Positions 1 through 44,107 of a stretch of DNA of 44,107 bases are shown here, piece by piece (position 1 is the stretch's first letter; each line of letters starts with the position of its first letter). Made by a program: the position numbers and the translations under genes. Origin of the DNA: Oxalobacteraceae bacterium (GTDB lineage Bacteria; Pseudomonadota; Gammaproteobacteria; Burkholderiales; Burkholderiaceae_D); assembly GCA_027490465.1 (NCBI GenBank), contig JAIXXZ010000011.1, positions 1 to 44,107 on the forward strand, given 5' to 3'. The notes beneath the pieces were generated by a model. The model was not told the DNA's origin. It saw only the letters and a list, made by a program, of their open reading frames with translations, and searched no databases.

Positions 1-819
<819 letters not shown>

Positions 820-861
820 TAATCGGCGACGCTATCCACGAATCACTTTCTGAAAAAATAA

Positions 862-1368
862 ATGCTCACTCTGCACACCAAAGTTACCCACGCTGACAAG
901 ATTGATGGCGAACTCGTACTGCCTTACGAGTTGCGTGAAAAAAGTCGTCTGCGCGCCGCACTCGTCTCTGGCGAAGAAGTCGCCGTCTTCACCGTGCGCG
1001 GCACCGTACTCAGACACGGCGATTTACTCAAGGGCGATGACGGCCGCATCGTCAAAATCACGGCGGCTATCGAAGCGACCTGCCGTGTCACTTGCGATGG
1101 TAGTCAGGCACTGCTGCGCTGTGCCTTCCATCTGGGTAATCGGCACACGCAAGCTGAAGTGGGCGACGGCTTTTTGCGCATACGCCGTGATCCAGTCCTC
1201 AAGGACATGCTGATCGGTCTGGGGGCCAACGTGGCCGATGAGCAAGCGCCTTTCGAACCTGAATCGGGTGCTTACGGCGGCCATCATCATCACGACGGTC
1301 ATGCACAGCATCCCCTCGCGCCGATTCCCTTGCGACAGAAAATTCATCGCCCCAGCGACAAGAGCTAA
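862..1368 (+). CDS. ureE: Urease accessory protein UreE (nickel metallochaperone)
   Basis: UreE carries nickel to the UreDFG-apourease complex. The 168-residue protein has the expected peptide-binding N-terminal half, then the metal-binding domain with HLGNRH at residues 90-95 (His95 corresponds to the interfacial nickel-binding His of the family), and a His-rich tail, HHHHDGHAQH, at 141-150 for nickel storage. The gene begins 42 bases after ureC and has no strong Shine-Dalgarno. ureF starts two bases after its stop, so the genes are co-transcribed and probably coupled. Length and motif order are normal. Confidence 0.96.
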   Translation: MLTLHTKVTHADKIDGELVLPYELREKSRLRAALVSGEEVAVFTVRGTVLRHGDLLKGDDGRIVKITAAIEATCRVTCDGSQALLRCAFHLGNRHTQAEVGDGFLRIRRDPVLKDMLIGLGANVADEQAPFEPESGAYGGHHHHDGHAQHPLAPIPLRQKIHRPSDKS

Positions 1369-1370
1369 GC

Positions 1371-2051
1371 ATGCAATCCGCTTCCCTGCTCCATCTGCTG
1401 CAATTGGCCAGCCCTTCACTACCGGTGGGTGCCTACAGTTATTCGCAAGGACTTGAAACCGCGATGGCACGCGGCTTTGTGCACGACGAGCACAGCGCAC
1501 GTGCGTGGATCGTGGATATGCTGAATGAAATCGTTGCACGCTTCGAAGCGCCGCTCACCTGGCGTCTGATACAGGCGTTTGAAGCACGCGAGGCCGATGC
1601 CGTCGCTGACTGGACCGCGATGTTCCTTGCCTCGCGCGATAGCGCCGAGTTCCGCGCAGAGACAGTGCAAATGGGTTATTCGCTGGCCAAACTGATCAGC
1701 GAGCTAGCCCCCGACGACAAGGTGCTGCTAACGCTACTGCAACAGCAAGCCGAAATTCCCTTTCCGACCGCACTGGCCGCCGCGACTGTCGCGCTGCGAG
1801 TACCTGCCGAGTCTGCGCTACTCGGCATGCTGTTCTCCTGGGCAGAAAATCAGGTGCTTGCTTGCGTAAAATCCGTACCATTGGGTCAGGTATCGGGTCA
1901 GCGGCTGCTGCTCTCGCTCACCGAGGCGATCGAAGCGGCAGCGGTGACAGCGCGCACGCTGGCCGATGATGAACTGTCGAACTGGTCGCCCGGACTCTCT
2001 CTTTTATCGATGCAGCATGAAGTGCAGTACAGCCGCTTGTACCGCTCCTGA
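1371..2051 (+). CDS. ureF: Urease accessory protein UreF
   Basis: UreF bridges UreD and UreG in the urease activation complex and gates GTP-dependent nickel delivery. The 226-residue all-helical protein shows the family start LLQLASPSLPVGAYSYSQGLE, the central WTAMFLASRDSAEFR-type helix and a C-terminal segment ending in HEVQYSRLYRS. The ATG lies two bases downstream of the ureE stop, consistent with translational coupling. ureG follows after 30 bases. Nothing is missing from the usual family length. Confidence 0.96.
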   Translation: MQSASLLHLLQLASPSLPVGAYSYSQGLETAMARGFVHDEHSARAWIVDMLNEIVARFEAPLTWRLIQAFEAREADAVADWTAMFLASRDSAEFRAETVQMGYSLAKLISELAPDDKVLLTLLQQQAEIPFPTALAAATVALRVPAESALLGMLFSWAENQVLACVKSVPLGQVSGQRLLLSLTEAIEAAAVTARTLADDELSNWSPGLSLLSMQHEVQYSRLYRS

Positions 2052-2081
2052 TGCGTAACCCACATTTACACGGAAAACATC

Positions 2082-2714
2082 ATGACAAACCCTAATCCTC
2101 TGCGCGTCGGTATCGGCGGCCCGGTCGGCTCCGGAAAAACTGCCTTGTGCGAAATGCTCTGCAAGAAAATGCGCGATGCGTATGAGATGGCCGTGATTAC
2201 CAACGACATCTATACCAAGGAAGACATGGAAATCCTGCTGCGCGCCGATGCGCTGCCTTCCGAGCGTCTGATGGGTGTGGAAACCGGCGGTTGTCCTCAT
2301 ACCGCGATACGTGAAGATGCGTCCATCAATCTTGAGGCGATAGCGCGCATGAGTGCTGACTTTCCTGAGCTGGATCTGATTCTGGTTGAATCCGGCGGCG
2401 ACAATCTGGCGGCGACCTTCAGTCCTGAATTATCGGATCTGACGATTTATGTGATTGATGTGGCTGGCGGAGAAAAAATTCCCCGCAAGGGCGGGCCTGG
2501 CATCACACGTTCGGATCTACTGATCATTAACAAAACCGATCTGGCACCGCATGTGGGTGCCAATCTGGAGGTGATGGCCAGCGACGCAAAAAAAATGCGT
2601 GGCGATCGTCCGTTTGTGTTCACCAATCTTCGCAAAGGCGATGGGGTTGATGAGGTGATTGCTTTCATCCGCACTCAGGGATTGCTCGACCAGGGGAAAG
2701 CCGCAACGCCCTGA
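2082..2714 (+). CDS. ureG: Urease accessory GTPase UreG
   Basis: SIMIBI-class GTPase that powers nickel insertion into urease. The P-loop GPVGSGKT lies at residues 13-20. The conserved metal-binding Cys-Pro-His is at 71-73, within [15 protein letters not shown] forms the switch region and NKTD the guanine-specificity motif. Length is 210 residues, normal for the family. It is the last gene of the urease operon here: the next gene is on the opposite strand, ending 16 bases beyond the ureG stop, with no obvious terminator hairpin in the small gap. Confidence 0.97.
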
Positions 2715-2730
2715 AACGGATAAGTCAGCG

Positions 2731-3531
2731 TCAATGACTGACATATTCCTGCTTCAATAAATCCAGGCCAGCCAGCATGCGCGCATAAGCCAATTCGACG
2801 AGTTCAGGATCACCCTTGACACCCAGTTCGATGTGCCGACGCCGCGTGCCATCGCCAACGCTGGGCAGACTGAAAACACGAATACCCAAAAATTCAGCTT
2901 CGAGCGCTTCCATCAAGGGGGTGAGTGTGGACTCGATACCGTCATGCACGATCACGGATTTTTCGATGTAGGCGAATTGATGAAACAAATCGGCATGATG
3001 GGTATCCAGCGCCCAGTTCATCATCGGCTCAGCCATGACCGGAAAACCCGGCAGAAAATAATGGACGCCACCCAGAGCATTACGCACAGCGAAGCCCGGA
3101 ATTTTATTGAAGGCATTCGGAATGATCTCCGCGCCCTGCGGAAATTCGCCCATCTTCAGACGATGCAGATTGTCAGGTTTGTCGAAGTCAGGCTCGGTAC
3201 CGGATTCCAGTGACATGTCGCGGATGCGTTCGCGAATTTTGTCCCTGGCCGCGGGATGCAGTACCAGCGGCACACCGAGCGCGGCCGCAGCGCATTGCCG
3301 GGTGTGATCATCCGGAGTCGCGCCTATGCCACCGCAGGAAAAAACAATATCCGTCGTGGCCATGGTACGCCTGAGCGTTTCGGTAATACGTGCCGGATCA
3401 TCCCCGAGATATTCGGCCCATGACAGATTCAGGCCACGCGCTGACAACAGCTCGATCAGCTTTGCCAGATGCTTGTCGGTGCGCTTGCCCGACAGGATTT
3501 CATCGCCAATGATGATGATGCCAAAACTCAT
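2731..3531 (-). CDS. MoCF-domain protein, CinA N-terminal type
   Basis: A 266-residue protein built on the molybdopterin-binding (MoCF_biosynth) fold, as in the N-terminal half of CinA. Family hallmarks are IIIIGDEILSGK at the N-terminus and FSCGGIGATPDDHT near residues 65-78. The C-terminal amidase domain (NMN deamidase) of full CinA is absent, so this is the short stand-alone form often labelled competence/damage-inducible protein A-like. Its biochemical role is not established; CinA relatives hydrolyse ADP-ribose, and MoaB/MogA relatives act in molybdenum cofactor synthesis. It faces ureG tail-to-tail. The EI24 gene lies 20 bases upstream on the same strand, suggesting a two-gene transcript. 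Confidence 0.85.
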   Translation of the reverse strand: MSFGIIIIGDEILSGKRTDKHLAKLIELLSARGLNLSWAEYLGDDPARITETLRRTMATTDIVFSCGGIGATPDDHTRQCAAAALGVPLVLHPAARDKIRERIRDMSLESGTEPDFDKPDNLHRLKMGEFPQGAEIIPNAFNKIPGFAVRNALGGVHYFLPGFPVMAEPMMNWALDTHHADLFHQFAYIEKSVIVHDGIESTLTPLMEALEAEFLGIRVFSLPSVGDGTRRRHIELGVKGDPELVELAYARMLAGLDLLKQEYVSH

Positions 3532-3551
3532 AAATTGCCCATTCAGAGGTG

Positions 3552-4388
3552 TTAATTGATATCGATGATGCGACCGGGATCATCTGCATTCAGGGGTATG
3601 CTGCGCAAGCGGGCCAGCGCATCGAGACAGTAATGCTGGAACCACAAACCGCTGAATACGAAAACCAGTAGATAAAGCCAAATCGCCAGCGCTGCCAGCA
3701 GCGGAAACAAAATCACCGACACCACGCCACCCAGCCACAGCAAACCGGGCACAGCGCCCAGACTGCCAGTCACCACGCCGATGGCCAGCAAAGGCCAGCG
3801 CTGCTGATTCAATATCGCGCGGCGCTCGTCAGCATCGGCAAAATCGGCCAGCGCATCATAGGCCATCACCCGACTGGTCAGCCAGCCCCAGAGCAATGGC
3901 TGAATGCACAGCGCGAACAAAGGTACGAGGTTCAGCGGCAGCGTGACCAGCCAGATGATCAGAAACGCGATGAATGATGACAAGGATACCCACAAGCTGC
4001 CTGCAAACGAACCACCGTGGCGCATCACGAGTTGAGGATGAAAGTTTGCTGCGACATGGCGCGCAATAGCGGGCATGGACAACAAGACGACGAGTAACAG
4101 TGCGCTCAGAATCATCAGTGGCAGCAAGAGCCACATCGCCAGCAATGGCACCATCAGCGTTCTGATGGCTGAAAGACCCCAGGCATCCAGCCGCTCACCC
4201 ACACCGCTGAACAGCGAATAATCGGAAAACCACTGATGCAACTGGTCTATCAATGGCTGCAGCCCCTGCCACAACAGCAGACCCCACAGCCCCAGCCCTA
4301 TCAGCAAGGGCAAGAGCGTCAGCAACAGCATACGGAAGTGCAGCTGCGAGACAATGGCACGCAAGAGGGAGGTAAAGAGAGGCATCAT
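3552..4388 (-). CDS. EI24-domain (CysZ-like) integral membrane protein
   Basis: A 278-residue polytopic inner-membrane protein with an EI24/CysZ-type layout: an N-terminal amphipathic region (LLRAIVSQLHF), then several strongly hydrophobic segments and a cytoplasmic loop with the acidic/Arg stretch DADERRAIL. The EI24 family includes the sulfate permease CysZ, but many betaproteobacterial members have no assigned substrate and no cysteine-biosynthesis genes lie nearby. Two adjacent ATG codons (4388 and 4385) could serve as the start. It is divergent from the FKBP gene and followed on the same strand by the CinA-type gene. Confidence 0.75.
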   Translation of the reverse strand: MMPLFTSLLRAIVSQLHFRMLLLTLLPLLIGLGLWGLLLWQGLQPLIDQLHQWFSDYSLFSGVGERLDAWGLSAIRTLMVPLLAMWLLLPLMILSALLLVVLLSMPAIARHVAANFHPQLVMRHGGSFAGSLWVSLSSFIAFLIIWLVTLPLNLVPLFALCIQPLLWGWLTSRVMAYDALADFADADERRAILNQQRWPLLAIGVVTGSLGAVPGLLWLGGVVSVILFPLLAALAIWLYLLVFVFSGLWFQHYCLDALARLRSIPLNADDPGRIIDIN

Positions 4389-4463
4389 GATCGTCCCGCA
4401 TTATAAGAGGGTCGTGGCTGCTAGAATGCCGAACTCTTGTTGACCCACCATGAAGGAAAGATC

Positions 4464-4820
4464 ATGTCCCTGATCATGACGGCCTCTGGCCTGCAATACG
4501 AAGACCTGACCATCGGCGATGGTGCCGAAGCGGCGGCAGGTCAGTTTGTCTCGGTTCACTACACCGGTTGGCTGCAGAACGAGGATGGCAGTCCCGGCGA
4601 GAAATTTGATTCCAGCGTGGATCGTGATGAACCTTTTGAATTCTCACTTGGCGCTGGCCAGGTCATTCAGGGCTGGGATCAGGGCGTGCAAGGCATGAAG
4701 GTCGGCGGCAAGCGCCGACTGGTGATTCCCTCAGCACTTGGCTACGGTGCACGCGGCGCCGGCGGCGTAATACCTCCGCACGCGACACTGATTTTTGATG
4801 TGGAATTGCTGGAAGTCTGA
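4464..4820 (+). CDS. FKBP-type peptidyl-prolyl cis-trans isomerase
   Basis: A single-domain cytoplasmic FKBP of 118 residues that catalyses prolyl isomerisation in folding proteins. Family residues are visible in order: [47 protein letters not shown]. The start at 4464 is chosen because AAGGA at 4454-4458 is a good Shine-Dalgarno and the family usually begins at this Met; an upstream in-frame TTG at 4437 would add an unlikely extension. There is no signal peptide. A strong hairpin follows immediately. Confidence 0.93.
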
Positions 4821-4830
4821 TCAGTACAAG

Positions 4831-4850
4831 AGCGGGCCGGCAGGCCCGCT
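4831..4850. terminator. Hairpin between convergent FKBP and PHA-system genes
   Basis: A perfect 8-bp stem AGCGGGCC/GGCCCGCT with loop GGCA lies between two convergent stop codons. The T-tract is weak on both strands, so it may work as a bidirectional terminator or need Rho help. Confidence 0.6.
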
Positions 4851-4859
4851 TGCGCACCT

Positions 4860-5159
4860 TTAGGCGGCGTCCTGATCGGAGTCGCCGCAGAACACCTTGT
4901 GCATGTTTTTGCTCACCTGCTCTTCGATCTTCTTCGCAAATCCCCGCAGCATGAAGCCGAGCACAACCTCGAGCTGAGCACTGCCCTCCGAAAGCGCGAG
5001 CGTGCCGGAAAAACCGCTGCGCTTGAACTCGAGTACATCACCCACCCACTGGTGTGTCATTTCATAATCAACCGCCATCTGGTCGGCCACTTTTTGCGCA
5101 GCAGCGCGAGCTCCCTCCATGGACAAGCTGTGCTGTTGAACAATCGTGAAATCGGCCAT
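4860..5159 (-). CDS. Polyhydroxyalkanoic acid system (PHA granule) family protein
   Basis: A 99-residue protein of the PHA_gran_rgn family, small proteins encoded in PHA-producing bacteria. It begins MADFTIVQQHSL, has the helix EGARAAAQKVADQMA, a beta-rich centre (VLEFKRSGFSGTLAL) and the helix FAKKIEEQVSKNM. A good Shine-Dalgarno, AGGAGA, sits just upstream of the ATG. The function of the family is not established; presence of phaZ about 8 kb away supports PHA metabolism in this organism. It is followed by the hairpin at 4831-4850. Confidence 0.75.
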   Translation of the reverse strand: MADFTIVQQHSLSMEGARAAAQKVADQMAVDYEMTHQWVGDVLEFKRSGFSGTLALSEGSAQLEVVLGFMLRGFAKKIEEQVSKNMHKVFCGDSDQDAA

Positions 5160-5189
5160 CTGTATCTCCTGCCCTCTCGAGCGTGGTTG

Positions 5190-6170
5190 TTATTGTTTAA
5201 ATGATTCGGGGTTCAGCAAATTCGGTGGACGATGACCCGAGAGCGCAGCAATCAGGTTGTCCGCAGCGCAATCAGCCATGGCACGACGCGTCGGACCAGA
5301 GGCGCTGCCAATGTGCGGCGTGAGCACCACATTACTCAGCTTCAGAAAACCAGGATTGAATGCAGGCTCGTTTTCAAACACATCCAGACCCGCAGCAGCG
5401 ATTTTCCCGGCGCTCAATGCCTCAATCAGCGCCGCGTCATCCACAATACCACCTCGAGCGATATTGATCAGCGTTGCCGTCGGCTTCATCAGCGCCAGCT
5501 CGGCGGCACCGATCAGATGATGCGATTCTTTCGAGTAGGGCAACACCAGCACCACGTGGTCGGCAGTACGCAAGAGCTCTTCACGGCTCACGTGTTGTGC
5601 ATTGTTTGCCTTGGCTTCCAATTCCGGTGCCAAACGCGAACGGTTGTTGTAGATGACTTTCATATTGAAACCCATCGAACGCCGTGCAACCGCCTGACCG
5701 ATGCGGCCCATGCCAATGATGCCCAGTGTGCTGCCATGCACATCCACACCCATAAAACCGTCATAGGTCCATTTTTTCCACAGACCAGCACGCACATAAT
5801 GCTCGGATTCCGTTACACGCCGCGCTGCCGCCATCAGCAGCGTCCAGCCAAAATCGGCCGTCGTCTCATTCAGCACATCCGGTGTATTGGTCACCATGAT
5901 GCCAGCCGCTGTGGCGGCGGCGACATCAATATTGTTATAGCCCACCGCCACATTGCAGATCGCGCGCAGCTCTGGCGCGCTTCGAATGATGTCAGCAGAC
6001 AGGATGGTAGTGGGATTGGCATAGACGCCCACCTTGCCCTGCAGTCGCCTGATCAGCTCAGCTTCGGAAAAGGCCTCGTCCGATTGATTTGAATCGACAT
6101 CGAAATGCTGCGACAGGTGGTCAATCACTTGCGGAAACACAGCGCGCGTGACGAGAATTTTTGGCTTCAT
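5190..6170 (-). CDS. D-isomer-specific 2-hydroxyacid dehydrogenase (GhrB-like)
   Basis: NAD(P)-dependent dehydrogenase of 326 residues, likely reducing glyoxylate, hydroxypyruvate or another 2-keto acid. The Rossmann fingerprint GIIGMGRIG lies at about residues 150-158. The catalytic triad is complete: Arg239 in NIARGG, Glu268 in FENEP and His286 in TPHIGSA. The NNRSR segment after beta-strand two, instead of an acidic residue, points to NADPH preference as in GhrB and GyaR. The gene lies 16 bases downstream of the lutC stop on the same strand, so the two may form an operon around 2-hydroxy/2-keto acid metabolism. Exact substrate cannot be read from sequence. Confidence 0.92.
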   Translation of the reverse strand: MKPKILVTRAVFPQVIDHLSQHFDVDSNQSDEAFSEAELIRRLQGKVGVYANPTTILSADIIRSAPELRAICNVAVGYNNIDVAAATAAGIMVTNTPDVLNETTADFGWTLLMAAARRVTESEHYVRAGLWKKWTYDGFMGVDVHGSTLGIIGMGRIGQAVARRSMGFNMKVIYNNRSRLAPELEAKANNAQHVSREELLRTADHVVLVLPYSKESHHLIGAAELALMKPTATLINIARGGIVDDAALIEALSAGKIAAAGLDVFENEPAFNPGFLKLSNVVLTPHIGSASGPTRRAMADCAADNLIAALSGHRPPNLLNPESFKQ

Positions 6171-6186
6171 TCAGGCTACCGTTGAC

Positions 6187-6849
6187 TCAGATATCTCGCA
6201 CCAGAATCACGTGCACCCGGTAGGGCCCGTGCGCACCCAGCACAATCGTCTGCTCGATATCCCCGGTGCGCGAGGGCCCGGAAATGAAGTTGGTCGCGCG
6301 TGGCAGTTCGCCACGCTCTTTTTTAGCAAGTGCAAATGCATCTTCAATGGATCCCACCACACGTGACACAGGCACGATGGCGATATGTGTTTCGGGAAGC
6401 AGCGCAGCCGATGCGAAAGTGTCCGCACCGGACAGCAGCATCAGGGTACCCGTTTCGGCCACGGCGCAAAAACAGCCCGTGATGCCGACCAGATCCTTGT
6501 CGACTGGCGGCCGAAAATCCACACGGATACCGGACGCCTGCCAGGGCAGCGCGGTGAGCGACTGCCAGGCGATTGCCGACTTGGGCACACCAATGCTATC
6601 TATATAACGCGCCGCAGCCGCAGGCACATCGTCCAGACCAGCCACCTCGTCCAGGGTCTGCGAGGTGCGCAAGGCCTGAGCACGAAATCGTCCGACAAGG
6701 TCACTACCGAGATCGGGTTGGGGACCGGCCCCGTGGTGCCCAAGATAGTCACTGACCTGAGCAAGTTCCGCCGGGGTCGGCTCGGCTGGCCTGTTCTGGG
6801 CTTTACGTATGCGGCTGAAAATCGCCTGGCGTGCGGCGGATGTGTCCAT
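6187..6849 (-). CDS. lutC: LUD-domain protein, LutC/YkgG family
   Basis: A 220-residue member of the LUD (lactate utilization) family, whose LutC subunit works with iron-sulfur proteins LutA and LutB to oxidise L-lactate in Bacillus. The family core is recognisable: ITGCFCAVAETGTLML, then PETHIAIVPVSRVVGSIEDAF, and GPSRTGDIEQTIVLGAHGP near the C-terminus. The start at 6849 is preferred over an upstream in-frame codon at 6948, because GGGGAG lies directly before it and homologues begin with this short basic helix. No lutA or lutB lies in the window; the neighbours are a 2-hydroxyacid dehydrogenase and, divergently, fdxA. Confidence 0.88.
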   Translation of the reverse strand: MDTSAARQAIFSRIRKAQNRPAEPTPAELAQVSDYLGHHGAGPQPDLGSDLVGRFRAQALRTSQTLDEVAGLDDVPAAAARYIDSIGVPKSAIAWQSLTALPWQASGIRVDFRPPVDKDLVGITGCFCAVAETGTLMLLSGADTFASAALLPETHIAIVPVSRVVGSIEDAFALAKKERGELPRATNFISGPSRTGDIEQTIVLGAHGPYRVHVILVRDI

Positions 6850-7099
6850 GGTCTCCCCTCTTTGGCCGCCCGATTTTATCCCGGTAAAGAAAACCACGCC
6901 GGACAAGGCGCTTGATTTTATTTCAGAGCACGATGCCAAAATATTCACGGTTCTCGGGCAGGGTGCGCATTTGCATATTCAAAAATCATCTAAACCAGCC
7001 GTGTGAGGGCACACAATTTGTCTTAAAATACAACGCTTTGCCGAAAAGACGCGTTCGGGCCTCCGACCGCGAGGGAAAATCCCCCAATACGAGGCAGAC
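6850..7099. other. Divergent intergenic region lutC / fdxA
   Basis: AT-richer spacer between divergent genes. On the plus strand, TAAAAT at 7024-7029 is a possible -10 element. A short perfect inverted repeat, GTGTG-AGGG-CACAC, at 7001-7014 lies where a -35 would be expected, hinting at a regulated promoter for fdxA. No consensus -35 is seen on either strand. Confidence 0.3.
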
Positions 7100-7189
7100 A
7101 TGATGAGCAAGGCCTTGGGTTTTGCTGGTGTTTCCGGGTGTTTTTTCAGTTTTGTTTCAAAAATATTCACAGATAGGACTGTTGTATGA
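7100..7189 (+). CDS. Putative 29-residue leader peptide overlapping fdxA start
   Basis: A short ORF starts with ATGATG at 7100, five bases after a GAGG Shine-Dalgarno (7091-7094), and ends with TGA at 7187-7189. That stop overlaps the fdxA ATG by four bases (ATGA). The predicted peptide begins MMSKALGF and is hydrophobic with a basic C-terminal part (SKIFTDR). The geometry fits a translated leader coupled to fdxA, but fdxA also has its own AGGA eight bases upstream, and conservation is untested. Chance occurrence cannot be excluded. Confidence 0.35.
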
Positions 7190-7509
7190 CCCACGTTGTG
7201 ACCGAATCATGCATCCGCTGCCGTTACACGGACTGCGTCGATGTCTGCCCTGTGGATTGCTTCCGCGAGGGACCTAATTTCCTCACGATCGATCCCGATG
7301 AGTGCATCGACTGCGCGGTGTGCGTCGCCGAGTGCCCGGTCAATGCGATCTATGCCGAGGAAGACGTGCCGGCTGACCAGCAGCAGTTCATCAAACTCAA
7401 CGTTGAACTGGCCCGCAAATGGCCGTCGATCACCAAATCCAAAGCGCCACTTTCCGATGCCGAAGAGTGGAAAGACACCAAGGAAAAATTACAGTACCTC
7501 GAACGCTGA
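7186..7509 (+). CDS. fdxA: Seven-iron ferredoxin FdxA ([3Fe-4S][4Fe-4S])
   Basis: Soluble low-potential electron carrier of 107 residues, the Azotobacter FdI type. Cys9, Cys17 and Cys50 match the [3Fe-4S] ligands, and Cys21, Cys40, Cys43 and Cys46 the [4Fe-4S] ligands; extra Cys12 and Cys25 are also conserved in the family. The C-terminal half ([16 protein letters not shown]) matches the usual FdxA extension. AGGA at 7175-7178 is a modest ribosome binding site. A ferredoxin-NADP reductase gene lies 107 bases downstream and is a plausible partner. Confidence 0.96.
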
Positions 7510-7553
7510 TCTGATAGGGTGCCCAAGCAGGGCATCGCGTAATCCTTCTTCAG

Positions 7554-7571
7554 CCCCGGCCCCGGCCGGGG
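7554..7571 (+). terminator. GC-rich hairpin after fdxA
   Basis: Stem CCCCGG/CCGGGG with a six-base loop in the fdxA-reductase gap. It lacks a T-tract, so it may be an attenuator or mRNA-stabilising hairpin as readily as a terminator. Confidence 0.4.
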
Positions 7572-7616
7572 TTGGTACGTTATCAGGCTCGATAGCCTCC
7601 AACTTCTCTGAATCGA

Positions 7617-8672
7617 ATGAACACCTCAGTAAAAACTCCCATTGAAACCGATGCAGTGATTGTCGGTGCCGGACCCGTTGGCCTGTTCCAGGTCTTCGAA
7701 CTTGGCCTTCTGGAAATCAAAGCCCATGTGATCGACTCGCTCGCCGCCGTCGGTGGTCAATGCGTTGAGCTTTATCCGGACAAGCCAATTTATGACATAC
7801 CGGCGGTGCCTGTCTGCACTGGGCAAGAGCTGACCGACAATCTGCTCAAGCAGATCGAACCTTTCGAACCCACCTTTCATTTGGGTCAGGAAGTCACACT
7901 GGTACAAAAACGCGATGATGGCCGCTTCGATCTGGAAACCTCGATCGGTACCCGCTTCATCACCAAAACCATTTTCATTGCCGCCGGAGTAGGCTCGTTC
8001 CAGCCACGCACGATCAAGGTCGATGGCATCGAGGCTTTCGAAGGCAAGCAGTTGTTCTATCGCGTGAAAGACCCTGCGCGCTTTGCTGGTCGCAATATCG
8101 TGATTTGTGGTGGCGGTGATTCGGCGCTTGACTGGGCACTCAACCTGCAAGGCAAGGCAGAATCGGTGATTTTGCTGCATCGTCGCGATGAATTCCGCGC
8201 TGCGCCCGCCTCGGTCGCAAAAATGAAAGAACTCTGCGAACAATTCGAAATGCAACTGGTCATCGGTCAGGTGACCGGCTTCGAATCCAGCGATGACAAG
8301 CTCACCGAGATCAAGGTCACAGGATCAGATGGCGTCACGCGACGCCTGCCATTGGATGATTTGCTGGTTTTCTTTGGTCTTTCGCCAAAGCTGGGCCCGA
8401 TTGCCGAGTGGGGACTGGACATTGAGCGCAAACAGCTCAAAGTCGACACGGAAAAATTCGAAACGAATGTACCCGGTATTTTTGCGGTGGGCGATATCAA
8501 TGTCTACCCTGGCAAGAAGAAATTGATCCTCTCGGGCTTTCATGAAGCTGCACTGGCGGCCTTTGGTGCTGCACCGTACATCTTCCCCGAGAAAAAAATT
8601 CACATGCAGTACACAACGACGTCACCGAAGCTGCACAAGATTTTGGGTGTGGAGTCGCCTGTCTTCGATTAA
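7617..8672 (+). CDS. Ferredoxin--NADP reductase, thioredoxin reductase-like type
   Basis: FAD enzyme of 351 residues exchanging electrons between NADPH and ferredoxin/flavodoxin. It has the thioredoxin-reductase fold: FAD-binding GAGPVG at residues 17-22, NADP-binding CGGGDSALD around 164-172 followed by the HRRDEFR Arg cluster, and the C-terminal FAD motif [14 protein letters not shown]. The redox CXXC of true thioredoxin reductases is absent in the NADP domain, which identifies the YumC-like reductase family. A strong terminator follows. Its position after fdxA suggests functional pairing. Confidence 0.93.
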
Positions 8673-8692
8673 CTCTGTCGTGATGAATCGCT

Positions 8693-8722
8693 AAAACGGA
8701 TACCTGCGGGTATCCGTTTTTT
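8693..8722. terminator. Strong bidirectional terminator
   Basis: A 12-bp perfect stem, AAAACGGATACC/GGTATCCGTTTT, with loop TGCG and a run of six T on the plus strand. The A-run on the left arm makes it functional on the minus strand too. It separates the convergent ferredoxin reductase and thioredoxin-like genes. Confidence 0.9.
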
Positions 8723-8730
8723 GTTCAGGT

Positions 8731-9201
8731 TTATTTTTTGCCTTTGAGCCAGCTTGCCAGCGTTCGATCATCCGGCTCACCCAGCACAAAGCGCACCGCA
8801 CTCTTGCCATCGACATAGGCGATATAGGGCGTCATCCCGCGCCAATCGGGATTCACCGCATACTGCAGTGACTGCGCTCGACCGTGAAAGGCAAACAAGC
8901 GATCCGCAAGGCGATGATGCGGACTGCTTAGTGCCGCCATGTCATCTTCACTATCCATCAGCACCACATACAAACGCGTTGCCGACTGGCTTGCGGCACG
9001 ACGCGCAGCGAGTCGCTCGATCGCACCGGGACAATGCGTACAGCTGACCGACGAAAACACAATCATCGCTGGCTGTCGCTTATCGCTGATCAGCGCGGGC
9101 CAGGTAGCTTTGTCGAAGATTTCAACTTCTGTTGGCGCAGCGAAGACTTGCGCACACAGTAGCATCAACAATCCAATCGCATAGTTAAAATTGGGTGACA
9201 T
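8731..9201 (-). CDS. Exported thioredoxin-fold protein with CTHC motif
   Basis: A 156-residue protein with an N-terminal signal peptide (hydrophobic AIGLLMLLCAQVFA, then APTEVE). The mature part looks like a thioredoxin fold: MIVFSSVSCTHCPGA carries the CXXC (Cys54-Thr-His-Cys57) at the start of a helix, and GMTPYIAYVDG supplies the cis-Pro strand. It is therefore a candidate periplasmic thiol reductant, oxidase or metal-thiol protein. Its start overlaps the end of the upstream propeller gene by 17 bases, so it is the last gene of the DUF2946-receptor cassette. The precise family is not recognised. Confidence 0.7.
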   Translation of the reverse strand: MSPNFNYAIGLLMLLCAQVFAAPTEVEIFDKATWPALISDKRQPAMIVFSSVSCTHCPGAIERLAARRAASQSATRLYVVLMDSEDDMAALSSPHHRLADRLFAFHGRAQSLQYAVNPDWRGMTPYIAYVDGKSAVRFVLGEPDDRTLASWLKGKK

Positions 9202-10351
9202 GAATTTCTCTTTCAGTGCGCCATACCAGCGCTATTTTGCCGTTACGCTCGATCAGTCTGGGATAGTCATTGTCCAATGCTGACGACTGCAGACGTCGCA
9301 GCGTGAAATGACGTCCATCATCCTCGGATATCCAGACACTGACTTGTGTGTTGACGCCATCAAAGCTGCGCCATGCAATCACCACCCGCTGACCACTGCT
9401 GACTATATCAGGATGCTCTGCGCGCTCATCAGGCAACTCCAGCACCTTGCCGATAGGGTGCCCCTCGGCATTCAGTCTGCCGTAACGCACCCGTTGCTGA
9501 GCTTTGCGATCACCAAACCAGACCGCGTGATAGCCACCTTCGGCGGCGCGCGCGAGGCCGGGTCCGTGATGGGGGCAGGCGCGTATCACCCAATCATCAT
9601 GACTGGCGCGAACCAATGGCGAAGCTTGCGTGCGGGAGACACGCGCAAATGCATGATCGCGGATACTGCCTGCAAACACATGGCGCCAGAGCGCCGCCAC
9701 ACCCTCTACAGGCTCGGCAAGCAGCGAGATACGACAACACTCGCAGCTGTAATCTGCCAGCTTGCGATCCTCACTGACAATACGTCCTCCATCGGAAGCA
9801 ATGTTGTAATAAATTGCCGCGCCATCATAGGCAGATGGTTTGTCTTTGGCAGCCCGCCGCGCCTGCTCTGCATCGCGTTTATCGATCCAGAAGGTATACA
9901 AATCGCCTCGCGCATCAAACTGTATTGCATCGAAGCGATGAGTAATAATCTGCCTGTCCTGATGCACTGTAAAGGGCAGCGAAAAATTCTGAGCACCATC
10001 CGCCGAGCGCAGCATGCGTATCTCACCGGTGTAGGGTTTTTCCAGGGGACGTGTATAGCTGATCACGACTTCAGATGCGGGACCAAAAGCGATCTTGGGT
10101 CGATTGTCACCAGTCGTTGCGACAGTATCGTCACCAGTCTCCAGCAGTCTGCGCTCGGCCCATTCACCATTTGCCGGTCTGCGCTGTATGAACAGTTTTC
10201 CTGTATCGACACCCACCACAACAATACTGCCATCTGGCGCGAAAGCCGCGCCCGTGGCCAGCGTTGCCTGATGCTTGTGCTGCTGGGCTGTAACTGCCAG
10301 CGGCAGCCACAGGAGGAGCAAGCATGAATTTTTGATCAGCTTCTTCACCAC
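9185..10351 (-). CDS. Exported Asp-box (sialidase-like) beta-propeller protein with Cys/His motifs
   Basis: A 388-residue exported protein: a basic N-terminus and the hydrophobic run LLLLWLPLAVTA precede a predicted cleavage before QQHKHQ. Two Asp-box-like repeats (SADGAQNF near 116-123 and SEDDGRHF near 340) indicate a sialidase-fold beta-propeller, the reason such genes get called exo-alpha-sialidase. It also carries SCECC at 202-206 and CPHHGP at 259-264, which look like metal or disulfide sites rather than glycosidase features. The start region overlaps the TonB receptor stop by a few bases (GTG at 10351, or GTG at 10348 giving a GTGA overlap). Function unknown; context suggests periplasmic metal handling. 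Confidence 0.65.
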   Translation of the reverse strand: MVKKLIKNSCLLLLWLPLAVTAQQHKHQATLATGAAFAPDGSIVVVGVDTGKLFIQRRPANGEWAERRLLETGDDTVATTGDNRPKIAFGPASEVVISYTRPLEKPYTGEIRMLRSADGAQNFSLPFTVHQDRQIITHRFDAIQFDARGDLYTFWIDKRDAEQARRAAKDKPSAYDGAAIYYNIASDGGRIVSEDRKLADYSCECCRISLLAEPVEGVAALWRHVFAGSIRDHAFARVSRTQASPLVRASHDDWVIRACPHHGPGLARAAEGGYHAVWFGDRKAQQRVRYGRLNAEGHPIGKVLELPDERAEHPDIVSSGQRVVIAWRSFDGVNTQVSVWISEDDGRHFTLRRLQSSALDNDYPRLIERNGKIALVWRTEREIHVTQF

Positions 10352-12453
10352 GTTCTTTGCACTCCCAGATAAACAGCACGCGGCAAACCGGGGGAATACA
10401 TGGCAGCCGTGGTTGATGAATACGATGCGCTATCTGCATAACGCTTGTCGGTCAGATTCGTCAACCGCGCAAAACACGACCAGTGCTGATCCAGCTGCGC
10501 GCTGATACGCGCATTGAACAAACGATGGCCGTCGTATTTACCCTGAAGATTGGTCGCCTCCAGATAATACGAACCGAGCTCCACCCATTCCAGCTGAGCC
10601 TGTGTACCTTTGACGGGTTGCCATGTCAGGCGCAGGTTGGCTAGCAGTCGAGGTGAATTCTCGATCTCATTACCCGAGTAATTAAATGATGCGGTACTGG
10701 AGGAACCACTCCACTGGCGATAGCGATGCTTCGCATACGATGCGGCCAGATCAAGGCGGAGCTTGGGAGCGATCTCTGTTCCCAACCCCAACTCCACACC
10801 CTGATGCTCGGTACTGCCATTATTCGTTTGTACTGCGACACCACTGCTGTCACGCTGAGAGAGCAGATCATCCTGCTTCTTCAAGTGATATGCGACCAGC
10901 TCATATGACCAGCGTTGTACTTCGCCCCGCACGCCGACCTCGAATTGCTCGGCCAGTATAGGACGGAGTGCTGCTGCCGCTGTTGCTGCCGCACTTCTCG
11001 CCAGTGAGGTGACGCCCGATCGGAACAGTTGATTCTCCGAAGGCGTCCGAAAGCCATGGTTGTACGAAGCAAACATATGCGAAGACTCGCTCAATGCCCA
11101 AGTTAATCCTAGCTTAGGAGATAAACGCGAAAAATTCACGGAGCTATCTGCCAATTGATAGAAACCATTCACCATCGCGCTCTGACCGAGATTATTTTGC
11201 ATCGACATGTTCGCGTAGTCATAGCGCAGCCCTGCAGTCAGACGCAAAACATCCGTCGGTGACAACTCAAGATGCAAATAAGGTGCTGCACTCTTGTAAG
11301 TCACTTCATAGTCGTAGATGCGCGCTCCTAAAGTGTAGCCATAGTAGCGAGTCTGCCCAGCGACCGTATCCATTAATAGTGTTATTTTATCTTCCTGCCT
11401 CTGGCTGGGACTGTAATCGAGATCGAGACCGGCAATCAGACGAGTCCGCATTTTGTCGCTGAAATTCTGGCGGAATTTAGTCATCAAACCATAGGACTGC
11501 ACCCGCGTATTTTCTATGCGTGCATTAGACGAATCCGTCGAAAAATTATAAGACCCATTCAAATCCATGCGGTTATCGCGAAAATACGGCGTGAAGCTCA
11601 GCTGAATGCCCTGTCCCAAATCTTTCTCTATGGCCGACGACAAACGTAGTGCATCCACCTTGCGATACGCAGCCGATCGCAGATTCACTGTCGGGTTATC
11701 CAGATACAAACTCAGCGGCAGTGCCGAGTTCGCACCGGTCTGCTGATCAATGTGCGTACCCCCAAAAATCGTTTTCACCAAGGTCCGCGCATCATACTCA
11801 TGATCCCAACGCAAGTTCACGCTTTGCCGGTCATAGGCCGTGTTGTCACGCCAGCCATCGGTATGCGTCAGATTCAGATCGGCACGCAAGGCATTGGACC
11901 CGCGCCGACCACTATCGATACCACCCAACACACGCCCCCAACCAAAACTTCCTCCTTCCACGGAGATATCCGCACCGGCGGTCTCGCGCGGCGTGCGCGA
12001 CAACACATTCACCAAACCACCGATCGCATCCGACCCGTACAAGGCCGAGCCAATGCCGCGCACGACCTCGACGCCACCCGCTGAAGGCAGATTGAGTTCA
12101 TACAATGCGTTGTGATTGAAATTACCGGTTGCGCGCACTGGAATGCCGTCCTCCAGAAACAGATACATCGGCCCGGTGGTAAAGCCCTGACGAATCGCCG
12201 TCGTATGTCCTTCGCCATTGGTGACCGCGATGGCCACGCCGGGAATCTGTCCCAGCAATTGCTGGGGATGGGAGGGTCGGGTGAAATCGATCGCGCTGCG
12301 ATCAATCACGCCCACCGATGAAGGGGTTTCGGACAACAGCGTTTGCTCGCGTGTAGCGGTCACGGTCACGGCAGGCAAGAGCGTGTCGGCAAACCCGGTT
12401 TGCGCGACACAAAGAGCGCTCGCGATGAATGCTCTGGTAACAGCGGCAGACAT
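10345..12453 (-). CDS. TonB-dependent outer-membrane receptor
   Basis: A 702-residue receptor for energised uptake across the outer membrane. The start at 12453 is chosen for its AGGAG Shine-Dalgarno six bases away and because it gives a clean signal peptide (VTRAFIASALCVAQTGFA). An upstream start at 12495 would add 14 residues. The mature N-terminus has a TonB-box-like VTVTATREQ, then the plug domain (IPGVAIAVTNGEG, VEVVRGIGSALYGSDAIGG), then a 22-strand barrel ending in aromatic W. Substrate is not evident from sequence; association with DUF2946 suggests copper, while siderophore or another chelate is possible. It sits in a four-gene minus-strand operon. Confidence 0.93.
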   Translation of the reverse strand: MSAAVTRAFIASALCVAQTGFADTLLPAVTVTATREQTLLSETPSSVGVIDRSAIDFTRPSHPQQLLGQIPGVAIAVTNGEGHTTAIRQGFTTGPMYLFLEDGIPVRATGNFNHNALYELNLPSAGGVEVVRGIGSALYGSDAIGGLVNVLSRTPRETAGADISVEGGSFGWGRVLGGIDSGRRGSNALRADLNLTHTDGWRDNTAYDRQSVNLRWDHEYDARTLVKTIFGGTHIDQQTGANSALPLSLYLDNPTVNLRSAAYRKVDALRLSSAIEKDLGQGIQLSFTPYFRDNRMDLNGSYNFSTDSSNARIENTRVQSYGLMTKFRQNFSDKMRTRLIAGLDLDYSPSQRQEDKITLLMDTVAGQTRYYGYTLGARIYDYEVTYKSAAPYLHLELSPTDVLRLTAGLRYDYANMSMQNNLGQSAMVNGFYQLADSSVNFSRLSPKLGLTWALSESSHMFASYNHGFRTPSENQLFRSGVTSLARSAAATAAAALRPILAEQFEVGVRGEVQRWSYELVAYHLKKQDDLLSQRDSSGVAVQTNNGSTEHQGVELGLGTEIAPKLRLDLAASYAKHRYRQWSGSSSTASFNYSGNEIENSPRLLANLRLTWQPVKGTQAQLEWVELGSYYLEATNLQGKYDGHRLFNARISAQLDQHWSCFARLTNLTDKRYADSASYSSTTAAMYSPGLPRAVYLGVQRTW

Positions 12454-12527
12454 AAAAACTCCTGAAATATAGAGAAAAGAAGCTCGGCGGAACACGTTCG
12501 TGAACCGCCATCGACATCAGACTGTGA

Positions 12528-12920
12528 TCAGGAGCAGCTGGGTGGGGCGCGGGAATGTCGCTGAAACGCGGAGAAGGTCAGAACCGGCGTGCGATCGCGC
12601 CGAAAAGAAAAACGGTCAGTCGCCGAGTCCGACAGGTAAACACGTACGTCGAACTCGGGCGCGGCGCCGGTGGCGGCACAGAGTACGCAATGATCCGCTG
12701 CGGCATGCGAGAACTGGGGCTCGCCGGCATCGGACATCGGTACCCACTTGACGCCCGAACTGACGCAGACCTCGGTCCACCGCGTGCCGTCGCCTGAACG
12801 CACGCCGGCCATCGCCGGCATGAGCGATTGCAACAGCAGCGCTGCCACTAACCAGCATGACAGCGCTTTGCGAGAGATCAGACGAGAGAACATGGGGCGA
12901 AATTTTATCATGCAGACCAT
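12528..12920 (-). CDS. DUF2946 family protein (exported, Cys/His motif)
   Basis: A protein of about 130 residues with a signal peptide (ALSCWLVAALLLQSLMPAMA) and the DUF2946-like core, including an HAAADHCVLC segment (Cys78 and Cys81 in this numbering) that resembles a small metal site. The family is known from genes next to TonB-dependent copper receptors, as here. The start is uncertain: ATG at 12920 has GGGA seven bases upstream, while 12911 and 12893 give shorter n-regions without a ribosome site. A longer reading back to 13061 is unlikely. It is the first gene of the cassette, 74 bases before the receptor. Confidence 0.7.
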   Translation of the reverse strand: MVCMIKFRPMFSRLISRKALSCWLVAALLLQSLMPAMAGVRSGDGTRWTEVCVSSGVKWVPMSDAGEPQFSHAAADHCVLCAATGAAPEFDVRVYLSDSATDRFSFRRDRTPVLTFSAFQRHSRAPPSCS

Positions 12921-13116
12921 GACGCATTCCCATGATGCAAGGTCTTCCCCAGCCAGCCGGCGGGGCACATCCTGTTTGACCCACGGCCTGTCCGGGCGCG
13001 ATCCGGACAATTTGCTGTCCAATGGGTGCGGTGGTTTGAGGGATTTTTTCTGGCAACCCATGCACGGACCTGCTCGATAAAGTGCTTTAATGAAAACTTA
13101 ATGAATAACAAACCGG
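12921..13116. other. Upstream region of the DUF2946 cassette
   Basis: No gene or clear promoter recognised. It is GC-rich up to about 13070 and AT-rich beyond (13080-13116), which would suit a promoter for the minus-strand cassette. Confidence 0.3.
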
Positions 13117-13210
13117 CAAAAATGCCTTGAAAAAGATGTGTTACATTCAGGAAATTAGTTGGCGACACGCCACTAAGATGAGTGTTTTCAAGGCTTTTCA
13201 GCCATTTTTG
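13117..13210. repeat. Nested imperfect inverted repeat upstream of phaZ
   Basis: The left arm at 13117-13133 (CAAAAATGCCTTGAAAA) is repeated inverted at 13185-13210 as TTTTCAAGGC ... ATTTTTG, interrupted by the nine bases TTTTCAGCC, itself a partial copy of the preceding ten. In the centre, TGGCG-ACA-CGCCA (13160-13172) forms a smaller hairpin. The whole could be a MITE-like remnant or a structured regulatory region; it has no coding potential I can see. Confidence 0.55.
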
Positions 13211-13265
13211 ACAGGTGGGCGATCAACGCTCTTCGAGCGCCTCAAATTTCTGCTTATTGTGTTTG

Positions 13266-13276
13266 CTGCATTGCAG
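13266..13276. promoter_or_regulatory. CTGC-N3-GCAG site upstream of phaZ
   Basis: CTGCATTGCAG, a perfect palindrome about 50 bases before the phaZ ATG. CTGC-N3-GCAG is the site described for the PHA-sensing repressor PhaR in alphaproteobacteria. Whether the PhaR of this organism uses it is inference; the pattern is short and can occur by chance. Confidence 0.4.
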
Positions 13277-13325
13277 AAATATGGAATTGGGGACACAATT
13301 TGAGCGTCTTGAATGAGGGGTCATC

Positions 13326-14561
13326 ATGCTCTATCAACTTCACGAAATGAATCGCACCTTGCTTAGCCCGCTGATCCAGTGGGCCGAGGCATCGTCCAAG
13401 CTGTTTACGAACCCAGTCTCGCCCTTCGCGCACACGCCGTTTGCCCAGCGTATCGCCGCAGGCTATGAACTGATGTTCCGCTTGGGTAAAGATTACGAGA
13501 AGCCCGCCTTTGGCATCACCCACATCGAGGTGGCCGGTACCCGTACTGCCATTATTGAAGACACAGTCGTCGAGAAGCCCTTCTGCAAGTTACTGCATTT
13601 CCGCAAGGACGCTCATTTCCTCACACCCGAGCAGCTGATTCAACCCAAGATATTGCTGGTGGCGCCGCTTTCCGGCCATCACTCGACCCTATTGCGGGAT
13701 ACCGTCCGAACCCTGCTGCCCGAACATGATGTATACATCACCGACTGGGTCGATGCGCGCATGGTTCCCATGGAAAAAGGTGCGTTCCATCTGCACGATT
13801 ACATCTACTACGTGCAGGAATTCATACGTTTCCTCGGGCCGAACCTGAACGTCGTCTCGGTCTGTCAGCCCACCGTGCCCGTGCTGGCGGCCATCTCGCT
13901 CATGGCCAGTGCTGGCGACACCGCACTTCCCAAGACCATGGTGATGATGGGCGGCCCGATCGATTCACGAAAGTCGCCGACCGAAGTCAATGATCTGGCG
14001 ATGAACAAGCCCTACGCCTGGTTTGAAAACAATGTGATCTACAGCGTGCCACCGAATTACCCTGGCTACGGTCGCCGTGTTTATCCGGGATTTCTGCAGC
14101 ATGCCGGCTTCGTCGCGATGAATCCACGCCGGCATGCCCAAAGCCACTGGGAGTTCTATCTGCATCTGCGCGAAGGCGACAATGAATCGGCAGAAGAACA
14201 TCGCAAGTTCTACGATGAATATAACGCCGTGCTCGACATGCCAGCCGAGTATTACCTTGAAACGATCAAGACCGTGTTCCAGGATCACGCGCTGCCTCTG
14301 GGCACCTGGGAAGTTGAAGGCAAGCTGGTCAGGCCGCAGGACATCAAGTCCGTCGCCTTGTTCACCATCGAAGGTGAACTTGATGACATTTCCGGTTCGG
14401 GCCAGACACAAGCGGCGCAAGACCTGTGCTCTGGCATTCCTGCGAACATGAAGCAGCATTTCGAGGCACCGAAGTGCGGTCACTACGGCATTTTCTCGGG
14501 TCGTCGCTGGCGCGAAATGATTGCACCCCGCATCGGTGAATTCATCCGCGCACATGCCTGA
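13326..14561 (+). CDS. phaZ: Intracellular poly(3-hydroxybutyrate) depolymerase
   Basis: Enzyme of 411 residues that mobilises intracellular PHB granules, of the Ralstonia PhaZ1 type with a catalytic Cys instead of Ser. The nucleophile motif SVCQPTVP places Cys180; the C-terminal Asp (GELDDISG) and His (KCGHYGIFSG) complete the triad. The N-terminus (MLYQLHEMNRTLLSP) is typical, without signal peptide. AGGGG at 13316-13320 is a strong ribosome site. Upstream lie a CTGC-N3-GCAG palindrome and an inverted-repeat region; a rho-independent terminator follows, so it is a single-gene unit. Confidence 0.95.
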   Translation: MLYQLHEMNRTLLSPLIQWAEASSKLFTNPVSPFAHTPFAQRIAAGYELMFRLGKDYEKPAFGITHIEVAGTRTAIIEDTVVEKPFCKLLHFRKDAHFLTPEQLIQPKILLVAPLSGHHSTLLRDTVRTLLPEHDVYITDWVDARMVPMEKGAFHLHDYIYYVQEFIRFLGPNLNVVSVCQPTVPVLAAISLMASAGDTALPKTMVMMGGPIDSRKSPTEVNDLAMNKPYAWFENNVIYSVPPNYPGYGRRVYPGFLQHAGFVAMNPRRHAQSHWEFYLHLREGDNESAEEHRKFYDEYNAVLDMPAEYYLETIKTVFQDHALPLGTWEVEGKLVRPQDIKSVALFTIEGELDDISGSGQTQAAQDLCSGIPANMKQHFEAPKCGHYGIFSGRRWREMIAPRIGEFIRAHA

Positions 14562-14580
14562 TACGGCAGCGTCTCAGATC

Positions 14581-14603
14581 AGCCGCCCTCGGGCGGCTTT
14601 TTT
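14581..14603 (+). terminator. Rho-independent terminator of phaZ
   Basis: Stem AGCCGCC/GGCGGCT with a small loop, followed by six T. It lies 20 bases after the phaZ stop. Confidence 0.9.
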
Positions 14604-14646
14604 CATGGCCGTGACCTGGGGCGCAAATACCGGATAATGATGGTCT

Positions 14647-15336
14647 ATGTCAGATCGCTCACCCACCCTCGCTGATCGTCTTGAGGACTTGCTGCCGCAG
14701 ACGCAATGCACGAAATGCGGCTATCCCGCCTGCCGTCCCTATGCCGAAGCCATGGCCAGCGGCGGGGCAAGTTACAACCAGTGCCCGCCCGGGGGCACAC
14801 AAGGCATCGCGCGTCTGGCCGCAGCATTGGGCAAACCGGTCATACCCCTCAATCCCGTCCACGGCGCAGAGCGCGAGCGACCCGTTGCCGTGATCGATGA
14901 ACGCGCCTGCATAGGATGCACCTTGTGCATACAGGCTTGTCCGGTCGATGCGATCGTCGGCGCAGCCAAACAGATGCACACGGTGATACCTGAGCTTTGC
15001 ACCGGCTGCGATCTCTGTGTTGCCCCCTGTCCGGTCGATTGCATTGCGATGGTCTCGGTCACGCCGGGCAAAACCGGATGGGATGCGTGGCCCTCGTCCG
15101 CCGCAGAAGCAGCGCGTGAACGCTTTCACCTTCGCAATGAACGACTGATCCGCGAAAAAGCCGAAAACGATGCACGACTGGCGGCGAAAGCTGCTGCCAA
15201 ATTGCGCGAAGTAGAAAATGAATCTGCGCAAAATCCTGAGGCACTCGCTGAAAAAGAGCGCAAGCGCGCCATCATTCAAGCGGCACTGGACAGAGCACGC
15301 CAGCAAAAGGATGCATCTTCCGGGGAGAAATCATGA
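14647..15336 (+). CDS. rnfB: RnfB-like soluble ferredoxin
   Basis: A 229-residue iron-sulfur protein: a Fis-type 4Fe-4S domain (Cys21, 24, 29 and 46) and then two bacterial ferredoxin clusters ([12 protein letters not shown] at 88-99, [12 protein letters not shown] at 118-129). The layout is that of RnfB/RsxB but without the N-terminal membrane helix, and no other rnf genes are nearby. The C-terminal 80 residues are a charged, Ala-rich helix ([13 protein letters not shown] region) not found in canonical RnfB. The stop overlaps nth by four bases (ATGA), so the two are co-translated; the ferredoxin may supply electrons or clusters to the [4Fe-4S] endonuclease, which is inference. Confidence 0.88.
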
Positions 15337-15983
15337 ACCCCGAAAAACGCCGCGAGATTTTTGCGCGACTCAAAGCGGCGAATCCGCATCCCACGACCGA
15401 ACTGGAATACACCACGCCTTTCGAATTATTGATCGCTGTGATCCTGTCGGCACAAGCCACGGACGTTTCGGTAAATAAGGCCACGCGACAGCTTTATCCG
15501 GTGGCGAGCACACCAGCGGCCATTTATGCACTGGGTGTGGAAGGTCTGATCCCCTATGTGCAAACCATAGGCTTGTATCGCAACAAAGCTAAAAATGTCA
15601 TTGAAACCTGCCGCATTCTGCTCGAGCAGCATGGCGGTGAAGTACCGCGTGATCGCGAGGCCCTGCAAGCCCTGCCCGGCGTGGGGCGCAAGACGGCGAA
15701 TGTTGTACTCAACACGGCATTCGGCGTACCAGCGATGGCAGTCGATACGCATATCTTCCGCGTTTCCAATCGTACCGGCATTGCACCCGGCAAGAACGTT
15801 GACATTGTCGAGCAAAAACTCATGAAGTTCGTGCCCTCCGAGTACCTGATGGACGCGCACCACTGGCTGATACTGCATGGTCGCTACACTTGTACTGCGC
15901 GCAGCCCGCAGTGCTGGAATTGTCTGATTGCTGATTTGTGCGAGTTCAGACAGAAAACACCCCAACCGGAGAAAGCGGTCTGA
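15333..15983 (+). CDS. nth: Endonuclease III
   Basis: Base-excision repair DNA glycosylase/AP lyase acting on oxidised pyrimidines. At 216 residues it aligns without visible indels to the E. coli enzyme: helix-hairpin-helix [10 protein letters not shown] with catalytic Lys120, Asp138 in VDTHIFRV, and the C-terminal [4Fe-4S] ligands Cys187, Cys194, Cys197 and Cys203 (C-X6-C-X2-C-X5-C). It overlaps rnfB by four bases and is followed by a DUF1841 gene, an arrangement common in betaproteobacteria. Confidence 0.97.
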
Positions 15984-16054
15984 TTAGCGCCGTATTTCCC
16001 GATATAAAAGTCAGCTGTTGAACCACGAACGACACTGGATCCAATACACAAAGC

Positions 16055-16486
16055 ATGTTTAACCCCAGCAAAGACGAAGTCCGTCAGTTCTTCTGCAGCG
16101 CCTGGAAAAAATCCATGCAGGGTAAAGTACTCACGCCACTCGAAGCGATTGCCAGCGACTGGATACGTCAGCATCCAGAATACGAACACGATCTCGCTGA
16201 TACCGAGCGTGCTCTGGAGACGGATTACAGCGTTGATCAGGGACGCAGCAATCCTTTTCTGCATTTGTCCATGCATCTGTCCATACACGAACAGATCTCG
16301 GTGGATCAACCGCCGGGTATACGTGATGCATGCGAAGCGCTGATCAAGCGGCTGGGTTCAGTACATGATGCGCATCACCTGATCATGGAATGTCTGGGTG
16401 AAATGCTGTGGTCCGCGCAGCGCAACGGCACACCGCCCGATGGCGAAACGTATATTCAGTGCATACGTCAACGCGCCGGCCAATAA
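16055..16486 (+). CDS. DUF1841 family protein
   Basis: A 143-residue cytoplasmic protein of unknown function. Family hallmarks are the start MFNPSKDEVRQFF, the His-rich motif NPFLHLSMHLSIHEQ, and VHDAHHLIMECLGEMLW. The repeated His and acidic residues suggest a metal site, but none is established. The family regularly neighbours nth. A bidirectional terminator overlaps its stop region. Confidence 0.88.
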   Translation: MFNPSKDEVRQFFCSAWKKSMQGKVLTPLEAIASDWIRQHPEYEHDLADTERALETDYSVDQGRSNPFLHLSMHLSIHEQISVDQPPGIRDACEALIKRLGSVHDAHHLIMECLGEMLWSAQRNGTPPDGETYIQCIRQRAGQ

Positions 16487-16511
16487 AAAAAGCCGCGCAG
16501 TGCGCGGCTTT
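16485..16511. terminator. Bidirectional terminator DUF1841 / cytochrome c
   Basis: Stem AGCCGCGC/GCGCGGCT with loop AGT, flanked by seven A on the left and three T then C on the right, between convergent genes. The A-run gives a good T-tract for minus-strand transcripts. Confidence 0.85.
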
Positions 16512-16532
16512 CTTGTACGACAGACCGACAGC

Positions 16533-16871
16533 TTACTTACGAACCACCAGCGAGCCCGGCAGGCTGGCGAGATAGGCTGCAATGTCGCTGATCTCTTTTT
16601 TCGACAGCGGCTTGGCCATACCGCCCATGATCGCGTTGCCGCGACCATTGGCGCCACTGCCGCCACGCTGATAGGCAACCAGTGCATGCTCAATATAGTC
16701 AGCGTGCTGACCTGCGAGCTTGGGATAGCTGGGATCGATAGGACTGTTGTAATCCGCACCGTGGCAGGAAGCACAGTTGTATTTCTGGGCGGCGGCCTTG
16801 CCCGCTTCGACATTGCCCGCGAATGCGTTCATCGACAGCGCCAGGGCCAGGAATGCAAATAGCTTTTTCAT
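16533..16871 (-). CDS. Class I cytochrome c (small, periplasmic)
   Basis: A 112-residue monohaem cytochrome c. The signal peptide (MKKLFAFLALALSMNAFA) is followed by the haem site CASCH at 33-37 and a distal Met candidate in the AIMGGMAKPLS segment; the C-terminal helix ISDIAAYLASL is typical of the cytochrome c4/c553-like group. It lies 12 bases downstream of a paralogous cytochrome gene, so the pair is co-transcribed. Likely periplasmic electron carriers between quinol oxidising complexes and a terminal reductase or oxidase; the partner is unknown. Confidence 0.9.
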   Translation of the reverse strand: MKKLFAFLALALSMNAFAGNVEAGKAAAQKYNCASCHGADYNSPIDPSYPKLAGQHADYIEHALVAYQRGGSGANGRGNAIMGGMAKPLSKKEISDIAAYLASLPGSLVVRK

Positions 16872-16883
16872 GAATGGCTCCGT

Positions 16884-17204
16884 TTATTTCTGCTGGGCAT
16901 AATAGGCAGCGACATCGGCGATGTCCTGATCCGACAGACCGGCGGCAATACCCACCATGGTCGGGTGTTTGCGCTCGCCTTTTTTGTAGGCATTCAGCGC
17001 AGCCGCGATGTACTTCTCCGACTGACCGCCCAACATCGGTACGCGATACACTTCAGGGAAAGATGCTTTGTAGCCAGGGATACCGTGGCATCCGACGCAC
17101 ATGGCAACCTTGTTTTTGGCGGCATTCACATCACCTTTGACATCGGCAGCGACCGACACCTGAGCGAGCGAAGCCAGCGCGATAAGAACAAAAAGTTTTT
17201 TCAT
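16884..17204 (-). CDS. Class I cytochrome c (small, periplasmic), first of a pair
   Basis: A 106-residue monohaem cytochrome c with signal peptide MKKLFVLIALASLAQVSVA, haem motif CVGCH at 36-40, a Met candidate in HPTMVGIAAGLS, and C-terminal helix IADVAAYYAQQK. It resembles its downstream neighbour in layout, suggesting an old tandem duplication, comparable to the two halves of dihaem cytochrome c4. Upstream, TAGAAT (reverse of 17304-17309) may be the -10 of its promoter, opposite the MoxR promoter region. Confidence 0.9.
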   Translation of the reverse strand: MKKLFVLIALASLAQVSVAADVKGDVNAAKNKVAMCVGCHGIPGYKASFPEVYRVPMLGGQSEKYIAAALNAYKKGERKHPTMVGIAAGLSDQDIADVAAYYAQQK

Positions 17205-17362
17205 GATAGCTGGGTGGGTTATTCAAAAACGGAACTGGTGCGGGCGGGAACAGGCTGCCCTATTGCTTGAAACATTGCCTGTCCGGCACAAAAAACGAAC
17301 GCAATTCTAACCGATTCACGGCAGGCGAGTCTAATATTGACCTACATTAATCGACTAGGATG

Positions 17363-17393
17363 AACGACCATCGCACTTTCGGTCGTTTATACT
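17363..17393 (+). promoter_or_regulatory. Candidate promoter and operator of MoxR-CoxE
   Basis: The inverted repeat AACGACC-N11-GGTCGTT (17363-17387) abuts a -10-like TATACT (17388-17393), 31 bases before the MoxR ATG. A protein bound to the repeat would cover the -35 position. No consensus -35 is visible, which suits an activator- or repressor-controlled promoter. Confidence 0.4.
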
Positions 17394-17423
17394 CGACCTT
17401 ATTTTCTATGACTGATCAGTACA

Positions 17424-18278
17424 ATGAACAAACCCCTGCGCTTTGAAGGTTCGGAGCAATATGTCGCCACCAGCGACCTCAAACTTGCAGTCAATGCCGC
17501 TCTGACCCTGCAACGTCCCCTGCTCATCAAGGGCGAACCTGGCACTGGCAAGACCATGCTGGCCGAGGAAGTGGCGGCAGCGCTAAAGATGCCACTTTTA
17601 CAATGGCACATCAAATCCACCACCAAGGCCCAGCAAGGCCTGTATGAATATGACGCCGTCTCGCGTTTGCGCGATTCCCAGCTCGGCGACGAGCGGGTGC
17701 GCGATATTCAGAACTACATCGTACGCGGCGTGCTCTGGCAAGCCTTCACCTCCGATCAGCCCGTGGTACTGCTCATTGACGAGATCGACAAGGCCGACAT
17801 CGAATTTCCGAATGATCTGCTGCGCGAGATTGATCGGATGGAGTTTTATGTTTACGAAACCCGCGAAATGGTGCGCGCCAAGCACCGTCCGCTGGTCATT
17901 ATTACCTCCAACAATGAAAAAGAGCTGCCGGATGCTTTCCTGCGTCGCTGCTTCTTTCACTACATCAAATTCCCCGACGCGGAAACGATGCAGCAGATCG
18001 TCGATGTACATTTCCCCACATTGAAAAAAGATCTGCTGGCGCAGGCACTGGAAACCTTCTATCAGCTGCGCGAAGTACCGGGCCTGAAGAAAAAGCCATC
18101 CACGTCCGAGCTGCTGGATTGGCTCAAGCTGCTGCTGGCCGAAGATATCCCGCCCGAGGCCTTGCGCAGCCAGGACCAGAAAGCCATCGTGCCGCCGCTG
18201 CATGGCGCCTTGCTGAAAAATGAGCAGGATGTACACCTCTTTGAGCGACTGGTTTTCATGTCGCGCAATAACCGCTAA
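17424..18278 (+). CDS. MoxR-family AAA+ ATPase
   Basis: A 284-residue AAA+ ATPase of the MoxR group, chaperone-like motors that work with von Willebrand A proteins to insert cofactors or mature enzymes. Walker A GEPGTGKT is at 37-44, Walker B VLLIDEIDKAD around 116-126, sensor 1 in IITSNNEKELPDAFLRRC. The next gene, nine bases on, encodes the CoxE-type VWA partner, the standard pairing. No substrate enzyme gene (such as CO dehydrogenase or methanol dehydrogenase) is nearby, so the target is unknown. Confidence 0.92.
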   Translation: MNKPLRFEGSEQYVATSDLKLAVNAALTLQRPLLIKGEPGTGKTMLAEEVAAALKMPLLQWHIKSTTKAQQGLYEYDAVSRLRDSQLGDERVRDIQNYIVRGVLWQAFTSDQPVVLLIDEIDKADIEFPNDLLREIDRMEFYVYETREMVRAKHRPLVIITSNNEKELPDAFLRRCFFHYIKFPDAETMQQIVDVHFPTLKKDLLAQALETFYQLREVPGLKKKPSTSELLDWLKLLLAEDIPPEALRSQDQKAIVPPLHGALLKNEQDVHLFERLVFMSRNNR

Positions 18279-18286
18279 ATCACCCC

Positions 18287-19456
18287 ATGCTGATCGACTT
18301 TTTTTTCACGCTCAAGAGCGCGAAAATCCCGGTCTCGATCAAGGAATTTCTGGTGCTGCTCGAAGCACTGGAAAAGCAGGTTATCGCGCCCTCGCTGGAT
18401 GATTTCTACTATCTCTCGCGCATAACCCTGGTCAAGGATGAAGCCAATTTCGATAAATTCGACAAAGCTTTTGGCGCCTATTTTCACGGTGTCGAGACCC
18501 TGTTCGAGAAAAACCCGGAGATTCCGCTCGACTGGCTGATGAAACGCCTCGAGCGCGAACTGACACCGGAACAAAAAGCAGCCCTAGAAAAATTCGGCTA
18601 CGACAAGCTGATGGATAGGCTCAAAGAACTGCTCGAAGAACAAAAAGGTCGTCACGAAGGCGGCAACAAGTGGATAGGCACCGGTGGCACTTCACCGTTC
18701 GGCAATGGCGGGAACAATCCCGAAGGCATACGCATCGGCGGTGAAGGCGGCAAGCGCAGCGCAGTCAAGGTGTGGGAAGCGCGCACCTATCGTGACTATG
18801 ACAGCGAACGCGAACTGGGTACGCGCAACATCAAGGTTGCCCTGCGCCGCCTGCGTAAATTCGCGCGCGAGGGTGCGCAGGATGAGCTGGCGCTCGATGA
18901 CACCATCCGCGCCACCGCCAACAACGCGGGCTGGCTGGACATCAAGATGCAGGCCGAGCGCAAGAACAAGGTCAAGGTGCTGATGCTCATGGATGTGGGC
19001 GGCACCATGGATGACCATATCGCGCGCGTCGAGGAATTGTTCTCCGCAGCGAAAACCGAATTCAAGAATATGGAGTTCTTCTACTTCCACAACTGTCTGT
19101 ACGAAACGCTGTGGAAGAATAACCGGCGTCGTCACGCCGAGCGCTTCGCCAGCTGGGATGTGCTGCGCAAGTATCCGCCAGATACCAAGGTCATCTTCGT
19201 CGGCGACGCCACCATGAGCCCCTACGAAATCGTTCAGCCCGGTGGTTCGGTCGAATATCACAATGAAGAAGCTGGCGCCGTCTGGTTGCAGCGCTTTGCC
19301 CAGCAGTTCCCCAAATGCGTGTGGCTCAATCCCGAACCCGAGCAGCTGTGGCAGTACCGGCAATCGATTGCGATCATCCGTCAACTGATGAGCGAGCGCA
19401 TGTACCCGATCACCATGGATGGCCTCGAACGCGCGATGCAGATGCTGTCGAAATAG
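18287..19456 (+). CDS. CoxE-like von Willebrand factor A protein
   Basis: A 389-residue VWA protein without signal peptide. The N-terminal half is helical and charged; a Gly-rich linker (about 124-156) precedes the VWA domain, where LMLMDVGGTM at 233-241 is the MIDAS motif in the DXGGT/S variant used by this family rather than DXSXS. The C-terminal part has the FVGDATMSPYEI strand-loop. It is the partner of the MoxR ATPase encoded just upstream, and the two form a two-gene operon. The maturation target is not identified. Confidence 0.88.
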   Translation: MLIDFFFTLKSAKIPVSIKEFLVLLEALEKQVIAPSLDDFYYLSRITLVKDEANFDKFDKAFGAYFHGVETLFEKNPEIPLDWLMKRLERELTPEQKAALEKFGYDKLMDRLKELLEEQKGRHEGGNKWIGTGGTSPFGNGGNNPEGIRIGGEGGKRSAVKVWEARTYRDYDSERELGTRNIKVALRRLRKFAREGAQDELALDDTIRATANNAGWLDIKMQAERKNKVKVLMLMDVGGTMDDHIARVEELFSAAKTEFKNMEFFYFHNCLYETLWKNNRRRHAERFASWDVLRKYPPDTKVIFVGDATMSPYEIVQPGGSVEYHNEEAGAVWLQRFAQQFPKCVWLNPEPEQLWQYRQSIAIIRQLMSERMYPITMDGLERAMQMLSK

Positions 19457-19514
19457 ACTTTTCTGACGCCGTCATCCCCTTTGCGGGAAATTTCATTAGA
19501 ATGCACCCACTTTG

Positions 19515-19547
19515 CCCAGGGGGATGTTGGACGTAATCCCCTCCGGG
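19515..19547 (+). promoter_or_regulatory. Stem-loop in the parE leader
   Basis: GGGGAT at 19520-19525 pairs with ATCCCC at 19536-19541, and CCC/GGG extend the stem after a small bulge. It lies between a TAGAAT -10-like hexamer (19497-19502) and the parE ATG at 19579. It may stabilise the transcript or modulate translation; no known riboregulator is recognised. Confidence 0.3.
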
Positions 19548-19578
19548 TCCACCGCTTTCAACCCTAATTACTCGACGC

Positions 19579-21570
19579 ATGGCCAGTAAAAAATCCGATT
19601 ACAGCGAATCATCCATCCGCGTCCTGAAAGGACTCGAACCGGTCCGGCAACGGCCCGGCATGTACACCCGTACTGAGAACCCACTGCACATCATTCAGGA
19701 GGTCATTGACAATGCCTCCGACGAGGCGCTCGGTGGTCATGGCAAAAATATCTTCGTCACCCTGCACAAAGATGGCAGCGTGAGCGTTGAAGACGATGGT
19801 CGCGGCATCCCGGTCGGTCTGCATCCGGAAGAAAAAGTGCCGACGGTGGAAATTGTCTTCACCCGTCTTCACGCCGGCGGCAAATTCGACAAGGGTTCGG
19901 GTGGCGCCTATGCGTTCTCAGGTGGTCTGCACGGTGTTGGTGTCTCTGTCACGAATGCGCTCTCTTCCAAACTTGAAATCACCGTCTGGCGCAAAGACGA
20001 CAAGGGCAATGGCGTACACACGATCGCCTTTTCCGGTGGCGATCTCACTTCGAAACTGAAATCACGCGCCGCTGGCAAGGAAGACAAGAAATCCGGCACC
20101 CGTGTGACGGTCTGGCCGGATCCTAAATATTTCGACTCGCCGATTATTCCGATTGCCGAATTACAGCGACTGCTGCGCTCCAAGGCCGTGCTGCTGCCCG
20201 GTGTCAAAGTCAGCTTCACTCAGGAAAAATCTGGCGACACGCAAACCTGGCTCTATGAGCAAGGCCTGCGCGGCTATTTGACTGAAGCCCTGTCGCAATC
20301 CGGCAGTGGCGAAACATTGATTCCTCTGTTCGAAGGCGAACAATATGCAAGCCCCGACGCCGAGGGCTTCGCCGAAGGCGAAGGTGCGGCCTGGGTCGTG
20401 GCCTGGACGGAGGATGGGAATGTCGTGCGTGAATCCTATGTGAATCTGATCCCCACGCCTGCCGGCGGCACCCATGAATCCGGCTTGCGCGAAGGTTTGT
20501 TCGGTGCAGTCAAAAGCTTCGTTGAAATGCACTCGCTGCTGCCCAAGGGTGTGAAATTATTGCCCGAGGATGTGTTTGCTCGCACATCCTTTGTCTTGTC
20601 GGCCAAAGTACTTGATCCGCAATTTCAGGGACAGATCAAGGAGCGACTCAACTCGCGCGATGCAGTGCGACTGGTCGGCGGCTATTCGCGCACATCACTG
20701 GAGCTGTGGCTGAATCAGCACGTCGATTACGGCAAGAAGCTCGCCGAACTGGTGATACGTCAGGCCCAAAGCCGTTTGCGCTCGGCGCAAAAAGTGGAAA
20801 AGAAAAAATCCTCGGGTGTGGCGGTGTTACCCGGCAAGCTCACTGATTGTGAATCCAGCGATCTGACGCGTAATGAAATATTCCTGGTCGAGGGTGATTC
20901 TGCAGGCGGCTCGGCCAAGATGGGTCGCGATAAAGAATTTCAGGCCATCCTGCCACTGCGCGGCAAAGTGCTCAATGCTTGGGAAACCGAGCGCGACCGT
21001 CTGTTTGCCAATAACGAGATTCACGATATTGCCGTCGCGATCGGTGTCGACCCGCATGGGAAGAACGACACTCCGGATTTATCCGGCCTGCGCTACGGAC
21101 GTGTCTGCATACTATCGGACGCCGATGTGGATGGCTCGCATATTCAGGTTCTGCTGCTCACCCTCTTCTTCCGTCACTTCCCCAAGCTGATCGAACGCGG
21201 TCATATTCATATCGCACGACCACCTCTGTATCGCGTGGATGCGCCGGCGCGCGGAAAAAAGCCTGCGCAAAAAATATACGCACTCGACAGCGGCGAACTG
21301 GAAGCGATCGAAGACAAGCTGCGCAAGGATGGCGTCAGAGACGGCGCATGGAGTATTGCGCGCTTCAAGGGCCTAGGCGAAATGAGTGCCGAGCAGTTAT
21401 GGGAAACCACCATGAATCCGGATACCCGACGCCTGCTGCCGGTGTCACTCGGCGAGCTGGGCCTGAAGGCATCGGAAGATCGTTTCACCATGTTGATGGG
21501 TAAAGGCGAAGCAGCAGCGCGTCGTTCCTGGCTGGAAGAGCATGGGAATGAGGTTGAGGCAGATATTTAA
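19579..21570 (+). CDS. parE: DNA topoisomerase IV subunit B
   Basis: ATPase subunit of topoisomerase IV, which decatenates daughter chromosomes. Length is 663 residues. The GHKL ATPase site is shown by VIDNASDEA, DDGRGIPV and GGLHGVGVS; the TOPRIM domain by EGDSAGGSAKMGRD and DADVDGSHIQ. The C-terminus (SLEELG-like region ending LEEHGNEVEADI) is typical. parC follows on the same strand but is separated by 351 bases containing a composite repeat element, so the two may be transcribed separately. Confidence 0.97.
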   Translation: MASKKSDYSESSIRVLKGLEPVRQRPGMYTRTENPLHIIQEVIDNASDEALGGHGKNIFVTLHKDGSVSVEDDGRGIPVGLHPEEKVPTVEIVFTRLHAGGKFDKGSGGAYAFSGGLHGVGVSVTNALSSKLEITVWRKDDKGNGVHTIAFSGGDLTSKLKSRAAGKEDKKSGTRVTVWPDPKYFDSPIIPIAELQRLLRSKAVLLPGVKVSFTQEKSGDTQTWLYEQGLRGYLTEALSQSGSGETLIPLFEGEQYASPDAEGFAEGEGAAWVVAWTEDGNVVRESYVNLIPTPAGGTHESGLREGLFGAVKSFVEMHSLLPKGVKLLPEDVFARTSFVLSAKVLDPQFQGQIKERLNSRDAVRLVGGYSRTSLELWLNQHVDYGKKLAELVIRQAQSRLRSAQKVEKKKSSGVAVLPGKLTDCESSDLTRNEIFLVEGDSAGGSAKMGRDKEFQAILPLRGKVLNAWETERDRLFANNEIHDIAVAIGVDPHGKNDTPDLSGLRYGRVCILSDADVDGSHIQVLLLTLFFRHFPKLIERGHIHIARPPLYRVDAPARGKKPAQKIYALDSGELEAIEDKLRKDGVRDGAWSIARFKGLGEMSAEQLWETTMNPDTRRLLPVSLGELGLKASEDRFTMLMGKGEAAARRSWLEEHGNEVEADI

Positions 21571-21609
21571 GTTGATTTAACGACGCTGGATCCCGGCTTT
21601 CGCCGGGAT

Positions 21610-21640
21610 GACAGAGTTAAGTGCCTGTGACTTTTCAAAC
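21610..21640. repeat. 31-bp direct repeat, copy 1
   Basis: Starts GACAGAGTTAAG and ends with TGACTTTT-C-AAAC. It matches the copy at 21663-21693 at 27 of 31 positions. Confidence 0.75.
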
Positions 21641-21662
21641 ACCATCCCTACGCTTGCCGGTA

Positions 21663-21693
21663 GACAGAGTTAAGCGCATATGACTTTTAAAAC
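21663..21693. repeat. 31-bp direct repeat, copy 2
   Basis: Second copy of the GACAGAGTTAAG...TGACTTTT-A-AAAC repeat, 53 bases downstream of the first. The interval between the copies holds a degraded sequence (CACCATCCCTACGC...) resembling an eroded CATCCCGGCG motif. Confidence 0.75.
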
Positions 21694-21713
21694 GTCATCC
21701 CGGCGAAAGGGTG

Positions 21714-21790
21714 TAGCGGGGGTTTCAGACCGCATGCGGTCTGCCCGAGAAACAGTCATGGCGTACTCGCCATGGCGCGCCCTGCAAGGG
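21714..21790. repeat. 77-bp structured tandem unit A
   Basis: Begins TAGCGGGGG and ends GCGCGCCCTGCAAGGG. Two stem-loops lie inside: CAGACCGCA/TGCGGTCTG (21726-21743) and CATGGCG-TACT-CGCCATG (21757-21774). A small third hairpin, CCCT-GCA-AGGG, lies at the end. The adjoining unit B has the same length and layout with compensatory stem changes. Confidence 0.8.
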
Positions 21791-21867
21791 TAGCGGGGGA
21801 TTCATGTAGCATGCTGCATGCCCGCGTAACGGCACTGGCTTGCAAGCCAGTGCGCGCCCTGCAAGGG
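21791..21867. repeat. 77-bp structured tandem unit B
   Basis: Directly abuts unit A and has identical length and identical ends. Its stems, CATGTAGCA/TGCTGCATG (21803-21820) and ACTGGCT-TGCA-AGCCAGT (21834-21851), occupy the same offsets as those of unit A but differ in sequence by paired substitutions. Confidence 0.8.
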
Positions 21868-21921
21868 GGGATCCAGTGTCTTCTGTAAAAAATGAACGAA
21901 TTTTGAAATAGCCACGAATAC

Positions 21922-24237
21922 ATGAGTGATCAAACAAATCTCTTCGAAGCCGCCGCCGATGAAGGTGGCGAATCCCTGACACTGGCGACTTTCGCCGAGC
22001 GCGCCTATCTCGACTATGCGATCTCCGTCGTCAAGGGCCGTGCACTGCCTGATGTTTGCGATGGCCAGAAACCAGTGCAACGGCGCATTCTCTACGCGAT
22101 GGATCAACTCCGACTTGATCCCGCCGCGAAGCCACGCAAATCGGCAGCCGTGGTCGGTGATGTTTTAGGCAAACTGCATCCCCATGGCGATCAGTCGGTG
22201 TATGACGCCATGGTTCGTATGGCTCAGGATTTCTCGCTACGCTATCCGCTGGTCGATGGACATGGCAATTTCGGTTCACGTGATGGTGACGGTGCGGCTG
22301 CCATGCGCTATACCGAAGCGCGCCTGACACCCATCTCGCGCCTGCTGCTCGATGAAATCGACATGGGCACAGTGGACTTTCAGCCCAACTACGATGGCTC
22401 GACCGAAGAACCCAAGCTGCTGCCTGCGCGTCTGCCTTTCGTGCTGCTGAATGGCGCGTCGGGCATCGCGGTGGGACTGGCGACTGAAATACCCTCACAC
22501 AATCTGCATGAAGTCGCCCAAGCCGCAGTGGCACTCATCAAAAATCCCAAGCTCGCGCACGATGAATTGATGGCGCTGATCCCCGGCCCGGATTTCCCCG
22601 GTGGTGGCCAGATCATCACGCCTGATACCACCGTCAGCGAGATTTACCAAAATGGCCGCGGCAGTATTAAAGTGCGCGCGCGCTGGAAAATCGAAGATCT
22701 GGCGCGAGGTCAGTGGCAGCTGGTCGTGACTGAACTGCCTCCGGGAACTTCGTCACAAAAAATTCTGGAAGAAATCGAAGAGCTCACCAATCCCAAAATC
22801 AAACTGGGTAAGAAAAGCTTGTCACCCGACCAGATGGCCAACAAACAAGCGATTCTTGGCGTGCTCGATACCGTGCGCGACGAATCCGGTCGCGATGCGC
22901 CGGTGCGTTTGGTATTCGAGCCGAAATCCAAGAATCAGGATCAGGAAGAGTTCAGCAATCTGCTGCTCGCGCACACCTCGCTGGAGAACAACGTCGGTGT
23001 GAATCTGGTCATGATCGGTAACGATGGCAAGCCGCGTCAGAAGGGTCTGGGCGACATTCTGCGTGAATGGATCGCGTTCCGCTTTGGCACTGTCACCCGT
23101 CGCACGCAGCACCGACTCGCCAAAGTAGATGATCGCATTCACATTCTGGAAGGTCGTGAGGCCGTACTGCTCAATATCGACAAGGTCATCAAAATCATTC
23201 GCGAGTCCGATGAGCCCAAGCCCGCGTTGATGAAGGCCTTCAAACTGTCCGAGCGACAAGCGGAAGACATTCTGGAAATTCGCCTGCGCCAGCTCGCGCG
23301 ACTGGAGGCGATCAAAGTGCAGCAGGAACTCGCCGAGCTGCGCAAGGAAAAAGCCACACTGCAGGAGCTGCTCGACAATCCGGCCTCGATGAAAAAACTC
23401 ATCATCAAGGAAATCGATGCGGACGCAAAACAATATGGCGATGCGCGCCGCACCCTGATCAAAGCAGCAGAAAAGGCTGTTGCCGAGATCAAGGTCATTG
23501 ATGAGCCGGTGACCGTCATCATTTCCCAAAAAGGCTGGGTGCGTGCCCGTCAGGGTCACGGCCATGATGCGCAGCAGTTCAGCTTCAAGGCCGGCGATAG
23601 CCTGTATTCGACCTTTGAATGCCGCACCACAGATCATGTGCTCGCGTTTGGCTCCAAAGGCCGCGTGTATTCCGTGTCGGTATCGCAGTTACCCGGAGCA
23701 CGGGGCGATGGTGTACCCATGACCACGCTGGTTGAAGTGGAAGCCGGCACGCGTCTTGTCCATTACTTTGCCGGCACACCTGAAACAACGCTGCTATTGG
23801 CATCGACCGGCGGCTTTGGCTTTGCTGCCAAAGCCGGCGACATGATCAGCCGCCAAAAAGGTGGTAAATCCTTCATGAGCATGGACGAAGGCGATGAACC
23901 CGTGATGCCCGCCATCATAGGCAAACAAGCCAGCGCGCTGGTCTGCCTGTCCGAAAAAGGGCGCTTGCTGGTTTTCGGCATGGATGAGATCAAGACACAA
24001 GCCAGCGGTGGACGCGGTGTGACGCTGATGGATCTCGATGCGAATGAAAAGCTGCTGGCAGCGCAACCGATCTCGAAAAAAGGTGTGCGCATACTGGGTA
24101 CCAGTGCACGCAGTGGCAAGCAGCAGGAAAACACGCTTAGCGGCGCTGATCTCGCACATCACTTCGGCAAGCGCGCTCGTAAAGGCAAGCTGCTGGCGTC
24201 GCGCATGAAGGCAACGCGACTGGAAGCCATCGAGTGA
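21922..24237 (+). CDS. parC: DNA topoisomerase IV subunit A
   Basis: DNA-cleaving subunit of topoisomerase IV, 771 residues. The catalytic Tyr130 sits in [11 protein letters not shown]. The quinolone-resistance region reads [12 protein letters not shown], with Gln91 at the place of the E. coli ParC Ser80 and Asp95 for Glu84. The breakage-reunion core continues with [18 protein letters not shown], then the coiled-coil and a C-terminal beta-pinwheel domain with repeats such as [18 protein letters not shown]. The start at 21922 gives the common N-terminus [10 protein letters not shown]. It follows parE after the repeat block. Confidence 0.97.
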
Positions 24238-24356
24238 TGAGTCTGTGGTTCATGGCGAATACCTGTTCCAAAAAATATCTGCATGACGCCTGGCCAGCGC
24301 TTGTTTGACAGAATTTCAATTTCCATCATTAGTCATGGAAATTATTCTTTGAGTCA

Positions 24357-24385
24357 TTGAGCGCTGGCAATGCGGTCTTTAGAAT
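24357..24385 (+). promoter_or_regulatory. Sigma-70-type promoter of the hydrolase gene
   Basis: TTGAGC (24357-24362), a 17-base spacer, and TAGAAT (24380-24385) lie 29 bases before the ATG at 24415. Both hexamers are near consensus and spacing is optimal. Confidence 0.55.
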
Positions 24386-24414
24386 GAGTCATATTTGCTC
24401 ATCAAGAAGGCCTC

Positions 24415-25590
24415 ATGAAACGTCGCCCGTACTTCGTCTTTATTCAATCGCTATTCATCCTTACCGTACTCGCCCTGTTCACACGACAAGCAGACGCACA
24501 GGTACTTGATGCATCCATCAACGAGCAAGTGCTGATGTTGCCAGTCACCGAAAACGGCAAGCAGCTGCAATTCGAAACCACCCTCTACAAACCGCCGGGC
24601 GAAGGTCCCTTCCCTTTGCTGCTGATGAACCATGGCAAGGAACGCGGCAAACCTGCAACACAAAAAAGAGATCGCTTTCTGGCCATGGGACGGGAATTCG
24701 TTAGGCGTGGTTATGCTGTCGCCGTCCCGATGCGCAAGGGTTTTTCGAAATCCGAGGGTGTCTATACCGACTTCGGTTGCAACATGCATGACAACGGCAT
24801 GCTGCAGGCAGAAGACATCGAAGCCGCTCTGCGTTCGCTGACGAAAATGTCCTGGGTAGACCATGACCGAGTAATCGTTGCTGGTCAATCCTACGGCGGA
24901 CTGGCGACCATGGCCTTTGGCACACGGCAGTTCCCCGGTGTGCGAGGCTTGCTCAATTTTGCAGGTGGCCTGCGTATCGATGGTAATTACTGCGACTGGA
25001 AAGCTGCACTGGTGACGGCGTTTACCAGTTATGGCAGCAGAACATCACTGCCCAGCCTCTGGTTTTATGGCGAGAACGACAGCTACTTTGATCCTTCGCT
25101 GGCCCAACGCCTGCAAACTGCCTATCAGTCAGCAGGCGGATCATCGCAACTCATTGCCTATGGCAGCTTCAAATCCGATTCTCACGGTTTGATCAGCAGT
25201 CGTGACGGCATTCCCGTCTGGTGGCCAGAAACTGAACGTTTTCTGCAGCGCATAGGCCTGCCAACCGACATCAACACGCCGATTGGTGAAGCCGCTCGCA
25301 TCCCAGCGAGTGGATTTGCAGCACTCGATAATGCAGATGCTATTCCCCATCTGACAGAGACAGGTCGCGCGGCCTATCGGCACTATCTGAGTCAGTCATT
25401 ACCGCGCGCCTTTGCCCTGTCGGCATCCGGTGCCTGGAGCTGGGCTGAAGATGGTGATGATCCACCGTCACGTGCTCTGGCAGCCTGCCAGAAGAACAGC
25501 AAGCTGCCCTGCAGTTTGTATTCAGTCGATCAGGACGTGGTGTGGACAGCACCAAAGAACACGGGCGCTGTCGTCGCAGCGGCGCAATGA
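24415..25590 (+). CDS. Exported alpha/beta hydrolase (dienelactone hydrolase-like)
   Basis: A 391-residue secreted or periplasmic alpha/beta hydrolase. A signal peptide (FILTVLALFTRQADA) precedes the mature part. The nucleophile elbow GQSYGG places Ser159; the acid is probably in YGENDSYFD and the His in KSDSHGLI, completing a Ser-Asp-His triad. The oxyanion region is LLLMNHGKERG. Substrate is unknown; similar enzymes act on esters or peptides. An AAGG ribosome site and a good promoter precede it. The stop codon abuts the stop of the convergent tadD with no base between. Confidence 0.85.
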   Translation: MKRRPYFVFIQSLFILTVLALFTRQADAQVLDASINEQVLMLPVTENGKQLQFETTLYKPPGEGPFPLLLMNHGKERGKPATQKRDRFLAMGREFVRRGYAVAVPMRKGFSKSEGVYTDFGCNMHDNGMLQAEDIEAALRSLTKMSWVDHDRVIVAGQSYGGLATMAFGTRQFPGVRGLLNFAGGLRIDGNYCDWKAALVTAFTSYGSRTSLPSLWFYGENDSYFDPSLAQRLQTAYQSAGGSSQLIAYGSFKSDSHGLISSRDGIPVWWPETERFLQRIGLPTDINTPIGEAARIPASGFAALDNADAIPHLTETGRAAYRHYLSQSLPRAFALSASGAWSWAEDGDDPPSRALAACQKNSKLPCSLYSVDQDVVWTAPKNTGAVVAAAQ

Positions 25591-26940
25591 TTAATTCAAG
25601 CCACGAGGTCTGTCAAACCGCGCAGGGATTACGCTGGATGTACGCGTGGCTTGAGCATCTGCAAGTCGTTGCCGTATCGCGCTCAGATCCTTCAGATCAT
25701 GGCCGAGAATGATGCGTATTTGCGTGCCTGTCTGCTGATTATTCAGACGAAGTTTGGCATCAATCCCCAGAGCGTCTGCCAGCATTCTGGCATCTTGGGC
25801 CAGATTGGCTACATATTCGATGCGAGTAAAACGTACACCAAACTGTTCATGATTCCTGGCGCGCACTACACGCCAGCTTTGTCCATTCAACAATCCCCGC
25901 AAGGACCTGGCAAGACCTTGCACACCATTCCCATTCGCCACCTCAATAGCTAATGCAGGTAGTGTGTGCTGTGGCTCACCGTCTTTGGAAACATCAGATC
26001 GATTATCTGGAGCGGCGATCTGGATCGCGCTCTCGATGACATTCTTGACTTCGCCATTCAACACAACGACTAACGTCGGAATTGCAGACGTGGGTTCACT
26101 ATCTCCGAAAAAATCAGGCGGAGTGTATGACACAGCGATCCTGGTAGCGGGCTCGGTCAACTGCTTGACTTCGCTGTTAAATCCAATGGCTAACGTCGGG
26201 ACTGCGCGCGGAGCATCACTGTTTTCCAAAAAATCAGATGGCGTGTGCGCAGCCGTGTTTTCGGCCGCGGACTCGGTGGTGTTCTTGAGTTCGTGATCCA
26301 GTACGACATCCGCAGGTTTCCGTACCTTTTGGGGTAGCGGTTCGGGTAAGGTAACGCTATAGCGCAAGACGTATAACCCATCACTCAGGCGCTCTACAGG
26401 GTTCACGGATGTGATCGAGACGCTTGGATCTGCCACCGATGTATTTTGAGTTGCCTGAGCAGATGAAGGCTCGTTCAGTGAAAGCAGCAATGCCATTTTC
26501 TCTTGGGCAGCCGGATTGGCCGGATCAAGCTCCAGCGCGCGCTCCAGTGCTCTGCGCGCCTCAAGCAGCTGCCCTTTTTTCATCCAGGCATGGCCCAGGT
26601 TGATATAGACTTGTGGCAGCTGCGTGTCCGACTGCGCCATGCTGCTCAAGAGCGCAATCGAACGGTCAAGGTCACCGCGCGCACCTATCAGCGCTGCCAA
26701 ACCGTTGCGCGCTTCTGCATGATTTTTATCCACGGTGAGCGCACTGAGGTAGGCCTGCTCAGCTTCATCGTATCGCGCTTGCAAATGGAGTAGTTTTCCA
26801 CGAAGGTACTCGCTGTCCGGGTTGATCTGAATTCCCGAATTCATCGAAACCAAAGGCTGAACCGTATCATGAGGCGTACTGACGCAGGCCGGTAGCAGGC
26901 TGCTCAGAAGTGCGAGCCACAGCGGTGATGCTCTATTCAT
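25591..26940 (-). CDS. tadD: TadD-like TPR lipoprotein with LytR_C domain
   Basis: Last gene of the Tad locus. The protein has 449 residues. The N-terminus LLSSLLPACVST is a lipoprotein signal with Cys at residue 19. Tetratricopeptide repeats (about 43-155, e.g. ARYDEAEQAYLSAL, GDLDRSIALLSS, GQLLEARRALERAL) match TadD, a pilotin-like assembly factor. A low-complexity middle (217-336) consists of three 40-residue repeats, and the C-terminus (about 328-420) is a LytR_C-type domain (LAIEVANGNGV ... TQIRIILGHD). The fusion of TPR with LytR_C is seen in other Tad loci, the triplication is not something I recognise. AGGAGAT precedes the ATG. Confidence 0.85.
   Translation of the reverse strand: MNRASPLWLALLSSLLPACVSTPHDTVQPLVSMNSGIQINPDSEYLRGKLLHLQARYDEAEQAYLSALTVDKNHAEARNGLAALIGARGDLDRSIALLSSMAQSDTQLPQVYINLGHAWMKKGQLLEARRALERALELDPANPAAQEKMALLLSLNEPSSAQATQNTSVADPSVSITSVNPVERLSDGLYVLRYSVTLPEPLPQKVRKPADVVLDHELKNTTESAAENTAAHTPSDFLENSDAPRAVPTLAIGFNSEVKQLTEPATRIAVSYTPPDFFGDSEPTSAIPTLVVVLNGEVKNVIESAIQIAAPDNRSDVSKDGEPQHTLPALAIEVANGNGVQGLARSLRGLLNGQSWRVVRARNHEQFGVRFTRIEYVANLAQDARMLADALGIDAKLRLNNQQTGTQIRIILGHDLKDLSAIRQRLADAQATRTSSVIPARFDRPRGLN
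25933..26292 (-). repeat. Three tandem 120-bp (40-residue) repeats in tadD
   Basis: Residues 217-256, 257-296 and 297-336 align without gaps: each starts E-(L/V)-K-(N/Q), has SD or PD near position 20, and ends with a PTL/PAL-hydrophobic strand followed by N-S/G. The DNA copies at 26053-26172 and 26173-26292 share stretches such as TAACGTCGG and AAAAAATCAG. The third copy runs straight into the LytR_C domain. Confidence 0.75.
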
Positions 26941-26960
26941 TTTGATCTCCTATGATCGGA

Positions 26961-27902
26961 TCATTGGCTCATGGCAGGTAGCAATACCCGTTGTATCTGA
27001 ATCACAGCAGGTCCGAGCAAGACCAGCATCAGTGTGGGAAAGATCAAAAAAATCAAAGGCATCAGCAGCTTGACCGAGATTTTTGCAGCCGATTCCTCAG
27101 CGCGCTGTCGCCGTTGGGTACGCAGATTATCCGAGTGCACACGCAGTGCATCACCGACATTGGTGCCAAATCGATCGGTCTGTATCAGCATCGCGACCAA
27201 CAGATCGATATCCTCAACCCCCGTTCGCAATGCCAGATGCCTGAGTGCGACCTCCTTGGAAAAACCCGTCCTCAATTCGAGCAAGACCAGCTGCAGCTCT
27301 TGTGCAAGCACTTTACTCTTGAGCTCGATTTCTCCGGTCACTCGCAAAAACGCCTGATCCAAGCTAAGGCCGGCTTCGATACAGATGGTGAGCAAGTCCA
27401 GAACATCGGGGAAATTTTCGAATATTTCCTGCTGCCGCTGCCGTATGGCGCGATTGAGAAACAGGTTTGGAAAATAAAAACCTATCGCTGCCAACAGGAT
27501 GAGCAGCAACAGCAAGCGTGCCCCTTCGATTGGCCGCACTGTCTCGTTGGCAAATAAAATTATCAGCGCTGGCATGCTCAGGGCAAGAAGGGTTTTCATG
27601 CCAAAGAAAATAGTGGGAACCATAGCGCCACGCCAACCAGCATGCATGAAGCGTAATCGTATCGGTGATTCCTCCCAACCCTCGGCCGGCAATGCGAGCC
27701 GGGCCAGTGGCTGCATGAATCGAAGGAATTGCTGACTCCCCGACTCCGAGGTTGGAGAAGCCTTATCCGCGATGGCTTGTACCGATAAAGCTGCAATTCT
27801 CTGCTGCAAGCGATCCGGTAGCAGGAACCTAATCGCCAAAGCAGTAATACCAGCCACAATAAAAAAAATGAGAACGAGAAAGTAAAGGGAGAATTCAGGC
27901 AT
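26961..27902 (-). CDS. tadC: Tad pilus inner-membrane platform protein TadC
   Basis: A type II secretion F-family protein that forms the inner-membrane platform with TadB for Flp pilus extrusion. About 313 residues with an N-terminal membrane helix (YFLVLIFFIVAGITALAI), the cytoplasmic T2SSF core (LDLLTICIEAGLSLDQAFLRV, then LLVAMLIQTDRFGTNVGDALR) and C-terminal helices (LLMPLIFLIFPTLMLVLL). The ATG at 27902 is preferred; an in-frame TTG at 27911 would overlap the tadB stop by four bases. tadD follows after 20 bases. Confidence 0.92.
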   Translation of the reverse strand: MPEFSLYFLVLIFFIVAGITALAIRFLLPDRLQQRIAALSVQAIADKASPTSESGSQQFLRFMQPLARLALPAEGWEESPIRLRFMHAGWRGAMVPTIFFGMKTLLALSMPALIILFANETVRPIEGARLLLLLILLAAIGFYFPNLFLNRAIRQRQQEIFENFPDVLDLLTICIEAGLSLDQAFLRVTGEIELKSKVLAQELQLVLLELRTGFSKEVALRHLALRTGVEDIDLLVAMLIQTDRFGTNVGDALRVHSDNLRTQRRQRAEESAAKISVKLLMPLIFLIFPTLMLVLLGPAVIQIQRVLLPAMSQ

Positions 27903-27907
27903 AGTAA

Positions 27908-28888
27908 TCAAACCCTGATACGAATAATGCGATACATCCAGAACCCGCCAAGGATTTGCATGACTGCACTTGCAAACAGGAGCTGCATGCCGGTGGGATC
28001 TTTGGTCAGCTTGCCAATGTAATCCGGATTGCTAAACGACAGCAGCACAGCCATGACGATTGGCAGACCGAAAAGAATCCACGCTGAGAGTTTTCCTTCT
28101 GCCGACAGTGCACGTATCTGCCTCAAGAATTTCAACCTCTGGCGTACGAGTGAAGCGATATTTCCCATAAGTTCAGAGAGATTGCCACCCGTCTCCCGCT
28201 GTATCAATATCGAAATCACGAAGAATCGCAAGTCATCCAGCGGAACACGTTCAGCAAGATTCTGCAGTGCCTGCTGCAATCCAGGTCCATAATTTATCTC
28301 GCTCGACACGATGCGAAACTCGTCGCTGATTGGTGCTGGCATTTCATCAGCGACCATCTGCAATGTGGATGGCAACGCGTGGCCAGCGCGCAAACTGCGT
28401 GCAATCAGATCGGCGGCTTCCGGTAGCTGGCGTTCGATCAGACTTAATCTTTTTTCACGCTGCCGTGCTAGCAACAGCAATGGACAGGACCCGCAAGCCA
28501 AACCACAAGCCAGCGCAAGCATTGAAGACTGCAGCAATACCAGGCTTGACAAGCATCCGATGAACATGAGGGTAAACGAGCGCATCAATAGCTGATCAAC
28601 GCGCAAGGCGCTTCCTGATTGCCGGAGAAATCTGTCCATCCAAGCGGTACCCGGTATCTTTCTTAGCCATTCTTCGACGACCGAAGATGCCGCCAATGGC
28701 CGCTGTAACCACAATGATCCGGATACTTCGGCCGCCTGAGCCGAGGGTAACGAAGCTTGTAATCGCTGTTTGGTCCTTCGCGCCGCCTTGCTTTGCGAGG
28801 AAAACCACCACTGCCAGCTTGCCTCCACAAAGAATGCTGCGGCGACAAAAATCAGCAGCGCCATCCCGATAAAAATTTTATCCACCAT
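27908..28888 (-). CDS. tadB: Tad pilus inner-membrane platform protein TadB
   Basis: A 326-residue T2SSF-family protein, partner of TadC. An N-terminal membrane helix (MALLIFVAAAFFVEA), a basic linker, two central helices (LMFIGCLSSLVLLQSSMLALACG), the T2SSF core (LPEAADLIARSLRAGHALPSTLQ, IQRETGGNLSELMGNIA) and terminal helices are visible. The GxG-containing RETGGNL motif is typical of TadB. AAGG lies upstream of the ATG; the gene follows tadA after nine bases. Confidence 0.93.
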   Translation of the reverse strand: MVDKIFIGMALLIFVAAAFFVEASWQWWFSSQSKAARRTKQRLQASLPSAQAAEVSGSLWLQRPLAASSVVEEWLRKIPGTAWMDRFLRQSGSALRVDQLLMRSFTLMFIGCLSSLVLLQSSMLALACGLACGSCPLLLLARQREKRLSLIERQLPEAADLIARSLRAGHALPSTLQMVADEMPAPISDEFRIVSSEINYGPGLQQALQNLAERVPLDDLRFFVISILIQRETGGNLSELMGNIASLVRQRLKFLRQIRALSAEGKLSAWILFGLPIVMAVLLSFSNPDYIGKLTKDPTGMQLLFASAVMQILGGFWMYRIIRIRV

Positions 28889-28897
28889 GACGCTGCC

Positions 28898-30280
28898 TTA
28901 ATCAAAAATTTGTGTGGGGTCATAGACGGAATCTGGCACACCCACACCAAATTCTTTCAAGCGGTGATCAAATTGCGGGCAAATACCAGTTGCAAAAAAC
29001 TGCATTTGCACCTTGCCATCACTACTCACACCAAGCCGCCTGAATCCGAAAATTTCCTGCATCGTGATGATGTCACCTTCCATGCCGGTGATTTCCTGCA
29101 CACTGACCAGACGCCTCGTACCGTCAGTGAGTCGATTCAACTGAAGAACCACCGTGATGGCCGATGCAATCTGCTGCCGCATGGCGCGCACACCTAACTG
29201 CGGTCCGGCCATACCGACCATGTTTTCCAGTCGCATCACGGCATCTCTGGGATTATTGGCGTGAATGGTTGCAAATGAGCCCTCATGTCCGGTATTCATA
29301 GCCTGCAGCATGTCCAGCGCTTCATCGCCCCGCACCTCTCCCAGAATGATGCGATCCGGCCGCATTCGCAATGCATTCCTGACCAGAGCCCTCTGGTTCA
29401 CTTCGCCTTTACCCTCAATGTTGGGAGGACGAGTCTCCAGCCTGACGACATGCGGTTGCTGTAACTGCAGCTCTGCCGCATCTTCAATGGTCAGAATGCG
29501 CTCTTGAACCGGTATGAAACTCGACATGACATTGAGCAGAGTGGTCTTGCCACTGCCAGTGCCGCCGGAGATCAATACATTGATACGCGCCTTGACCAGC
29601 GCCTCCAGTAGCTGCGCCATGGGTGGGGTTAAGGTCTTCAGGCGTAGAAGATCGTCGATGGTCAGCGGCTGCCGGGAGAAACGCCGTATCGACAGTACCG
29701 GACCATCCAGCGCGAGTGGCGCAATAATGGCATTGACGCGTGATCCATCAGGCAGGCGTGCATCTACCATGGGGCTGGACTCGTCGATACGGCGACCCAC
29801 TCGTGACACGATGCGCCCGATGATTTTCATGACATGCTCAGCATCATGAAATCGAATCTGCGTCAGTTCCAGCTTGCCATGTCGCTCAACATAGACCTTG
29901 CCAGGCGAGTTCACTAGAATATCTGACACCGTTGCATCGTTTATCAGGGCCTCAAGAGGCCCCAAACCCAGCATTTCATTCTTTATGTCCTGAACCAGAT
30001 GTAATCGCTCGGCATGATTGACCGCAAGATGATCCTCATCAAGAATACGATTTACCAGCAAGGACATCTCTCGACCTAGTTGATCCGGATTGAGTTTTTG
30101 CATCCGCTCCAGATCAATTTTTTCAAAAAAACGCTGGTATACATGTTTTTGCAAAACAGTGAAAGCATCATTGAAGAAATCGCTTTTTTCCTCATTAACT
30201 TGCGATGGCGGCTCCGTTACCAATGTAAATCTGTCCAAAGCCATGGGAGCAAGATCTTCTTTTGTTTTTTCTATGTACAT
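28898..30280 (-). CDS. tadA: Tad pilus ATPase TadA/CpaF
   Basis: Secretion ATPase of the GspE/VirB11 superfamily that powers Flp pilus assembly (and possibly retraction). About 460 residues: a helical N-terminal domain, then the ATPase with Walker A GGTGSGKT near 239-246, the Asp box around [12 protein letters not shown], Walker [13 protein letters not shown], and His-box [17 protein letters not shown]. The start at 30280 (ATG) lies six bases after the tadZ stop; a TTG at 30289 would overlap that stop. It is in the tadZ-tadA-tadB-tadC order. Confidence 0.95.
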
Positions 30281-30285
30281 GATAG

Positions 30286-31455
30286 TCAAATGGATTTATT
30301 ACGTACAAAAATTCGCCGGATGATGCTGGCGTTTTCCGGTTTTTTGACATCCACAAATTCATGGGTGATTTCTATAAGTGCTTTCGTTACATTGCAGCTG
30401 CGCGCCAGCTTCAAGACAGGCACACCCTGATTGATGGATTCGTTGACCACATCGAAGTTGTTAGGCACCAGAAAGGCAACCGTCTGCCCGAGTGAACGCT
30501 CTATCGCCTCAACGGAAATGGTATTGGCCTCGTGCCGATTCACGATGACGCGTATTTTTTCCTTGCGATAGCCCAGCATGTTGAACAAACCAAGCAGGCG
30601 AAGTCCATTACGCAAATAAGGCAGTGATTGCTGAATGATCGGAAAAATATGATCACTCTGATCCAGAGCACGAATCACGATGCCATTGATCTGCCGCCCT
30701 AGATCAATGAACACAAAATCATATTCCTGTCGCGCAAGATGCAATATGGCGTCAATCTGCTCAGGGCGGATAGTGTCGTAGGGATCAGGCTCGACCGATG
30801 CAGGCAAGATGCCGAATCCCGGAGTGACATGAATCAGACTGGATTCAAGCAAGGCAGCATCAAGACGATGAATCTGGCGACATAAATCGGCGAGCGTCAT
30901 GGATGGCTGGGCATCAGATAAAAAGAGTGCAGCATCACCAAATTGAAGGTTCAGATCAATCAACAGCACCTTCTTGTTTGATACTGAAGCCAAGGCATAG
31001 GCCAGATTGTCCGTAATGAATGTTGTGCCACTCCCGCCCTTGCACGAAATAAAAGAGAGAATCTTTCCCTCTTCCCGGCTGAATTCTCGTTGTTGAGAAA
31101 GAATGCGATCCACAGCCTCGTGCAGACTACCTTCGGAAAGCGGCAATTCAACTACCTCACGAACACCGCTCCGCATTGCGGCCAATAACAAGGTTGCTGA
31201 CTGCAAAGACGTCAGTAAAAGAATCGCGGCCTGCGGATACTTGGTCGCTGTATTTTCAAGCAAGGGTAAAACTTCCTTTTCTTCACCCTGCGCATCAAAG
31301 AAAACAAGGCCGGGTTGTACTGTAGCGATTGCGCCTATTTTTGAATTCATTCCTGGAAACTCACTGACGATATGAATTGCAGGATGATGACTGGCACAGT
31401 ACTGCGTGATGGTTTTACGGAGATTGGCATCCCGGCTCACAATAATTGCGTTCAC
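30286..31455 (-). CDS. tadZ: Tad pilus localisation protein TadZ/CpaE
   Basis: An atypical MinD/ParA-family protein with an N-terminal receiver-like domain, directing the Tad machine to its site. 389 residues. The pseudo-receiver region runs to about 120; the ATPase begins at [12 protein letters not shown] with a deviant Walker A (KGGSGTT at 139-145), and continues with [17 protein letters not shown]. The start is GTG at 31455: GGAGG (31465-31469) is nine bases upstream and the codon overlaps the preceding tadE stop as GTGA. A TTG at 31476 would lack a ribosome site. Confidence 0.9.
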
Positions 31456-31913
31456 TGAAGATTGCCTCCGTCGCAATTACGGCTATCCATGGCTTCCCTG
31501 GTCATCGTCGTGGTAAACGGTGGAATGCTCACGGCAAGGGGTACAAAAGGAATCACGGTCGTTAGTTGTGCACTTGAGTTCAGAGATACCGTGACTGAGC
31601 TACACGCCGCACGTGCAGCAGTCGCTGAAGAAGCACAGCCGGCAGGCTGGTAGCTGATATCGATATGCTCCGCTCGAAGTGACGGCAGCAGTGCAATCAT
31701 GGCTGACCTGACGCGCTCGTCCCCGGAGTCACACACAATAGCGGTACGAGCACCCAGACGGGTCGCCTCACTTGCGGTATTAAAGGTATACGAGATCCGT
31801 CCCAATTCGAATATACCGATCAGCACCAGCAGAAATCCGCCAAATGCGGCCACGAGTGCGAATTCGACCGTGCTGGCCCCTTGCTGTCTTAGACGTGATT
31901 TCGCAGCTCTCAC
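31452..31913 (-). CDS. tadE: TadE-like pseudopilin (second of two)
   Basis: A 153-residue minor pilin-like protein. A short basic leader (RAAKSRLRQQGA) precedes STVEFALVAAFGGFLLVLIGIFELGR, the TadE/TadF hydrophobic segment with the conserved Glu. The exported remainder has several Cys (ACSS, CDSGD, NCDGG). GTG start at 31913 overlaps the preceding gene by four bases (GTGA), and its own stop overlaps tadZ, so translation is chained. It may be TadE or TadF; which cannot be told. Confidence 0.82.
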   Translation of the reverse strand: MRAAKSRLRQQGASTVEFALVAAFGGFLLVLIGIFELGRISYTFNTASEATRLGARTAIVCDSGDERVRSAMIALLPSLRAEHIDISYQPAGCASSATAARAACSSVTVSLNSSAQLTTVIPFVPLAVSIPPFTTTMTREAMDSRNCDGGNLQ

Positions 31914-32431
31914 AGACCTTGCCTCATGACGGATTGGATGGGTTGAAATACCAAACTGCTACCCGCGCCTGTAAAGGGTAATCCGAGAAATCTGAACTCA
32001 TAGCCGGTGATGCGAACTATGACCAGGTTCAAGGTACCTGTATCGCTTCCGGTGGAGACATTTTTGACATCATTAATAGACAAGCCATCGCAATCGTTCA
32101 CGGAGCTTCGGTCACAAATCCTGACATCCGATAGTTGTAGTCCCGGTACAAGAGGTTCTTGATTTTGGGTGCATTGAAGTACGCCATAGACGGCGAGGCA
32201 ACGCGCTTCGGACAAGGCGGTTGTATAGCTGGATGGTTCGTCCGGATTTCTCTGTGCAATCAACCTTGCCGCAGAACGCGCCGATTTGACAACTGTGTCG
32301 TAGTGATACAAAAGACGGCCATATTCAAGCACGCCAAAGGCGACCATGAGCAAAGGCACGATTAAAAGCGCAAATTCAACGGACGCAACACCCCGCTGGC
32401 GACGCTGATGGAGAGTTGAAAATTGGCGCAT
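31910..32431 (-). CDS. TadE-like pseudopilin (first of two)
   Basis: A 173-residue minor pilin-like protein with leader HQRRQRGV and the family segment ASVEFALLIVPLLMVAFGVLEYGRL, conserved Glu included. The periplasmic part has four Cys that could form disulfides. The start follows tadG by four bases and its stop overlaps the next tadE gene. With the neighbour it makes the TadE/TadF pair expected in a complete Tad locus. Confidence 0.82.
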   Translation of the reverse strand: MRQFSTLHQRRQRGVASVEFALLIVPLLMVAFGVLEYGRLLYHYDTVVKSARSAARLIAQRNPDEPSSYTTALSEARCLAVYGVLQCTQNQEPLVPGLQLSDVRICDRSSVNDCDGLSINDVKNVSTGSDTGTLNLVIVRITGYEFRFLGLPFTGAGSSLVFQPIQSVMRQGL

Positions 32432-32435
32432 GGAC

Positions 32436-33788
32436 TTATCGGCTCAGTGCCGGCACCAGCGGGCCAGTACCAGTCACATCACCGGGCAAACCCGTGGACG
32501 CACAAGGGCTGCCTGGATCACTCGCCTTGCCGCGATATTCAAGATACATATATTCGTCATTGCCTGGCGGCTTGGCATTTTTTGCGTTACCGTTACTGTT
32601 ACCTGCGCCGGCACCCCGGTTGATCGGATGCAGCATGAACATGCAGGCCCAGTCTTGTATCGGAGCTTTTTGAGTACCTTTTTGAAAATCACTGCAGTTG
32701 ACGACAGGCGCTGGTGCCAGTCGCCGCAGGCTGCCATAGTTAACCAAGCTTGCCTTCAGACCGGGTCCACTGCCGGTTTTAAGGCCTGCCAGCGAATCGC
32801 CTTGATAAGGCGTATTTGAAGATCGCTTGCTGATGAAATCCTGAAAGGCATTCGATCGACTGCCATCCGACGCTGCAGGCCAGGTGATGGTGGTGTACGC
32901 ATAACCTGAAAGATCCGGAGGATTTTTCTCTGCTGAATAGGCGCCACCCTGATAAATTCCAAAACGCGTATTCCATTCATTGGACAAGCTCAGACGCGCG
33001 CCTGTGGCACCAACCTCCATGCCTGTCACTGGCAACTCACAAGCACCATTGCCGGACAGTATATCGGCGATGTCGCGTGTGCTGGAGTTCTTGCTACTCA
33101 TATCCAGATCTACCCAGCGAAAGTTACTGGTGCTGTCGTCTGAAGGTGAATTCACGCCCTTGACCCATTGACCGATTCGAGGATCAGCTGTTAGTTGCTC
33201 AGCACATATCGCAACGGGTATCGCACAGGTTGTTTGCGAATTGAGTAATGAAGCAACAGCACTGGCAGCGACTTGTTGCCTGCCGATTGCAACACCAGGC
33301 AATGTATTGAGCACGTGTATAAACCAGGTTTCAATGTCACTCTCGGTGATCGTGCATCGTGCATGGCGCATGCGCAATATGCCGGGATCACCGGGACCCA
33401 GCGCATTTTTCAATTGCCAAGGCCCATCTACACGCTCTGCAAACGCGATGCTGGCATTCTGGTGCAGGCTTGCAGTATTAGTCTGAAACTGCACCTTGTG
33501 ACGCAGGCCTGTAGTCAGGCCTGCTGCTTCGGCTATCTCGAGCTGACGCGTCGTTGCGCCATTGAGCGAGTGCACGGCAGCTAGCGCACAGGCGTCGGCA
33601 GCATTCTGCAATTCGGCACGCGCAACATACAACTTTCCAAGATCGAGCGCCAAACCCACCACTCCCACCATGGCGATCAGCGCAATGGCGACTACGATCG
33701 CTACGGCACCACCCTGCGTACCTTGTCGCGCAACTTGCAATCGACGAGATGGTCGTGGGACCTTGAAACCGGGTGCACTCATGATCAT
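32436..33788 (-). CDS. tadG: TadG-like Flp pilus assembly protein
   Basis: A 450-residue protein with the Tad_N-type start: basic region, QGGAVAIVVAIALIAMVGVVGLALDLGKLYVARAELQ, then AADACALAA. The exported remainder is Cys-rich (about eight Cys, probably disulfides) and Gly/Asn-rich near 395-415. No DXSXS vWA motif is visible, so it lacks the VWA region of longer TadG proteins. The ATG at 33788 overlaps the upstream lipoprotein stop by one base (TGATG). It likely anchors or starts the pilus in the periplasm. Confidence 0.82.
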   Translation of the reverse strand: MIMSAPGFKVPRPSRRLQVARQGTQGGAVAIVVAIALIAMVGVVGLALDLGKLYVARAELQNAADACALAAVHSLNGATTRQLEIAEAAGLTTGLRHKVQFQTNTASLHQNASIAFAERVDGPWQLKNALGPGDPGILRMRHARCTITESDIETWFIHVLNTLPGVAIGRQQVAASAVASLLNSQTTCAIPVAICAEQLTADPRIGQWVKGVNSPSDDSTSNFRWVDLDMSSKNSSTRDIADILSGNGACELPVTGMEVGATGARLSLSNEWNTRFGIYQGGAYSAEKNPPDLSGYAYTTITWPAASDGSRSNAFQDFISKRSSNTPYQGDSLAGLKTGSGPGLKASLVNYGSLRRLAPAPVVNCSDFQKGTQKAPIQDWACMFMLHPINRGAGAGNSNGNAKNAKPPGNDEYMYLEYRGKASDPGSPCASTGLPGDVTGTGPLVPALSR

Positions 33789-34075
33789 CAGCGTCCGGTA
33801 CCCGTCATAAGCGGTGCTGCTGCTGGGGGTGGCTCGCGGAAGCTGCTGCGATAGCGTCCTATGGATTCGCGTGCCACCGCACCATCGACACCATTGACAG
33901 GTGCATCACCTCCAGCCTGTGGATACATGATTTGCTGTGTTCGTGTCTGCCTGACAGAATCGCCAAATTGTTTGTCCCACTGCGGTGTCGTCGGAACACA
34001 AGCGCACAACATAGCCAAAGAGATAAAAGACAGGATGAATTTGCTGAAATCTTGGGTATGACGAATTACTTTCAT
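33788..34075 (-). CDS. Tad-locus small lipoprotein
   Basis: A 95-residue lipoprotein. The start at 34075 is preferred because AGGA lies nearby (GAGGAAATC) and it gives a proper signal, ending SLAMLCAC as lipobox. The mature part holds the segment GVDGAVARESIGRYRSSF, which resembles the conserved region of small lipoproteins found between secretin and tadG in betaproteobacterial Tad loci. It may act as a secretin pilotin or outer-membrane assembly factor; that is inference. Confidence 0.72.
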   Translation of the reverse strand: MKVIRHTQDFSKFILSFISLAMLCACVPTTPQWDKQFGDSVRQTRTQQIMYPQAGGDAPVNGVDGAVARESIGRYRSSFREPPPAAAPLMTGTGR

Positions 34076-34125
34076 TTTGATTTCCTCGCTGATTTGAAAG
34101 AAGGTTTTTAAAATTTGACATTGAA

Positions 34126-35655
34126 TCACTTCAGTTCAAATCCGCGGGCACCATCCTGAGATCGCGGTTGACTGCCACCTTCCAATTTGCCATCAATAAA
34201 GAGATCTTTGCGCGAGGGATCAAGCACGCCATCCGTAGGCAGTCGATAATCTGCAGGCAGCGGCTTCACCAATCTTGGTGTCACGATAAATACAAGCTCG
34301 GTACGGTCACGCTGAAAATCGCTACTGCGAAAGAGCGCACCCAGAATCGGAATTTCTCCGAGGATTGGAAAAGCTTTGATATTGGCGGTAACGTTATTTT
34401 TGATCAGCCCGCCAATCGCAAAGCTTTGGCCATCTGCCAGCTGTACCGTTGTCGATGCGCGTCGCGTGGTGATGAGTGGCAGTACGGAGCGGCTGCCATT
34501 GACCGAACTGATGCCTATACCCTCGCGCGAGAGTTCGGAGACTTCGGGTGAGACGCGCAGATTGATGCGACCACCGGAAAGTACGGTCGGTGTGAACTTG
34601 AGTCCCACACCGAATTCTTTTTCTTCCAGAGTGACGCGGCCAAAGCCGCCGACCACATCCTGCCCAACCGGAATGAGGATACGACCACCCGCCAGAAAGC
34701 TGCCCTCCTGTCCACTGATGGCCATGACGTTCGGCTCAGCGAGAATTTTGATCAGACTGTCTTTTTTTTCCGCATCCAGATTCACGCCTGAGCCTGAAGC
34801 ACGATTGACACCGACCGTACCCGCCGATCCGGTCAGAAAATTCGACAAAATATTGTAGGTGACCGAGCCGCTGGTGGGTGAGCCGGTCACGTTCACACCC
34901 AGTTTGTCTAACAGGATTTTTGAAACCTCGGCGACTTTCACTTCGAGCATGACCTGCTGTGCTGCTGTCACCTGCAATAAATTTATGATGCGTAATTGCT
35001 GCAAGGCCGGATTCGTTGACAAGGTAGTTTGCATGTTGCCGCCGCTGGCATTAGCCATGCCCTCCTGCTGTGCTGCTGCGCTCATTGAGGCTGGGCGCCG
35101 TACAAAAGCCAGTGCCAGATCGTAGACTCGGGAAGCGACCATCGCATCCGTCACCGTGCCACTTAGCACCAGGCTGTCAGCAGCAGCGCTGACGCGTATA
35201 TTTTTTTCCTCAGGCATGAGCTCTGACAGCGTTGCCTGCAGTGCGGCGGGATCCATGGTGATGGTGACATCGATCGCCGTGCACTTACCGCTTTTCCCCT
35301 GCAAGATCATATTGGTGGTGCCTACCTCAACGCCAAGCAAATAGAGAGTCGCGGGCGCTACCAGCATTGCCTGAGCGACGGAAGGATTGGCAAGGGTGCG
35401 GTTGGTGACCTCTTCAGGCAAGCGCAATAGCGTTGATTTCCCGATGGGCAGTGTCATCTTTGCAGGCGATACGGCCTCGCCATTGCAGCTCAAGCCCGGC
35501 AAGCTGTTCATTGTGGCGGGTGTGAGCTTCCCGGGACTGGGGCGCGATTCACGTTCGTTCGTATTCTGGTCACTGTCCTCTGACCAGCCTGATACGGATG
35601 ACATCATTAGACTCATAGCCATCAGCATTCTCTGCTTTGCGCGACGTTGCAGCAT
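34126..35655 (-). CDS. rcpA: Tad outer-membrane secretin RcpA/CpaC
   Basis: Outer-membrane channel for the Flp pilus. 509 residues from the ATG at 35655, which has AGGAG seven bases upstream; the earlier in-frame codon at 35700 has none. After a signal region come the pilus-secretin N-domain (LPIGKSTLLRLPEEV ... LLGVEVGTTNMILQG), a BON-like domain (VSAAADSLVLSGTV), and the secretin core ending with the signature ILGEIPILGALFRSSDF and TELVFIVTPRLVKPL. It lies between rcpC and a small lipoprotein, as is usual. Confidence 0.93.
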   Translation of the reverse strand: MLQRRAKQRMLMAMSLMMSSVSGWSEDSDQNTNERESRPSPGKLTPATMNSLPGLSCNGEAVSPAKMTLPIGKSTLLRLPEEVTNRTLANPSVAQAMLVAPATLYLLGVEVGTTNMILQGKSGKCTAIDVTITMDPAALQATLSELMPEEKNIRVSAAADSLVLSGTVTDAMVASRVYDLALAFVRRPASMSAAAQQEGMANASGGNMQTTLSTNPALQQLRIINLLQVTAAQQVMLEVKVAEVSKILLDKLGVNVTGSPTSGSVTYNILSNFLTGSAGTVGVNRASGSGVNLDAEKKDSLIKILAEPNVMAISGQEGSFLAGGRILIPVGQDVVGGFGRVTLEEKEFGVGLKFTPTVLSGGRINLRVSPEVSELSREGIGISSVNGSRSVLPLITTRRASTTVQLADGQSFAIGGLIKNNVTANIKAFPILGEIPILGALFRSSDFQRDRTELVFIVTPRLVKPLPADYRLPTDGVLDPSRKDLFIDGKLEGGSQPRSQDGARGFELK

Positions 35656-35690
35656 GATGTTTCTCCTCTTGTTCGTATAGTTGCGGGAGT

Positions 35691-36767
35691 TCAGTAGCAC
35701 TCGGTGGAATTTCTCAATCCATTAATGACACCAACACAAAATAGTTGCGGTATTGGAGCAGCGACGTTGGCAGCAGGCGTTGCGACTGGCACTATTTTCT
35801 TTTCAGATACCTGGTTATTTTCTGCAGCACTGACCTCGGTGGCTTTTATGGTCGCTGCTTGTTTTGAAATTTCAGATATTGCGGCAGCGTTATTTACCGC
35901 AGGTGTTGCTACTGGCAAGGATTTTATTTCAGATGTTTTTTGATCTTCTGTCGTAACGACCGGGGATTTTTTTTCATTTATTACTTGTCTTGATTGCTTC
36001 TTGTTTGAAGTCGGTGACGCCGAATGATTGCCGAGTTTATTTTGCGGAATAAGCACTGCTCGTTCATCCAGAAGAGAGGATTTCATCGCACCCTCTGTAC
36101 TTGCTGCCTGGGGATCCAACTGATTGCGCAATACCAGCGAGAGACTGCCAACGCTGCGCGCAAGATCGAGTTTTTCCGCCTGCTCTGGGGTCACCTCGAG
36201 AGTGACCGCGTTGACGACGCGCGGCTTGGTTTCATCGCGTCCGACGTCCTGTGCAACCGCCAGTACAAGAATTCGCTCAAGAACAATCTTGGATATCTGT
36301 CTATCACGTGCGGAATTGTTGTCGTTATCGCGCTGGGTGTTGACAAGGATGTCGACATAATTTCCCGGTAACGCAAATCCCGCAACACCAATCACATCAT
36401 TGACTCTGACCGTCATTGCGCGTCGACCTTCGCCAATGACCGCCGATAAGCCACCCGTAGTACCTAAGGGCGCGAGCTTGGCGTCGACGACTGCCTCTCC
36501 CCGCAACAAGCTGGTGCGCAGTACGCGACCATCCAGCGCAGCCATGTCTTTATGCGCACCCGGCGGTGTACTGGAGGCGGGCCAGTCTACGAGCTTCACA
36601 AGATCAGGCGTGAGTCGCTGCCCGAGGCTGATATCAGTGGCTGCGACGGCAATACGTTCGATGCCTCGCGTTGATTGCCTCGTTAACCACTTTGCCGCAA
36701 GTAGTACTGCGAGCAGACCACAGACAACAGCCACCCCCAACATGATCCAGGTTCTTGTATTTTTCAT
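35691..36767 (-). CDS. rcpC: Flp pilus assembly protein RcpC/CpaB
   Basis: A periplasmic SAF-domain protein thought to act at the secretin. The ATG at 36767 is preceded by AAGGTGG, so it is preferred over GTG at 36779. The N-terminal helix (MLGVAVVCGLLAVLLAAKWL), the SAF domain (ISLGQRLTPDLVKLVDWP) and the CpaB domain with IGVAGFALPGNYVDILV are standard. Beyond about residue 240 comes a Lys/Ala/Val low-complexity extension with a repeated PVATPA..N.AA.I block and a Cys-containing C-terminus (LFCVGVINGLRNSTECY), which is longer than the usual family end. Confidence 0.88.
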   Translation of the reverse strand: MKNTRTWIMLGVAVVCGLLAVLLAAKWLTRQSTRGIERIAVAATDISLGQRLTPDLVKLVDWPASSTPPGAHKDMAALDGRVLRTSLLRGEAVVDAKLAPLGTTGGLSAVIGEGRRAMTVRVNDVIGVAGFALPGNYVDILVNTQRDNDNNSARDRQISKIVLERILVLAVAQDVGRDETKPRVVNAVTLEVTPEQAEKLDLARSVGSLSLVLRNQLDPQAASTEGAMKSSLLDERAVLIPQNKLGNHSASPTSNKKQSRQVINEKKSPVVTTEDQKTSEIKSLPVATPAVNNAAAISEISKQAATIKATEVSAAENNQVSEKKIVPVATPAANVAAPIPQLFCVGVINGLRNSTECY

Positions 36768-36823
36768 TGCTTGTTCCACCTTTCATGCAATTGGCGCTTT
36801 GTGTCTTGCAATTTTTTTCTCGA

Positions 36824-37375
36824 TCATGACGACCAGATCAGGCATATCTTTATAACCACGCCTAGCGCGATCACGACACCATAGGGAATGACACCTCGCG
36901 AAGTCACATAGGTTCGTGGTATTGGGTCGCGTTGCGGTAAATTCAGTAGATGCCAGGGCATTGATCTGATGCGGGCGTATACCAATCCACCGGTAGTGGT
37001 GCGGTTGAGCAGCAAGATGACCGACCACAGCCCCCCGATAAAAAAACTGATCAGCGCAATGTCAATGACCGCCGCGGGACCGGCGAACAGCCCCAGTGTC
37101 GCCAGCAATTTCACATCGCCGGGTGCCATACCGCCCTTCCAATAGAAAGGCCAGATCAGCGCAAATCCCAGAAAACCACCTGCAAGTGAATACGCGAGCC
37201 CGTGGCTACCGGGCGCAAACGCTGCCAGCATCAGGGCCGCGGCACAGCTGGCCGCCAGCAAACGATTGGGTATGCGCCATTGAAACCAGTCATGCCAGGC
37301 CGCGAGGATTGCGACGATCAGCAGACCGGCAACGGCATAAGAGGCAAGCGAGACATCGGTAAAGAAAGGCATCAT
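36824..37375 (-). CDS. tadV: Tad prepilin peptidase TadV/CpaA
   Basis: An A24-family aspartyl peptidase that cleaves the Flp leader. 183 residues from the ATG at 37375 (a second ATG is adjacent), with GAGAG-like ribosome site; earlier Met codons would add a hydrophilic extension. Catalytic features: first Asp in WHDWFQWRIPN and second in GGMAPGDVKLLATLG (the GXGD type). About six membrane helices. It lacks the N-methyltransferase domain, as expected for TadV. rcpC follows after 56 bases. Confidence 0.9.
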   Translation of the reverse strand: MMPFFTDVSLASYAVAGLLIVAILAAWHDWFQWRIPNRLLAASCAAALMLAAFAPGSHGLAYSLAGGFLGFALIWPFYWKGGMAPGDVKLLATLGLFAGPAAVIDIALISFFIGGLWSVILLLNRTTTGGLVYARIRSMPWHLLNLPQRDPIPRTYVTSRGVIPYGVVIALGVVIKICLIWSS

Positions 37376-37443
37376 GTAGCGCTCTCTGTAGATTCGATTC
37401 ATAGCCCGTTGCATCACGGGCAGCGGGCAAGCGACACACCTTG

Positions 37444-37468
37444 GAAAAAGGCAGGTTGTGACCTGCCT
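37444..37468 (-). terminator. Terminator/attenuator downstream of flp
   Basis: On the minus strand, AGGCAGGT-CACA-ACCTGCCT forms an 8-bp hairpin followed by TTTTT. It lies 31 bases after the flp stop and before tadV. It should terminate most flp transcripts and let a fraction read into the assembly genes, adjusting pilin excess. Confidence 0.8.
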
Positions 37469-37499
37469 GTTCCACGTAGCGTGATCTCAGCCAACCTTT

Positions 37500-37685
37500 T
37501 TAAGCAGCCGGTGTGATCAGTTTTCCCTGAATGTAGGTAAATATGGCGTTGAGTTGGGTGCCGATGCCACCCACGGCCAAGGCAATAACGGCAGCGATCA
37601 GCGCTGCGAGCAGACCGTATTCCAGTGCCGCCGCGCCGGCTTCATCTGCAAAGAAGGCTTTGGTTTTATCAATGAGGAATTGCAT
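37500..37685 (-). CDS. flp: Flp/Fap-family major pilin
   Basis: The structural pilin of the Tad pilus, 61 residues. A short leader (MQFLIDKTKAFFADEAG) ends in Gly, followed by AAALEYGLLAALIAAVIALAVGG: the Flp signature G/XXXXEY, cleaved by TadV after Gly. The ATG at 37685 has GGAGA six to seven bases upstream; a longer open frame upstream has no coding signs. First gene of the Tad operon, followed by a terminator, with a divergent copA on the other side of a 328-base spacer. Confidence 0.95.
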   Translation of the reverse strand: MQFLIDKTKAFFADEAGAAALEYGLLAALIAAVIALAVGGIGTQLNAIFTYIQGKLITPAA

Positions 37686-37733
37686 GAGAAATCTCCAGAA
37701 TAAAAAGGTGAACCGTTGAGGTGAGCCGGGAAT

Positions 37734-37763
37734 CCGATCCCCATCGACTGCGGGGTAGATCGG
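37734..37763 (-). promoter_or_regulatory. Stem-loop in the flp leader
   Basis: CCGAT-CCCC ... GGGG-TAG-ATCGG pairs as 5+4 base pairs with a three-base bulge, about 50 bases before the flp ATG. It may stabilise the abundant pilin mRNA. Confidence 0.4.
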
Positions 37764-37775
37764 CGCCCAGCCCTC

Positions 37776-37798
37776 TGACAAATGTTGTAAATTTGTCA
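37776..37798. promoter_or_regulatory. Perfect inverted repeat upstream of flp
   Basis: TGACAAAT-N7-ATTTGTCA, centred about 102 bases before the flp ATG. Symmetric half-sites one and a half helical turns apart fit a dimeric regulator. The regulator is unknown; AT-rich arms make a functional RNA hairpin less likely. Confidence 0.5.
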
Positions 37799-38013
37799 TT
37801 GGTTGCAGTGTACGTAGCATCGGAGACTCAGCGATATAGTGCAAATGTACTAAGTTATGTGTCTTTTTATTAACAAATAAGCTCCTCAGCAACTGAAAAG
37901 CGCTGGTACACCCAAGCCTCAAATCACTCAAAATTTGATTTATTGCAATCTTTTGGGACCTTCCCGGCAAAACTACGAGCGACAATCTGATCTTGTTCAA
38001 CCGGGACTGACCC

Positions 38014-40404
38014 ATGAAATCCACCGAATTACGCCGCCCGCAAACATCCCCGGCCAAACCGCTGATACGTGAAGTGCAGCGTCGTGGTGGCACGTCCGTG
38101 CCAGCTGCCGCCCCCGAAGACAAGCCCTACACGGATCCGGTCTGCGGCATGAAAGCCGCTGCCAATCCGGACAAGTCGGCCGTTCATGCGGGCCAGACCT
38201 ACTACTTCTGCAGCACCGGTTGCGTGAGTAAATTCAAATCCGATCCGATGCGCTATCTCTCGCCGGATCGAAAAAACGAGCCCACAGGTCCCGCCGATGC
38301 GATCTATACCTGCCCGATGGATCCGGAAATCAAGCAAGTGGGGCCCGGCTCCTGCCCTATCTGCGGCATGGCACTCGAGCCCATGCAGGCGACGATGGAA
38401 GAAGACACGACTGAACTTGACGATATGACGCGACGCTTCTGGTTCAGTCTTGCGCTGTCGCTGCCACTGCTGTTTTTGAGCATGAGTGAATTGATCGGTG
38501 TCGACAGTGCCGCACTGCTTGGTCACACCACCCATGCCTGGCTGCAGGGTCTGCTCGCCACACCCGTGGTGTTCTGGTTCGGCTGGCCGTTTCTCGAGCG
38601 TGGCGCACGCTCATTCAAGAACGGCCATTTGAATATGTTCAGTCTGATCGCGATGGGTGTGATGGCGGCCTGGCTGTTCAGTGCAATCGGACTGCTTTTT
38701 CCACAGGTACTGCCCGACGCATTTCGAATGAACGGCATGGCACCGCTGTATTTCGAAGCGGCGGCTGTCATCGTGTCGCTGGTGTTGTTGGGTCAGATAC
38801 TGGAATTGCGCGCCCGATCCAAAACCAATGCCGCAGTGAGATCACTCCTCGCGCTGGCGCCCACAACGGCCATCAAAGTGAATGCTGATGGCAGCGAGCG
38901 CGAAGTGTCGCTGGATCAGGTACAGATCGGCGATCTGCTGCGCATACGACCCGGTGGCAACCTACCCGTTGACGGTGTCGTCACCGAGGGTGAATCCACC
39001 GTGGATGAATCCATGCTGACGGGCGAAGCCATATCGGTTCAAAAAATCGCAGGCAGTAAAGTCATCGCAGGCTCGGTCAATCAGCAGGGTGCTTTCGTGA
39101 TGCGTGCTGAAAAAATTGGTGCAGATACCTTGCTCTCTCACATTGTGCAATTGGTGAATCAGGCAGGACGCTCGCGTGCACCAATACAAAAGCTGGCGGA
39201 TCGTGTATCGGGCTGGTTTGTACCTACAGTCATTGCGGCTGCCGCACTGTCCTTCATCGTGTGGGCAGTGGCGGGGCCTGCACCGGGACTGACGAATGGA
39301 CTGGTGGCAGCGGTGTCGGTGCTCATCATTGCCTGTCCCTGCGCACTCGGACTAGCGACACCGATATCGATCATGGTGGGTATTGGTCGCGGTGCGCGTG
39401 AAGGCGTGCTGATCAAGGATGCCGAAGCGCTGGAACTGATGGAAAAAATCGACACGCTCATCGTGGACAAGACAGGCACGCTCACCGAAGGCGCACCGAA
39501 GGTACAGCAAATCGTTGCCAGTGAAGGTTTCGCGCGCGCCGATGTGCTGGTACTCGCAGCAGCACTGGAAAACATGAGCGAGCATCCGCTGGCGCACGCC
39601 ATCCTTGTGCATCTGAAAGCGCAGAACCTGCCCATCTTGCCTGTCACCGGCTTCAGCGCCATCACCGGCAAAGGCGTACGTGGCCATATTGATGGCAATG
39701 CGGTATCGCTAGGCAATGCACTGCTGATGAAGGAAGCCGGCGTCGATATCACGTCACTCGCACACAAAGCGGATGAATTGCGTGCGATGGGACATACGGT
39801 GATGTTTGTCGCGGTTGAGCAGAAACTGGCCGGTGTGATCAGTGTTGCCGACACCATCAAACCCGAAACTCGCGAAGCCATACGTCAGCTCCACGCAGAA
39901 GGTGTGAAGATCGTGATGCTGACTGGCGATAACCTAACGACCGCGCGCGCTGTCGCCGCAGAACTGGGCATCGATACTGTACATGCCGAAGTTTTGCCTG
40001 AAGAAAAATACCGTCATGTGCAGACATTGCAGCAACAAGGCAAGATCGTTGCGATGGCCGGTGATGGCATCAATGATGCACCGGCATTGGCTGAAGCCAG
40101 TGTGGGCATTGCCATGGGTACCGGTACCGATATCGCGATGAACAGCGCGCGCATTGTGCTGGTCAAAGGCGATTTGAGGGGTATCGTCAAGGCAAGACAA
40201 TTGTCACGCGCGACCATGCGCAATATTCGGCAGAATCTCTTTTTTGCCTTCGTTTATAACTTTGTGGGCGTGCCGATTGCGGCAGGTGTCTTGTACCCTT
40301 GGCTGGGCCTGCTGCTCTCACCGATGATTGCCAGCGCGGCGATGAGTTTTTCTTCAGTATCGGTGATTGCCAATGCGCTGCGACTGAGACGTGCCTCGCT
40401 CTGA
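38014..40404 (+). CDS. copA: Copper/silver-translocating P1B-type ATPase with YHS and HMBD domains
   Basis: A 796-residue heavy-metal exporter of the inner membrane. N-terminal metal sites are unusual: a YHS domain (DPVCGM at 41-46, FCSTGC at 65-70) and a heavy-metal-binding domain (YTCPMDPE ... CPICGM at 98-119); no HMA domain (GMTCXXC) is present. The core has CPC at 441-443, the phosphorylation motif DKTGT (Asp485), SEHPLA, TGDN and GDGINDAP. NFVGVP and MSFSSVSVIANALRL in the last helices mark the P1B-1 (Cu+/Ag+) class. thpR follows six bases later. Regulation may involve the upstream ACCTTCCC half-site, but this is weak. Confidence 0.92.
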   Translation: MKSTELRRPQTSPAKPLIREVQRRGGTSVPAAAPEDKPYTDPVCGMKAAANPDKSAVHAGQTYYFCSTGCVSKFKSDPMRYLSPDRKNEPTGPADAIYTCPMDPEIKQVGPGSCPICGMALEPMQATMEEDTTELDDMTRRFWFSLALSLPLLFLSMSELIGVDSAALLGHTTHAWLQGLLATPVVFWFGWPFLERGARSFKNGHLNMFSLIAMGVMAAWLFSAIGLLFPQVLPDAFRMNGMAPLYFEAAAVIVSLVLLGQILELRARSKTNAAVRSLLALAPTTAIKVNADGSEREVSLDQVQIGDLLRIRPGGNLPVDGVVTEGESTVDESMLTGEAISVQKIAGSKVIAGSVNQQGAFVMRAEKIGADTLLSHIVQLVNQAGRSRAPIQKLADRVSGWFVPTVIAAAALSFIVWAVAGPAPGLTNGLVAAVSVLIIACPCALGLATPISIMVGIGRGAREGVLIKDAEALELMEKIDTLIVDKTGTLTEGAPKVQQIVASEGFARADVLVLAAALENMSEHPLAHAILVHLKAQNLPILPVTGFSAITGKGVRGHIDGNAVSLGNALLMKEAGVDITSLAHKADELRAMGHTVMFVAVEQKLAGVISVADTIKPETREAIRQLHAEGVKIVMLTGDNLTTARAVAAELGIDTVHAEVLPEEKYRHVQTLQQQGKIVAMAGDGINDAPALAEASVGIAMGTGTDIAMNSARIVLVKGDLRGIVKARQLSRATMRNIRQNLFFAFVYNFVGVPIAAGVLYPWLGLLLSPMIASAAMSFSSVSVIANALRLRRASL

Positions 40405-40410
40405 ACAGAG

Positions 40411-40932
40411 ATGAAATCTCCAGGTGACTCGCTGCGATTGTTTTATGCCCTATGGCCCGATGAGGATATTCGCAAACGATTGGTTGCGCTACAGTCTCAG
40501 GTGAATGGCCGAAAAGTCATACCTGAAAATTTACATATGACTCTGGCGTTTCTGGGTCAGCAATCGCGCGGTCTTCTGCCAGTACTGCATCAGGTGATGG
40601 ATGAATTACCGTTCAACGCAATGACCTTGGAAATTAATCGTTTTGGCTATTTCCAAAAACCGCAAGTCGCCTGGGCAGGGCCATCAAGCGCGTCACAAGC
40701 GCTGCTTGATTTGCAGGGTAGCTTGATGGAAAAGCTGGTGCAGTTCAATGTGCCACTGAAGGCCGCAGCGGGATTCAAGCCCCATATCACGCTGGCGCGT
40801 GATGCAACAGCGCCAGCCGTTGCGGATGCGCAATCCATCGTGTGGCAAGTCAGACGTATTGCATTGATTGCTTCGACGTCCACACCGGGCGGTGTGTCTT
40901 ATGTGTCGCTGAGAGAACGACTCACAGGATAA
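40411..40932 (+). CDS. thpR: RNA 2',3'-cyclic phosphodiesterase (LigT/ThpR)
   Basis: A 173-residue 2H-phosphoesterase. The two catalytic motifs are present: HMTL at 42-45 and HITL at 125-128, with the usual FYALWPDE start. Known members open RNA 2',3'-cyclic phosphates or ligate tRNA halves in vitro. It begins six bases after copA and may be co-transcribed; it is tail-to-tail with tcdA with a three-base gap. Confidence 0.92.
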   Translation: MKSPGDSLRLFYALWPDEDIRKRLVALQSQVNGRKVIPENLHMTLAFLGQQSRGLLPVLHQVMDELPFNAMTLEINRFGYFQKPQVAWAGPSSASQALLDLQGSLMEKLVQFNVPLKAAAGFKPHITLARDATAPAVADAQSIVWQVRRIALIASTSTPGGVSYVSLRERLTG

Positions 40933-40935
40933 ATA

Positions 40936-41745
40936 TCAGCCGGCTTTCTCGGCCAGCTTGCGCAATACAAATCCTGCCGCAACAAAACCAAAGCTCGCAG
41001 TCACGACCACGGCGGAGCCATAACCTGCGCAATTGAGCCCCGTAATACCGGGAGCATCTTCATCCGTCGCACACAACTCAGGATGACGCAGCGGCTCGGT
41101 GGAATACACGGCGTCAACGCCGAATTTATTTTTTGTGCCGCGCGGGAAGCCATGATGTGCGCGCAAGCGCTTGCGCACGCGCGCTAGCAGAGGCTCTTGC
41201 TCGGTGCGGGATAAATCCACAATCGCGATACGGGTGGGATCAATCTGGCCACCGGCACTGCCTATCATGAGCAAGGGGATCTGATGCGCACGACAGTGCA
41301 CCACCAGAGCCGTCTTTGCGCGCGCATTGTCGATCGCATCAATCACATAGTCAAAACGACCCGGCTCGATCAGACTGGCGAGATTATCCTCAGTGACAAA
41401 ATCTTCAATCTCGTTGACGTGACAAGAGGGATTGATCTGCGCGATACGCTCGGCCAGTGCGCCGACCTTGGCTTTGCCCAGGGTATCGGTGAGCGCATGA
41501 ATCTGACGATTCACATTCGATTCAGCGAGATGGTCCAGATCGATCAGGGTGATCTGCCCGATGGCACTCCGGGCCAACGCCTCCACCGCCCAGGAGCCCA
41601 CGCCGCCCACACCAATTACGCAGACATGGGCATTACGGAATGCAGCCAGTGCGGCATCACCGTACAAACGCGCAATGCCGCCGAAGCGCCGCTCGAAATC
41701 AATATCGTCGGTATTTGCAGCTGAAATAGGAAGAATACTGGCCAT
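40936..41745 (-). CDS. tcdA: tRNA threonylcarbamoyladenosine dehydratase
   Basis: E1-like (ThiF/MoeB fold) enzyme, 269 residues, that cyclises t6A at tRNA position 37 to ct6A. The start FERRFGGIARLYG is typical; the nucleotide-binding motif VCVIGVGGVGSW is at 41-52, followed by LIDLDHLAESNVNRQ. Near the C-terminus are ELCATDEDAPGITGLNCAGYGS and a hydrophobic stretch. Divergent from the MFS gene with a 73-base spacer. Confidence 0.92.
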   Translation of the reverse strand: MASILPISAANTDDIDFERRFGGIARLYGDAALAAFRNAHVCVIGVGGVGSWAVEALARSAIGQITLIDLDHLAESNVNRQIHALTDTLGKAKVGALAERIAQINPSCHVNEIEDFVTEDNLASLIEPGRFDYVIDAIDNARAKTALVVHCRAHQIPLLMIGSAGGQIDPTRIAIVDLSRTEQEPLLARVRKRLRAHHGFPRGTKNKFGVDAVYSTEPLRHPELCATDEDAPGITGLNCAGYGSAVVVTASFGFVAAGFVLRKLAEKAG

Positions 41746-41818
41746 GTCCGCATTTTAACGGACAGCAGACCCGGCACTCACTTAAACTAGAGTCCCTTGC
41801 TTCTGACTCTGCGAACCT

Positions 41819-42985
41819 GTGCACCGCCCCTCTCCCTTGTTGATGCTGATTGGTGTCGCCGTCACTGCCCACGTGGCGCTGGCCGCTGCGCGCGTTACTA
41901 CAGCGCTGTATGCGCTGTCGCTGCATGCCTCCGAGTTCACGGTCGGGACGCTGATTGCACTGTTTGCCTTCGTGCCGATGTTCCTCGCCGTACCCATGGG
42001 GCGCGTGATTGATCGCATCGGCGTGCGTCGGCCGTTGATGGCAGGCTGCGCGCTTGCGTCGGTGGGTGTAACACTGGCAGCGACGGTACCGGGTCTGGGC
42101 ATTTTGTATGTCGCCGTCGTATTGATAGGCACCGGTTTCATGGCGATCTTCATCGGTACTCAGCATGCGGTGGGTACGCTGTCGACGCCGGACGAACGAG
42201 CAGCCAACTTTAGCCGTCTGTCCCTGGGGTTTTCCGTCTCGGCGTTTACAGGTCCGCTGATTGCCGGTTTTGCGATTGATCACGCACACTACTCGGTCGC
42301 CTATCTGATCTGCGGCGCATTTACGCTAACGGCTTTTATTCTGGCCGCCAGCGGTGCCCTGCGCGATCTGCCGCTGCACAGTGCGCCAACGAGTACACGC
42401 AAAGGCAGTGCTTTTAAAATGCTGCTGGATCCCGAAATGCGGCGCATTTATGTCGTCGGCATTCTGCTGGCCGCCGCTTGGGATCTGTTTACCTTCGTCA
42501 CGCCGATACGCGGCTCGCAGCTGGGCTTTTCCGCGTCGACCATAGGCATGATTCTGGCGACGTTTTCAGTAGCGACCTTTGTAGTGCGATTGGCGATGCC
42601 ACGCATCGTTCGGCATTTCAAGGAATGGCAAATTCTCACCGGCGCGCTGACGGCAGCGACGGCCTGTTATTTCATGTTCCCCTTCATGCAGCAGCCGCTC
42701 ACGATGGCCATTGCCGCCGCAGGTCTGGGCCTTGCGCTGGGAACAGGCCAACCGAATGTACTGGCACTGCTGCATCACAATGCACCAGCGGGCCGGGGCG
42801 CCGAAGCGATTGGCATACGCGCCACCATCGGCAATGCCAGCGCCGTCATGCTGCCAATCGCTTTTGGCGCGGCCGGCACAGCATTGGGACAATTTGCCGT
42901 ATTCTGGGGCCTGGCTGCGATCATTGCGTGCGGCGTGCCGCTGGCAGCGCGCAAGGCATTCAAACGTTTCAGTTCGGCTTCATAA
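41819..42985 (+). CDS. Major facilitator superfamily transporter
   Basis: A 388-residue, 12-helix transporter. The loop between helices 2 and 3 carries the MFS motif A variant [13 protein letters not shown]; helix-rich sequence continues in both halves, with a cytoplasmic loop at about 180-205 ([17 protein letters not shown]). The start is GTG at 41819; an internal ATG nine codons later would lie inside the first helix. Substrate is unknown. pdxH follows after 44 bases on the same strand. Confidence 0.85.
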
Positions 42986-43029
42986 ACACTTTTTGTTCAT
43001 TCACTTCATTAACTCACACGCTTACTACC

Positions 43030-43665
43030 ATGTCCATCGCTGATCTTCGCCGCGACTATAGCCAGGCCACACTTTCCGAACACGATGCCGATCCTGACCC
43101 CATCATCCAGTTTGGTCACTGGTTTCAGGAGGCCTTGTCGGCGGAACTCCCCGAGCCGAATGCGATGAGTCTGGCGACTGTGGGCAGCAGCGGCAGACCC
43201 TCACTACGTATTGTTCTGCTGAAGGATTTTGATGCGCGCGGCTTTACCTGGTACACCAATTATCAGAGCCGTAAGGGAGAGGATCTGCTGCAGAATCCGC
43301 ACGCAGCCATCACATTTCACTGGGTCGAGCTGGAGCGGCAGGTACGCATCGAAGGTCGTGTGGAACGGGTTGACCCAACGGAGAGCGATGCCTATTTCCA
43401 GATTCGGCCCATCAAGAGCCGGCTGGGCGCGATCGCCTCAATGCAAAGCAAACCAATAGACAGCCGCGAATCACTGGAAAAAAAATTCGATGAAGCCGGC
43501 GCAGAATTCGGCGATAACCCACCGCGCCCCGCGCACTGGGGCGGCTATCGATTGACGCCCGACTGGATGGAATTCTGGCAAGGCAGACGCTCCCGTCTGC
43601 ATGATCGCGTGGTTTATACGCGCGGCGACGATATGCACTGGACCCGGCAGCGACTGCAGCCATAA
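43030..43665 (+). CDS. pdxH: Pyridoxamine 5'-phosphate oxidase
   Basis: FMN enzyme of 211 residues making pyridoxal 5'-phosphate from PNP/PMP. Conserved segments in order: [10 protein letters not shown] (FMN phosphate contacts), [59 protein letters not shown], and the C-terminal RLQP. The ATG at 43030 gives the usual start [10 protein letters not shown]; the longer open frame that extends back into the MFS gene is non-coding. Confidence 0.96.
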
Positions 43666-43954
43666 GTCCAATCCTTATCGCATGCCGTACAGTCAGCCCA
43701 CGCATCAAACAGCCGGGCTGACGCCCCATGAAACAGTGAAGCACCCATCACCTTCCGAGTCGTGCTTGCTTGATCTGCATGTGAGGGAAGTGCTTAATAA
43801 AACCATGTTTCCTGGCGCGCCAGCGCGGCCTTGCGACGCGGGGACCTGCAAAATCAAGGGCTCGGTGTCATTGAACTTGCCACAATAGTTTCGGGGTTTA
43901 CTTAATCAGTGCTTTCTTAGATAGATTTCATATATGAGAAAACTATCGTGTTTA
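43666..43954. other. Region downstream of pdxH without recognised gene
   Basis: A small open frame at 43601-43888 overlaps pdxH and shows no recognisable family or ribosome site. GC content falls sharply after about 43890. The section may contain the pdxH terminator region, but no clear hairpin with T-tract is visible. It could be the edge of an acquired segment. Confidence 0.35.
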
Positions 43955-44020
43955 GAACCTATCTGGTTAGGTCGATGGCAAGGGCTGTCAACACCACAAG
44001 CGGACTAACGAGATAGGTTC
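43955..44020. repeat. 66-bp inverted repeat at the right edge
   Basis: GAACCTATCT (43955-43964) is perfectly inverted at 44011-44020, and the next ten bases inward pair at seven of ten positions. Loop about 26 bases. It ends just before the ribosome site of the next gene. Either a leader hairpin or a MITE/insertion-sequence end; no target duplication is seen. Confidence 0.6.
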
Positions 44021-44029
44021 CAAGGTCAA

Positions 44030-44107
44030 ATGAAATCGAAGATATTATTTTTTAGTTTTATTTTCTCAATTCCATTACACGGTCACACTGAAGAATTTGT
44101 AAATTCA
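44030..44107 (+). CDS. Start of an AT-rich gene for an exported protein (partial)
   Basis: ATG at 44030 with AAGG at 44022-44025. The frame is open to the window end, giving 26 residues: MKSKILFFSFIFSIPLHG then HTEEFVNS, which is a signal peptide with basic n-region and hydrophobic core. Base composition is far more AT-rich than the rest of the window, suggesting horizontal acquisition. The product cannot be identified from this fragment. Confidence 0.5.
   Translation, partial: MKSKILFFSFIFSIPLHGHTEEFVNS

What the first reader, a model, noticed from the sequence alone, without database searches (positions are those of the whole stretch)
21714..21867. Two tandem 77-bp units with compensatory changes in two stem-loops
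Units A and B have exactly the same length and identical or near-identical single-stranded parts (TAGCGGGGG at the start, GCGCGCCCTGCAAGGG at the end). Within each, two stem-loops sit at the same offsets (13-30 and 44-61) but differ in sequence. In stem 1, pairs 15-28, 16-27 and 18-25 change G-C to T-A, A-T to G-C and C-G to A-T; in stem 2, pairs 44-61, 45-60 and 50-55 change likewise. This is covariation within one array, so structure rather than sequence appears to be kept. I do not recognise the family. It could be a structured RNA, a REP-like mobile unit, or a protein-binding cruciform.
Basis: partly seen in the sequence, partly recalled or inferred. Interest (0 to 1): 0.7.

Follow-up and report, generated by a model that had tools for sequence, protein, structure and literature searches.

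The report
Hairpin inserts nested in palindromic repeats
The two 77-base units are copies of a small two-hairpin DNA insert, found in many bacteria related to Burkholderia, that sits at set places inside other repeated palindromes and keeps its folded shape while its letters change; what moves it is unknown.

Summary
The two tandem 77-nt units (21713-21789, 21790-21866) lie in the parE-parC gap and interrupt one half of a palindromic repeat that fits the CGTC-REP/dRS3 description. Models built from the copies find 67 hits in the own genome (E<=0.1), and hits in 131 of 195 sampled genomes of its family, 34 of 399 of its order and 6 of 397 of its phylum (E<=1e-4).

The units behave as discrete inserts. 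In fetched own-genome loci, CGTC-REP copies are mostly empty or carry one (+76 to +79 nt) or two (+156) units; a sister class adds 61 or 122. In relative G858 a 113-bp repeat with inverted ends occurs empty and with one or two modules (+78 each) at three positions, always in the same orientation.

Rare G-U pairs favour DNA-level structure. I propose a non-autonomous mobile module, perhaps moved as folded single-stranded DNA. The mobiliser is unidentified: RAYT linkage was tested and not found. There is no Rfam match, and I saw no description in the papers searched.

The parts
21713..21789 (+). Module A (77 nt): P1 21716-21720/21744-21748 (its outermost pair, G with A, does not form in this copy), hairpin H1 21726-21732/21737-21743, hairpin H2 21755-21763/21768-21776, conserved tail 21777-21789
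   Evidence: direct repeat; CM hit 88.0 bits; pair counts
21790..21866 (+). Module B (77 nt), tandem copy with different stems: P1 21793-21797/21821-21825, H1 21803-21809/21814-21820, H2 21832-21840/21845-21853, conserved tail 21854-21866
   Evidence: direct repeat; CM hit 97.4 bits
21586..21612 (-). Intact half of the host repeat: palindrome CTGGATCCCGGCTTTCGCCGGGATGAC, CGTC-REP/dRS3-like (tag TGTC on the minus strand)
   Evidence: 16-nt perfect inverted repeat I1 with the other half; only match of this pattern in the window, 0 expected; family description in PMC3733652
21693..21709 (+). Interrupted half of the host repeat, 5' part (CGTCATCCCGGCGAAAG), separated from its 3' part by the two modules
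   Evidence: I1; spacing classes in the own genome
21868..21880 (+). Interrupted half of the host repeat, 3' part (GGGATCCAG), plus outer bases that pair imperfectly with the left outer end
   Evidence: I2, 83% complementary
21610..21701 (.). Region between the REP halves; contains a 39-nt direct repeat (21610-21648, 21663-21701, 85%)
   Evidence: family D2
19579..21570 (+). parE-like gene upstream (context only)
   Evidence: best family TIGR01055 parE_Gneg, 687.6 bits, under its curated cut-off of 723.35
21922..24237 (+). parC gene downstream (context only)
   Evidence: TIGR01062 parC_Gneg 782.5 bits, over its cut-off of 628.9

Best explanation
The units are two tandem copies of a non-autonomous mobile DNA module of about 78 nt (hairpin H1 on a basal helix P1 with a conserved GRWTT internal loop, a short GNARC linker, hairpin H2 and, in most copies, a GCGCCCTGCAAGG tail) that has inserted into the stem of a pre-existing CGTC-REP palindrome between parE and parC. 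Shown: near-fixed size, strong covariation, placement outside long ORFs, single and double occupancy of defined sites in several palindromic repeat families, one orientation per host in G858. Inferred: that the module moves in trans as a folded single DNA strand recognised by its hairpins, usually entering after GG; comparison of empty and filled sites at three positions in G858 and in the own-genome CGTC-REP is best read as two bases replaced by about 80. The enzyme is unknown; a HUH/Y1 enzyme (TnpA-REP or IS200-like) is the natural candidate by analogy but has no direct support here.
For: Covariation in all three helices: 20 of 21 pairs change on both sides, 95.6% of 2415 cells paired, 0 of 500 shuffles as high, partners slid by 1-3 columns pair at 32-43% (alignment fitted to the model). 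In the 25-row alignment made by MAFFT 15 of 21 pairs change on both sides. Own genome (loci L010-L039 and L145-L184, chosen by hits), spacing GTCATCCCGGCG to GGGATCCAG at 49 places: 6 nt (empty) in 36, 82-85 (one unit) in 9, 162 (two units) in 2, others 13 and 60. Spacing GCCGGGA to TGAC at 54 places: 0 in 33, 61 in 17, 122 in 1, others 55, 55, 133. Both tallies read both halves of each REP pair, so they share REP copies. Relative G858, 27 host elements with both ends recognised: 13 of 113/114 nt without a module, 11 of 191/192 nt with one, 3 of 269/270 nt with two; the 17 modules lie at three positions (9, 6, 2), all in one orientation (sequences). Other hosts, judged by eye: CCCTCTCCCC-type palindromes, repeats after terminator-like hairpins, other repeats with inverted ends, and a Cupriavidus metallidurans CH34 megaplasmid copy. 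DNA rather than RNA: 2264 Watson-Crick, 45 G-T, 23 A-C, 83 other of 2415 cells. 3 of 28 own modules overlap an ORF>=150 aa by more than 20 nt versus 2344 of 2800 random positions in the same loci (28 of the 30 best own hits, 2 skipped as too near contig ends, some loci overlap).
Against: No movement was observed, only footprints. Copies at one site may descend from one insertion spread with the host repeat, so the number of independent insertions may be small. The GG before the module is not universal: in 115 copies the three bases before position -1 are G in 84, 108 and 94, and L249 reads GAGTAGAGT. The tandem period is 77, not the 79 that simple re-insertion after CAAGG would give. Loss of two target bases is not what recalled IS200/IS605 chemistry predicts. 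Y1_Tnp: no match in the own draft genome nor in 8 further ones of 49 searched; 7 of these 9 carry modules, two of the 7 being under 90% complete. Of 70 Y1 matches listed, 30 loci were fetched and scanned; none has a credible module (best E 0.61). Replication-strand bias, expected for lagging-strand transposition, is not significant overall (51 versus 69, p=0.12).
Confidence: 0.6

Rival explanations
1. Mosaic evolution: the modules are not self-standing mobile units but exchangeable segments of REP/MITE-like repeats, reshuffled by homologous recombination, gene conversion or replication template switching between palindromes; covariation arises partly from hairpin-templated correction of imperfect palindromes.
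For: Stem-1 type A occurs with both stem-2 types; stems are near-perfect Watson-Crick (2264 of 2415 cells), as hairpin correction would give; mosaics of dRS3 and RS repeats (NIMEs) are known in Neisseria (PMC3898611, passages read).
Against: The same module type occurs at three positions of one 113-bp repeat with the same +78 step and in repeats whose flanks look unrelated by eye; P1 and the unpaired motifs are conserved across genera, which correction alone does not explain.
Confidence: 0.25
2. Structured non-coding RNA or mRNA-processing element: the module works when transcribed (for example on transcript stability between parE and parC) and the repeats merely spread it.
For: Strong covariation; G-T exceeds A-C on the modelled strand (45 versus 23, p=0.01, rows not independent, model favours G-T); co-directional position between parE and parC.
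Against: Very few G-U pairs; palindromic loops (CATG, TGCA) conserved; no Rfam family; hit numbers range from 0 at E<=1e-4 in same-genus genomes to 52 at E<=1e-6 in a relative.
Confidence: 0.1
3. REP sequences of the known GTAG/RAYT type (or REPINs) that diverged in Burkholderiales.
For: GNAG at the foot of an imperfect hairpin with a conserved internal loop recalls group-2 REPs with GTAG and a bulged stem (PMC8266576, passages); high copy number outside long ORFs.
Against: GTAG in only 32 of 115 distinct copies, GNAG in 72; the second hairpin is not an inverted copy of the first; no module near 30 fetched Y1_Tnp loci; 7 module-bearing genomes without a Y1_Tnp match.
Confidence: 0.15

Closest known systems
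GTAG-tagged REP sequences and REPINs with RAYT/TnpA-REP (PMC3733652 named sections; PMC3116915 and PMC8266576 passages)
   Same: short repeats between genes with compensatory stem changes; imperfect hairpin with a short 5' foot; single and tandem copies
   Different: tag not GTAG in most copies; two unlike hairpins in fixed order plus a tail; no RAYT linkage found; nested within other palindromes at set positions
CGTC-tagged REPs / Neisseria dRS3 and NIMEs (PMC3733652 named sections; PMC3898611 passages)
   Same: the host repeat in this window fits CGTC family 1 (8-bp stem beginning AT, 4-nt loop, CCA tail, CGTC and TGTC tags); units next to dRS3-like palindromes recall the RS-dRS3 mosaic plan
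   Different: the two halves face each other with tags inside, an arrangement the paper calls rare; modules interrupt a REP stem rather than lie between dRS3 copies; modules also live in other hosts; homology to RS elements was not tested
REP dimers inserted in palindromes (A. variabilis GTAG-15, T. roseum GTAG-23, H. neapolitanus CGTC-1; PMC3733652)
   Same: a short repeat nested inside another palindrome
   Different: those are ordinary REPs; empty target palindromes were reported absent in two of the three cases, whereas here empty and filled hosts coexist in one genome
IS200/IS605 minimal derivatives (recalled; general features in PMC6006769 passages)
   Same: two hairpins, strand polarity, insertion next to a short preferred sequence
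   Different: no transposase found nearby; two target bases apparently replaced; no guide-sequence complementarity demonstrated

Membership tests
GTAG-REP | terminal GTAG (or close variant) tag in most copies | tested here: not met
   GTAG in 32 and GNAG in 72 of 115 distinct copies
GTAG-REP | short hairpin directly after the tag, in some groups with an internal bulge | tested here: met
   P1 plus internal loop plus H1, covarying
GTAG-REP | associated RAYT (Y1_Tnp) gene flanked by the repeats | tested here: not met
   no credible module in 30 fetched of 70 listed Y1_Tnp matches; no Y1_Tnp match in the own draft genome
REPIN | two inverted REPs of the same kind forming one long hairpin | tested here: not met
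   H1 and H2 differ in size, loop and flanks in the 25-row alignment
CGTC-REP (host element) | CGTC/TGTC tag, 8-9 bp stem beginning AT, 4-5 nt loop, CCA-type tail | tested here: met
   both halves in the window, read by eye; definition from PMC3733652
CGTC-REP (host element) | predominantly head-to-head dimers (tags outside) | tested here: not met
   tags lie inside in this window, a tail-to-tail pair, called rare in PMC3733652; not an exclusive feature
MITE | terminal inverted repeats of the module itself | tested here: not met
   ends GYGNAGC and CTGCAAGG are not inverted copies, apart from a short GCAGGG match in some genomes (by eye)
IS200/IS605 end pair | guide/cleavage-site complementarity and Y1 transposase activity | not testable with these tools
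   needs biochemistry; only genomic association was tested
Known RNA families (Rfam 15) | score above gathering threshold | tested here: not met
   0 matches in the whole window; the E-value search of 21500-22000 gave 3 matches far below their gathering scores
Neisseria RS elements (NIME) | sequence homology to RS repeats | not tested
   no Neisseria genome was searched by name

The most novel reading that the evidence does not exclude
A so far undescribed class of minimal mobile element: a 61-78 nt strand with two hairpins, recognised by fold rather than stem sequence, that inserts at set, oriented sites inside other palindromic repeats and can stack in tandem like cassettes, moved by an unidentified host or phage enzyme acting on folded single-stranded DNA.
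Probability: 0.35. Interest if true: 0.8.

Novelty: new variant of a known kind. Interest (0 to 1): 0.6.

Why it matters
If right, two thirds of the sampled genomes of one large bacterial family (131 of 195) carry at least one, and some over 50, of a nested, structure-conserved mini-insert that I did not find in Rfam or in the papers searched. Empty and filled target sites coexist in one genome with regular size steps, so the open question of how REP-like repeats spread becomes directly testable: the expected insertion product, orientation and net length are already defined.

Tried and rejected
RAYT/Y1 transposase as the partner: searched the own genome and 48 others and scanned 30 fetched loci of 70 listed matches with the model; no association.

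Replication-strand bias as a sign of lagging-strand transposition: origins from dnaA, terminus assumed opposite, some genome lengths rounded. One search did not list all matches; of those listed I left out hits on contigs without dnaA (G858 C3, G923), the G295 array and all but one (or none) of the tandem hits in G922, G370, G863 and G947. Result 51 versus 69, p=0.12; G885 alone 18 versus 34, p=0.04 uncorrected; G858 9 versus 17, p=0.17. Not used as support.

Outer helix 4-9/68-73 (part of the energy minimum of unit A): among close copies the tail stays constant while 4-8 and 32-36 change together, so P1 is preferred. Integron attC: considered from memory only, not tested by a model. Phages and plasmids: no match for the window stretch; a module with host flank from G858 matched 4 plasmid records, 2 of Cupriavidus metallidurans over 98% of the query at 79% identity, and 2 of Eleftheria terrae over 27% (host part only). 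A terminator-like site on the minus strand inside H2 of unit A is no more than chance (1 found, 0.6 expected). Literature: (listings), passages of PMC2267715; the string CGCCCTGCAAGG occurs in no paper of that library. Preprints and most subscription papers were not searched.

Full report
Observation. The gap lies between a parE-like gene (TIGR01055, 687.6 bits, under its cut-off of 723.35) and parC (TIGR01062, over cut-off), both on the plus strand. Around the units is a palindromic element: CTGGATCCCGGCTTTCGCCGGGATGAC at 21586-21612 and its inverted partner starting at 21693, whose second part (GGGATCCAG, 21868-21876) is displaced by the two units. Tag, stem, loop and tail fit the CGTC-REP / dRS3 description of Di Nocera et al. 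2013 (PMC3733652; abstract, parts 1-2 of 4 of the Results, section 16 and one passage seen), but the two halves stand with tags inside, which that paper calls rare.

Copies. An exact two-end pattern occurs 9 times in the own genome and 0 times reversed, and in 4 of 37 relatives, the own genome included. A named collection of 84,980 species genomes gave 28 stretches of DNA, all titled Oxalobacteraceae, Burkholderiales, Burkholderiaceae, Undibacterium or Herbaspirillum, all with the same 71-nt core length although the last gap was free from 22 to 34 (the pattern itself fixes most of P1, TTC and the tail). A covariance model R1 from 25 copies finds 67 hits in the own genome at E<=0.1 and hits in 34 of 399 genomes of the order at E<=1e-4. 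A second model R2, built from 100 R1 matches, hits 131 of 195 genomes and 31 of 42 genera sampled in the family, and 6 of 397 of the phylum, two of them outside the order. R2 was trained on earlier hits, so its alignments lean towards its structure; multi-genome searches use stricter filters and score few candidates per genome, so counts are lower bounds.

Structure. On the 25-row alignment 96.6% of 525 cells pair, 15 of 21 pairs change on both sides, 0 of 500 shuffles reach the paired percentage, and slid controls pair at 28-42%; the count of further pair types does not exceed the shuffles there (149 of 500 reach it). On 100 matches (84 distinct) it is 94.4% and 20 of 21; on 121 matches (115 distinct) 95.6% and 20 of 21. 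Conserved unpaired parts are GRWTT before H1 and GNARC before H2; the tail GCGCCCTGCAAGG is kept to within 2 mismatches in 67 of 115 copies. Of 2415 stem cells 2264 are Watson-Crick, 45 G-T, 23 A-C and 83 other; such scarcity of wobble pairs fits DNA palindromes better than a selected RNA (the usual share of G-U pairs in RNAs is recalled, not computed). The H1 loop (CATG) and H2 loop (TGCA) are themselves palindromic in most copies.

Inserts. In fetched loci of the own genome (L010-L039, L145-L184, chosen by hits) the distance between GTCATCCCGGCG and GGGATCCAG was measured at 49 distinct places: 6 nt in 36, 13 in 1, 60 in 1, 82-85 in 9 (one of them a diverged unit, L014) and 162 in 2, one of which is the window. 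Between GCCGGGA and TGAC at 54 places it was 0 in 33, 61 in 17, 122 in 1, and 55, 55 and 133 in three others. Both tallies read both halves of each REP pair and so share REP copies. The 61-nt class (GCGAGTGGGG...) is hit by the same model and also forms tandem arrays of period about 61. In relative G858 I counted 27 host elements whose two ends were recognised: 13 of 113/114 nt without a module, 11 of 191/192 nt with one, 3 of 269/270 nt with two. The 17 modules lie at three positions (9, 6 and 2), all in one orientation (sequences); elements with more changed ends were not counted, and because loci were chosen by hits these are not frequencies. The compared empty and filled sites usually read GG followed by two replaced bases (CG) and the module; L249 lacks the GG. 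In other genomes modules sit, by eye, in CCCTCTCCCC-type palindromes (L106, L108-L110, L125), after terminator-like hairpins (L126, L132-L134) and in other repeats with inverted ends (L049, L060, L259-L268). A Cupriavidus metallidurans CH34 megaplasmid copy scores 91.8 bits. Own modules avoid long ORFs: 3 of 28 overlap versus 2344 of 2800 random positions in the same loci (28 of the 30 best own hits).

Mechanism. Discrete steps, several kinds of host, several positions in one host and double occupancy point to insertion of a defined unit rather than growth of one repeat. Fold-keeping with free stem sequence, fixed polarity and conserved unpaired motifs suggest recognition of a folded single strand. 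The partner enzyme is not identified: no Y1_Tnp match in the own genome, 40 of 49 searched genomes have one, 7 module-bearing genomes lack one (G000, G002, G017, G018, G029, G136, G370), and none of 30 fetched Y1 loci (of 70 matches listed) has a credible module. Orientation relative to replication is not significantly biased (51 versus 69). Mobility in trans by a HUH enzyme is therefore an analogy, and recombination-driven mosaicism remains the main rival.

Known or new. The host is a CGTC-REP by sequence; the inserts are not GTAG-REPs by the tag and RAYT tests. Rfam has no match. The literature searches listed no paper that I recognised as describing them, but the library lacks preprints and most subscription journals. 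I file them as a new variant of the REP/MITE kind.

Noticed in passing
window 21610-21701: The region between the REP halves contains a 39-nt direct repeat (85% identical) of unknown origin.
   Followed up: no
L146-L158, L160, L174 (own genome): A 61-nt sister class of insert (GCGAGTGGGGAATTC...GGTGA) sits at the edge of CGTC-REPs, singly (17 places) or in tandem; contig C104 carries at least three in a row.
   Followed up: partly
L135 1601-2530 (G295): Five 186-bp tandem repeats (99% matches), each with one module, next to a CCTCCGCCTCCACCA end that looks like a tRNA or tmRNA 3' end (by eye, not tested).
   Followed up: partly
G922 C1:2635159-2635740: Six modules in a row at 101-bp spacing on one strand; sequence not read.
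   Followed up: no
L136 1736-2229 (G370): About three 148-bp tandem repeats, each holding a module.
   Followed up: partly
L126, L132-L134: Modules just downstream of terminator-like hairpins and of a hairpin of the type CCCCGTCCG..CGGACGGGG that recurs in several genomes (by eye).
   Followed up: no
window 38982-39013: Short 15-bp period tandem repeat (2.1 copies) inside an ORF of 796 aa.
   Followed up: no
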